Source: Candidatus Nitrosopelagicus sp. (GTDB taxonomy: Archaea > Thermoproteota > Nitrososphaeria > Nitrososphaerales > Nitrosopumilaceae). Taken from it: a stretch of DNA of 41,871 nucleotides. The DNA lies in the NCBI GenBank assembly GCA_028345965.1, contig JAOMEP010000009.1, positions 1-41,871 of the forward strand, read 5' to 3'. The position numbers and the translations under genes were made by a program. Positions 1-41,871 of the stretch are shown piece by piece. Every line of letters begins with the position of its first letter. The first letter of the stretch is position 1. The notes under the pieces are model-generated. The model saw only the letters and a program-made list of their open reading frames with translations, had not been told where the DNA came from and searched no databases.

Positions 1-407
1 TAGTTCCTGGAATTACTTCTGGAATTGGTTCTGCAACATATGCTGGAATTCCATTAACACATAGAAAATATGCATCTTCTGCGGTATTTGTTACTGGTCA
101 TGAAGATCCAGAAAAGAATGAAGAAATCGTAAAATGGAAAAAACTTGCAAAATCTGTAGATACTATCGTAATAATGATGGGGCTCTCAAGAATTGGAATA
201 ATATCAAAACAGCTAATTGAAGGTGGAATGAAAAAATCGACTCCTGTTGCAGTAATTCAAAATGGAACAACACCAAAACAAAAAATGATTGTTGGTACTT
301 TGACTAATATTGCATCTAAAATTAAAAAAGAGAAAATGTCTCCTCCTGCAAATATAATTATAGGTGAGGTTGTTAAATTGCATAAAATCATAGGATGGAA
401 AAAATGA
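1..407 (+). CDS. cobA: Uroporphyrinogen-III C-methyltransferase (SUMT), 3' part only
   Basis: C-terminal part of the enzyme that methylates uroporphyrinogen III twice with S-adenosylmethionine to give precorrin-2, the branch point to siroheme, heme (by the siroheme route) and cobalamin. The reading frame is open from base 3. It begins with VPGITSGIGSATYAGIPLTHR, a conserved SUMT segment, followed by FVTGHE and the substrate-region motif MMGL, and ends with GWKK. The N-terminus lies outside the window. Its stop overlaps the hemD start as ATGA, so the two are translationally coupled. The family call is firm; the length cannot be judged. Confidence 0.9.
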   Translation, partial: VPGITSGIGSATYAGIPLTHRKYASSAVFVTGHEDPEKNEEIVKWKKLAKSVDTIVIMMGLSRIGIISKQLIEGGMKKSTPVAVIQNGTTPKQKMIVGTLTNIASKIKKEKMSPPANIIIGEVVKLHKIIGWKK

Positions 408-1204
408 GTCAAGAAAAAACTATAGCTATAACACGTTCAAAAGATGATTCTGAAGAATTTATTCAACTAATTACAAAATATAATGCAACCCCAATCACAC
501 TTCCAACTATTGAACTTGTCAGTAAAGGGGAAAAAATTGTCGATGATTTTTTAACATCTGTTAAAGCCGATAATCCAGATTATTCTGTATTTATGAGTTC
601 AAAAGCTGTAAAATTATTAATTGAGAGTTCTAAAAAAGTCTCAAAATTTGAAGAATTAAGATTAGCAATTACTAATACTATTGTAATTGCAGTTGGTCCT
701 AAAACTAAAGAAGCATTAGAAGATGAAGACATTAAGGTTTCATACATGCCAACAAGATATTCTTCTGTTGGTGTTGGTGAGGTATTTACAAAATTAAATG
801 CTGTTGGAAAAAAGGTAATTGTTCCTAGAAGTGGTGCATCTACGCCATTCCTAAAAGATCTTCTTGAAAAAATTGGATTAGAAATTATCGAATTATACCT
901 TTATGATGTTTGTGCATTTAGAGATACTTCTCAATGGAATGAATTTAGATCTCTTTTTTCACAAAATTCCGTGGACGGAATTATCTTTACCAGTGCATCT
1001 TCTGTTAGAGCATTTTTTGAAATAATGACTAAAGATTTTGAACATTCTCAACTTTTAGAAAATTTACAAAAAACTAAGGTAATATCAATTGGCCCATTCA
1101 CTGCAGATGAATTAAAGAAATTTGATGTACAAAATATCATTGCAGATGTTCATACCGTAGCAGGTTCTGTTGATGTCATTGTTAATGAATTATCGTTAGC
1201 TTAA
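404..1204 (+). CDS. hemD: Uroporphyrinogen-III synthase
   Basis: About 266 residues, typical length for HemD, which closes and inverts ring D of hydroxymethylbilane to make uroporphyrinogen III. Visible family features are the N-terminal ITRSKDDSEEF, the central FMSSKAVKLL, VGPKTKEAL, and the second-domain IIFTSASSVRAFFE followed by ISIGPFTADEL, matching the two-domain HemD fold. I chose the ATG at 404 because it forms a 4-bp ATGA overlap with the cobA stop; an in-frame ATG at 395 is the alternative. The product feeds SUMT, encoded just upstream. Sequence conservation in HemD is generally low, so the call rests on motifs plus neighbourhood. Confidence 0.9.
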   Translation: MSQEKTIAITRSKDDSEEFIQLITKYNATPITLPTIELVSKGEKIVDDFLTSVKADNPDYSVFMSSKAVKLLIESSKKVSKFEELRLAITNTIVIAVGPKTKEALEDEDIKVSYMPTRYSSVGVGEVFTKLNAVGKKVIVPRSGASTPFLKDLLEKIGLEIIELYLYDVCAFRDTSQWNEFRSLFSQNSVDGIIFTSASSVRAFFEIMTKDFEHSQLLENLQKTKVISIGPFTADELKKFDVQNIIADVHTVAGSVDVIVNELSLA

Positions 1205-1208
1205 CCTA

Positions 1209-1224
1209 TTTAGGCTAGGCTAAA
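1209..1224. promoter_or_regulatory. Near-palindromic operator candidate upstream of sufB
   Basis: TTTAGGCTAGGCTAAA is symmetric at 14 of 16 positions and contains TTAG-N6-CTAA. It resembles the inverted-repeat layout of DtxR/IdeR metal-regulator boxes (known consensus TTAGGTTAG-S-CTAACCTAA), but that resemblance is only partial. It ends 12 bp before the sufB TATA-like box. A similar element sits at 41594-41607 in front of another Fe-S gene. A role in iron or Fe-S control is inference. Confidence 0.6.
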
Positions 1225-1235
1225 TTTCCTCGGAC

Positions 1236-1243
1236 TTTTATAA
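1236..1243 (+). promoter_or_regulatory. TATA-like box of the suf operon
   Basis: TTTTATAA is centred about 25.5 bp before the sufB ATG, the spacing seen at many leaderless genes in this window. No Shine-Dalgarno sequence lies between it and the ATG, consistent with a leaderless message. Confidence 0.65.
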
Positions 1244-1264
1244 TAACAACGTTGTATTTTATCT

Positions 1265-2665
1265 ATGGCAACAGAAAATTTTGACATGGATTATTCCAAG
1301 TATGATTTCAAAGACTCTACTGAAATGTATGTTCACTTGAGCAAAAAAGGTCTTTCAAAAGAAACTGTAATTGGAATTAGCAAAATGAAAGATGAGCCAC
1401 AGTGGATGCTTGATTTTAGGTTAAGATCTTATGAAGCATTCATGAAAAGACCTATGCCAAATTGGGGTGCAGATCTCAGTCATATTGATTTTCAAAATAT
1501 TTACTACTATGCTAAAGCATCTGAAAAAACTGAAAAGAATTGGGATGATGTTCCTGAAGATGTGAAAAATACATTTGATAAACTCGGTATTCCAGAGGCA
1601 GAAAAGAAATTCCTTGCCGGAGTTGGAGCGCAATATGAATCTGAAGTAGTTTATCATAGTTTGAGAGAAGATTTAGCAAAACAAGGTGTGTTATTTTTAG
1701 ATACTGATAGTGCTCTAAAAGAACATCCGGAAATATTCAAAAAATACTTTGGAAAAATGATTCCTCCTGAAGATAATAAATTTGCCGCATTAAACAGTGC
1801 AGTATGGAGTGGTGGTTCATTCATCTACATTCCTCCTGGTGTTAAAGTTGACATGCCATTACAAGCTTACTTTAGAATTAACGCAGAAAATATTGGTCAA
1901 TTTGAAAGAACACTAATCATTGCTGATGAAGGTTCTGAAGTTCATTACATTGAAGGATGTACTGCCCCAGTCTATTCATCTGAATCATTACATTCTGCTG
2001 TGGTAGAACTTGTTGCACACAAAGATGCAAAATTAAGATACACAACAATCCAAAATTGGAGTAATGATGTATACAATCTTGTCACTAAACGTGCTTATGC
2101 ATATGAAGGTGCATCAGTTGAATGGATTGATGGTAACATTGGAAGTAAAATTACAATGAAATATCCTGGAATCTATTTGATGGGTCAAAAAGCATATGGT
2201 GAAACACTTTCAATTGCTTTTGCAGGAAAAGGTCAACATCAAGATACCGGTGCAAAGATGGTTCATCTAGCACCTAACACGACATCTAAAGTTACTTCAA
2301 AATCTGTTAGCCGTTCTACTGGTCGTTCAACTTACAGAGGATTACTCAATGTTGCAAAAGGTGCAACTAATGTAAAATCTACTGTTAGATGCGATGCCTT
2401 ACTATTAGATGAAACATCAAAAACTGATACTTATCCATATATGGAAATTAACCAAGAAGATGCAACTATAACTCATGAAGCTACAGTTGGAAAAATTGGT
2501 GATGATCAAATCTTCTACTTGATGACTCGTGGATTCTCTGAAGAAGAAGCATTAACTCTAATTGTTAATGGATTTATGGAGCCTTTCACAAAAGAACTCC
2601 CAATGGAATATGCAGTAGAATTAAACCGACTCATCAAATTAGAGATGGATAATTCAGTCGGTTAG
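1265..2665 (+). CDS. sufB: Fe-S cluster assembly scaffold SufB
   Basis: 466 residues, normal SufB length. SufB is the scaffold of the SufBCD complex on which cysteine-derived sulfur and iron are built into clusters in the cytosol. The protein has the N-terminal helical region followed by the long right-handed beta-helix domain: [34 protein letters not shown], and the C-terminal [31 protein letters not shown] and [14 protein letters not shown]. The ATG at 1265 lies about 25 bp after a TATA-like box, so it is probably leaderless and first in the operon. The partner ATPase SufC is not encoded next to it. Confidence is high for family and start. Confidence 0.97.
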
Positions 2666-2687
2666 AATTAATCTATCGTGATAAATC

Positions 2688-4085
2688 ATGGAACAAAAGC
2701 TATCCTCAATTGAAAATTCTTTAGTTGAAGAAATATCTTCATCAAAAAATGAACCTGAATGGCTCAAAGAATATAGAAAAAATTCATTGAATATCTATAA
2801 TGAACTACCTGCTGAGGTATCTCCACTTTATGGTAAATATACCGATGCAAAACGTATGGATCCTGATAAGGTCTCACTATCAACAATTTCTAATTCTAAA
2901 CTACCTGACTTTCTCTCAAAACGTGTTGAAGAAGTAAAAAAAGAAAACGGATTGATACAAGTAGGAACAAATATCATTTCTACTAACTTATCTGATGAAT
3001 TAAAATCCAAAGGAGTTATTGTCTCATCTATAGATGATGCATTAAAACAACATCAGGATTTAATAGAAAAAACAATCAAATCATCAAATTCTAATGAAGA
3101 TAAATACACTGCATTAAACAATGCGGCATTTAATTCTGGACTTTTTGTTTACATACCAAAAAACCAAATTATTGATGAACCAATTCATCTATTTTCTTGT
3201 CTATCTGATGATGGTTTATCTACAATATCTAGAAATATCATAATCGTTGAAGATAATGCCAAAGCAAACCTTGTTCAAGAATTATACTCTCCTCAAAATG
3301 GGCAACAGCAGGCATACCTAGAATTAATGAATACTTCAGTTGGCGCAAATAGTAGTCTTGATGTAACATCACTTCAAATGATGGATCAATCGTCAATTAA
3401 TTTCTCCACACGAAGTTCACACCTTGCACAAGATTCAAAAATTAATTGGTATCTTGGACTCTTTGGCGCAATGTTGTCTAGATATAGAATTGATTACCAC
3501 CTTAATGGAACTGGTGCTGTTGCAACTGATTCTGAAGTTGTATTTGGAAATAATGAACAATCTTTTGATCTAAATACAATTGTAAATCACAATGAAAAAT
3601 CTACTGAAGGAAAGGTTGTAGAAAAATCAATTTTAAAAAATAAATCAAAATCATTGTTTAAAGGAATGATCAAAATCAATGAAAACGCCGCTCATTCAAA
3701 TTCATTCCTTTCTGGTCGTTCTATTTTGTTAGACAAGGATGCAAAATCTGACGCAATTCCTGGATTAGAGATTCTCACAAACGATGTAAAAGCAACACAT
3801 TCTGCATCTGTTGCACAAATGGATGAAGAACAATTATTCTATCTAGGAACACGTTGCTTAAGTAAACCTGAAGCTGAAAGAATTATTGTAGAAGGATTTT
3901 TGGAACCTATGTCACGTTCAATGTCTTATCAAGTACGTGCTTGGATTGCATATCTTATCGAATCAAAGTGGGAAGGAAAAGAATTATCAATTAACAACGA
4001 TGAACAATTGAAAGCATTAGTTGAGGTTGAAGAAACTCGATATAATGAAAATGCTGAAATTGAACAACACTACAAATATCGGTGA
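2688..4085 (+). CDS. sufD: SufD-like Fe-S assembly protein (SufB/SufD family)
   Basis: 465 residues. It has the SufB/D beta-helix fold: FVYIPKNQIIDEPIHLF, NIIIVEDNAKANLVQEL, SLFKGMIKINENAAHSNSFL, and the C-terminal ATHSASVAQMDEEQLFYL and AERIIVEGFLEP. It lacks some SufB-specific sequence, so it is best read as SufD, the heterodimer partner of SufB. It starts 22 bp after sufB; GTGAT upstream of the ATG can pair with the end of 16S rRNA (complement of the usual GGAGGTGAT). The exact division of labour with SufB in archaea is not shown by sequence. Confidence 0.93.
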   Translation: MEQKLSSIENSLVEEISSSKNEPEWLKEYRKNSLNIYNELPAEVSPLYGKYTDAKRMDPDKVSLSTISNSKLPDFLSKRVEEVKKENGLIQVGTNIISTNLSDELKSKGVIVSSIDDALKQHQDLIEKTIKSSNSNEDKYTALNNAAFNSGLFVYIPKNQIIDEPIHLFSCLSDDGLSTISRNIIIVEDNAKANLVQELYSPQNGQQQAYLELMNTSVGANSSLDVTSLQMMDQSSINFSTRSSHLAQDSKINWYLGLFGAMLSRYRIDYHLNGTGAVATDSEVVFGNNEQSFDLNTIVNHNEKSTEGKVVEKSILKNKSKSLFKGMIKINENAAHSNSFLSGRSILLDKDAKSDAIPGLEILTNDVKATHSASVAQMDEEQLFYLGTRCLSKPEAERIIVEGFLEPMSRSMSYQVRAWIAYLIESKWEGKELSINNDEQLKALVEVEETRYNENAEIEQHYKYR

Positions 4086-4091
4086 AATCAA

Positions 4092-4400
4092 ATGGCTGAT
4101 TGGATAACCGCGTGTAGTACTGATAGTTTAGGTCAAGGTGAAATGTTTAGTTTTGATCATAATGAAAAGAAATTACTATTAACAAACATGAATGGAAAAA
4201 TCTTTGCTACTGATAGAATATGCACACATGCAGAAGCCGATTTAGCTAATGGAATATTATCTGAAACTGGTCTCACGTGTCCTTTACATCTCTCCGTATT
4301 CAAAATTGATGATGGCGTACCTCAAAACCCCCCTGCCGAAGACCCATTACAAACTTACAGAACAAAAATACAAGATAATAACATCTTGATTGAGGTATAA
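4092..4400 (+). CDS. Rieske-type [2Fe-2S] ferredoxin
   Basis: 102 residues, the size of soluble Rieske ferredoxins. The two cluster-binding boxes are complete: C44-x-H46 in ICTHAEA and C63-x2-H66 in TCPLH, so one iron is held by two cysteines and the other by two histidines. There is no membrane anchor or signal peptide, so it is a cytosolic electron carrier. It lies between sufD and sufS; GGTGA at the sufD stop serves as its ribosome binding site. Related small Rieske proteins occur with suf genes elsewhere, and an electron-delivery role in cluster assembly is plausible. The redox partner is not identifiable. Confidence 0.93.
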   Translation: MADWITACSTDSLGQGEMFSFDHNEKKLLLTNMNGKIFATDRICTHAEADLANGILSETGLTCPLHLSVFKIDDGVPQNPPAEDPLQTYRTKIQDNNILIEV

Positions 4401-4402
4401 TT

Positions 4403-5647
4403 ATGCAATCAACTGCTGACGCTTTCGAAGATCTAAGAAAAGATTTCCCAGTCTTAAACAGGCGTGTCAGAGATAATAAGAAATTAGTATATTTTGATAA
4501 TGCAGCAACTACTCAAAAGCCTAATCAGGTTATAGATGCAATTTCTGATTATTATCAGAACTATAATTCAAATATTCATCGCGCTGTACATGCTTTGGCT
4601 GAAGAGTCTACTGAAGCCTTTGAAAATACTAGAGATATAGTAGCAAAATTTCTAAACGTTGAAGATTCTAGAGAAATTATATTTGTTAGAGGTACAACCG
4701 AGGGTATCAACTTAGTTGCATATGCTTGGGGTCGTGATAATGTAAAAGAAGGTGACATTATTGTTACTACTGAATATGAACATCACTCTAACATTGTTCC
4801 ATGGCAATTACTTACCCAAGAAAAAAAGGCACAACTAAAATACATTGACATTGATGATAACGGAGAATTAATGCTTGATCAATTGGATGATTATCTTTCA
4901 ACTGGAAAAGTAAAACTTGTAACATTTAGTCACATGTCAAATGTTTTGGGAACAATTTCACCTGTTGAAGAAATTGTTTCAAAATGTAAAAATGCTGGAG
5001 TAAAAGTTTTGATTGATGCTGCACAATCCGTACCACACATGAAAGTTAATCTAAATGAAATCGGTTGTGATTTCTTTGTATTTTCTGGTCATAAGATGTT
5101 AGGTCCAACAGGCGTCGGTGTTTTATGGGCCAAAAAAGAAGTTCTTGAAAAAATGAGTCCTTTCCTTGGAGGTGGTGATATGATTCGTGAAGTTCACAAA
5201 TATGAGACAACATGGAATGATTTACCATACAAATTTGAGGCTGGAACTCCAAATATTGCTGATGTAATTGGATTTGCTAAAGCAATAGAATATCTTGAAA
5301 AAATTGGAATGGACAATATCAGAAATCATGAATTAGAATTAACAAAATATGCTCTTGAAGAAATGAAAAAGATTCCAGGTCTTACATTGTATGGCACAAA
5401 AGAACCTGAAAAACGTGGAGGTGTTATTTCATTTAATTTTAATAGTGTACACCCTCATGATGTTGGAACCATAATTGATAAAGACGGTGTTGCAATTCGT
5501 TCTGGTCATCATTGTGCACAAGTATTAATGGAAAAACTAAATGTCGCAGCCACAAACCGTGCAAGTTTCTACATCTACAATACAAAAGAAGAAATTGACG
5601 TACTAATCGCAGCATTACAAAATGTAGCAAAGGTGTTCAAACTATGA
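4403..5647 (+). CDS. sufS: Cysteine desulfurase SufS
   Basis: 414 residues, group II cysteine desulfurase: PLP enzyme that removes sulfur from cysteine and holds it as a persulfide. The N-terminal YFDNAATTQKP, the PLP region EYEHHSNIVPW, the Schiff-base lysine K231 in FSGHKMLGPTG, and the persulfide cysteine C371 in RSGHHCAQ are all present. The RSGHHC context is typical of SufS rather than IscS. GAGGT about 7 bp before the ATG is a good ribosome binding site. Its 3' end overlaps sufU by 4 bp (ATGA), coupling the sulfur donor to its acceptor. Confidence 0.97.
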   Translation: MQSTADAFEDLRKDFPVLNRRVRDNKKLVYFDNAATTQKPNQVIDAISDYYQNYNSNIHRAVHALAEESTEAFENTRDIVAKFLNVEDSREIIFVRGTTEGINLVAYAWGRDNVKEGDIIVTTEYEHHSNIVPWQLLTQEKKAQLKYIDIDDNGELMLDQLDDYLSTGKVKLVTFSHMSNVLGTISPVEEIVSKCKNAGVKVLIDAAQSVPHMKVNLNEIGCDFFVFSGHKMLGPTGVGVLWAKKEVLEKMSPFLGGGDMIREVHKYETTWNDLPYKFEAGTPNIADVIGFAKAIEYLEKIGMDNIRNHELELTKYALEEMKKIPGLTLYGTKEPEKRGGVISFNFNSVHPHDVGTIIDKDGVAIRSGHHCAQVLMEKLNVAATNRASFYIYNTKEEIDVLIAALQNVAKVFKL

Positions 5648-6093
5648 GTGGAGATCCAATATACACTGAAATGATTATAGAATATTCTCGTAATCCTTCT
5701 AACTTTGGAAAAATAGCTGATGCACACATACATCAACATGACGCAAACCCATTATGTGGGGATACCATAGATCTATATCTTAACATTGAAGATAACAAGA
5801 TTAGTGAAGTAAAGTTTGATGGACACGGATGTGCAATTTGTATGGCATGCTGTTCAGTCTTAACTGAAATGATTAAAGGAAAAAATCTTGATGACGTCAA
5901 GAAATTTGATAAAGATGAATTATTATCTGAATTAGGTCTACAACATCTCGTCAAAACAAGTCCTGTTCGAATTAAATGTGCATTATTGTCTCTTAAGAGT
6001 CTGAAATTTGGAATCTATTCGTATTTTGTTGATAAGATGAAAGATTCTGAATCTGCAGGAAACTTAAATGAAGAGGCTGCTAATCTATACTAG
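5644..6093 (+). CDS. sufU: SufU-type scaffold / sulfur acceptor with extra cysteines
   Basis: 149 residues, IscU/SufU fold. The metal-site residues C38 and D40 (PLCGD), C63 (GHGCAI) and C112 (RIKCALL) are in place. SufU proteins take sulfur from SufS, with zinc or a cluster at this site. The helix after C63 reads GCAICMACC, with cysteines at 66, 69 and 70 where the family usually has small residues such as GCAISxASAS; this is unusual. The start overlaps the sufS stop (ATGA). Whether it acts as zinc-dependent transferase (SufU) or cluster scaffold (IscU) cannot be decided from sequence. Confidence 0.93.
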   Translation: MSGDPIYTEMIIEYSRNPSNFGKIADAHIHQHDANPLCGDTIDLYLNIEDNKISEVKFDGHGCAICMACCSVLTEMIKGKNLDDVKKFDKDELLSELGLQHLVKTSPVRIKCALLSLKSLKFGIYSYFVDKMKDSESAGNLNEEAANLY

Positions 6094-6426
6094 ATGACAA
6101 ATTCTAACATACTTCAAATTAGAAAAATAATATTTGAAAATTTTAATGAAATAGATCTACGCTTCAATAATGATGAAATTTATGAATTATTGAAAAAAAA
6201 TGATAACTTTGATCAATCACAAACTATAGACGATTTGGTAAATGATTTCAAAAAAATTGAAGATGATGGATTAGTTCGTTGCATTGCACAGAACTTTACA
6301 ACTCAATGGTTCAAGATATTCGACGATGTTGAAAAAATCAATTGCCCTTCTTGTAATTCTGAAATTTATTTGGGTAAAGAAGAATCTCGTGTTTGTCCAG
6401 TTTCGGATTGTAGTGCTAGTCTTTAG
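6094..6426 (+). CDS. Small protein with C-terminal zinc ribbon, last gene of suf operon
   Basis: 110 residues of unknown function. The ATG follows the sufU stop directly (TAGATG), so it is almost certainly co-translated. Residues 1-75 look helical, with a repeat of short acidic helices that could form a winged-helix-like fold (inference). The C-terminus has a zinc-ribbon pattern C84-x2-C87-x13-C101-x4-C106. Its position suggests a role in, or regulation of, Fe-S assembly, but I recognise no family. Its end overlaps the convergent pgk end by 11 bp. Confidence 0.75.
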   Translation: MTNSNILQIRKIIFENFNEIDLRFNNDEIYELLKKNDNFDQSQTIDDLVNDFKKIEDDGLVRCIAQNFTTQWFKIFDDVEKINCPSCNSEIYLGKEESRVCPVSDCSASL

Positions 6427-7624
6427 AATGTCTCTCTGCAGCATCTTCTAGGCACATTATCATTGGTAATTTTTGTCCTGTTAGATATCTAACAAGTGCA
6501 CCTCCCGCGGTGCTGATATGACTCACTTTCTCAGTTAAGTCATATTGTCTGAGGGCTGATGTAAGATGTCCCCCACTAATTATTGATGTTGCCATAGATT
6601 CCGCAATTGCTTCTAACATGGATTTTGTTCCAAATTGAAAGCTCTCTTTTTCAAAATATCCTGCAGGGCCACTCATGAATACTGTTCCTGCACCTGAAAT
6701 CATTTTTGAATAATGTTCGACTGTTTTTGTTCCGATATCAAATATTTCATCATCTTTTGATAATTCTCTAACATCTATTTCGACTCTTTTTCCGTCTTTA
6801 TTTACTGCAATGTCTACTGGTGTTGAAAATACGTCTGGATGTTCTCCGATCAATGAATGTGCTTTTGCAACCATTTCATCTTCGTCTTTAATATTTAATG
6901 GATATTTTATTCTACCTTGTGCACGTAAAAAGACATTTGCAATAACTCCTGTTAAAAGAACATGATCTGCTCTTTCTTTTTTAATTAGTAAATTAATTGC
7001 TTTTAATCTATCATCCACTTTTGAGCCTCCCAAAACTATTGCAAATGGAGATTTTGCAACTGTAAGTATATTTTCTAACTGCTTAACTTCTTTTTCTAAT
7101 AATTTTCCTGCACATGTTGGTAAAACTTGTGCAAATCCCACTAGTGACGGATGTGTCCTATGTGCACTAGGAAATGAATCTAAAATAAATAAATCAAACA
7201 AATCTTTTATTCGTTGAACCATTATAGTTTTTGCACTTTCTTCTAATGAAAATTCATAATTTTCTTCTGCACATAATCTGAGATTATCAAGTAAGATTAT
7301 TTCTTTTCCATCCATTTTTTTTATTTCATCTTGTGCAAGTGAACCAATAACATCTGCAACATATTTCACTTTTTTACCTGAAAATTTTTCTAATTGTTTT
7401 GCATGTTCTTCCATTCCTACAAAATCATCTCTTCCCACTCTTCCTTGATGTGAAATTACAACAATCTTTGCACCTTCTAATGCGTTAATTGTTTCAACAA
7501 CTTCTTCTATTCTTCCAGTTCCTAGAATTTCACAAGTTTCTGGATGAATTGGGCAATTCATATCAACACGTAACAAAACAGTTTTGCCTTTAACATCAAA
7601 ATTGTCTAATGTTAGTATATCCAC
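6416..7624 (-). CDS. pgk: Phosphoglycerate kinase
   Basis: 402 residues, usual length for archaeal PGK, which interconverts 1,3-bisphosphoglycerate and 3-phosphoglycerate with ADP/ATP; in an autotrophic thaumarchaeon it would run in the gluconeogenic direction. Conserved segments include LLRVDMNCPI, VVISHQGRVG, LDSFPSAHR, AIVLGGSKVDDRL and FMSGPAGYFE; the C-terminal ISGGHLTSAL and STAGGALVRYL glycine-rich loops bind nucleotide. The ATG has a TATA-like TTTTAA about 25 bp upstream. It is convergent with the suf operon. Confidence 0.97.
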   Translation of the reverse strand: MDILTLDNFDVKGKTVLLRVDMNCPIHPETCEILGTGRIEEVVETINALEGAKIVVISHQGRVGRDDFVGMEEHAKQLEKFSGKKVKYVADVIGSLAQDEIKKMDGKEIILLDNLRLCAEENYEFSLEESAKTIMVQRIKDLFDLFILDSFPSAHRTHPSLVGFAQVLPTCAGKLLEKEVKQLENILTVAKSPFAIVLGGSKVDDRLKAINLLIKKERADHVLLTGVIANVFLRAQGRIKYPLNIKDEDEMVAKAHSLIGEHPDVFSTPVDIAVNKDGKRVEIDVRELSKDDEIFDIGTKTVEHYSKMISGAGTVFMSGPAGYFEKESFQFGTKSMLEAIAESMATSIISGGHLTSALRQYDLTEKVSHISTAGGALVRYLTGQKLPMIMCLEDAAERHSKD

Positions 7625-7725
7625 ATACAGAAACCATTATTCCGGTTAAAATTCGTTTATCCGATCATTTTACTAATGATGGTAAATGACATATTGTCGT
7701 CAGTTATCCAATAAATGAGAAATAA

Positions 7726-8397
7726 TTGCAAAATATTCTATTCGGCATTAGATCAAGAACTTTTTTCATACTCTTGAGCATATTTCTTGTTTGTACTCTT
7801 ATCGCACTATCCCAATCGACGCTAGAATCTGAAAAACAGTTCATGACTGATATTCAAAAATCTGCTGGAAATCCATCTATTGATTATGCAGTATGGCTTC
7901 TAACTGAATCTGGTAATGTCTTTGTAATGCTTCCATTTAGCATACTTCTCCTAATCATTAGGAAAACACGAAGAATTGGAATGATTTTGCTAATTTTACT
8001 TGTACTTTCTTCGATTCTTACTGGATACATTAAATGTGGTGTGGATAGGGATCGACCATTTTTAGATTGGCTTGGAAGTGAACTTCCTTTTGAAGTCGAA
8101 CCTGATAGCTTTTCACTTTTCTGTGAAGGACGAAGCTGGACTGCCGGATTCCCATCTGGGCATGCTGCACGTTCAGCAATGTTTGCGTTTGTAATGGTGT
8201 ATGTATTATCTGAAAAATTTCCAAGAGGCGCTCATTTAATCTGGATTTATCCAATACTGATGTCATTTAGTAGGATCTACGTTCTACAGCATTATCCATT
8301 AGATGTAATTGGTGGTTTTATCTTGGGAATATTTTTAGCTGGTTATGTTTCAAAAAGACTAAAACTAGATGAAATATTTTTACCACGAAAAATCTAA
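7726..8397 (+). CDS. PAP2-family membrane phosphatase
   Basis: 223 residues, integral membrane. All three PAP2 signature motifs are visible: K-x6-RP in KCGVDRDRP, PSGH in FPSGHAARSA, and SR-x5-H-x3-D in SRIYVLQHYPLD. Five to six hydrophobic helices surround them, the first at about residues 9-28. Such enzymes remove phosphate from lipid-linked substrates such as polyprenyl diphosphate or phosphatidate; the substrate here is not shown. Start is TTG: an in-frame TAA immediately precedes it, and the next ATG would delete the first helix. It overlaps the convergent gene behind it by 18 bp. Confidence 0.88.
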   Translation: MQNILFGIRSRTFFILLSIFLVCTLIALSQSTLESEKQFMTDIQKSAGNPSIDYAVWLLTESGNVFVMLPFSILLLIIRKTRRIGMILLILLVLSSILTGYIKCGVDRDRPFLDWLGSELPFEVEPDSFSLFCEGRSWTAGFPSGHAARSAMFAFVMVYVLSEKFPRGAHLIWIYPILMSFSRIYVLQHYPLDVIGGFILGIFLAGYVSKRLKLDEIFLPRKI

Positions 8398-8700
8398 TTT
8401 CTCTAAAACTTTTGAACTGACAAAAACTATGGCGTAATTATCATCATTTTCATGATATGTCCAATATCGTACATCTCTTTCTTGTTTGGTTTTTTTTAAC
8501 GCATAAGTCACTGTTGTGGTCACTGTATAGCCGATCCGTTTTGCAGTTTTCTCATTTTCTTTTGGCATCAAAACTTTGTAGCCTTTATCATCTTTCTCAA
8601 AACCCATCATAACCATCTCATGTGCAGCTTCTGTTGCTTGTTTTTCATCTTTAACCTCAAATGTTTTGGAAATAGGGATCTTAGACGGATGAAATTCCAT
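8380..8700 (-). CDS. Hypothetical small protein
   Basis: 106 residues, not recognised. It begins MEFHPSKIPISKTFEV, has an Ala/Met/Gly segment (ATEAAHEMVMMGF), and alternating beta-like stretches (RIGYTVTTTVTYAL, VRYWTYHENDDNYAIVFV). No signal peptide, membrane helix or cysteine motif. It is probably a small cytosolic alpha/beta protein. The opposing frame at 8620-8820 is judged a shadow. It overlaps the PAP2 end by 18 bp, convergent. Confidence 0.7.
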   Translation of the reverse strand: MEFHPSKIPISKTFEVKDEKQATEAAHEMVMMGFEKDDKGYKVLMPKENEKTAKRIGYTVTTTVTYALKKTKQERDVRYWTYHENDDNYAIVFVSSKVLEKLDFSW

Positions 8701-8792
8701 ATTTTACCATATTTTATACCTAAAAAAATTTTTTGTATTAAAACTATGTTAATTTTCTTTACAGGCAAGTCAAAACCTCACAGTCTGAATAA

Positions 8793-8798
8793 CTTAAG
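8793..8798 (+). promoter_or_regulatory. TATA-like box CTTAAG
   Basis: CTTAAG is centred 26.5 bp before the ATG at 8822, matching the leaderless spacing seen elsewhere in the window. Confidence 0.5.
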
Positions 8799-8821
8799 CC
8801 ATAATAATTCTGGACTATAAT

Positions 8822-9571
8822 ATGGCGGGATTAAAAAATAAATTAAAACAATTAACTTCACAAAAATCTGAAATTAGTAAGATCAGACGCAAAGGAGAAA
8901 ATGAATATAAAAAAGTCAAATCCATCTCTAGAAAATATTCTTCGTCTCTAAAATCCACTCAAAAAAGAATTGACACGTTCAAACAAAATGCTGAAGAAAT
9001 CAATGAAATAATAAGTCAAAAAACTGCTCAAATGGAAAGCATTCAGAGACTGAAATTAGCCGCTCAAGAAAGATTAAATCTTGAAATTCAAAATAAAGAG
9101 CAAATTGAAAATGAGATTGATTTTGCTGATACTCCTGAAGAAAAACAGGGTCTTGAATACCGATTAAATTCAGTAATTTCTTCAATTGATGATATCAAAA
9201 ATGAAATAAAACAACGTACTTCCATGGAGAAAAAATTCTCACAAGCAGTTTTTGAAATTGAGAAAAAAAAGAATTTTGTCAGTAAAACCATCAAAAAAAA
9301 TATTCAATCAAAACCTGAACTTGTGAAACTGGCAAAAACTGCACAAGGAAAATTAGATTCTGCATCAAAAAAATTTGAATCAGCAAAAAAACGTGAATTA
9401 TCTGTTATTACTCAACTTTCTAAAGTAAAATCTGCAATACCAAAAGCTAAACCAAAAGCAAGAAAAGTAAAAGCTAAACCAAAAGCAAGAAAAGTAAAAG
9501 CTAAACCAAAAGCAAGAAAAGTAAAAGCTAAACCAAAAAATAAAATAAAAAAGAAAAAGTCTCGAAGATAG
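8822..9571 (+). CDS. Coiled-coil protein with lysine-rich repeat tail
   Basis: 249 residues. Residues about 5-200 are almost continuous charged heptads (for example ISEIISQKTAQMESIQRL-like segments), predicting a long coiled coil with no cysteines, signal peptide or membrane helix. From residue 208 there are three perfect copies of KAKPKARKV and a partial fourth, ending in a run of lysines and SRR. This tail resembles histone H1/HU-type basic tails, so nucleic-acid or nucleoid binding by the tail with oligomerisation through the coiled coil is a reasonable inference. No orthologous function is recognised. Its own promoter box is present 26.5 bp upstream. Confidence 0.85.
   Translation: MAGLKNKLKQLTSQKSEISKIRRKGENEYKKVKSISRKYSSSLKSTQKRIDTFKQNAEEINEIISQKTAQMESIQRLKLAAQERLNLEIQNKEQIENEIDFADTPEEKQGLEYRLNSVISSIDDIKNEIKQRTSMEKKFSQAVFEIEKKKNFVSKTIKKNIQSKPELVKLAKTAQGKLDSASKKFESAKKRELSVITQLSKVKSAIPKAKPKARKVKAKPKARKVKAKPKARKVKAKPKNKIKKKKSRR
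9443..9538 (+). repeat. 27-bp tandem repeat encoding KAKPKARKV
   Basis: Three copies of a 27-bp unit at 9443, 9470 and 9497, then a 15-bp partial copy. The copies are identical at DNA level, which points to recent slippage or recombination expansion, and copy number may vary among strains. Confidence 0.95.
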
Positions 9572-9592
9572 TTAAAATATTAAAATTTTAAT

Positions 9593-9883
9593 CTAAATTT
9601 TTTCAAGCTTTCCGAATTTACCTTTTCCGAGTTGGACTTCTCCTTTGAACTCGTTTGTATATCCGTTCTCAATTTTGATTTTGTCACCATTTTGAATGTT
9701 ATTTGCATCTTCTGCCCACAATGTAATTTTAATTTCCATTCCATTGTCTACTAGCATTGCATCTGCAACATCCACTGTTGAGCCAGCTTTTGTGTTGACG
9801 TTTCGTACTTCTGATTTTCTTTCTACAGTACCTTCAACATTTATTCCTGATCTCATGTTCTTGGCTTCATCAATTGTTGTCAT
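9593..9883 (-). CDS. Small OB-fold (RPA/SSB-like) nucleic-acid-binding protein
   Basis: 96 residues spanning a single OB fold: GINVEGTVERKSEVRNVNTKAG begins strand 1-2, VADAMLVDNGMEIKITLWAEDANNI forms the core with the LW motif seen in RPA and archaeal SSB OB domains, and GDKIKIENGYTNEFKGEVQL closes the barrel. It probably binds single-stranded DNA or RNA in the cytosol, as a stand-alone domain rather than a full replication protein A. TATAAA (minus-strand TTTATA) is centred 26.5 bp upstream of its ATG. Family is likely; exact role uncertain. Confidence 0.82.
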   Translation of the reverse strand: MTTIDEAKNMRSGINVEGTVERKSEVRNVNTKAGSTVDVADAMLVDNGMEIKITLWAEDANNIQNGDKIKIENGYTNEFKGEVQLGKGKFGKLEKI

Positions 9884-9906
9884 GTACTGAAATTCCTTAA
9901 AATGAT

Positions 9907-9912
9907 TATAAA
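9907..9912 (-). promoter_or_regulatory. TATA box of the OB-fold gene
   Basis: Minus-strand TTTATA is centred exactly 26.5 bp upstream of the ATG at 9883, indicating a leaderless transcript. Confidence 0.6.
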
Positions 9913-9998
9913 CTTTGTTTTCAAATTATTTTTTTAATAATGATATTGGAATTGTTTATTGAAGAAGTTATATGTTAAAATCAATAATAGCATTTGTT

Positions 9999-10098
9999 GG
10001 AGGGGTATCGAAGCCTGGTCAACCGAGAAGGACTCAAGATCAATCTATAAGATATCCTTTCTCTTAGGAGTTCGTGGGTTCGAATCCCACCCCCTCCA
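9999..10098 (+). tRNA. tRNA-Leu (anticodon CAA) with a 15-nt intron
   Basis: Acceptor stem GGAGGGG (9999-10005) pairs with CCCCTCC (10091-10097), followed by discriminator A. The T arm is GTGGG-TTCGAAT-CCCAC and there is a long class II variable arm, as expected for leucine. The anticodon stem AAGGA (10028-10032) pairs with TCCTT (10055-10059); the 22 bases between hold a 7-base loop plus 15 extra. Anticodon CAA is at 10035-10037. The inferred intron is 10039-10053, at the canonical 37/38 position. CCA is not encoded. A TATA-like TTATATGT lies at 9968-9975, and a T-run follows. Confidence 0.95.
10039..10053 (+). other. Inferred archaeal tRNA intron (position 37/38)
   Basis: Removing these 15 bases leaves the normal loop CTCAAGA closed by AAGGA/TCCTT. 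ATC at its start can pair with GAT at its end, as in a bulge-helix-bulge substrate for the splicing endonuclease. The exact boundaries may shift by a base or so. Confidence 0.75.
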
Positions 10099-10110
10099 CA
10101 TTTTTTAAAA

Positions 10111-10233
10111 TTATACAATCATTGATTTTGTAATTGTTATGTGATGACTAGTAATTTCTTTGTGAATTTTTGCAAGTTCTTCATTCTTAAAAGATAGATT
10201 ACATCTGAAACATTTCCATGTTTTACTAGGCAT
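10111..10233 (-). CDS. 40-residue C2H2 zinc-finger protein
   Basis: A short reading frame: MPSKTWKCFRCNLSFK then NEELAKIHKEITSHHITI and a short tail. It contains C8-x2-C11-x12-H24-x5-H30, with an aromatic (F15) and leucine (L20) at the hydrophobic-core places of a classical C2H2 finger. A minus-strand TTTATA at 10257-10262 is centred exactly 26.5 bp upstream of the ATG, which supports expression as a leaderless gene. It stands alone between the tRNA and a membrane protein gene. Single fingers like this could bind DNA, RNA or a protein; the target is unknown. Confidence 0.82.
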   Translation of the reverse strand: MPSKTWKCFRCNLSFKNEELAKIHKEITSHHITITKSMIV

Positions 10234-10256
10234 GGAAAGTATGATACTTTTTTCGA

Positions 10257-10262
10257 TATAAA
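10257..10262 (-). promoter_or_regulatory. TATA box of the mini zinc-finger gene
   Basis: Minus-strand TTTATA, centre 26.5 bp upstream of the ATG at 10233. Confidence 0.6.
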
Positions 10263-10336
10263 GTTCGTGTATCACTTATTCATTATTCCAAATTAACTAA
10301 CCAATGATTTAGATATTTTAAGATGCGATAGTTGGT

Positions 10337-10957
10337 ATGACTGATATTTTTGCATCCGTGTTAGAATTTTCGTATATTGGAATCTTTTTTTTACTAATTC
10401 TAGTTAATGCGGCTCCACTTTTAATGCCTCCAACTTGGATAATCCTTGCATCATTTTATGCTATAGATGCATCATTTGATCCGTTATTATTGGCTCTTGT
10501 TGGTGCAACCGGTGCAACCCTTGGTAGATTCATTCTAAAACAAGTCTCAACAATATTTCGAAAATTTGTTCAAAATGAACAAAAATCTAATCTTGATGCA
10601 ATTGGAAATTTTTTAAACAAAAAAAGATTCGGTTATATTCTTACATCCTTCCTTTTTGCTGCAACCCCGCTTCCAAGTAATATATTATTTGTAACATATG
10701 GTCTTCTAAAGGCAAAAAGTATTGGGCTATACGTTGGATTTTGGGCTGGCCGTGTAGTATCATATTATCTGATGATTTCGATAAGTAACATAGTCTTAAC
10801 ACCATTTGTGGAATTATTTGAGGAACGTTATATTGGAATTTTGATTGCTGATGCGTTGGGAGTATCTGTAATAATTCTCTTCACCTGTATCAATTGGACT
10901 CTATTATTGACCAAAAGAAAATTCAAATTAACAAGACCGAAACTATGGAAATTATGA
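10337..10957 (+). CDS. VTT/DedA-like integral membrane protein
   Basis: 206 residues with about five hydrophobic segments. The N-terminal part has the re-entrant-loop style MPPTWIILASFYAIDASFDPLLLALVGATGATLGRFIL, which matches the VTT (SNARE-associated, DedA, YqaA) family: a half-helix rich in G/P followed by G-x-x-x-G and a conserved R. The later segment AATPLPSNILFVTYGL is also family-typical. VTT proteins are linked to lipid scrambling or flipping, but no substrate can be named here. Its stop overlaps the start of the HD-domain gene (ATGA). Confidence 0.8.
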   Translation: MTDIFASVLEFSYIGIFFLLILVNAAPLLMPPTWIILASFYAIDASFDPLLLALVGATGATLGRFILKQVSTIFRKFVQNEQKSNLDAIGNFLNKKRFGYILTSFLFAATPLPSNILFVTYGLLKAKSIGLYVGFWAGRVVSYYLMISISNIVLTPFVELFEERYIGILIADALGVSVIILFTCINWTLLLTKRKFKLTRPKLWKL

Positions 10958-11565
10958 ATCAACTTGAAAATTTAAAAAAAATTTGTAAAATTAAACTAGC
11001 AAATAATGATCCTGCACATGATTTTGAACATGTAATGAGGGTATATCGTAACGCTGAAAAAATATGTAAAACTGAAAATGGGAATAAAAAATTAATTTTA
11101 TCTGCAGTTCTCTTACATGATATAGTAAAAATTAAAAATCAAAAAGATTCTGCTATCAAAAGTGCTAAGCTATCCGAGAAAATTTTGAAAGAAAATAATT
11201 TTTTTGACGATGAAATTGAAATTATTTCTGATGCAATTAAAGAACATAGTTTTTCAAAAGGTAAAATTCCTTCTAGCATTGAAGGAAAAATTCTTCAAGA
11301 TGCTGATAGGTTGGATGCTATAGGCGCTATTGGATTAGCCCGTGTTTTCTCATTCAGTGGTTCAAACAATCGTCCTTTTTATGATCCAAAGGACCCATTT
11401 TCAAAAAATAGATCTGTTGATGATAATAAATGGGCTTTAGACCATTTCTTTGAGAAATTACTTACATTAGAAAAAAAGATGAATACTAAAACAGGCAAAA
11501 TTCTTGCTAAAAATCGTACTAAAACATTAAAGAATTTTCTTAAGGAACTTAAATCTGAAATCTAG
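10954..11565 (+). CDS. HD-domain phosphohydrolase
   Basis: 203 residues from the ATG that overlaps the upstream stop by 4 bp; ATG at 10945 and a longer form from 10894 are alternatives. The metal-binding HD pattern is clear: H in DPAHDFEHVMRVY, the HD doublet in VLLHDIVK, a later H in IKEHSFS, and D in LQDADRLDAIGAIG. HD proteins of this size hydrolyse nucleotides or other phosphoesters; substrate unknown. Translation is coupled to the VTT membrane gene. The stop codon overlaps the opposing gene's stop (CTAG). Confidence 0.9.
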   Translation: MNQLENLKKICKIKLANNDPAHDFEHVMRVYRNAEKICKTENGNKKLILSAVLLHDIVKIKNQKDSAIKSAKLSEKILKENNFFDDEIEIISDAIKEHSFSKGKIPSSIEGKILQDADRLDAIGAIGLARVFSFSGSNNRPFYDPKDPFSKNRSVDDNKWALDHFFEKLLTLEKKMNTKTGKILAKNRTKTLKNFLKELKSEI

Positions 11566-11873
11566 CCATAATCCAGATATCGCTGATGTCTTTTTTCAAC
11601 CTCTGAATTTTCTCCGTTCATGATTAATTTCTTTTCATCTTCAAATCTATTTTGCATGTAATGATTAATATCTTCAAATTCTTTTTTATTTTCAAATAAT
11701 TTCATTAATGGTTCAATACTGCTAAAATATTCTACTGTTTTTTCTCTAAATTCTTCTTTAGTTGGATTTTTCACTCCATTCATTCTAAACCATAGCATTG
11801 CCCAACTTGCACCTGTAATATGTGGTAACAGATCTAAAGCTCTTATAATTTCAAATTTTTCGTCGTCTCTCAT
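11562..11873 (-). CDS. Hypothetical helical protein
   Basis: 103 residues, not recognised. Predicted mostly helical, with LDLLPHITGASWAMLWFRMNG near residues 13-33 and a charged helical remainder (KTVEYFSSIEPLMKLFENKKEF). No cysteines, signal or membrane helix. It sits 8 bp upstream of no shared operon partner on its own strand other than hemB, which ends/starts nearby: hemB's stop is at 11882, so this gene follows hemB by 8 bp and is probably co-transcribed with it. Confidence 0.7.
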   Translation of the reverse strand: MRDDEKFEIIRALDLLPHITGASWAMLWFRMNGVKNPTKEEFREKTVEYFSSIEPLMKLFENKKEFEDINHYMQNRFEDEKKLIMNGENSEVEKRHQRYLDYG

Positions 11874-11881
11874 TTACAATC

Positions 11882-12856
11882 TTACAATTTTTCTGCTATG
11901 TGTTTTGCAAAATAAGTGACAATCATATCTGCACCTGCACGTTTAATTGAATACAATATTTCTTTTGTCATTTCATCTTCATCTATCCATCCTTGCATTG
12001 CTGCACCTTTGACAAGTGCATATTCACCTGAAACACTATATGCTGCCACTGGAACATTGAATCGTCTTCTAGTTTCTGATATTAAATCTAAATATGTCAA
12101 TGCAGGTTTTATCATAACAATATCTACTCCTTCATTAACATCTGTTTCAACTTCTCTCATTGCTTCTCTTGGATTTGTAAATGGAACTTGATATGTTCGT
12201 CTATCACTAAATTGTGGTGCACATTCTGCTGCATCTCTAAATGGTGAGTAGAAATTTGATCTATGTTTTGCTGAATGAGACATAATTGCAACATCAGTAA
12301 AGCCTTCTTCATCTAATGCCTTTCTTATTGCCTTTACTTGTCCATCCATCATTGCTGAAGGTGAAACCACATCCACTCCTGCTTTTGCTTGACTCACTGC
12401 AACTTTTGCTAGTGTCTTTAAACTAGAATCATTGTCAATTTTATCATCATGGATTAATCCACAATGTCCTGATGTTGTATATTGACAAAGACAAACATCT
12501 GCCATTATGACAATTTTGTCCCCAAAATTTTTACGAACTTCCGCTATTGCTTTTTGAACAATTCCGTGTTCTACGAAAGCTGATGTGCCATCATCATCTT
12601 TCTCACTTGGAATTCCAAATAACATGATTGCTGGAATCCCTAATTCTGAAATGGTATTAACCTCATTAACTACTTCTGATAAAGGAAGTCTTTCCATTGC
12701 AGGCATTGAATTAATTTGCTTTTTTGCTTCAATTCCTTCTTCAACAAAAACTGGACAGATTAGGTCTTTTGGCGAGATTGAAATTTCTTGAACTAAATCT
12801 CTCATTTTTTGAGTTGTTCTTAATCTTCGTAACCTTGTTTCAGGAAAATCTGTCAT
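11882..12856 (-). CDS. hemB: Porphobilinogen synthase (delta-aminolevulinic acid dehydratase)
   Basis: 324 residues, normal length. It condenses two aminolevulinate molecules to porphobilinogen. The two Schiff-base lysines are K197 (MSHSAKHRS) and K250 (VMIKPALTYLD). The catalytic-zinc cysteines C122, C124 and C132 in DVCLCQYTTSGHCG are all present, so it is the zinc-dependent type. ATATAT centred about 25.5 bp upstream of the ATG, inside the short gap to ahbAB, suggests an internal promoter. It is in the same direction as the fused siroheme decarboxylase. Confidence 0.97.
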   Translation of the reverse strand: MTDFPETRLRRLRTTQKMRDLVQEISISPKDLICPVFVEEGIEAKKQINSMPAMERLPLSEVVNEVNTISELGIPAIMLFGIPSEKDDDGTSAFVEHGIVQKAIAEVRKNFGDKIVIMADVCLCQYTTSGHCGLIHDDKIDNDSSLKTLAKVAVSQAKAGVDVVSPSAMMDGQVKAIRKALDEEGFTDVAIMSHSAKHRSNFYSPFRDAAECAPQFSDRRTYQVPFTNPREAMREVETDVNEGVDIVMIKPALTYLDLISETRRRFNVPVAAYSVSGEYALVKGAAMQGWIDEDEMTKEILYSIKRAGADMIVTYFAKHIAEKL

Positions 12857-12886
12857 GCCTAGTCTATGGTTTAATTGAATATATTC

Positions 12887-13909
12887 CTAAGCAGGAATTG
12901 ATTTTTCAATATTAAATTCATGCTCAACAAAATACTCTACTCTTGTCTTTTTGAATTCTCTAGAACTAAACAGAATTTTGTATTCTTCAACCTCAATCTG
13001 GTTTTGTATGTCACTAGCCATTTCTTTTGCCTCTTCAACTGATTTACAATGTATCATTGAAAATACATTATATGGCCAATCTGAATACACTGGTCTTTCA
13101 TAACAATGGCTGACTTGTGGAAATGCGCCTAATTTTTCTCCAACTTGACTAATTCTATCTTTTGGAACTTTCCATACAATCATCCCATTTGCTGTAAATC
13201 CTGCTTCTCTATGTCTAAGTATTGCTGCAAATCTTCGCATTACTCCAATACTTTCGTAGTGTTTCAATCTTTCAAAAACTTTCTCTTCACTAATTCCTAA
13301 TGCAGTTGCTGCTTTTAGAAATGGTCTATCTATTATTTCAAAGTCTTTTTGTAATTGTCTAATGAACTCTTTATCTTCTTCAGTTGCAACAAAATCTACT
13401 TTTTTAATTTCTTTTTTTGCTTCAGAAGGTTTCACATCATGTTTTTTTGTATCCACCATGTCAAGCTTAACACCAATTTTGAATAATTGCAATGTTGGTA
13501 ACATTCTTACTTTTTTAATACCATCTAATTTTGAGAATTTATCTAATTCTGTTTTTAAATCTGAACCTGGTGGAACAGCTAGTGTGAACCAAAGATTGAA
13601 TTGGTGTTCTCTCTCATAATTGTGACTTACTCCTGGATGTTTGTTTATGTGATAAGCAACTTTCTCTAATTTATCTGCCTCAATTTCCATTGCAACTAAT
13701 GAACTGGTGTATCCAAGTTTTCTAGTGTCAAATATTGCACTTAGCTGTCTTAACACTCCTTTTCTTTTCATTTTTGTTAATCTGGTTTTTACCTCGTCTG
13801 CTGTAATATTGAATTTCTTTGCAATTTCATCAAATGGCCTTGGGACTAATGGAAACGTCCATTGAATTTCATTTAAGATCTCATTATCAATTTCTTCCAT
13901 ATTTGCCAT
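12887..13909 (-). CDS. ahbAB: Fused siroheme decarboxylase (AhbA-AhbB type), Lrp/AsnC fold
   Basis: 340 residues made of two tandem domains, each an AsnC/Lrp-like winged helix plus a ligand domain. Domain 1 (about 1-150) has SHNYER at 95-100; domain 2 (about 176-340) has FAAILRHREAGFTANGM and SHCYERP at 267-273 followed by WPYNVFSMIHC. They are joined by a lysine-rich linker (about 152-172). These are the hallmarks of AhbA/AhbB (NirD/L/G/H family), which turn siroheme into didecarboxysiroheme. In many organisms the two are separate genes. Databases may label it an Lrp regulator; the hem/sir neighbourhood favours decarboxylase. Divergent from sirC. Confidence 0.85.
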   Translation of the reverse strand: MANMEEIDNEILNEIQWTFPLVPRPFDEIAKKFNITADEVKTRLTKMKRKGVLRQLSAIFDTRKLGYTSSLVAMEIEADKLEKVAYHINKHPGVSHNYEREHQFNLWFTLAVPPGSDLKTELDKFSKLDGIKKVRMLPTLQLFKIGVKLDMVDTKKHDVKPSEAKKEIKKVDFVATEEDKEFIRQLQKDFEIIDRPFLKAATALGISEEKVFERLKHYESIGVMRRFAAILRHREAGFTANGMIVWKVPKDRISQVGEKLGAFPQVSHCYERPVYSDWPYNVFSMIHCKSVEEAKEMASDIQNQIEVEEYKILFSSREFKKTRVEYFVEHEFNIEKSIPA

Positions 13910-13930
13910 ATATCAAAAATCTATGAAATC

Positions 13931-13938
13931 AATTAAAA
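13931..13938. promoter_or_regulatory. Shared divergent promoter element between ahbAB and sirC
   Basis: AATTAAAA is centred about 25 bp from both divergent ATGs (13909 on minus, 13959 on plus). The TTAA core is palindromic, so one box may serve both leaderless transcripts, as at thiDN/thiC. Confidence 0.5.
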
Positions 13939-13958
13939 AATGTAACGTGTATTCTTGA

Positions 13959-14645
13959 ATGTATAAATTACATTTTGTTAATGGCAGATCGTTGATAATT
14001 GATCTTCATCTAAATGGGAAAACAGTCATTATCGTTGGTGCTGGCAATGAAGCCTTGAAACGCATAAAATTACTCCAAAATGAAGGATGTAAAATTATTG
14101 TAATTGGCGAAAAGCCTAATTCTGATATAATAACACTTTCAAAAACTAAAAAAATTGTTTTGAAAAAAAATAAAATTACTTCTTCACTTTTTTTAAAAAC
14201 ACACAAACCATTTTTAGTAATTGCATCAACTAATGATTCACTTCTGAATCAAAAAATAGTTCAAACTGCTAAAAAAAATAAAATCCTTGCATATGCATCT
14301 GATTCTCCAGATTCAAGTGATATTTCATATCTTTCATTAATTGATATCAAAAAAACAATCAAGATTGCAATTTCTACTAATGGTGGTAGTCCAATAATGG
14401 CAAAAAAAATCAAATTAAAAACAGAAAAATGTATCCAAAAAAATATTTCTGATGAAGATGTAGAATTAATCAAAATTCAAAAATTTGCACGAAATGAATC
14501 AAAAAAATATATCTTAACTCAGATTGAAAGAAAAAAATTTCTTTATGAACTGATGAATGATAAACGTGTTAAAGAGTTATTAAAAGATGGAAAATACAAG
14601 GCAATACAGACTACAATTAAAAAAATGGTGAAAGATTGGAAATGA
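13959..14645 (+). CDS. sirC: Precorrin-2 dehydrogenase (siroheme synthase SirC/Met8 type)
   Basis: 228 residues. It oxidises precorrin-2 to sirohydrochlorin with NAD+; some relatives also insert iron. The N-terminal LIIDLHLNGKTVIIVGAGNEALKR is the Rossmann GxGxxA nucleotide-binding motif, and SDSSDISYLSLI-type plus IAISTNGGSPIMAKKIK segments match the SirC dimerisation region. It is the usual short form without a fused methyltransferase. Its stop overlaps the hemA start (ATGA). Its substrate comes from CobA at the start of the window and its product leads to siroheme and then AhbAB. Confidence 0.92.
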   Translation: MYKLHFVNGRSLIIDLHLNGKTVIIVGAGNEALKRIKLLQNEGCKIIVIGEKPNSDIITLSKTKKIVLKKNKITSSLFLKTHKPFLVIASTNDSLLNQKIVQTAKKNKILAYASDSPDSSDISYLSLIDIKKTIKIAISTNGGSPIMAKKIKLKTEKCIQKNISDEDVELIKIQKFARNESKKYILTQIERKKFLYELMNDKRVKELLKDGKYKAIQTTIKKMVKDWK

Positions 14646-15901
14646 CAAAAAATATTATCAATGCAAGAGTGACTTTCAAGAAATCTCCTATTCATGTACT
14701 TGAAAGGTTCTCATTAGGTGATTCCGAAAATGCTTACAAATCCTTCAAAGAACATACTGGTTTATCTGAATGTGTAATATTACAAACATGTAATCGTGTA
14801 GAGATTTTTGGTTCTGGTAGTACATTTGACAGGGATCAAATCAAAAAAACTTGGGCATCACTATCGGGTTTAGAAGAAAATAGCTTTAAAGAAAATTTAG
14901 AATGGTCCCAAAACTCTGAAGTTTATGAACATTTATTGAAACTAACTTCTGGTTTAGATTCTATGGTTGTTGGTGAAGAACAAATCATGACACAAATTAA
15001 AGATTCAATTCAATCTGCAAAAAAATTAAAAGTTTCTGGTGAATCACTAAATACATTATTTGATAAAGCCATACGTGTTGGTACTAGAGTAAGAACTTCA
15101 ACAGGTATTAGCAAAGGGAGTATCTCTGTAGGTTCAATGGCGGTTAAACTTGCTGAAGAAAATGTTGATGAAATGAAATCCAAAAAAATTCTTTTGATTG
15201 GAACTGGTGAGGCTGCTACATTAGTTGCAAAATCATTAACAAAACGTGGATATCCATTCTTTATCTCAAGTAGAACTGTAGAACGTTCAACATCATTTTC
15301 TAAAACAGTCGGCGGTCAACCTGTTGATTTTAACTCAATCTTAACTGGCTTTGAAAATTACGATATTGTATTTGTGGCTACTACTGCGCCTTACTTTTTG
15401 GTAACTTTTGAGAGAATACAAAAGGCTCTTGAAACTAAACATTCTGGAATGATGATACTAGATCTTTCTAATCCTCGAACTGTTGATGAAAAAGTTGCTG
15501 AACTTAGAGGGATAAAATTAATGAATATTGATCAAATTGCTGAAATGGTTGATAAGAATATGAGAAGTAGGATTGGTCAGAAAAACTCTGCAGAAGAAAT
15601 TATTAAAGAAGAATTGCCAGTATTAGAAGCCACTATGAAAAGATTAGAAGCTGAACCTATTGTAAAAGATGTCTTCAAAAGTACTGATGCAATCCGAATA
15701 AAAGAACTTGAAAAGGCATTTAGTATGTTAGGTGAACTAAATGATTCACAGAAAAAAATAATTGAAGAATTAACTAAATCTGTCGCTGAAAATATAATGT
15801 CAACTCCTATGAATAATCTTAGAAAAGAAACTGAACATGGAAATTCTGATGTAATTAATGTGGCATCAAAACTATTTAATTTTAAAAAAGAAGATAATTA
15901 G
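14642..15901 (+). CDS. hemA: Glutamyl-tRNA reductase
   Basis: 419 residues, first committed step of tetrapyrrole synthesis by the C5 route: reduces Glu-tRNA(Glu) to glutamate-1-semialdehyde with NADPH. The catalytic cysteine is C50 in ILQTCNRVEIFG. Also seen are LTSGLDSMVVGEEQIM, ISKGSISVGSMAVKLA, the NADPH-binding GTGEAATLVAKSL, and the C-terminal dimerisation helices. I chose ATG 14642, which overlaps the sirC stop; a TTG at 14636 is less likely. The aminomutase HemL is not in the window. Its stop overlaps the convergent gene by 4 bp. Confidence 0.97.
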   Translation: MTKNIINARVTFKKSPIHVLERFSLGDSENAYKSFKEHTGLSECVILQTCNRVEIFGSGSTFDRDQIKKTWASLSGLEENSFKENLEWSQNSEVYEHLLKLTSGLDSMVVGEEQIMTQIKDSIQSAKKLKVSGESLNTLFDKAIRVGTRVRTSTGISKGSISVGSMAVKLAEENVDEMKSKKILLIGTGEAATLVAKSLTKRGYPFFISSRTVERSTSFSKTVGGQPVDFNSILTGFENYDIVFVATTAPYFLVTFERIQKALETKHSGMMILDLSNPRTVDEKVAELRGIKLMNIDQIAEMVDKNMRSRIGQKNSAEEIIKEELPVLEATMKRLEAEPIVKDVFKSTDAIRIKELEKAFSMLGELNDSQKKIIEELTKSVAENIMSTPMNNLRKETEHGNSDVINVASKLFNFKKEDN

Positions 15902-16332
15902 TGATTATATCTCATTTGATTTGATTCTTGTTTAAAACCAATTCTTTCATAAAATGGAATGAGCTCATCTGAGCAATCTAGAATTGTTTTATAACAATTC
16001 ATCACTTTTGCTTTTTCTAATAATGAACTAACAAGTTTAATTCCTAGACCTCTCCCTTCGTATTCTTTCGATACAACAACATCTTCTATATGCCCTACGC
16101 GTCCTCCATTATGAATAAATTTTTGTTCAACAAGTAATGTTGTTGAACCAACAATTCTTCCATCAATTTCTGCTACATGTATTACATGGTCTGGATTCGC
16201 AATAATTTTTCTAAGTATGTCTTTTCCAATTTTTTTATCTAGATCGCTTGCTTTTCGTAAACTGTCTAAGCTTTCAAGAAAACCATTATCGATATCTGAT
16301 TCAACTATAACTCGAATTTTAACGTCTGTCAT
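15898..16332 (-). CDS. GNAT acetyltransferase, GNA1-like (glucosamine-6-phosphate N-acetyltransferase-like)
   Basis: 144 residues from the ATG at 16332 (TTG at 16338 is possible). The acetyl-CoA loop is EYEGRGLGIKLV. The segments GHIEDVVVSKEYEGRGLG, CYKTILDCSD and PFYERIGFKQE are characteristic of GNA1, which acetylates glucosamine-6-phosphate in the eukaryote-like UDP-GlcNAc route. It follows an NDP-sugar pyrophosphorylase gene by 12 bp in the same direction, which fits a sugar-nucleotide pathway. Other small-molecule acetyltransferases are not excluded. Confidence 0.82.
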   Translation of the reverse strand: MTDVKIRVIVESDIDNGFLESLDSLRKASDLDKKIGKDILRKIIANPDHVIHVAEIDGRIVGSTTLLVEQKFIHNGGRVGHIEDVVVSKEYEGRGLGIKLVSSLLEKAKVMNCYKTILDCSDELIPFYERIGFKQESNQMRYNH

Positions 16333-16344
16333 TATCAAATCATC

Positions 16345-17034
16345 CTATTTTTTACTATATTCTCCATTTGTTTTTTCATATGTTTCTTTATCTCCAATAT
16401 CGATAAATCCTTTCTTAGAAATTACACTGCCAACTTTCTTTTTCTTTACAAGTACTTTTCGTATCACACTATCCATTCCATATGGTTTATTTTTTGGAAT
16501 TAATTGAAATACGTCTGGTTCCATAACATAGCAACCTATGTTGATTTTTGCTGAAAATTCTGGCTTTTCATTCCACGAAGTCACCTGACCACTTTTTTTT
16601 GTATCGATTACACCGTATTTCAAATTAAATTTATAATCATAGAGACTCATAGTAATATTAGATTTAGATTTTGTATGTTGTTTAATCATATTTCTCAAAC
16701 TAAAATTGTAGATTGAATCTCCATATAGGCAAACAAACGTACCATCAATAAATTTTTCAGCAGTTTTTAATTGACCTGCTGTTGCAAGTGGTTTGCTTGA
16801 AATGGCATATTCGATTTTTACGCCAAATTTTTCACCATTACCAAAATAATCTTCAATTTTTTTTCGTAAATAACTTACGCATAGGACAATTTCTTTTATT
16901 CCATTTTTTTTAACCCATTCAATTTCATGTTCTAAAATTGCCTTTCCCCCTAACGGAAGCATTGGTTTTGGAAGAGTTTTTGTATATGGTTGTAGTCTAG
17001 TACCGAGTCCTCCTGCTAAAATTACTGCCTTCAT
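16345..17034 (-). CDS. Sugar-phosphate nucleotidyltransferase
   Basis: 229 residues, one GT-A-like catalytic domain. The N-terminal MKAVILAGGLGTRLQPYTKTLPKPMLPLGGKAI is the signature of NDP-sugar pyrophosphorylases (nucleotide loop G-G-x-G-T-R-L and the K of PKPMLP). DSIYNF carries the metal-binding Asp, and GVIDTKK, WNEKPEF and INIGCYVMEPDVF follow as in GlmU/RmlA/GCD1 types. No hexapeptide left-handed helix domain is fused, so it is short relative to GlmU. With GNA1-like downstream, a UDP-GlcNAc-type product is plausible, but dTDP-glucose or GDP-mannose are open. Confidence 0.9.
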   Translation of the reverse strand: MKAVILAGGLGTRLQPYTKTLPKPMLPLGGKAILEHEIEWVKKNGIKEIVLCVSYLRKKIEDYFGNGEKFGVKIEYAISSKPLATAGQLKTAEKFIDGTFVCLYGDSIYNFSLRNMIKQHTKSKSNITMSLYDYKFNLKYGVIDTKKSGQVTSWNEKPEFSAKINIGCYVMEPDVFQLIPKNKPYGMDSVIRKVLVKKKKVGSVISKKGFIDIGDKETYEKTNGEYSKK

Positions 17035-17090
17035 GAGTTTGTATGCACTTTTCAGTTCTATTTATGTTCAATTATGCAATCTTTAGTGAT

Positions 17091-18368
17091 TTATTGGATT
17101 CGCAAAATTTTCTTTACTACTTCGTCTGGATTAATTCCAAATATTATGATCATAGGTTCTTTTCCCATGTCTCCTTTATGGAATATAATATCTGGCTTTG
17201 TAGATTTCAGGCAACTAGAAATTCCCCATGATATTGATGAATTCTCTTTCTGTTTTGAATTTTTAGATTCTTTTTTTCTATCATAACTTACTACTTTCAT
17301 TCCTTTCTTCTTTGCCTTAACAATTAATTCTGGTTGATATTTTATGTTAATTGCTGAACGAATTTCAGGAAATTTCTTAGAAACTTCAATAACGGCGGTT
17401 GCTACATGTTGTGAACCTCCATACTTTAGTTCCCCCGCCTGGATAATCTTATCACCGGCTTTAACTAATCTTCCTGAAATGCCTAATACGTTACTAATCT
17501 TCTTTGGTTTAATTTTTGAAAAAACAAAATTTGTTTGACATTCAGGAATTAATTTTAAATTATTTTTAATATTCTGAAAATCAACAATTGAACTTGAAAG
17601 TTCTTTTTGCATTCTAGATATTTTTTTATGTGTTATGTTAATTCCTTTACCTAATTTTTTAGAATTTTTTATAGATTGAAATACATACTCTTTTGCATAA
17701 TTGGCTGCATCATGAATCGATCTTTTTAGTGCAAGTGATGAGGCTATTGATGCAGAATAATTACATCCACTTCCATGATTAACAATTTTAATTTTTTTAC
17801 CTTTTAAAATATACTCTTTTTCTGATTCCAAAACAAAATCATCTATACTTTTTTTTGATTCATTATAACCTGTAATTATAACATTTTTTGCTCCTAACTG
17901 CTGTATCACCTTTGCTGCTTTTTTAATCGATGATGTTCCTGCTAATATTTTGGCTTCTTGTCTATTTGGGGTAATGATTGTCGCTAACGGTATTATCATT
18001 TTTTTATAATTCTCGATAGCTGATTTTTTCAGGAGAATAGTTTTAGTTGTAGATTCAATTATTGGGTCAACAACAATTGGACATTTTTGTTTTTTAATCA
18101 TTGAGTGTACTGCTTTAATTATTGCTGTATCATACAACATTCCAATTTTAATGGCGTCAATTTTGAAATCATTTAATACTAATTCCAATTGAGATTTCAT
18201 TATATCTGATGAAATTGGTAAAATTTTAGAAATTTTCTTTGTATTTTGACTAGTAATTGCTGTAATTACGGTTAGTCCGTATACTCCATGATTTTCAAAT
18301 GTTTTGATATCGCTTTGAATCCCTGCTCCTGATGATGGGTCTGAGCCTCCAATCGAAAGAACATTCAT
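17091..18368 (-). CDS. thiDN: Bifunctional ThiD-ThiN: HMP-P kinase fused to thiamine-phosphate synthase
   Basis: 425 residues. Residues 1-250 are ThiD: VLSIGGSDPSSGAGIQSDIK, the substrate region AIKIGMLYD, VVDPII, and the anion-hole loop NHGSGCNYSASIASSLA. It phosphorylates hydroxymethylpyrimidine phosphate. Residues 260-425 are ThiN, the archaeal replacement for ThiE, with ISGRLVKAGDKI, LKYGGSQHVATAV, EIRSAINIKYQPEL, and IFHKGDMGKEPM near the end. ThiN couples the pyrimidine and thiazole moieties. It is transcribed divergently from thiC, using a shared box midway between the two starts. Confidence 0.95.
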   Translation of the reverse strand: MNVLSIGGSDPSSGAGIQSDIKTFENHGVYGLTVITAITSQNTKKISKILPISSDIMKSQLELVLNDFKIDAIKIGMLYDTAIIKAVHSMIKKQKCPIVVDPIIESTTKTILLKKSAIENYKKMIIPLATIITPNRQEAKILAGTSSIKKAAKVIQQLGAKNVIITGYNESKKSIDDFVLESEKEYILKGKKIKIVNHGSGCNYSASIASSLALKRSIHDAANYAKEYVFQSIKNSKKLGKGINITHKKISRMQKELSSSIVDFQNIKNNLKLIPECQTNFVFSKIKPKKISNVLGISGRLVKAGDKIIQAGELKYGGSQHVATAVIEVSKKFPEIRSAINIKYQPELIVKAKKKGMKVVSYDRKKESKNSKQKENSSISWGISSCLKSTKPDIIFHKGDMGKEPMIIIFGINPDEVVKKILRIQ

Positions 18369-18391
18369 GGTGATCGTAAATTAAACGATTG

Positions 18392-18397
18392 TTTAAA
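18392..18397. promoter_or_regulatory. Single palindromic TTTAAA box shared by divergent thiDN and thiC
   Basis: TTTAAA reads the same on both strands. Its centre (18394.5) is 26.5 bp from the first base of the thiC ATG (18421) and 26.5 bp from the first base of the thiDN ATG (18368). It lies in a larger inverted repeat, TTAAAC-GATT-GTTTAA at 18381-18396. The whole intergenic space is only 52 bp, so both transcripts are probably leaderless and use the same TBP site. Confidence 0.7.
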
Positions 18398-18420
18398 TCC
18401 ACCATTTGACAATTTGATAT

Positions 18421-19749
18421 ATGGCAACTCAAATGACTTCTGCTCGTAGAGGCATAGCTACTGATGAAATGAAACAGGTTGCAAAAGATGAAGATGTAAC
18501 ACTTGAGTGGCTAATCCCTAAAATTGCAAGTGGATCAATAATTATTCCTAGTAACAATGTCCGTAAAGAAAAAATCCATAATGTTGCAATTGGTAAGGGT
18601 ACAAAAACTAAGGTGAATGTAAACATTGGTACTTCTACTTTGAATGTAGATATTGATGAAGAAGTTGAGAAAGCCAAAGTCGCAGTAAAATATCACGCAG
18701 ATACAATTATGGATTTAAGTGATGGAGGTGATGTTGGAATTGTTAGAAGAAAATTATTGCAAGTTGCACCCATTACGTTCGGAACTGTACCAATTTATGA
18801 AGCATACAATTTTGGAGTAGAAAAACACAAAAACCCATTAGATATCACTGAAGATGATTTTCTCAAAGCATTTGAAAATAACATAAAAGATGGCGTTGAT
18901 TATACAACAATTCATTCTGGTATAACAAAAGAAATTGCTAAAAGAATTCTAAAAGTTGAGCGTTATGCTGGTGTAGTCAGTAAAGGTGGAACTATCACCG
19001 CAGCATGGATGTTAAAATATGATAAAGAAAATCCTTACATTACTCATTATGACTATATGATGGAATTAGCACAAAAATATGATGTAACATTCAGTTTAGG
19101 TGATGCATTACGACCTGGTTCCATCTTAGATTCTCATGATGAACTGCAAGTTCAAGAAATGATTAATATTTCAAGATTAGCTAAACGTGCAAATGAAAAA
19201 GAAGTTCAAGTTATGATTGAAGGTCCTGGACATGTTCCATTAAATGAAGTTGCTGCAAATGTTAGGTTAGCAAAGTCGCTTATTGGTGATGTTCCTTACT
19301 ATGTTTTAGGACCTTTAGTGACTGATATTGCATCTGGACATGACCATATTGCAAGTGCTATAGGTGCAGCAGTATCTGCCAGTGAGGGTGTTGATCTTTT
19401 GTGTTATCTGACTCCTTCTGAACATCTTGCTTTACCTAATGCTGAGGAAGTAAAGGCGGGTCTAATCGCATATCGTATTGCAGCACATGCTGGTGATCTT
19501 GTAAAACTGAGAGAAAAAGCAATCAAATGGGACATGAAGATGACTGAAGCAAGAAGAACATTAGATTGGGAAAAACAATTGGCATTATCTATTGATCCTG
19601 AACAAGCAGCTAAAATTCATGGAAGAACTGGTCAACATCCTGGAAATAATGTTCCATGTACAATGTGTGGTGGTGCATGCGTGTATCTCATGTTACCACA
19701 ACAAAGAAAATATGAAAAAGATCCTGAAAAATTAGAACAATCTAGTTAA
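18421..19749 (+). CDS. thiC: Phosphomethylpyrimidine synthase ThiC (short type)
   Basis: 442 residues, short archaeal/clostridial-type ThiC lacking the long N-terminal region of proteobacterial enzymes. Radical SAM enzyme that rearranges aminoimidazole ribotide to hydroxymethylpyrimidine phosphate. Conserved: NVNIGTSTLN, MDLSDGGD, SLGDALRPGS, MIEGPGHVP, YYVLGPLVTDIASGHDHI and the C-terminal cluster motif C-x2-C-x3-C in PCTMCGGACVY. The one-residue-shorter cysteine spacing is normal for short ThiC. The start is a leaderless ATG 26.5 bp after the shared TTTAAA. The end overlaps the convergent Nudix gene by 18 bp. No room exists for a TPP riboswitch. Confidence 0.97.
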   Translation: MATQMTSARRGIATDEMKQVAKDEDVTLEWLIPKIASGSIIIPSNNVRKEKIHNVAIGKGTKTKVNVNIGTSTLNVDIDEEVEKAKVAVKYHADTIMDLSDGGDVGIVRRKLLQVAPITFGTVPIYEAYNFGVEKHKNPLDITEDDFLKAFENNIKDGVDYTTIHSGITKEIAKRILKVERYAGVVSKGGTITAAWMLKYDKENPYITHYDYMMELAQKYDVTFSLGDALRPGSILDSHDELQVQEMINISRLAKRANEKEVQVMIEGPGHVPLNEVAANVRLAKSLIGDVPYYVLGPLVTDIASGHDHIASAIGAAVSASEGVDLLCYLTPSEHLALPNAEEVKAGLIAYRIAAHAGDLVKLREKAIKWDMKMTEARRTLDWEKQLALSIDPEQAAKIHGRTGQHPGNNVPCTMCGGACVYLMLPQQRKYEKDPEKLEQSS

Positions 19750-20136
19750 TACTTTTTCAAGACTTGGAACTGTTGAGAAGTTATTTAATTCATTTCTGTA
19801 AATCCACCTCGAATCTGAATTTTCCCAATTTAGTTTTATCTCTCTTTTATCACAAGAAAATAAAAATGGATAAACTTCCCATTGGTGATTTTCATATTGA
19901 GGTGATTCAATAATAATTACATCTCCTTCTTTAATTAATTTGATATCTGATTCTTCAATTCCAACCTCTTCAAAAACTTCAATTTTTGCACGTTTGTCTG
20001 GCTTCTCGTCTCCTTCTATTATTCCGCTAATTCCTGCCCAAAGATTCTTCATACTTTTAACTTTTTGACTTCGTTTTAAGAGTAGAATTTTATCTGAGTT
20101 TATTAAAAATGTAGTAACAATTTTTGTCTTATGCAT
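19732..20136 (-). CDS. Nudix hydrolase with altered Nudix box
   Basis: 134 residues, single Nudix domain. The box is recognisable: G-x5-E at GIIEGDE, then seven residues, then IEVFEEVGI. The canonical R of REUxEExGU is isoleucine here, while the metal-binding EE of FEEVG is intact. Nudix proteins cleave nucleoside diphosphates linked to another moiety; the closest look is MutT-like housekeeping with a flexible specificity. Its ATG overlaps the tyrA stop by 1 bp (TAATG), so it is part of the aromatic operon, although no aromatic role is known to me. Confidence 0.85.
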   Translation of the reverse strand: MHKTKIVTTFLINSDKILLLKRSQKVKSMKNLWAGISGIIEGDEKPDKRAKIEVFEEVGIEESDIKLIKEGDVIIIESPQYENHQWEVYPFLFSCDKREIKLNWENSDSRWIYRNELNNFSTVPSLEKVLTRLF

Positions 20137-20987
20137 TATTTATCAATCGTATTGACCATCTTTGTTAGTTTTTTATAGGATTTTTCTAGGTCAACATTTT
20201 GTGAAATTTTTTCTTTGTTTGACTTGATATATTCAATAATCTCTTCACCTTTTCCCTCTTGTGCGGATGCTAACAATCTTCCTACATCTTTCCAAAACTC
20301 TTCTGCAACTTTTCTAATTTCTGGATTTGATATTATAGTTTCAATTAATTCTGGTGATTCTGTCATTATACTTTCTGCTAAAATTTTTTGAGCTTTGAAT
20401 GTAGTTCCTGCCATTTTCTCCGTTAATGATATTTTATCATCTTTTGCTAGAATATTCGCGAATGCTATGTTAATTAAATGGGTTAATCCAAGAATCATTG
20501 CAATTTTTTTATCATGTTCTGTTGAATCAATTGTTACAAAATTACCATCTGGAAAAAGACTCTTTGCAACATTAAGTTCTTTCTTTCCGTCTTTTATTGG
20601 AATCAAAACGATATTATGATTTTTTAGATTTTTTGCACCTGGTCCAAACATTGGATGCATACAAATCGGCGAAACTTTTGCAGGAATTTTTCCTAATGCA
20701 GTTGCTGTTTTTGATTTTTGAGAGGTAATATCTATGAGAAAAGATTCTCTTTTCATCTCTTTTGCAATTAATCTTATAATCTCTGGTGTCTTTTTTGTTG
20801 GTGTTGATAATAGAACATAATCTACATTCAAAATTGCACTAATCAACGATTCTGCTTTTTTAATATTTTTTGCAACTGGATTTGTATTATCAAAGCCTGT
20901 AACTTCAAATCCTTTCTTTGAAAAATATTCTGAAAACCACTTGCCCATTGCACCCCCTGCACCAATTATTGCAATTGTTTTACCCAT
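20136..20987 (-). CDS. tyrA: Prephenate dehydrogenase
   Basis: 283 residues, oxidative decarboxylation of prephenate to hydroxyphenylpyruvate on the way to tyrosine. The NAD(P)-binding motif GAGGAMGKWF opens the protein. DYVLLSTPTKKTPEII, LIDITSQKSKTATAL, and CMHPMFGPGAKNL (the prephenate-site H and the P-M-F-G-P motif) follow, as in archaeal TyrA. There is no fused chorismate mutase or ACT domain. It begins 7 bp after the chorismate mutase-aminotransferase gene and its stop overlaps the Nudix start. Confidence 0.95.
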   Translation of the reverse strand: MGKTIAIIGAGGAMGKWFSEYFSKKGFEVTGFDNTNPVAKNIKKAESLISAILNVDYVLLSTPTKKTPEIIRLIAKEMKRESFLIDITSQKSKTATALGKIPAKVSPICMHPMFGPGAKNLKNHNIVLIPIKDGKKELNVAKSLFPDGNFVTIDSTEHDKKIAMILGLTHLINIAFANILAKDDKISLTEKMAGTTFKAQKILAESIMTESPELIETIISNPEIRKVAEEFWKDVGRLLASAQEGKGEEIIEYIKSNKEKISQNVDLEKSYKKLTKMVNTIDK

Positions 20988-20994
20988 TCTACAT

Positions 20995-22356
20995 CTATAA
21001 CCTAGTTTTTAATATGTCCATGCCTTCAATTAGTGTTTTTATATCCAAACATGCTGATATTCTGAAAAATTCATTATAGTCTCCAAACCCAATTCCTGGG
21101 GCTATGGCAACCCCGTGATTTAGCAATTCTTCTGATAATTCTGAAGTATTAATTGGCTTTTTCGTGCGTGCAAAAATATACATCGCACCATCTGGTCTAA
21201 CAAATTCTAATTCCATTTCTTCACATATCTCTTCTAATTTCATTAATCTCTCTCTAATAATTTTCGTATTTCCTGTTACATCATCATCTAGTGATTTCAT
21301 AGCTGTATATTGAATTGGTTCTGAAACATTTGTTAAACAAAGTGCTTGCAATTTTACCAATCTTTCAATAATGTTTTTACTTGAAACCAAATATCCAATT
21401 CTATAACCTGTCATGGAATGTGATTTTGAAAATGATTGTGTAACAATTGATTTATCATAGTTATATGATAAAATACTGCTCCATCCTTCATTTGAATAAT
21501 TACTATAAATCTCATCACTGAGAATATACAAATTATTTTCTTTTGCAATCTCTATAATTTTATCTTGTATTGTTCTGGATAAAATTTTTCCAGTAGGATT
21601 ATTTGGATAATTAAGAACAATCATCTTTGTATTTTCATTAATACATGAGGAAATCTCATTAAGATCTGGTTCCCACTTATTTTCTAATGTTGTTTTAATA
21701 CTTCTCACTTTGATTCCTGAATTTATTGCACATTGTCTATATGCGGGCCATGCAGGTTCTATGACTATGATTTCATCACTTGGATCTAATAATGTGGATA
21801 TTGCAAGAAAAACACCAAATCTAGCACCAGGTGTGATCATTATATTTTCTAAATCCACTTTAGCGTCAAAATTACTATTCACAAATTCTGCTAATTTTGT
21901 TCTAAATTCTGGTAAACCTTTAGCTGGACCATATTTTCCAAATCCTTTGTCATATACTTCTGATAATGATTTTTTTACATTAATTGGAGGTGGAAAATCA
22001 GGTTCGCCAACTTCTAAGTGGATTATCTTCTTTCCTTGTTGTTCTAACTCTTTAGCTTTAAGAAAAATTGCCAAATGTGTGTTTGATTCTAACGATTGAA
22101 CTTTAACTGATTCATTTAATAAAAAATTTAAGAATTTTAATGCTATATTTCCATCAAACTCAATCTCTTGACATTGTTTTTTTACTAATTCTCTAAGTTC
22201 ATTTTCTCTAGATTCATTAGATACACTCATTCCTTGTTGATTTTTTATTTTACCGATTTCTTGTGCAATCTCTGTTCTTGTTTTTAATAGAGATAACATT
22301 TCTATTGTAATTGTTTCAATTCTTTTTCTTAGTTCTTCAAGTTCAGTCATTGTCAT
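20995..22356 (-). CDS. Chorismate mutase fused to a class I aminotransferase
   Basis: 453 residues. Residues 1-85 are an AroQ-class chorismate mutase: LEELRKRIETITIEMLSLLKTRTEIAQEIGKIK with the R, K and E pattern of the three-helix active site. Residues 90-453 are a fold-type I aspartate/aromatic aminotransferase: EVGEPDFPPP, GKYGPAKGLPEFR, VLNYPNNPTGKILS, DEIYSNY, and the PLP lysine in SFSKSHSMTGYRIGY. Together it would convert chorismate to prephenate and transaminate the keto products. It overlaps aroC by 4 bp. Confidence 0.93.
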   Translation of the reverse strand: MTMTELEELRKRIETITIEMLSLLKTRTEIAQEIGKIKNQQGMSVSNESRENELRELVKKQCQEIEFDGNIALKFLNFLLNESVKVQSLESNTHLAIFLKAKELEQQGKKIIHLEVGEPDFPPPINVKKSLSEVYDKGFGKYGPAKGLPEFRTKLAEFVNSNFDAKVDLENIMITPGARFGVFLAISTLLDPSDEIIVIEPAWPAYRQCAINSGIKVRSIKTTLENKWEPDLNEISSCINENTKMIVLNYPNNPTGKILSRTIQDKIIEIAKENNLYILSDEIYSNYSNEGWSSILSYNYDKSIVTQSFSKSHSMTGYRIGYLVSSKNIIERLVKLQALCLTNVSEPIQYTAMKSLDDDVTGNTKIIRERLMKLEEICEEMELEFVRPDGAMYIFARTKKPINTSELSEELLNHGVAIAPGIGFGDYNEFFRISACLDIKTLIEGMDILKTRL

Positions 22357-23447
22357 AATGTTGGTTTTATTGAACCACTAAGTAGTGCGTGATCTGCTAT
22401 GGTTAGTGCAACCAATGAATCGACTACTGGTGGTGCACGTGGCACTACGCATGGATCATGTCTTCCTCCTACTTGCAATTTTATTGATTTTTTCTTCTTT
22501 ATATCCACACTTTCTTGAATTTGAGAAATAGATGATGCCGGTTTGAATGCAATTCTAAGTGTAATTGGCATGCCGTTTGAAATTCCTCCTAAAATTCCTC
22601 CTGAATTATTAGTTTTCGTTGAAATTTTTCCTTTCTTCATTACATATGCATCGTTATTTTCTGAACCAAACTTCTCTGAACCTGCAAAACCTGAACCAAA
22701 TTCAATTCCTTTAACTGCTGGAATTGAAAAAATTGCCTTACTTAAGTCAGATTCTAATGAACCAAAAATTGGTTCTCCTAACCCTACGGGTAAATTAGTA
22801 GTAATGGACTCTATTATTCCACCAAGTGAATCACCTTTTTTTCTAGCACCTAAAATAACACTCTTCATTTTTTGTGCTGTATTTTTTTCAGGACATCGTA
22901 CATCGTTTGTATAGATGGATTTGAATTCTTTTTTTGTAGCTTCATTCTTCATTTTCACTTTTCCAATCTGTGATGTATAGGAATTTGTTTCAACTCCAAT
23001 TGTATCCTTTAATAATTTCCTAGCAATTGCTCCCCCCATCACGTGTGTTGCAGTCAATCTTCCGGAAAACCTTCCTCCTCCTCGGTGATCATTGAATTTT
23101 TTATATTTCATATATGCCGGATAATCTGAATGTCCTGGACGCATTTCTGTTCTTAATTTATCATATGCTATTGATTTTTGATCTTTATTCCAAATTATCA
23201 TTGTAATTGGGGCTCCTGTTGTATATCCTCTGAATGTACCTGTGAGAATTTCTACCACATCTCCTTCTTTTCTTTGCGTAGAAACAAGTGATTGTCCAGG
23301 TTTTCTCAAATCCAACATTTTTTGAATGTCATTTTCTTCTAATTCTAGACCTGCAGGACAGCCATCTAAAACTGCCCCAATGCATTTACCATGACTTTCA
23401 CCAAAACTAGTAAGGACTAGCCTTCTGCCAATTGAATTACCGTTCAA
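22353..23447 (-). CDS. aroC: Chorismate synthase
   Basis: 364 residues. FMN-dependent elimination of phosphate from EPSP to give chorismate. Conserved: GRRLVLTSFGESHGKCIGAV, DGCPAGL, RKPGQSL, RGGGRFSGR, GARKKGDSLGG, and HDPCVVPRAPPVVDS at the C-terminus. No ATG is available: an in-frame stop lies just upstream and the choice is TTG 23450 or TTG 23447. I prefer 23447 because TTATAA at 23471-23476 is centred exactly 26.5 bp upstream and the product would begin MNGNSIGRRL, like family N-termini. The 3' end overlaps the fusion gene. Confidence 0.96.
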   Translation of the reverse strand: MNGNSIGRRLVLTSFGESHGKCIGAVLDGCPAGLELEENDIQKMLDLRKPGQSLVSTQRKEGDVVEILTGTFRGYTTGAPITMIIWNKDQKSIAYDKLRTEMRPGHSDYPAYMKYKKFNDHRGGGRFSGRLTATHVMGGAIARKLLKDTIGVETNSYTSQIGKVKMKNEATKKEFKSIYTNDVRCPEKNTAQKMKSVILGARKKGDSLGGIIESITTNLPVGLGEPIFGSLESDLSKAIFSIPAVKGIEFGSGFAGSEKFGSENNDAYVMKKGKISTKTNNSGGILGGISNGMPITLRIAFKPASSISQIQESVDIKKKKSIKLQVGGRHDPCVVPRAPPVVDSLVALTIADHALLSGSIKPTL

Positions 23448-23470
23448 CAATCAAAGATCGTCTATGATGC

Positions 23471-23476
23471 TTATAA
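23471..23476 (-). promoter_or_regulatory. TATA box of aroC
   Basis: TTATAA centre is 26.5 bp from the TTG at 23447; it is the basis for choosing that start. Confidence 0.55.
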
Positions 23477-23487
23477 TCGTTCTACGC

Positions 23488-23504
23488 ATAAACTTAGAGT
23501 TTAT
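23488..23504. promoter_or_regulatory. Perfect inverted repeat between aroC and nadX
   Basis: ATAAACT-TAG-AGTTTAT, 7-bp arms with a 3-bp spacer. It lies 12 bp upstream of the aroC TATA and its right arm overlaps the likely nadX TATA (around 23501-23508). This fits a dimeric regulator of one or both genes; the regulator is unknown. Confidence 0.5.
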
Positions 23505-23531
23505 TTACAAAATTCCATTCAAAAATATCAT

Positions 23532-24350
23532 ATGAAAAGAATTGGTTTACTTGGATGTGGTTCAATTGGTACACAAATTGCAATCGCAATTGATACCGGA
23601 ATAATTCCTGCAAAATTAACTCATATTTTTGATGAAGATAAAGAAAAATCTAAATCTCTTGCTAGTAAATTAACAAATAAACCTGTAGTTGTTGAAAATG
23701 TACATCTTCTATCTTCTAATCCTGTTGATCTAATAGTTGAAGCTGCATCTCAAGATGCAGTTAGTGATAATGCATTAAGTATACTTCAAAATAGAAAAGA
23801 TTTGGTAATAATGAGTAGTGGTGCTCTACTAGATGAATCTGTGTTTGAAATAATTTCTGATGCATGTAAAGAACTAAAAAAAACTGTATACATTCCATCA
23901 GGTGCAATATCTGGAATTGATGCAATTAAATCTGTAAAGGATGAACTTGATTCAGTTGTTTTGACTACTACAAAACATCCTAATTCATTAAAGGGAGCAA
24001 AATTTTTTGATGATTTCAAATTAAACCTTGATGAGATTAAAGAAATATCAACAATTTTTGAGGGTACTGCAAGTGAAGCTGTGAGATTATTTCCAAAGAA
24101 CATCAATGTTTCTGCATTACTCAGTCTTTCTGGACTAGGAAGTCATGAAACAATTGTAAAAATTATCGCTGATCCAAATACTACTAAAAATACTCATGAG
24201 ATTACAGCTCGTGGAAAATTTGGCCAAATCACAACTAAAATCGAAAATGTTCCTGATTCTAATAATCCTCGTACAAGTAGACTTGCAATCTTATCTGCTA
24301 TCGAAACAATTAGATCTATTTGTACTAATGATATTAAACTTGGAACGTAA
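23532..24350 (+). CDS. nadX: L-aspartate dehydrogenase (NAD biosynthesis)
   Basis: 272 residues. NadX oxidises aspartate to iminoaspartate, the substrate of quinolinate synthase, in place of NadB. It starts with the Rossmann motif RIGLLGCGSIGTQIAIAI, then VEAASQDAV, MSSGALLDE, IPSGAISGIDAIK (the S-G-A-x-x-G-x-D signature), and the C-terminal SGLGSHETIVKIIADP and NPRTSRLAILSAI. Its partners NadA and NadC are encoded at the far end of the window. It is the lone plus-strand gene inside the minus-strand aromatic block. Confidence 0.93.
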   Translation: MKRIGLLGCGSIGTQIAIAIDTGIIPAKLTHIFDEDKEKSKSLASKLTNKPVVVENVHLLSSNPVDLIVEAASQDAVSDNALSILQNRKDLVIMSSGALLDESVFEIISDACKELKKTVYIPSGAISGIDAIKSVKDELDSVVLTTTKHPNSLKGAKFFDDFKLNLDEIKEISTIFEGTASEAVRLFPKNINVSALLSLSGLGSHETIVKIIADPNTTKNTHEITARGKFGQITTKIENVPDSNNPRTSRLAILSAIETIRSICTNDIKLGT

Positions 24351-24352
24351 TG

Positions 24353-25621
24353 TTATTTGAAATCTGCACCAACATTTTTCATATCTGAGATAAATTCTGG
24401 ATATGAAACCTTTACTGCATCAGGATCTGAAACTGTACAATTTCCAATATACATTCCTACTATTGAAAATGCCATGAATAATCTATGATCATTTTCTGAA
24501 TTTAATTCTGCAGAATGTATCTCTTCTGATTTCTTCAAAATCATTCCGTCTTCTTTTTCTTCTATGTCCAATCCTATTTTTTTCAACTCTCGTGAAATTA
24601 TTGCTATTCTGTCTGTTTCTTTGTATCTTGCATGTTTTACATTAAACAATTCAATTGGTTTTTCTGATTTTAGTGCTAGAATTGCTATTGCTGGTAAGAG
24701 ATCTGGTGTATTGGATAAATCAAATTTTCCACCTTTCAATATTGCTGGAGATTTTGTTGTTATAATATCATCTTCTAATGTAACATTTACTCCTAATTTT
24801 TCTAAAATATCGACAATTGCTTCGTCACCTTGTGGCATATCGCCTAAATTTATCTCGATCGTTAGTCCATCTCCTAATAAAACATTTGCCGCTAAAAGTA
24901 ATGCTAGATTAGAAAAATCTGATGGAATTGAAAATGTGGTTGGCTTGTAAATTTGATGCATAATTTGGTATTTTTTATATTTTTCTTCAGTCTTTACTTC
25001 TGCACCAAATTTTTTCATAATCGCAATTGTTAAATCCACATATGGTTTTGAGACTAATTCGCCTTCAACGTTAATTGTTAATCCTTCTGGCAATCTTGGT
25101 GCAATTATCATTAATGCTGAAATGAATTGACTTGAAATGTCTCCGTTTATGCTAACTTCTTTTCCTTCAATTTTGCCGTTGATATGTATAGGTGGTTTTC
25201 CGTCATTAGATTCCGTTTTTACGCCCATAGTCTCTAAAGAATCTAAAATTGGCTGCATCGGTCTTTTTCTTAAACTCTCATCTCCTGTAAGTATCGTATT
25301 TCCTCCTGATAATGCGGCAACTGCAATTGCAATTCTAATTGTTGTTCCTGAATTTTCAGCATTTATCATCGAATTTTCAACAGTTGAATCAATTGTATTA
25401 TTAATTGTCACTCTATCTTCAACTTCTTCTGCTTCAATTCCAAATCCTCTACATGCACTAATTGTAGCTAGTGTATCATTAGAACGTAGAATTTTTTTTA
25501 CGATACTTTTTCCATCTGACAATGCTGCAAGAAATATTGCTCTATGTGTATAGCTTTTATTTGATGGACAGACTATCGTCCCATTTAATTTAGATTTTTC
25601 AATTTTACAGTTCATGAACAT
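24353..25621 (-). CDS. aroA: 3-phosphoshikimate 1-carboxyvinyltransferase (EPSP synthase)
   Basis: 422 residues, usual length. Transfers enolpyruvyl from PEP to shikimate-3-phosphate. Conserved: CPSNKSYTHRAIFLAALSDG, SGTTIRIA (with N-A-E-N-S-G-T-T), SLRKRPMQP (the R-x-R-P motif), SSQFISALMI, DFSNLALLLAANVL, KETDRIAIISRELKKIG and HDRLFMAFSIVG at the C-terminus. ATGs at 25621 and 25615 are both possible; both overlap the shikimate kinase end by 17 or 11 bp. It is convergent with nadX (2 bp apart). Confidence 0.96.
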   Translation of the reverse strand: MFMNCKIEKSKLNGTIVCPSNKSYTHRAIFLAALSDGKSIVKKILRSNDTLATISACRGFGIEAEEVEDRVTINNTIDSTVENSMINAENSGTTIRIAIAVAALSGGNTILTGDESLRKRPMQPILDSLETMGVKTESNDGKPPIHINGKIEGKEVSINGDISSQFISALMIIAPRLPEGLTINVEGELVSKPYVDLTIAIMKKFGAEVKTEEKYKKYQIMHQIYKPTTFSIPSDFSNLALLLAANVLLGDGLTIEINLGDMPQGDEAIVDILEKLGVNVTLEDDIITTKSPAILKGGKFDLSNTPDLLPAIAILALKSEKPIELFNVKHARYKETDRIAIISRELKKIGLDIEEKEDGMILKKSEEIHSAELNSENDHRLFMAFSIVGMYIGNCTVSDPDAVKVSYPEFISDMKNVGADFK

Positions 25622-26459
25622 ATGCCTTTTTGTTGTTGATATTGGCTGTCATTATTTTGCCATCTAATCCTGAAAATTCTTTTTGAACTCTTGATTTATT
25701 CTTTTTATCTGTAATCGCCATTATTGAAGGGCCATTGCCTGAAATTGTTGCACATAATGCACCTTTTTCCATTAATTTCATGATTAAGTCTGGTTCTGAA
25801 TTTAAAATTGCAGTTGTCGCGATACCATTTAGTATAGCGGCATTCCAATAATCTGAATTTTTTGCTAATTGCCATGATTTTTCAAATGCATGTTCAAACT
25901 CCTTTAATTTTTTCAAATTCCCTCTTTTTCTTGATTTTGGTAAAAATATTATTGCTTGCAGTTCTTTTGGAGCTATTTCTCTATGTAATAATTTCATTTT
26001 CAAATTATCGGTTACATTAAAACCTCCATAATGACATGCACATGCATCGTCGTAGGCGCCAGTTATGCTCACTTTTGTCTGAATCGACGTTTTTGCTCCT
26101 AATTTCAAAACATCCTCATCACTCATAGTTTTTGCGAAGGCTTTCGCACAAGATAATATGACTGCAGATGAAATTGCACTGGAACTCTTTAATCCATAAC
26201 CTGTAGGTATATTAGATTTAAAATCCAATTCTAGTTTTGTATGTTCTAAAATTTTCTTTGGAATCATATTCTCAATTAATTTATTTATTAATCTAGAACT
26301 AATCGTCTTATTTTCTGAAGTGATATGAATTCCCTTACCTTCATTCATTCTTAATGTGGTATTTACAAATGTATCAATTCCTAAGGTTGATCCTTTTCCT
26401 ATTGCAATTGCATTTACTATGGAAACTGCACCGTACACTGTAGCTACAATTTCAGTCAT
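25605..26459 (-). CDS. aroK: Archaeal shikimate kinase (GHMP family)
   Basis: 284 residues. GHMP kinase fold, unrelated to the bacterial P-loop shikimate kinase, phosphorylating shikimate with ATP. The ATP-binding loop is IPTGYGLKSSSAISSAVILS, with N-terminal ATVYGAVSIVNAIAIGKGSTLGID and the C-terminal ISGNGPSIMAITD (GHMP motif 3). Position between aroE and aroA fixes the assignment to shikimate rather than mevalonate or homoserine. Its ATG overlaps the aroE stop by 1 bp, and its stop runs 11-17 bp into aroA. Confidence 0.93.
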   Translation of the reverse strand: MTEIVATVYGAVSIVNAIAIGKGSTLGIDTFVNTTLRMNEGKGIHITSENKTISSRLINKLIENMIPKKILEHTKLELDFKSNIPTGYGLKSSSAISSAVILSCAKAFAKTMSDEDVLKLGAKTSIQTKVSITGAYDDACACHYGGFNVTDNLKMKLLHREIAPKELQAIIFLPKSRKRGNLKKLKEFEHAFEKSWQLAKNSDYWNAAILNGIATTAILNSEPDLIMKLMEKGALCATISGNGPSIMAITDKKNKSRVQKEFSGLDGKIMTANINNKKAYVHEL

Positions 26460-27280
26460 TAGAATCCACCTAGAATTGATCTTTTCATTTTTTCATATGG
26501 TGCTTTTCTATCTAACCAAATTTCAAATGAACGAATTGCTTGTCCAAGAAGCATCTCATACCCAAAGATAATTTTACAGTTTTTTTCTTTTGCTTTATTT
26601 ATTAAATCTGTTTTTACAGGTTTGTAAACTATGTCATAAACTGTTGTTTGTTCGTTCAAAAATTTCTCTGGTATAATACTTGCCTCATTTTTTAGTCCTA
26701 ATGATGATGCATTTACTATAAAATCAAAATTTGAATCTAGTTCGTTCATTTCTTCAATTGTTTTTGAAATTGCATTCAATCCTAATTCATTTGAGAATTT
26801 TACTAATTCTTCTCCATTATTTCTTGTTCTGTTGACAATTGTAATATCTTTGGCATTTTCTTTTTGAAATCCTGCTACAATTGCTCTTGCTGCTCCCCCT
26901 GCTCCTAGCAACAGAATCTTCGAATTTTTTATGTTAATCTCGTTTCTTTTTATTGGCTCTAGGAATCCATCCATATCCGTATTGAATCCTCGTAGTATTC
27001 CATCGTCATTGAGAACTGTATTCACTGCTCCTATTTTTTTACAATTCTCATCCACATTGTCTAAATATTTCATCATTTCAATTTTGTGAGGTATTGTTAC
27101 ATTAAATCCTGAAATTTTGATTTTTTTTAAAGATTCTATGCCTGTTGCTAATTCCCCCTGAACCACTCTGTATGCGATGTATGTGCACTCCATCTCCAAT
27201 TCTCTATATGCCGCGTTATGAATTGTTGGCGATAATGAATGTTCAATTGGGTCTCCAATTACTGCGTATGTCTTCAACAT
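26459..27280 (-). CDS. aroE: Shikimate dehydrogenase
   Basis: 273 residues. Reduces 3-dehydroshikimate with NADPH. The N-terminal YAVIGDPIEHSLSPTIHNAAY contains the shikimate-binding SLSP motif; GFNVTIPHKIEMM holds the catalytic lysine; ILLLGAGGAARAIVAG is the NADPH-binding GAGGAA-R motif followed by VNRTRNN, and GYEMLLGQAIRSFEIW closes the protein. ATATAA lies about 25.5 bp upstream of the ATG, giving it its own leaderless promoter and making it first gene of aroE-aroK-aroA. Confidence 0.97.
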   Translation of the reverse strand: MLKTYAVIGDPIEHSLSPTIHNAAYRELEMECTYIAYRVVQGELATGIESLKKIKISGFNVTIPHKIEMMKYLDNVDENCKKIGAVNTVLNDDGILRGFNTDMDGFLEPIKRNEINIKNSKILLLGAGGAARAIVAGFQKENAKDITIVNRTRNNGEELVKFSNELGLNAISKTIEEMNELDSNFDFIVNASSLGLKNEASIIPEKFLNEQTTVYDIVYKPVKTDLINKAKEKNCKIIFGYEMLLGQAIRSFEIWLDRKAPYEKMKRSILGGF

Positions 27281-27371
27281 ATGTTCAATTCAATTTAGAT
27301 TGATATAACCTATTCATTGGTAAATAAAATTTTCATAGTAAAAATTAATTCTACCAAATAACAGAAAAAGT

Positions 27372-28967
27372 ATGCATAAGATTACTTTCTTGATCATTTT
27401 ACTAATTGGTATTTCCTTCATCCCTGTCTCATTTTCAGAAGGTATTCCTCAATGGGTAAAAAATAATGCTGAATGGTGGGCTGAAAGGCAGATCTCTCAA
27501 ACAGAATTTACCAATGGTCTCGAATTCTTGATTAATGAGGGAATAATCTACATTCCTTCAACAGAGCCTGGTATTCCTGGACCTGACAAAATCATTCCAG
27601 ATTGGGTTAGAAATACTGCCGGTTGGTGGTCTGATAATAAAATTCCGGACTCTGAATTTACCAATGCGATGAAATATCTAATTGAAATTGGAATAATTGA
27701 CGTAGATGTATCTAGTCCTGAAGTAATAGAAGAAGAAACTAGTGAAGAAATTATTGAAACTAGTATAACCGGAAAACCTCTTCTTATGTTATTGGAAGGT
27801 TACAACCATGTTCACACTGATGGAAAATACGTTTTAGACGTCTTAATTTTCGACGCTGAAAAATATCCTAATGCCTCACCGACATTCAATAGAAATGCTA
27901 GCTACACCCTTGATGAAGTTAACATTGATATCTCATTGTATAATGAAGAAGGATTAATTCATACTTATAGTGGATTAACAAAAAATGGTTTTTTACGTTA
28001 TGATATACTTGCACGTGAAACTAATCAAGATGGTACACTTTGGATGATAAACAATCTATACACTGTAAATATTAATGCGTCATTAGATGGTCAAACAATC
28101 GAAAAACAAATTGAATTTTTAGGACAGGCATCTACATATGCATATAATCAATACGACAAGAAAAAAATAAAATATGATATCTCTAAATCTAGCTTCAAAG
28201 GAGAATTGGATATTAGTGGAACTGTTACTACTCCTGAAGGTTTGATATTTTCTCCAAATGGAAAAAAAATGTTTGTTCCAGATAATAATGATGATAAAAT
28301 AAATCAATTTACACTTGCAACTGCATGGGATATTTCATCTGCAACCCAATCAGCTACTTCTGCCGCAACGGGTGAAGGTGGAACTGATGATATTGAAGAT
28401 CTTGCATTTAATTCTGATGGAACAAAAATGTTCATCATAGAACGAAATGCTGATAAAATATTGGAATATAATCTAAGTATTCCTTATGATGTTTCTGACT
28501 CAAGTATGACTGATGCTAATGATGATTTAACGATAGCAAATTCAGTCACTAATAATCCTGAGGACATTGCATTTAATACAGCAGGAAATAAAATGTTTAT
28601 CTTGGAAAATGATGATCAGGTAACTGGTGATCAAATTTTTGAATATGAACTATCTACTGCATTTGATGTATCCACGGCTACACTGATTGCAGATGAACAT
28701 CTAACTCTTACTGACTCTACTAATGCCGATGCGTTTGAGTTTTCTTCAAATGGACTATACCTATATGTGGCAGACCCACATAATGATGATACTCTTTTAC
28801 AATATACAATGAGTTCAGCATGGGATGTTTCGTCGGCATCATTAACGAGAACGTTAGATATTTCTGCTCAAGAATCTGCATCACGAGGGTTGGCATTTGG
28901 AGATACTGATGGTAAATTCTATCTCACAGGTACATCTCAAACTGTGTGGCAATATAATTTGGGCTAA
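27372..28967 (+). CDS. Secreted thaumarchaeal protein: two IPxWVKNN modules plus beta-propeller-like domain
   Basis: 531 residues. A signal peptide (MHKITFLIILLIGISFIPVSFS) is followed by two about 38-residue modules, IPQWVKNNAEWWAERQIS... and IPDWVRNTAGWWSDNKIP..., each ending in EFTNxxxxLIxxGII; these are common in thaumarchaeal surface proteins. A middle beta-rich domain (about 135-255) precedes a C-terminal region from about 275 with repeated FSPNGKKMFVPDN / FNSDGTKMFIIER / FSSNGLYLYVADP strands and YDVS/WDVSSA elements, like blades of a beta propeller. No PEFG or other C-terminal anchor is seen, so it may be released. Ligand unknown. Confidence 0.88.
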   Translation: MHKITFLIILLIGISFIPVSFSEGIPQWVKNNAEWWAERQISQTEFTNGLEFLINEGIIYIPSTEPGIPGPDKIIPDWVRNTAGWWSDNKIPDSEFTNAMKYLIEIGIIDVDVSSPEVIEEETSEEIIETSITGKPLLMLLEGYNHVHTDGKYVLDVLIFDAEKYPNASPTFNRNASYTLDEVNIDISLYNEEGLIHTYSGLTKNGFLRYDILARETNQDGTLWMINNLYTVNINASLDGQTIEKQIEFLGQASTYAYNQYDKKKIKYDISKSSFKGELDISGTVTTPEGLIFSPNGKKMFVPDNNDDKINQFTLATAWDISSATQSATSAATGEGGTDDIEDLAFNSDGTKMFIIERNADKILEYNLSIPYDVSDSSMTDANDDLTIANSVTNNPEDIAFNTAGNKMFILENDDQVTGDQIFEYELSTAFDVSTATLIADEHLTLTDSTNADAFEFSSNGLYLYVADPHNDDTLLQYTMSSAWDVSSASLTRTLDISAQESASRGLAFGDTDGKFYLTGTSQTVWQYNLG

Positions 28968-28980
28968 TAATTTTTCAAAA

Positions 28981-29646
28981 TTATTTATTTTCTAATGATT
29001 TTATTTCATCTACAGAAAATTGTCCTGGAGCAATTGCTTTACCCAATGACACATACGTAAATGGACTTCCCAAATGTAAACATAATATTCTTGAAAACTT
29101 ACCTTGGTCTCCCATACAAAATGCCACAGTTTTATTTTTTGATTTGATGGAATAAAGTGATAGTAATCTTGAAGCATCAGATACATTCTTTGCAACTGTT
29201 ACAATCTTTACAACATTTGAAAATTTTTCCATCTTCTTGAATCTAGATTTCAACTGTGATTCATTGGGTGTTTTCTTAAAATCGTGCCATGAAATCAATA
29301 ATTTACATTTAGATTTTTTAAGATATGTTGCAAGTTTGTCATCTTTTTGAATTGTATTAAATTCAACATCTAGTAAAAATGGATTATACTCTGCAATTAG
29401 TCGTAAAATTGATTTTCTTTCATCTTCTTTCCCAATGAATAATCCTCCTTCTGATTTTGGACGTAATGTACATACACATCTTGATAGACTTTTTTTGGAA
29501 TCTTCTAAAACAATTGGAATATCTGATTTTTTTAAATAATCAAATCGTATCTCTGCAAAATCTGATTTTGAAAGTGCTTTTTTTAGAATTATTTTGAGTT
29601 TCTTTGGATTCTTCTCGCCAATTGATACGCAGGTCTTATACTTCAT
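28981..29646 (-). CDS. aroD: 3-dehydroquinate dehydratase, type I
   Basis: 221 residues, class I aldolase-type AroD, dehydrating 3-dehydroquinate through a Schiff base. FAEIRFDYL, CTLRPKSEGG, the catalytic His in LLISWHDFKKTP and the Schiff-base Lys in VKIVTVAKNV are present, as is FCMGDQGKFSRIL near the end. Its ATG overlaps the DHQ synthase II stop by one base. It ends 14 bp from the convergent secreted-protein gene. Confidence 0.95.
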   Translation of the reverse strand: MKYKTCVSIGEKNPKKLKIILKKALSKSDFAEIRFDYLKKSDIPIVLEDSKKSLSRCVCTLRPKSEGGLFIGKEDERKSILRLIAEYNPFLLDVEFNTIQKDDKLATYLKKSKCKLLISWHDFKKTPNESQLKSRFKKMEKFSNVVKIVTVAKNVSDASRLLSLYSIKSKNKTVAFCMGDQGKFSRILCLHLGSPFTYVSLGKAIAPGQFSVDEIKSLENK

Positions 29647-30704
29647 TATTTTTCAAGAATATACTCGTCAGCCACTTCCATTCCGAAGTGTCTTCCACTT
29701 GCTTCTTTTGAAAACGCCAAAACTGAATCCCCTTTTTTGAGATGTGTTACTGATACCAGCTGTCCATTTGCCTTGACAAATCGTATAGTCTCTGCATCTT
29801 GTGCTATAATCCCTCCTATCTCGTTTCCAACTTTTGCTTTAATCAATAACATCGGTCTTTTTTCAATTTTACATCGGCCAATAGCTGCTCTTCTTGCCTT
29901 TCCTTTAGAATTTAAAATTAATACTTCACTACCTGTCTCTAATTCTGATAGGTATTTTGTATTTCCATCCGGTGATAATGTGTAACAGTGAACTGCTCCT
30001 GCATTAACCCTAAATGGTCTTGGTGATGTAAATGATGATCCAACTGATTCATTGTGAACTAAAAACATGAAATTTGCTCTACTTCCAATCAACATCCCTT
30101 CTCCCTTATGCAACATTGATGCTGTATCTACACAAACTCGTTCACCATCTCCAACTTCTTGAATTTCTGTAATCTTTGCAGTTTTCAAATCAAAACTTTT
30201 TGTTCCCATATTCACTAAAGTTTCTTCTACTTCGCCTATAGAGCCTGTTTGAAATATGACTCCGTCAACTCCGACATCTAAAATTGAAAACATCTTTCTA
30301 ACCTCTTTTTGATTTTTTGCTATTGTGAATATTTGTGTATGAATTTTATGTAATTTTGCTATAATGTTTTCTAAGGGAATTATTTTCCAATCTTTTACCT
30401 CGATAATGACGAAATCAAGCCCTTTTTTTGCGGTTTCGTAAACTCCATCAATATCTTTGTTTGATAGAATTTTGAACTGCTTTCCAATTTTTTTACCCTT
30501 TATCTTTTTTCCATCTTTTCCAATTACAACATAATCTGAATTTGGTGTTGTAAACACAGTTTTCATTTTATTTTTTTTATCTGTGATAGTTTTAGGATCT
30601 GCATAGATGTGTTTCACACCTTCATTTTCTAAATTTTTTATAAATTTGGTTAATTGATTTTTTCCAACTTTAGGTTGGACAATCAAAAGTTTATCAGTTG
30701 CCAA
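29646..30704 (-). CDS. 3-dehydroquinate synthase II (archaeal)
   Basis: 352 residues. Converts the ADH-synthase product to 3-dehydroquinate by NAD-dependent oxidative deamination and cyclisation; this is the archaeal substitute for AroB. Family features seen: VGDGERVCVDTASMLHKGEGMLIGSRANFMFLVHNES, FRVNAGAVHCYTLSPDG, and TKYLSELETGSEVLI, close to other archaeal DHQS II. It overlaps the ADH synthase stop by 11 bp and aroD by 1 bp, forming a compact three-gene start of the pathway. Confidence 0.95.
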   Translation of the reverse strand: MATDKLLIVQPKVGKNQLTKFIKNLENEGVKHIYADPKTITDKKNKMKTVFTTPNSDYVVIGKDGKKIKGKKIGKQFKILSNKDIDGVYETAKKGLDFVIIEVKDWKIIPLENIIAKLHKIHTQIFTIAKNQKEVRKMFSILDVGVDGVIFQTGSIGEVEETLVNMGTKSFDLKTAKITEIQEVGDGERVCVDTASMLHKGEGMLIGSRANFMFLVHNESVGSSFTSPRPFRVNAGAVHCYTLSPDGNTKYLSELETGSEVLILNSKGKARRAAIGRCKIEKRPMLLIKAKVGNEIGGIIAQDAETIRFVKANGQLVSVTHLKKGDSVLAFSKEASGRHFGMEVADEYILEK

Positions 30705-31479
30705 TTTTCTTTGCCATTTCTTTTGCAGTTTCTTTTCTGAAAATTATTCCTGCTAATGCTTCTACCATTTTATCTGGCGTTTTATGTGCAAAGATGTTTC
30801 TTCCGTATGTTACTCCTTTTGCACCTGCAGTTATTGCATCTTCGGTCATTTGTAAAATATCCAAATCTGTTTTTGATTTTGGGCCACCTGCAATTACCAC
30901 TGGAACAGGTATACTCTCTGTTACTTTTTTGAATGAATCAATATCTCCTGTGTACAATGTTTTAACAATATCTGCGCCACATTCAGCACCAATTCTTGCA
31001 GTATGTGCAACAACTTCTGGGTCATGTGGGTCTTTGACATTTTCTCCTCTAGGGTACATCATTGCAAGTAATGGAACATTCCATTCATGACATTCTTCTG
31101 AAATTTTTCCTAATTGCTCAACCATCTCTGGTTCTTCTTTCCCACCAATGTTGATGTGTAATGAAACTCCATCTGCTCCTAATCGTATTGCCTCTTTTAC
31201 AGAACCTGTAAGCATTTTTCTGTTTGGTGCTAATGATAATGCTGTACTAGATGAAAAGTGGGCTAAAATTCCAACTTTAGTTGGTCTCGGTAATGTCTTG
31301 ATAATTCCTTTGTTAATTATGATGCTTGTCAAACCATGATTTTCACATTTGTAAATTACGTCATGTGGTTTTTCTAATCCTTCAATAGGTCCATTAGAAA
31401 TTCCGTGATCCATTGGAATGCAAAGCATCTTACCTTTTCGCATAATCTTACTTAGTCGAATTTCTGTACCTGTTGCCAT
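30694..31479 (-). CDS. 2-amino-3,7-dideoxy-D-threo-hept-6-ulosonate synthase (ADH synthase)
   Basis: 261 residues from the ATG at 31479; a TTG at 31518 would add 13 residues. Class I aldolase-type enzyme joining 6-deoxy-5-ketofructose phosphate and aspartate semialdehyde, first step of archaeal aromatic synthesis in place of DAHP synthase. Conserved CIPMDHGISNGP, SLHINIGGKEEPEM, MMYPRGENVKDP, IVKTLYTGD (Schiff-base lysine) and VVIAGGPK followed by GAKGVTYGRNIF. A TATA-like box around 31506-31511 is about 28 bp upstream of the ATG, favouring that start. Confidence 0.93.
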   Translation of the reverse strand: MATGTEIRLSKIMRKGKMLCIPMDHGISNGPIEGLEKPHDVIYKCENHGLTSIIINKGIIKTLPRPTKVGILAHFSSSTALSLAPNRKMLTGSVKEAIRLGADGVSLHINIGGKEEPEMVEQLGKISEECHEWNVPLLAMMYPRGENVKDPHDPEVVAHTARIGAECGADIVKTLYTGDIDSFKKVTESIPVPVVIAGGPKSKTDLDILQMTEDAITAGAKGVTYGRNIFAHKTPDKMVEALAGIIFRKETAKEMAKKIGN

Positions 31480-31553
31480 TAGTGATATCTTTGGTATACC
31501 ATACTTAAAAATTGCCAAAAATGCAAATTTAGGCTCATTTTTTATCTAAGAAT

Positions 31554-31561
31554 TAAATATT
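31554..31561 (+). promoter_or_regulatory. TATA-like box of mqnC
   Basis: TTAAATAT is centred 26.5 bp before the TTG at 31584 and supports that start. Confidence 0.55.
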
Positions 31562-31583
31562 AATCTCAAACGATAGATTGTGA

Positions 31584-32702
31584 TTGAGTCAATTAACACA
31601 ACAAATCCACTCTAGTGAAATTGGAGATATTCTAGAAAACTCCCTTAATGGTATTAGACCAAAAAAAGAAGATTATCTAAGATTACTGAAATCTGACGAT
31701 GTATATCTGATGGGACTTGTTGCTGGAAATATAACCCGAAAAAAATTTGGGAAAAAAGTATCTTTTGTAAATAACATTATTTTGAATTATACTAACGTCT
31801 GTATCACTGATTGTAAATTCTGTGCATTTTACAGACCTCCTAATCATGAAGAAGCGTACACCCTAACTTTAGATGAAATTGAAGCAAGAGTGAAAACTGG
31901 TTGGGACATGTTCAAAATAAGACAAGTCCTAATTCAAGGTGGTCATAACCCAAAACTTGGAATTGAATATTATGAAGATTCCTTTAAAATGATTCGCTCA
32001 AAATTTCCGATGGTTGGTGTCCATGGATTATCTACATCTGAAATTGACATGATTGCCACCGTTGAGAAATCATCCACAAAAGAAATTTTATCAAGATTAA
32101 AAGATGCGGGATTACAATCTGTTCCTGGTGCCGGTGCTGAAATTTTAACAGATTCTGTTAAAGAAATTATCAGTCCAAAAAAAATTGATAGTGATGATTG
32201 GATTAGAATAATGAAGGAATCTTTTGAATTAGGTTTACCTGCTTCTGCAACAATGATGTATGGTCATGTTGAAACTGATAATGATATTGTGGAACATTAT
32301 GATAAAATTGCCAAACTACAAAAAAACCTTAATGGATTTATGGCCTTTATTCCGTGGAGTTTTGAACCAAATAATACCTTGATGCAAAAAGAGGGAACCG
32401 TTACAACTGGTGCTGGAGGAATACAGTTACTAAAAATGATTGCAATTTCTAGAATTATCTTTGATGGGTTAATTGATCATATACAATCATCTTGGTTAAC
32501 AAATGGTGTTGGTATGGCACAACTAGCATTACAATATGGTTCTGATGATTTTGGTGGAACCTTGATTGGTGAAGAAGTTGTTTCTTGTACTGGAGCTCGC
32601 TCCACTGAATTAACTGATACACGAATCATTGATTCAATTAAGCAAATTGGTTATTCAGCTGAAGAACGTGATAATTTTTACGAAACCGTATCTATGCGTT
32701 AA
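31584..32702 (+). CDS. mqnC: Cyclic dehypoxanthinyl futalosine synthase (radical SAM, menaquinone)
   Basis: 372 residues. The radical SAM cluster motif is C73-x3-C77-x2-C80 in NVCITDCKFCAF. Family-specific segments include LIQGGHNPKLGIEYYED, VPGAGAEIL, SATMMYGHVET, GFMAFIPWSFEPNNT and VVSCTGA, which match MqnC closely rather than CofH or MqnE. It makes the bicyclic intermediate of the futalosine menaquinone pathway. Start is TTG: the codon before in frame is TGA, and the TATA spacing fits. It overlaps ubiD at the 3' end (TTAA). Confidence 0.92.
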   Translation: MSQLTQQIHSSEIGDILENSLNGIRPKKEDYLRLLKSDDVYLMGLVAGNITRKKFGKKVSFVNNIILNYTNVCITDCKFCAFYRPPNHEEAYTLTLDEIEARVKTGWDMFKIRQVLIQGGHNPKLGIEYYEDSFKMIRSKFPMVGVHGLSTSEIDMIATVEKSSTKEILSRLKDAGLQSVPGAGAEILTDSVKEIISPKKIDSDDWIRIMKESFELGLPASATMMYGHVETDNDIVEHYDKIAKLQKNLNGFMAFIPWSFEPNNTLMQKEGTVTTGAGGIQLLKMIAISRIIFDGLIDHIQSSWLTNGVGMAQLALQYGSDDFGGTLIGEEVVSCTGARSTELTDTRIIDSIKQIGYSAEERDNFYETVSMR

Positions 32703-34135
32703 ATTCCATATTCGGACCATCTAGAATCAACTAATTTTTTAGTCTCATCATCAACTTCCACTTTTTCTTGAATCTCTCTCTCAAATCCTTCTTCTGCTGT
32801 CTTTTGTGTTGCATCTATTCCTAATTTTGAGCCTAGGTTTACCAATGGCGATGCAGGATCTAGAGTATCTGTTGGGGTTCTATCTATAATTGTAATATCT
32901 CTTGCAGCATCTGTTCTAGTTGTAATTGCCCAGATAACATCATTCATGTCATGAACATTTACATCTTCATCTACTACGACAAACATTTTTGTTAATGCTA
33001 GTTGTCCCATTCCCCATAAACCCATCATGACTTTTTTTGCTTGTCCAGGATATCTTTTCTTTATAGAAATTATTGCTAATCCTTGGAACCATCCTGCTGC
33101 CGGCATTTCAAAGTCTACAACTTCTGGATGGAACATTCTAATCATTGGTAAAAATGAACTTGCAATTACTTTGCCAATGTATGCATCTTCTAAGATTGGT
33201 TTTCCAACAACTGTTGTTAGGTAAATTGGATTCTTTCTTTGCATAATCCCAGTTAATGTGAAAGTTGGAAATGGTTCTTTTGGTGTATAATATCCTGTAT
33301 GATCTCCAAATGGTCCTTCATCTCTAATATCTGATGAATCAACATATCCTTCCAAAACAATCTCTGCATTTGCAGGAACCTCTACATCAATTGTTTTACA
33401 CTTTACCATTTTGATTCCTTTTTTTCGTGTAATTCCTGCAAACAGATACTTGTCTAATCCTTCTGGAACCGGAGCAACTGCTGAAAAAACGGTTGCAGGT
33501 TCTCCTCCAATTATAATTGCAACTTCTGTTTTGGTAGATTTTCTCATATCGTGATGTTCTGCCCCTCTCTTGTGTTTTTGCCAGTGCATTAAGGCATGAG
33601 TGCTATCTACAATTTGAATTCTATATACGCCTAAATTTCTAATTCCTGTTTCAGGATGTTTTGTTGCAGTTAAACCAAATGTAATGAATTTTCCTGCATC
33701 TTTATGAAATGATTTTAGAATTGGTATGTCATCAAAAGTAGGATTTTCTTTTATTACTTCAGTTACAGGACCGTTCTTTTCTAAACTTGGAAATGAATCA
33801 CTCATTTTTGAAAGTTCGGGTAATTTTTTAATTTTATTTAACATTCCCTTTGGAATTTCCATCTTTGACATATCTGCAATTCTTTGCCCAATTTCAGTAA
33901 AGTCTGTCGTCTCAAGTGATAATTCCAATCTCTTCATTGAACCAAATGCATTACCCAGCACCGACATATCATATCCTTTGACATTTTCAAACAGCAATGC
34001 AGGTCCTTCATCATACATTGTTCGACGTAAGATTTCTGCCAACTCTAATTCTGAATCAACTTGAGTAGAGATCCTTTTCAGTTCTCCAGCTTTCTCTAAA
34101 ACCTCGATTAACTCATGAATATCTTCAATTGGCAT
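32699..34135 (-). CDS. UbiD-family decarboxylase, probably menaquinone pathway
   Basis: 478 residues, usual UbiD length. UbiD enzymes use prenylated FMN to decarboxylate aromatic acids. Conserved: EILRRTMYDEGPALLFENVKG, RIQIVDSTHALMHWQKHKRG, the catalytic Glu-Arg-Glu region around DIRDEGPFGDHTGYYTP, VGKPILEDAYIGKVIA, and FVVVDEDVNVHDMNDVIWA at the C-terminal part. Because the neighbour is mqnC, a role as the menaquinone decarboxylase (1,4-dihydroxy-6-naphthoate route) is likely; other aromatic substrates are possible. GTATAA lies about 27.5 bp upstream of its ATG. Confidence 0.9.
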   Translation of the reverse strand: MPIEDIHELIEVLEKAGELKRISTQVDSELELAEILRRTMYDEGPALLFENVKGYDMSVLGNAFGSMKRLELSLETTDFTEIGQRIADMSKMEIPKGMLNKIKKLPELSKMSDSFPSLEKNGPVTEVIKENPTFDDIPILKSFHKDAGKFITFGLTATKHPETGIRNLGVYRIQIVDSTHALMHWQKHKRGAEHHDMRKSTKTEVAIIIGGEPATVFSAVAPVPEGLDKYLFAGITRKKGIKMVKCKTIDVEVPANAEIVLEGYVDSSDIRDEGPFGDHTGYYTPKEPFPTFTLTGIMQRKNPIYLTTVVGKPILEDAYIGKVIASSFLPMIRMFHPEVVDFEMPAAGWFQGLAIISIKKRYPGQAKKVMMGLWGMGQLALTKMFVVVDEDVNVHDMNDVIWAITTRTDAARDITIIDRTPTDTLDPASPLVNLGSKLGIDATQKTAEEGFEREIQEKVEVDDETKKLVDSRWSEYGI

Positions 34136-34230
34136 GTGCTACACCTTTTCAAAAAGAAGGTATAAGCCTAACTCGATATTCAATAAAGTCTCACAGCAAG
34201 AGTTTAATTCTCTTTTCTTGAATATGGTTT

Positions 34231-34467
34231 GTGACTGATTCAGACATTTGTGGAGTTTGTAAGGGTGATGGAACAATCGAATTAATTGATTCTCAATGTC
34301 CCTTCTGTAATGGAACTGGTGAAAACTCTACTGCTGCTGAAAGTTATATGAAATCACACATTTGCCAATGCATATTCCTTGATAGAAAAATGTGTCCAAT
34401 ATGTGGGGAGAAATGTCATCATGATACTCCGCACAGACCAAAAATTAGAATTAGTCCAATAAATTAA
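34231..34467 (+). CDS. Small cysteine-rich (DnaJ-type zinc finger-like) protein
   Basis: 78 residues from a GTG start; TTTAAT about 25.5 bp upstream supports a leaderless GTG. C7-x2-C10-x-G-x-G and C23-x2-C26-x-G-x-G are two DnaJ CR-type boxes, followed by C45-x-C47 and C55-x2-C58-x3-C62-H-H. Several zinc ions are probably bound. No J domain is present. It could be a chaperone-like or redox zinc protein; I do not recognise an ortholog. Its stop overlaps the opposing gene's stop (TTAA). Confidence 0.8.
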   Translation: MTDSDICGVCKGDGTIELIDSQCPFCNGTGENSTAAESYMKSHICQCIFLDRKMCPICGEKCHHDTPHRPKIRISPIN

Positions 34468-34841
34468 GGCATAGGTGGAAGTTCGCTTTTTCTTCCATGT
34501 CCACCTGAACCAAATTTGCAGTAAAAACACAAATCTGATTGCATATGTGTTAGATGTTCGATCTGTATTGCTCCAATTTTTAATGCGATTTTTGTGAGAA
34601 TTTTATATTTTAGTGGCATTGCTGGAATTACCTCTTTGATGTAAACTTGATAATGGTCTGGACAAAACTTGAGTGTCACGCGTGCAGCATCAGATCCTGC
34701 TTCATTAACCTGTTTTGCAAAGTTGATCTGTTCTCTAATGTATTCATGTTTTGGACATGGACAGTTTTTCCCACCTGGATGTTTATAGGCTGGAGTATTT
34801 TTCCAATCAAAATCCGGATATTCTTTTTCGAAATCATCCAT
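34464..34841 (-). CDS. Hypothetical Cys/His-containing protein
   Basis: 125 residues, unrecognised. Metal-ligand clusters: C27-x-C29-x2-H32 (NCPCPKH), C60-x2-H63 (FCPDH) and C105-x2-C108 (CFYCK), with further His at 96 and 99 and in GGHGRK. There is a helical middle (KYKILTKIALKIGAIQIEHL). It probably binds zinc or a cluster. It is convergent with the other small cysteine-rich gene, an odd pairing of two unrelated small metal-binding proteins. Confidence 0.75.
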   Translation of the reverse strand: MDDFEKEYPDFDWKNTPAYKHPGGKNCPCPKHEYIREQINFAKQVNEAGSDAARVTLKFCPDHYQVYIKEVIPAMPLKYKILTKIALKIGAIQIEHLTHMQSDLCFYCKFGSGGHGRKSELPPMP

Positions 34842-34915
34842 TCATTTACTATATTTGTATAATTAATAAAATTAGATCAATAATATGCTCATAGAAACAT
34901 CATAAGCTAAATAAA

Positions 34916-34931
34916 CACCTCAAATGAGGTG
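34916..34931 (+). promoter_or_regulatory. Hairpin covering the ribosome binding site of the first paralog
   Basis: CACCTC-AAAT-GAGGTG, a perfect 6-bp stem with a 4-base loop. The right arm GAGGTG is the Shine-Dalgarno sequence, 5 nt before the ATG at 34937. If formed in the mRNA it would mask translation initiation. A TATA-like sequence near 34880-34886 leaves a leader long enough to include it. Confidence 0.6.
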
Positions 34932-34936
34932 AAATT

Positions 34937-35731
34937 ATGGCTACAGCAAAAAAGACAACAAAAAAGAAGTCTACAACATCAAAAAAAGATCTAGAAGCCA
35001 AAATTGCTGATTTAGAAGCAAAATTAAATAAATTAGCCGCAGCACAGGAAGCAAAACCAGCTGAGGCAGCTCCTAAACCAGCTGAAACAAAGCCGGCAGA
35101 AACTGCAAAACCAAAACCGGCAGAAACTGCACCGGAACCAAAACCGGCAGAAACTGCAAAACCAAAACCGGCAGAAACTGCACCAAAACCAGCTGAGAAA
35201 GCACCTCCAGCATCAACCGAACTTCACGAAAGATTCCGTGAAATTCCAACAGGAAACTGGAACACACAAAAAGTTGCAATCACTGGTTTCACTGCACCTG
35301 GTAACCGATACTTTGGTAGCAGAGCTCTTGTAGCACAAGTTGAAGTTTCACCATCCAACTGGAATGATCACAAAACAAAAATCACTGGTTACACAGCACC
35401 AGGAAACAAGTATTTTGCAACAAAACAAAGACTTGCATATCATCCAGAAGCCAAAAAGTTTGGTACTTGGATAAAAGATACTCCTGCACCACAAGCAGAA
35501 AAACCAAAACCAGCAGAAGCCAAAAAGGCAGAAGCAGGTGGTCCACATGGACATGATGAAAAACCAGCAGAAGCTAAAAAAACAGAAGCTAAACCAAAAA
35601 AGGTAGATGCTAAAGGGGCAGATTGGAAATCACAAGAAGCTCAAGATGCATATGCTGCAAAAATGAAGGCTAAAGGCGCAACCTTACCAAAAGGATTCAT
35701 CAAAGATGCAAAAGCAAACACAGGACACTAA
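34937..35731 (+). CDS. Low-complexity protein with two NWN/TAPGN repeats (paralog A)
   Basis: 264 residues; family not recognised. Residues 1-36 are Lys/Thr-rich then a short coiled coil (DLEAKIADLEAKLNKLAAA). Residues 40-93 are Pro/Ala/Lys/Glu repeats (PAETAKPK). The conserved core is residues 96-179, with two 34-residue repeats, each NWN-x3-K-x2-ITG(F/Y)TAPGN(R/K)YF. After it come GGPHGHDEKPAEAKK and a C-terminal PKGFIKDAKANTGH. No signal peptide. It is close to the gene at 36545 (97% identical DNA in the core). The leader has a strong Shine-Dalgarno in a hairpin, unlike most genes here, suggesting translational control. A cytosolic oligomer or nucleic-acid binder is a guess. Confidence 0.85.
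   Translation: MATAKKTTKKKSTTSKKDLEAKIADLEAKLNKLAAAQEAKPAEAAPKPAETKPAETAKPKPAETAPEPKPAETAKPKPAETAPKPAEKAPPASTELHERFREIPTGNWNTQKVAITGFTAPGNRYFGSRALVAQVEVSPSNWNDHKTKITGYTAPGNKYFATKQRLAYHPEAKKFGTWIKDTPAPQAEKPKPAEAKKAEAGGPHGHDEKPAEAKKTEAKPKKVDAKGADWKSQEAQDAYAAKMKAKGATLPKGFIKDAKANTGH
35093..35181 (+). repeat. CCGGCAGAAACTGC imperfect tandem repeat
   Basis: The 14-bp unit recurs at 35093, 35117, 35144 and 35168, spaced 24, 27 and 24 bp, coding PAETAKPK-type repeats in the linker of paralog A. Confidence 0.9.
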
Positions 35732-35754
35732 TCATTAGTGTAAATTCTAAATTT

Positions 35755-35790
35755 CTCTTTTTATTTTATTTTTTTAGTTCTTTTTTGCAA
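35755..35790 (+). terminator. T-rich terminator after paralog A
   Basis: Runs of T (including TTTTTTT and TTTTTT) on the coding strand right after the stop region, as in archaeal termination. Confidence 0.55.
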
Positions 35791-35815
35791 TTTTCATACA
35801 TTTTTTCTCATTTTT

Positions 35816-35832
35816 CTGATCTCCCAGATCAG
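35816..35832. promoter_or_regulatory. Perfect inverted repeat upstream of flavodoxin
   Basis: CTGATCT-CCC-AGATCAG, 7-bp arms and 3-bp spacer, ending 6 bp before the flavodoxin TATA-like box. Location next to the TFB-recognition region suits a dimeric transcription factor. Flavodoxins are often induced by iron limitation, so an iron or redox regulator is a guess. Confidence 0.6.
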
Positions 35833-35838
35833 TATGAA

Positions 35839-35846
35839 TTAAATAT
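35839..35846 (+). promoter_or_regulatory. TATA-like box of flavodoxin
   Basis: TTAAATAT is centred 26.5 bp before the ATG at 35869 and decides that start over a longer frame from 35785. Confidence 0.6.
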
Positions 35847-35868
35847 GAATAGGATGAGGTTTTTCTTA

Positions 35869-36423
35869 ATGACAATCGGACTTTATTTTGGTACTCAAAC
35901 TGGAAAAACTGAAACAGTTTGTGGTATAATTAAAGAACAACTAGGCGATGCAGTAGGAACTGCTAAAGATGTTACCGAAGCTGATTTGGCAGACTTTGCC
36001 GGTCTTGACGGTCTCATATGTGGCATTCCTACATGGAATACTGGAGCTGAAGAATTAAGATCTGGAACTGCTTGGGATGACCTATTAGAAAAAATTGGTG
36101 CATTAGATCTCAAAGGAAAGCCAGTCGCAATATTTGGCTTAGGTGACTCTGTTGGTTATGGACAAGATTATGTCGATGCAATGGAAGAACTACACAGATA
36201 TTTCGAAAAAGCAGGTGCAAAAATGGTCGGATACGTAAGTCTTGACGGCTATGAGAACTTTACTAGTTCAAGATGTTTGATTCCACATCTCAATGAGATT
36301 ACAGAACCAGGAGATGGTGAAAAGTTTTGTGGACTTCCTGTCGATGAAGATAGTGAAAATGAACTAACAGCAGAACGAGTAGAGAATTGGTGCACTCAGC
36401 TTAAATCTGAAATGGGAATATAG
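35869..36423 (+). CDS. Long-chain flavodoxin
   Basis: 184 residues starting MTIGLYFGTQTGKTE, the family N-terminus with the FMN-phosphate loop T-Q-T-G-K-T. CGIPTWNTGAEE is the first isoalloxazine loop with a Trp, and IFGLGDSVGYGQDY the second loop. An insertion of about 35 residues in the last strand (after DGYENFTSSR to GLPVDED) marks it as long-chain. It carries single electrons in place of ferredoxin, in the cytosol. A 26.5-bp TATA spacing fixes the ATG. An upstream palindrome suggests regulation. It lies between two paralogous low-complexity genes. Confidence 0.95.
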   Translation: MTIGLYFGTQTGKTETVCGIIKEQLGDAVGTAKDVTEADLADFAGLDGLICGIPTWNTGAEELRSGTAWDDLLEKIGALDLKGKPVAIFGLGDSVGYGQDYVDAMEELHRYFEKAGAKMVGYVSLDGYENFTSSRCLIPHLNEITEPGDGEKFCGLPVDEDSENELTAERVENWCTQLKSEMGI

Positions 36424-36448
36424 AAAATCTACTATCCCCATTACAACT

Positions 36449-36487
36449 CCTTTTTTCAAATTTTTACATATTTTTGTTTATTTTTTT
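36449..36487 (+). terminator. T-rich terminator after flavodoxin
   Basis: Several T-runs (TTTTTT, TTTTT, TTTTTTT) follow the stop in the direction of transcription. Confidence 0.5.
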
Positions 36488-36544
36488 GCAAAAATTTTAT
36501 ATCGTTACAAAATGCACATAAGCAACTAATTCCCTATTCCACCA

Positions 36545-37423
36545 ATGGCGACATCGAAAAAGCGTACAACAACAAAACGTAAAACAACAACAAAACGTAA
36601 AACAACAACAAAACGTAAAACAACATCTTCAAGAACCACAAAAGCTGATTTAGAAGCAAAGATTGCTCAATTAGAAAAGCGATTATCAGGTCTTGCAGCA
36701 GGTGCTGAATCAAAACCAGCTCCAAAACCAGCTCCAAAACCAGCAGAAACTGCGCCAAAACCAAAACCAGCAGAAGTTAAAAAACCAGAAGGCGGTGGCG
36801 GTCCACACGGACATGATGAAAAGCCAGCAGACAAGGCACCACCAAAGCCTGCAGAGAAAGCACCTCCAGTTCCACTTCACGAAAGATTCCGTGAAATTCC
36901 AACAGGAAACTGGAACACACAAAAAGTTGCAATCACTGGTTTCACTGCACCTGGTAACCGATACTTTGGTAGCAGAGCTCTTGTAGCACAAACTGAAGTT
37001 ACACCATCCAACTGGAATGATCAAAAAACAAAAGTTACTGGTTACACAGCACCAGGAAACAAGTACTTTGCAACAAGACAAAGACTTGCATATCATCCAG
37101 AAGCCAAAAAGTTTGGTACTTGGATAAATGATGCTCCAGCCAGTGGACAAGCAAAATCTGCTCCACCACCTCCACCACCTCCACAACCTGAAGTTCAGGC
37201 TAGTGCTGGAAGTGCATCTGATGGAAAATCAAAGCAGCAAGAACTTGAAGATTATGAGAAAGAATACCTGGTACGTCTAGAACAGAAAAAAGTTGATGAT
37301 GCAAAAGCAGCAGCAGAAGCAGCCGCAGCAGAAGCAGCAGCAACCGCAGCCGCACAATCTAACCGAGGCTCAATGCCAAAAGGTTGGGGACCTGCAGGTG
37401 CAAAAGCAAATACTGGACATTAA
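36545..37423 (+). CDS. Low-complexity protein with two NWN/TAPGN repeats (paralog B)
   Basis: 292 residues. N-terminus is three TTTKRK repeats, then a coiled coil (ADLEAKIAQLEKRLSGLAAG), a Pro/Ala/Lys linker with GGPHGHDEKPA (here before the core), the conserved 84-residue core at 111-194, a Pro run (PPPPPPPQPE), a charged helix (QELEDYEKEYLVRLEQKKVDD), an Ala-rich stretch and the C-terminal PKGWGPAGAKANTGH. The core is nearly identical to paralog A, and both share the KANTGH end. No signal peptide. A TATA-like TTTTATAT at about 36496-36503 would give a leader of some 18 nt, without an obvious Shine-Dalgarno. Function unknown. Confidence 0.85.
   Translation: MATSKKRTTTKRKTTTKRKTTTKRKTTSSRTTKADLEAKIAQLEKRLSGLAAGAESKPAPKPAPKPAETAPKPKPAEVKKPEGGGGPHGHDEKPADKAPPKPAEKAPPVPLHERFREIPTGNWNTQKVAITGFTAPGNRYFGSRALVAQTEVTPSNWNDQKTKVTGYTAPGNKYFATRQRLAYHPEAKKFGTWINDAPASGQAKSAPPPPPPPQPEVQASAGSASDGKSKQQELEDYEKEYLVRLEQKKVDDAKAAAEAAAAEAAATAAAQSNRGSMPKGWGPAGAKANTGH
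36566..36619 (+). repeat. 18-bp tandem repeat encoding TTTKRK
   Basis: Three identical copies of an 18-bp unit (ACAACAACAAAACGTAAA) at 36566, 36584 and 36602, forming the basic N-terminus of paralog B. Confidence 0.95.
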
Positions 37424-37429
37424 CCGCCC

Positions 37430-37450
37430 TTACTCTTCTTTTTATTTTAT
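37430..37450 (+). terminator. T-rich terminator after paralog B
   Basis: CT-rich then TTTTTATTTTATTTTTG just past the stop, pointing in the gene's direction; it overlaps the end of the convergent peroxiredoxin gene. Confidence 0.45.
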
Positions 37451-37905
37451 TTTTGAAAAGCTTCTAGGACTTCCTTTGAATGTCCCTTTGGTTTCACTTT
37501 AGGAAAAACTTTGAAAATCTTTCCTTTTTCATTAACTAGAAACGTACTGCGATTAATTCCCATAAACTCTCGCCCCATGAATTTTTTTAATCCCCAAACA
37601 CCAAACTTTTTACAAACTTCTGTTTCAACATCTGCAAGTAAAATGTAAGGTATGTTCATTTTATCACAAAATTTTCTATGTGATGTTACATCATCTTTAC
37701 TAATTCCAACAATTTCAATTCCAGCTTTTTGAAATTTTTTATAATCTTTAGAAAATTCATCTGCCTCAGTTGTGCATCCAGGTGTAAAATCTCTTGGATA
37801 AAAATACACGACAAATTTACTTCCTTTTAGTTGAGATGATTTGATCATGTTACCATCTGCATCTTCTAATTGAAATTTTGGCACCATTTTGCCTTCTTCT
37901 ATCAT
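37447..37905 (-). CDS. Peroxiredoxin, Bcp/PrxQ type
   Basis: 152 residues. Reduces hydroperoxides through the peroxidatic cysteine C44 in YPRDFTPGCTTEA. The usual second cysteine five residues on is absent (it is D49), but C80 in RKFCDK lies 36 residues after C44, the spacing of the alternative alpha-3 resolving cysteine described for some Bcp proteins. The remaining sequence (NRSTFLVNEKGKI, VKPKGHSKEVLEA) is family-typical. ATAAAT is centred about 26.5 bp upstream of the ATG (leaderless). Confidence 0.94.
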   Translation of the reverse strand: MIEEGKMVPKFQLEDADGNMIKSSQLKGSKFVVYFYPRDFTPGCTTEADEFSKDYKKFQKAGIEIVGISKDDVTSHRKFCDKMNIPYILLADVETEVCKKFGVWGLKKFMGREFMGINRSTFLVNEKGKIFKVFPKVKPKGHSKEVLEAFQK

Positions 37906-37961
37906 ACCCTTGATCCATTTTTTCCAGATAAATATTCTTTGAGTTAAAATTGACTAGAATC

Positions 37962-37969
37962 TTTTATAT
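37962..37969 (+). promoter_or_regulatory. TATA-like box of the aquaporin gene
   Basis: CTTTTATATG region; TTTATATG is centred about 27 bp before the ATG at 37993. Confidence 0.55.
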
Positions 37970-37976
37970 GGACAAA

Positions 37977-37994
37977 ATATTCGACATCGAATAT
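37977..37994. promoter_or_regulatory. Perfect inverted repeat overlapping the aquaporin start codon
   Basis: ATATTCGA-CA-TCGAATAT, 8-bp arms with a 2-bp spacer. It runs from 16 bp before the ATG through its first two bases, between TATA and the expected transcription start. This placement suits a repressor that blocks initiation. Confidence 0.6.
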
Positions 37995-38706
37995 GGTTAA
38001 TCCACGAGCATGGCTTGCAGAAGCAATCGCAACATATGCTTTAGTATTCTTTGGACCATTATCTGTAATTCTATCTGCTGCATGGTATGGCGATGGATTA
38101 TCAACTGAAGCAATAATCTTCATTTCACTAGGTCACGGTGGAATTATCGTATTCATGGTTTATGCATTTGGACATATTTCTGGCGCGCATATCAATCCTG
38201 CAGTTACAATACCTATGATGATTACAAAACAAATTGATGTTAAAAATGGAATTGGATACATTTTGTTCCAAATTATGGGTGCAATTATTGCTACCCTAAC
38301 CTTACAGGCTCTATTTCCAGAAATTGGTAAAAAAGTACTCTGGGGTGCTCATGGAGGCCCTAGTGAATTAATTGGTAACAGCATGGTATCTGGATTAGTA
38401 GTTGAAATAATCTTGACATTCTTCTTAGTTGTTGTAATCTATATGGTTGCAGTTCATACAAAAGCACCAAAGCAGATTTACGGTGGTGCAATTGGTGGAA
38501 TGGTTTTCTTACTTCACTTAGTTGGTGTGCCACTAACAGGTGCATCAATGAATCCTGCACGTTCTTTTTCCCCCGCAGTTGTATCTGGAGATGCAGGTTT
38601 ATGGGAAGTACAGTGGTTATACTGGGTAGGACCAATCATTGGTGGTATCATTGGTGGTGTAGTAATGAACTATCTGTACGTTAAACCCGCAGAAAAAGAA
38701 GCCTAA
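37993..38706 (+). CDS. Aquaporin / MIP-family channel
   Basis: 237 residues with six membrane helices. Both NPA boxes are present: HINPAVTIP after SGA, and SMNPARSFSPAVV. These form the pore. MIP members pass water, glycerol or other small neutral solutes (ammonia-permeable forms exist); the selectivity cannot be set by eye, although the R after the second NPA box is the conserved selectivity-filter arginine. The start is a leaderless ATG. It is followed directly by tRNA-Arg. Confidence 0.96.
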   Translation: MVNPRAWLAEAIATYALVFFGPLSVILSAAWYGDGLSTEAIIFISLGHGGIIVFMVYAFGHISGAHINPAVTIPMMITKQIDVKNGIGYILFQIMGAIIATLTLQALFPEIGKKVLWGAHGGPSELIGNSMVSGLVVEIILTFFLVVVIYMVAVHTKAPKQIYGGAIGGMVFLLHLVGVPLTGASMNPARSFSPAVVSGDAGLWEVQWLYWVGPIIGGIIGGVVMNYLYVKPAEKEA

Positions 38707-38749
38707 TTATTTTCCAAACGTTTTTAACAATTTTTCGAAGTTAATTATT

Positions 38750-38824
38750 GGGTTCGTAGCTCAGCATGGATAGAGCGAGTGCTTGCGGAGCATTAGGCCG
38801 GGGGTTCGAATCCCTTCGGACCCG
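38750..38824 (+). tRNA. tRNA-Arg (anticodon GCG)
   Basis: Acceptor GGGTTCG (38750-38756) pairs with CGGACCC (38817-38823), then discriminator G. D arm GCTC/GAGC; anticodon stem AGTGC/GCATT encloses TTGCGGA, giving GCG at 38785-38787 (reads CGC/CGT arginine codons). T arm contains GGGGG-TTCGAAT-CCCTT with two G-U pairs. No intron and no encoded CCA. T-rich sequence follows. Confidence 0.95.
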
Positions 38825-38904
38825 TTTTAATCTAATAAGAAAATGACGGCAAGAATTACCTCAAAACAAAATTTCTATGTATTTTTTTGGTAAAATAATA
38901 ATAC

Positions 38905-38910
38905 TTTAAA
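38905..38910 (+). promoter_or_regulatory. TATA-like TTTAAA upstream of nadA
   Basis: Centre is 27.5 bp from the nadA ATG, predicting a leaderless start. A Shine-Dalgarno-like GGAGGGAGG (38919-38927) lies in between, 7 nt before the ATG; both cannot be used as usual from this promoter. Confidence 0.5.
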
Positions 38911-38934
38911 TGATTACTGGAGGGAGGATTTCGG

Positions 38935-39870
38935 ATGTTAAAAGATAAGATTGAAGAACTGAAAAAGAAAAAGGATGTAGTTATTCTTGCACATAACTAT
39001 CAAATTCCTGAAGTTCAAGATGTAGCTGATTTTGTAGGGGATTCTTTAGGTCTTGCACGTCAAGCAGCAAAAACTCCTCATAAGACAATTTTATTCTGTG
39101 GTGTACATTTCATGGCTGAAACTGCAGCAATAATTAGTCCTGAAAAAAAAGTTCTCATTCCTGATACCAATGCTGGTTGTTCATTATCTGATTCAATAAA
39201 TATTAATCAATTAAAAAAATGGAAATCGGAACATCCCAATGCAATTGCAGTTGGTTATGTTAATACCACTGCTGAAATAAAATCTGAATTAGATTATTGT
39301 TGTACATCCTCAAATGCAGTAAATGTTGTTAAAGCAATTCCTGAAGAAAAAGAAATTTTATTCTTACCTGATATGTTCTTAGGATCTTATGTTGCAAAAA
39401 TGACTGGAAGAAAAAATATGTTAATTTGGGCAGGAGAATGTCATGTACATGCAGGCATTACACCTGCTCATGTTAAAGAAAAATTAAATTCTCTTGCTAA
39501 TGCAGAATTCCTAATCCATCCTGAATGTAGCTGCACTACTCCTATGATGTATGATGTTGCAAATGGAAGCTACAAATCGAATCAAGTACAAATCCTATCT
39601 ACTGAAGGAATGATGAATCATGTGAAAAATTCAAAATCTAATGAATTTGTAGTTGCAACCGAAACTGGAATCTTGTATAGAATGAAACAACAAAATCCTG
39701 ATAAAAAATTTATCCCTGCATCAGAAAAAGCAGAATGTGAATATATGAAAATGATTACGCTAGAGAAAGTCTATAATTCTCTATTAAATGAGGAAAATGT
39801 AGTTACTGTTCCAAAAGAAACTGCTGATAAGGCACGACTTGCAATTGAACGAATGCTTGCAATAAGTTAA
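38935..39870 (+). CDS. nadA: Quinolinate synthase
   Basis: 311 residues. [4Fe-4S] enzyme condensing iminoaspartate with dihydroxyacetone phosphate to quinolinate. Starts with VVILAHNYQIPEVQDVADFVGDS, the substrate region. Three cluster cysteines are in place: C82 (NAGCSLSD), the Cys of AGECHVHAGI and the Cys of EKAECEYM; HPECSCTT is another conserved segment. Length is normal for archaeal NadA. Its substrate comes from NadX, coded at 23532, and its product goes to the convergent nadC; the two stop codons overlap (TTAA). Confidence 0.97.
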   Translation: MLKDKIEELKKKKDVVILAHNYQIPEVQDVADFVGDSLGLARQAAKTPHKTILFCGVHFMAETAAIISPEKKVLIPDTNAGCSLSDSININQLKKWKSEHPNAIAVGYVNTTAEIKSELDYCCTSSNAVNVVKAIPEEKEILFLPDMFLGSYVAKMTGRKNMLIWAGECHVHAGITPAHVKEKLNSLANAEFLIHPECSCTTPMMYDVANGSYKSNQVQILSTEGMMNHVKNSKSNEFVVATETGILYRMKQQNPDKKFIPASEKAECEYMKMITLEKVYNSLLNEENVVTVPKETADKARLAIERMLAIS

Positions 39871-40694
39871 GAAATTTCTAAACTCAAATCTATACCATTA
39901 ACTGAATTAGTAATACTTCCTACCGAAATCATATCAACATTTGTTTTTGCATATCTTGAAATGTTTTTTGAATTTATTCGTCCTGATGCCTCTAAAACAA
40001 CTTTATTTCTTAGTTTTAATTCGGTTAATTTCTTTACTGTTTTTTTAATTTTTTCTGGAGAAAAATTATCCAGCATCACGATATCTGCACCCATTTTTGC
40101 ACACAAAATTGCATCTTTTTCTGTTTCAACTTCAATCTCAATTTTACCTCTTGTTTTTTTTGCTTTTCTCAAAATATCTTCAATTGATTTCTCAACTGCC
40201 AAGTGATTATCTTTAATCATGATCATCTCGTTGAGAGTCATTCTATGTTTTTCACCGCCACCAATTTTTACTGCTTCTTTATCAAAAAATCTTAAACCTG
40301 GAACTGTCTTTCGTGTGGCAAAAACCTTGGATTTTGAGCCTACTGATTTAATCTGTTTTTTAAGATTGTTTGTTTGTGTTGCAATCCCACACATTCTTGA
40401 TAGAAGATTTAGTGCGGTTCTTTCACATGTTAAAATGTCTCCTGCATTACCTTTTATTTCTAAAATAGTTTGATTCGCTTTTGCAATTTTTCCATCTTTT
40501 TTGTAAATTTTAGTTTTACATTTTTTTAATGAAAAAATTTCTTTAGCATACTTTGTACCTGCAACAATTGTTTCTTCTCTTGTAATTATTTTTGCAACAA
40601 TTTTTTTCTTTTTTAATAATTTACTTGTTATGTCGCCATTTCCAACATCTTCATCTAAAAATCGTTTTAATTCTCTTTTTGGAGAATATTTCAA
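39867..40694 (-). CDS. nadC: Nicotinate-nucleotide pyrophosphorylase (quinolinate phosphoribosyltransferase)
   Basis: 275 residues. Converts quinolinate and PRPP to nicotinate mononucleotide. Conserved: LDEDVGNGDITS, LTCERTALNLLSRMCGIAT, ATRKTVPGLRFFDKEAVKIGGGEKHRMTL, IMIKDNHL, VETEKDA, and VLEASGRINSKNI followed by VDMISVGSITNSV. It sits 1 bp after spt4 on the same strand and so is probably transcribed with rpo7 and spt4, not with nadA. Confidence 0.97.
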   Translation of the reverse strand: MKYSPKRELKRFLDEDVGNGDITSKLLKKKKIVAKIITREETIVAGTKYAKEIFSLKKCKTKIYKKDGKIAKANQTILEIKGNAGDILTCERTALNLLSRMCGIATQTNNLKKQIKSVGSKSKVFATRKTVPGLRFFDKEAVKIGGGEKHRMTLNEMIMIKDNHLAVEKSIEDILRKAKKTRGKIEIEVETEKDAILCAKMGADIVMLDNFSPEKIKKTVKKLTELKLRNKVVLEASGRINSKNISRYAKTNVDMISVGSITNSVNGIDLSLEIS

Positions 40695-40695
40695 T

Positions 40696-40884
40696 TTAAG
40701 TTACCTTTAATGCGTATTTGCCTGGTTTACTAATTCCTAATGTATTAGCAATTTTTGAGTTAGTTGGTTTGACAACTAGAACTATTCCGTTCCAATCTGG
40801 TGAAAGGTCTGTTGATTTACATACTGGACAAACTTTTGCCACTGTTACACATCTGCATTCTCTACAAGCTAATTCTTTTGCCAA
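40696..40884 (-). CDS. spt4: Transcription elongation factor Spt4 (RpoE2)
   Basis: 62 residues. Partner of Spt5; keeps the RNA polymerase clamp closed. The zinc ribbon is C7-x2-C10 and C19-x2-C22 (ACREC, KVCPVC), followed by SPDWNGIVLVVKPTNSKIA and the GKYALKV end, as in archaeal Spt4. It starts one base after rpo7 ends, the arrangement common in archaea. Confidence 0.96.
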   Translation of the reverse strand: MAKELACRECRCVTVAKVCPVCKSTDLSPDWNGIVLVVKPTNSKIANTLGISKPGKYALKVT

Positions 40885-41478
40885 TTATTTTTCCTCAACA
40901 ACAACTTCTTTTGCATCAACTTCTTCACCATTCGCTTTTGCAATTTCTTCTTTAATCCATTCTTCTGTACCTAAGAATGGCTGTCTACATGTAATTCCAA
41001 TTTTTCCCATTGTGGCTGCTTTGCCTAATGAGACCGCAGTAATTCTGGTTCTTAACATGGAACCAACTTTTAATGTTCTTCCACTTTGATTTGCAATTAT
41101 CATTCCAGATGCTACGTCACTTTTCAAATAATCATCCATTACCTGTGACAAGTGTAACAATGCATCAGTTGGTCCAATTCTTACAAATGCACCAAAGTCT
41201 GTAATGTCTACAATTTCGCCTTGAACGATTTCCTGTAATTTTGGATAAAATGTTAATGCTTGAAATTCTACTCTATGGAATGTACCACCATCGCCTGGAA
41301 TCATTTTTCCCATTGGCTCTACTTTGGCATCCATTACCATTATGATGTATCCCAATTCTTGATTGATCATGCTTTCATATTTTGATTTTAAGATACTCTC
41401 TGCTGCTTTCTTCAATGTTGAACCAAATAGACTAGGTGGAATTCTTACAATATCTACTAGAGTTGAAACCGAAAACAA
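40885..41478 (-). CDS. rpo7: DNA-directed RNA polymerase subunit Rpo7 (RpoE1)
   Basis: 197 residues from TTG at 41478. Rpo7 forms the stalk with Rpo4. LVDIVRIPPSLFG is the N-terminal RNP-like domain start, QELGYIIMVMDAKV completes it, and GEIVDITDFGAFVRIGPTDALLHLSQVMDDY begins the S1 RNA-binding domain. The longer frame from TTG 41529 would add 17 residues not expected in Rpo7. An ATAAAT box near 41503-41508 lies about 27.5 bp from 41478, while nothing TATA-like suits 41529. The exact start is therefore inferred. Confidence 0.92.
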   Translation of the reverse strand: MFSVSTLVDIVRIPPSLFGSTLKKAAESILKSKYESMINQELGYIIMVMDAKVEPMGKMIPGDGGTFHRVEFQALTFYPKLQEIVQGEIVDITDFGAFVRIGPTDALLHLSQVMDDYLKSDVASGMIIANQSGRTLKVGSMLRTRITAVSLGKAATMGKIGITCRQPFLGTEEWIKEEIAKANGEEVDAKEVVVEEK

Positions 41479-41593
41479 TTGCAATTTTTTGATGGAATTT
41501 TTATTTATGAACCTTTGGATATTTTCCAAGATTTATTCAAATTATTCCAATTTTTGTCGAATGTCTGCTCCTCAGTTCACTATAATTCTCTAA

Positions 41594-41607
41594 TTAGTTC
41601 GGACTAA
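41594..41607. promoter_or_regulatory. TTAG-N6-CTAA operator candidate upstream of the Mrp/ApbC gene
   Basis: TTAGTTCGGACTAA, 5-bp arms (TTAGT/ACTAA). Its centre is 48.5 bp from the ATG at 41649, exactly the distance of the sufB element from the sufB ATG, and it ends 11 bp before the TTTAAA at 41619-41624. Confidence 0.6.
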
Positions 41608-41618
41608 GTAAAGAATAT

Positions 41619-41624
41619 TTTAAA
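41619..41624 (+). promoter_or_regulatory. TATA-like box of the Mrp/ApbC gene
   Basis: TTTAAA is centred 27.5 bp upstream of the ATG at 41649. Confidence 0.55.
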
Positions 41625-41648
41625 TGAAGAGAATGAGTAATCTGCACA

Positions 41649-41871
41649 ATGGTTGGTGTAGATCAAGTATTAGAAAAACTGGCAACAGTCGTTGATCCTG
41701 ATTTGAAAAAAGATATCGTATCAATGGGTATGATTAAGGATTTAGAATTAAACTCCGGTGATCTTAAATTCACTTTAGAACTAACCACCCCTGCTTGTCC
41801 ATTCAATGATGAGATTGAAGCTGATGTAAGAAAAGCTATTGATGACATTGATGGCATTGAAAATTTTGATT
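41649..41871 (+). CDS. Mrp/ApbC (NBP35-like) Fe-S carrier ATPase, N-terminal part only
   Basis: 74 codons remain before the window ends. MVGVDQVLEKLATVVDPDLKKDIVSMGMIKDLEL, then LELTTPACPFNDEIEADVRKAI, is the MIP18/DUF59 domain (with the conserved Cys in TPACP) that precedes the P-loop ATPase in Mrp/ApbC proteins. These carry Fe-S clusters to targets. The ATPase part is outside the window, so a stand-alone DUF59 protein cannot be excluded. It is leaderless by TATA spacing and shares an operator-like element with sufB. Confidence 0.82.
   Translation, partial: MVGVDQVLEKLATVVDPDLKKDIVSMGMIKDLELNSGDLKFTLELTTPACPFNDEIEADVRKAIDDIDGIENFD

Follow-up and report, generated by a model that had tools for sequence, protein, structure and literature searches.

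A palindrome in front of sufB and a second copy of the same TTAG-N6-CTAA pattern in front of an Fe-S carrier gene raise the question of whether the two sites belong to a shared iron or Fe-S regulon and, if they do, which protein reads them. We analysed both sites in the window, the whole stretch of 41,871 nucleotides of DNA that carries them, and then the corresponding promoters of related genomes.

Box-Bearing Promoters in the Window

The initial annotation described a 14/16 palindrome at 1209-1224 (TTTAGGCTAGGCTAAA), and a recount of its matches to its own reverse complement gave the same value; the second TTAG-N6-CTAA is an exact match at 41594-41607, where it had been placed. The centres of the two boxes, 1216.5 (ATG at 1265) and 41600.5 (ATG at 41649), are indeed equally far, 48.5 bp, from their start codons, and a TATA box lies just 3′ of each box, as had also been claimed. 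The features of the two loci are as follows:

662..675, + strand: third exact copy of the pattern, within hemD (inside ORF 395-1204)
1196..1209, + strand: distal sufB box, TTAGCTTAACCTAT, one mismatch to the pattern, directly abutting the proximal box
1210..1223, + strand: predicted promoter-proximal DtxR-type box of sufB, TTAGGCTAGGCTAA, exact match, centre 48.5 bp from the ATG
1236..1244, + strand: sufB TATA box, TTTTATAAT, from sequence; TATA position conserved
1243..1255, + strand: second palindrome, at the predicted sufB start site, ATAACAACGTTGT, family form ATAAC-N3-GTTAT
1265..2665, + strand: sufB (Pfam SUFBD_core, E 1.7e-85; NCBIfam sufB TIGR01980, 722.7 bits)
2688-4085, + strand: SufD-like gene (Pfam)
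4092-4400, + strand: Rieske ferredoxin (Pfam)
4403-5647, + strand: SufS-like gene (Pfam)
5644-6093, + strand: SufU/NifU_N (Pfam)
41594..41607, + strand: predicted DtxR-type box of apbC, TTAGTTCGGACTAA, exact match, centre 48.5 bp from the ATG
41618..41625, + strand: apbC TATA box, TTTTAAAT, from sequence
41649..41871, + strand: N-terminal 74 aa of an apbC/NBP35-type Fe-S carrier (FeS_assembly_P, E 3.1e-19), a gene cut by the contig end

The profile matches to SUFBD_core and TIGR01980 on one side and to FeS_assembly_P on the other agree with the earlier assignment of both genes to Fe-S biogenesis. The window's SufB is 97–100% identical to Candidatus Nitrosopelagicus records, and the apbC fragment is 96% identical to a 361-aa protein, complete in the sister genome G019, with FeS_assembly_P and NUBPL-type P-loop NTPase matches. 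Judged from spacing and strand, the genes at 2688..6093 (+) appear to be the remainder of the suf operon. From the TATA distance the sufB start site is predicted to give a leaderless or almost leaderless transcript.

The view that there is no other intergenic copy held for exact matches, since the third lies inside hemD and, being within ORF 395-1204, was put down to chance, but a one-mismatch box that abuts the sufB site had been missed. This distal box is offset by 14 bp from the proximal one and overlaps the hemD stop codon, so that the sufB promoter carries a 28-bp pair of boxes. The 3 exact copies in the window (at 662, 1210 and 41594) compare with 0.71 expected from dinucleotide shuffles, and 4 of 100 such shuffles also gave 3 copies, a weak excess for the window alone; one-mismatch copies were not enriched (23 in the window against 24 expected). 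The motif by itself is thus not enriched in the window, and the signal rests on position and conservation.

A separate element, ATAAC-N3-GTTAT, lies between the sufB TATA box and the ATG and is kept in Nitrosopumilus, in Nitrosotalea and in two Nitrososphaerales loci (seen at 1243-1255 of the window, in L036-L073 and in L074 and L075); it is present in the last two even though they have no TTAG box. The promoter of a NitT/TauT-type ABC transporter gene in two genera (L339, L340) has it together with a TTAG box. At the predicted sufB start it might serve as a further operator or as an initiator element.

Gene-Blind Searches and Conservation in Relatives

Genome-level counts were obtained from pattern searches plus the stretches around the matches. 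The window's own genome (G000, 1.0 Mb, 72% complete) has 26 exact sites, most of them within ORFs, and promoter-positioned sites precede sufB, apbC, sufC (TIGR01978; centre exactly 48.5 bp from the start), a ferredoxin-NADP-reductase-like (FNR) gene (44.5 bp), a multicopper oxidase gene (a pair of sites separated by 19 bp) and the gene for a zinc-ribbon protein (58.5 bp). In the complete sister genome G019 we counted 45 sites, with the same promoter list plus a zinc-containing-type ferredoxin gene with its box at exactly 48.5 bp. Sites within ORFs, the majority in both genomes, were taken as chance. The G019 count is inflated by TTAGAGGGTGCTAA, which occurs five times at 15-bp steps inside an 854-aa ORF (L201 3008-3111, repeat-coding DNA). 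In the same genome three TTAG-N6-CTAA copies lie within 77 bp upstream of a cold-shock protein gene (L191 6735-6811), and on the other side of this cluster we saw no matching iron gene.

Position separates the Fe-S genes from this background. In G019 four sites lie 47.5–48.5 bp before a gene start where ~0.1 would be expected (P ~4e-6, with 1,400 genes assumed), and the four genes, sufB, sufC, apbC and ferredoxin, are all Fe-S genes. About seven G019 genes have a box 40–60 bp upstream, and 4/7 are for Fe-S assembly or ferredoxin (P 1e-6 to 1e-4, for 20–60 such genes assumed). A gene-blind search of twelve genomes with the pattern box-N39..43-ATG gave 114 matches against 131 in a backward control, that is, no bulk excess; among the 43 of these 114 that have a TATA box in place, sufC accounts for 12, ferredoxin for 12, sufB for 2 and apbC for 1 (nine of the 12 ferredoxins were named by script, and those of G006, G017 and G019 come from promoter alignments or the same promoter block). 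Promoter-positioned copies, which the initial annotation proposed to look for at 40–60 bp from starts, are thus found mainly at Fe-S genes.

Sites before Thi4, TusA, SepF and a small ORF beside cspA occurred in one to three genomes and were left out of the regulon; single-genome sites such as those of Thi4, TusA and SepF are possibly chance. Upstream of a SepF-like gene (L344, with equal matches in G014 and G030) TTAGTTAAAACTAAGGAAGAG... is conserved in three genera, and no TATA box is in place there.

Conservation is strongest at sufC, where an exact box lies 47.5–51.5 bp from the start in 48 of 50 Nitrosopumilaceae genomes; the unselected N6 columns of this box hold 0.93 bits per column against 0.22 in the left flank. 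The ferredoxin box is intact in 20 of 29 usable promoters, with the consensus TTAGTTnnRACTAA. This interior differs from that of the sufC box (TTAGGAtnAGCTAA), so that a common reader for both is not certain. At sufB the site has been kept in the same place in relatives, as TTAGCTNTGCCTA or TTAG-N6-CTAA: throughout Nitrosopumilus-like genomes it has the form TTAGCTNTGCCTA, mostly as an abutting pair (conserved in L406-L411, L413 and L422), and the logo, TTAGCT.AAgCTA, has visible conservation in its left flank. In Nitrosotalea-like genomes the sufB box is shifted further upstream, and in the two Nitrososphaerales loci L074 and L075 no TTAG box was seen before sufB. The sufB element is kept across the family in altered form. 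Conservation of the apbC box stops at the window's genus (L214, L215), and that of the FNR site likewise does not reach beyond it. We accordingly rejected apbC as an old partner of sufB: the twin site in front of it is recent, and the sufB box comes from an older, family-wide set. Both sites of the proposed pair are real; the pairing itself changes, one member being genus-specific and the other half of an abutting pair.

Positioned, conserved sites thus stand at sufB, sufC and ferredoxin, and these boxes are not chance. The weak excess in the window and the lack of enrichment of one-mismatch copies are what coincidental palindromes at two Fe-S genes would give, but this explanation is refuted for the three promoters by the conservation at sufC and ferredoxin and by the gene-blind searches, in which the same genes recur, and for the original two sites we consider it extremely improbable. 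What all of these promoters share is a conserved operator-like box just upstream of BRE/TATA.

A Candidate Regulator

The initial annotation noted that the shape recalls DtxR/IdeR boxes, and the geometry is exactly that of the 14-bp single-dimer IdeR/DtxR site, for which the consensus TTAGG-N4-CCTAA was proposed after EMSA had shown single-dimer binding (PMC8464063). Against this actinobacterial consensus the boxes of sufB (TTAGG-CTAG-GCTAA), sufC (TTAGG-ATTA-GCTAA) and FNR (TTAGG-CTAA-TCTAA) each match 9 of 10 specified bases and that of apbC matches 8 of 10. The full 19-bp two-dimer box, TTAGGTTAGSCTAACCTAA, was not found among our sites, each of which is either an isolated 14-mer or part of a pair with an offset of 14 or 19 bp.

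Two DtxR proteins occur in the family, DtxR1 and DtxR2, and the first is encoded in the window's genome as follows:

L035 1243-1707, - strand: DtxR1, 154 aa (PF01325; C38 of G000)

DtxR1 scores 59.4 bits against PF01325 (Fe_dep_repress winged-helix; curated cut-off 26) and matches the structure chains of DtxR and IdeR at 3.5e-10 and weaker. In an alignment to 1p92 its TEMYL and C..EH segments fall in register and the site Met10, Cys102, Glu105 and His106 is present; the corresponding iron-type ligands of DtxR1, Met21, Cys110, Glu113 and His114, are conserved in the ortholog alignment. Residues at the positions of the ancillary-site ligands His79 and His98 of DtxR are not His in DtxR1, and the protein stops after the dimerisation domain, with no C-terminal SH3-like domain like that of DtxR/IdeR. 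Many short DtxR/MntR proteins also lack that domain. With the paralog counted in, DtxR1 was found in 43 of 43 good genomes at E<=0.001. No box was seen in front of DtxR1's own gene, giving no sign of autoregulation, and a search of viral contigs found no DtxR1. DtxR2 (155 aa) is nearly universal and of MntR type: it has Glu at the DtxR Cys102 position, its best structure chain is 6kta MntR (1.8e-26), and its AEGIEHH aligns to the VEGIEHH of the Glu99/Glu102/His103-type MntR site.

Losses within g5, a reduced genus, bear on which of the two reads the box. In G026 DtxR1 and the sufC box (TTAGGTCGAACTAA) are both intact. In G042 DtxR1 is a pseudogene with several stops and the sufC box is broken by one base (TTAG to ATAG), and in G004 DtxR1 is deleted between kept neighbours and the sufC box is absent while the flanking promoter/TATA region is kept. 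Two of the 50 genomes have no sufC box, and they are the same two in which loss of DtxR1 is proven; as members of one genus they count as one lineage, and the pattern covers three genomes of that genus.

The same genomes speak to DtxR2 as the reader, with a manganese/iron balance regulon that has suf and ferredoxin as side targets. Such a regulon would suit the near-universal presence of DtxR2 and its closeness to MntR structures, the 19-bp tandem boxes that two genera have upstream of NRAMP (L341, L343), and the state of G046 (one contig, 99%) and G028, in which DtxR1 and the neighbouring TrmB are missing, yet the sufC sites are intact and DtxR2 is present; this last case may reflect deletion as a block, loss in recent times or a gap in the assembly. 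However, G015 (99% complete) has no DtxR2 match and yet keeps the sufB, sufC and ferredoxin boxes, and G004 and G042 retain DtxR2 although they have lost the sufC box along with DtxR1. We regard DtxR2 as an unlikely reader, and DtxR1 as the probable one.

A shared iron/Fe-S regulon had been proposed from the two sites of the window, and it is supported by the gene-blind matches at Fe-S genes, the conservation at sufC (48/50) and ferredoxin (20/29), the IdeR/DtxR geometry of the box, the presence of DtxR1 and the co-loss in g5. The element is likely to be a 14-bp one-dimer site for a DtxR/IdeR-family regulator, with DtxR1 the best candidate, that marks a small Fe-S regulon. The core of this regulon across the family would, with the same likelihood, comprise the sufB operon, sufC and ferredoxin, joined in the window's genus by apbC and the FNR-like gene.

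Proposed Action at the Promoter

In the mechanism that we propose, DtxR1 loaded with Fe2+ at Met21, Cys110, Glu113 and His114 would bind the box just upstream of BRE/TATA, one dimer to a single box and two dimers to abutting boxes, and from this fixed position would help to recruit TBP/TFB, so that cells would produce Fe-S assembly proteins and ferredoxin while they have iron and reduce this output when they lack it. DtxR1 binding and Fe2+ as the signal are inferred. Activation is moderately favoured over repression because of the position of the box upstream of the promoter: C. glutamicum DtxR activates ftn, dps and sdhCD from sites so placed (PMC1382209), and in bacterial genes that are repressed the IdeR box lies over the -10 region or the start site (PMC10317159).

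With the same site and regulon, iron-loaded DtxR1 might instead act as a repressor that, under plentiful iron, covers BRE and silences suf and ferredoxin. DtxR/IdeR proteins usually repress their targets (PMC10317159), and a DtxR dimer, which occupies more than 14 bp, could extend as far as BRE; against this, the box is clear of both TATA and the predicted start, unlike those of bacterial repressed genes (PMC10317159), and occupies the position linked with activation in C. glutamicum (PMC1382209). We consider repression the less probable mode, if a serious one.

DtxR1 might also sense something other than plain Fe2+. Cysteines 110, 125, 145 and 146 are invariant in 31 of 31 sequences (L035 and orthologs L146-L175), and the DtxR metal site explains only Cys110, which leaves room for an Fe-S cluster sensor on a DtxR scaffold with the cluster bound by these four residues. 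We think this unlikely. Were it true, transcription of suf and ferredoxin would respond directly to Fe-S status through DtxR1, and this protein would be a counterpart of IscR/SufR that evolved independently in ammonia-oxidising archaea.

A reading with no metal response at all takes the box as an upstream core-promoter extension (an extended BRE or a TFB-paralog site) of strongly expressed genes. The fixed TATA distance and the conserved stretch between box and TATA (ATTTCGTCGG, TTTTGTCTAG) would suit it, as would the report that no protein of N. maritimus is expressed more highly than ferredoxin (PMC6776035). But only about seven genes of the complete G019 have the box 40–60 bp upstream, the box is palindromic and occurs also as abutting or 19-bp-spaced pairs, it precedes metal genes (NRAMP, multicopper oxidase) as well, and it was lost with DtxR1 while TATA stayed; we hold this explanation to be very unlikely.

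Further Box-Bearing Promoters

Tandem TTAG-N6-CTAA boxes with a 19-bp offset precede the NRAMP genes in the two genera named above and a multicopper oxidase gene in other genera (L016 2098-2130, L192, L342). Other genomes extend the gene set to NRAMP, multicopper oxidase and possibly ferritin. In G003 a ferritin-like gene (L349, reverse strand) has a box centred 44.5 bp before its ATG. In four genera an abutting pair lies 47.5 and 61.5 bp upstream of a gene for a 91–94-aa membrane protein (MNAW.KFW.WYE.KILGS...; L334-L337) that has no Pfam match.

Significance and Comparison with Known Systems

Ammonia-oxidising archaea, which rank with the ocean's most abundant cells, rely on Fe-S proteins, and the present result identifies for them a box, a set of core genes and one candidate regulator. 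In metagenomes the box can serve as a sequence marker of iron-status regulation, and it would represent an IdeR-type single-dimer site placed in front of an archaeal core promoter. Boxes of TTAG-N6-CTAA shape and archaeal DtxR regulons are already known; what appears to be new, and was not found in the literature searched, is a DtxR-type regulon with a core of Fe-S assembly and ferredoxin in ammonia-oxidising archaea. Our literature search for thaumarchaeal DtxR or the regulation of iron/Fe-S supply returned nothing on point, the main archaeal DtxR comparison being outside its reach, and found no transcriptome of ammonia-oxidising archaea under iron limitation.

The closest known systems are those of IdeR and DtxR in Actinobacteria, whose box (TTAGGTTAGSCTAACCTAA) has the same 14-bp dyad geometry as the window's boxes and whose proteins resemble DtxR1 in the DtxR fold, judged by sequence, and in the Met/Cys/Glu/His ligands. 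A suf operon with a predicted DtxR site is known from C. jeikeium (JK0985; PMC1382209). The present system differs in its archaeal promoter, with the box 5′ of BRE/TATA at a fixed distance, in its single or abutting boxes in place of a four-repeat 19-bp box with a 5-bp overlapping offset, and in a candidate regulator with no SH3-like domain and with three additional invariant cysteines. Archaeal DtxR regulons (FetR/MntR/ZntR; Idr1/Idr2 of Halobacterium) likewise use palindromic boxes, and NRAMP is also among the targets here; however, those regulons, the former as described by Leyn and Rodionov in 2015, reportedly serve mostly metal uptake, whereas the conserved core here is Fe-S assembly and ferredoxin. 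The SufR and IscR regulons of bacteria are analogous in their target set, since they too control Fe-S assembly genes; SufR is a DeoR-type and IscR an Rrf2-type protein, both unrelated to DtxR proteins and with other boxes. Finally, the position of the palindrome is like that used by position-dependent regulators such as SurR of Pyrococcus, which activates from a palindrome that lies upstream of BRE/TATA; the protein family and the box are different.
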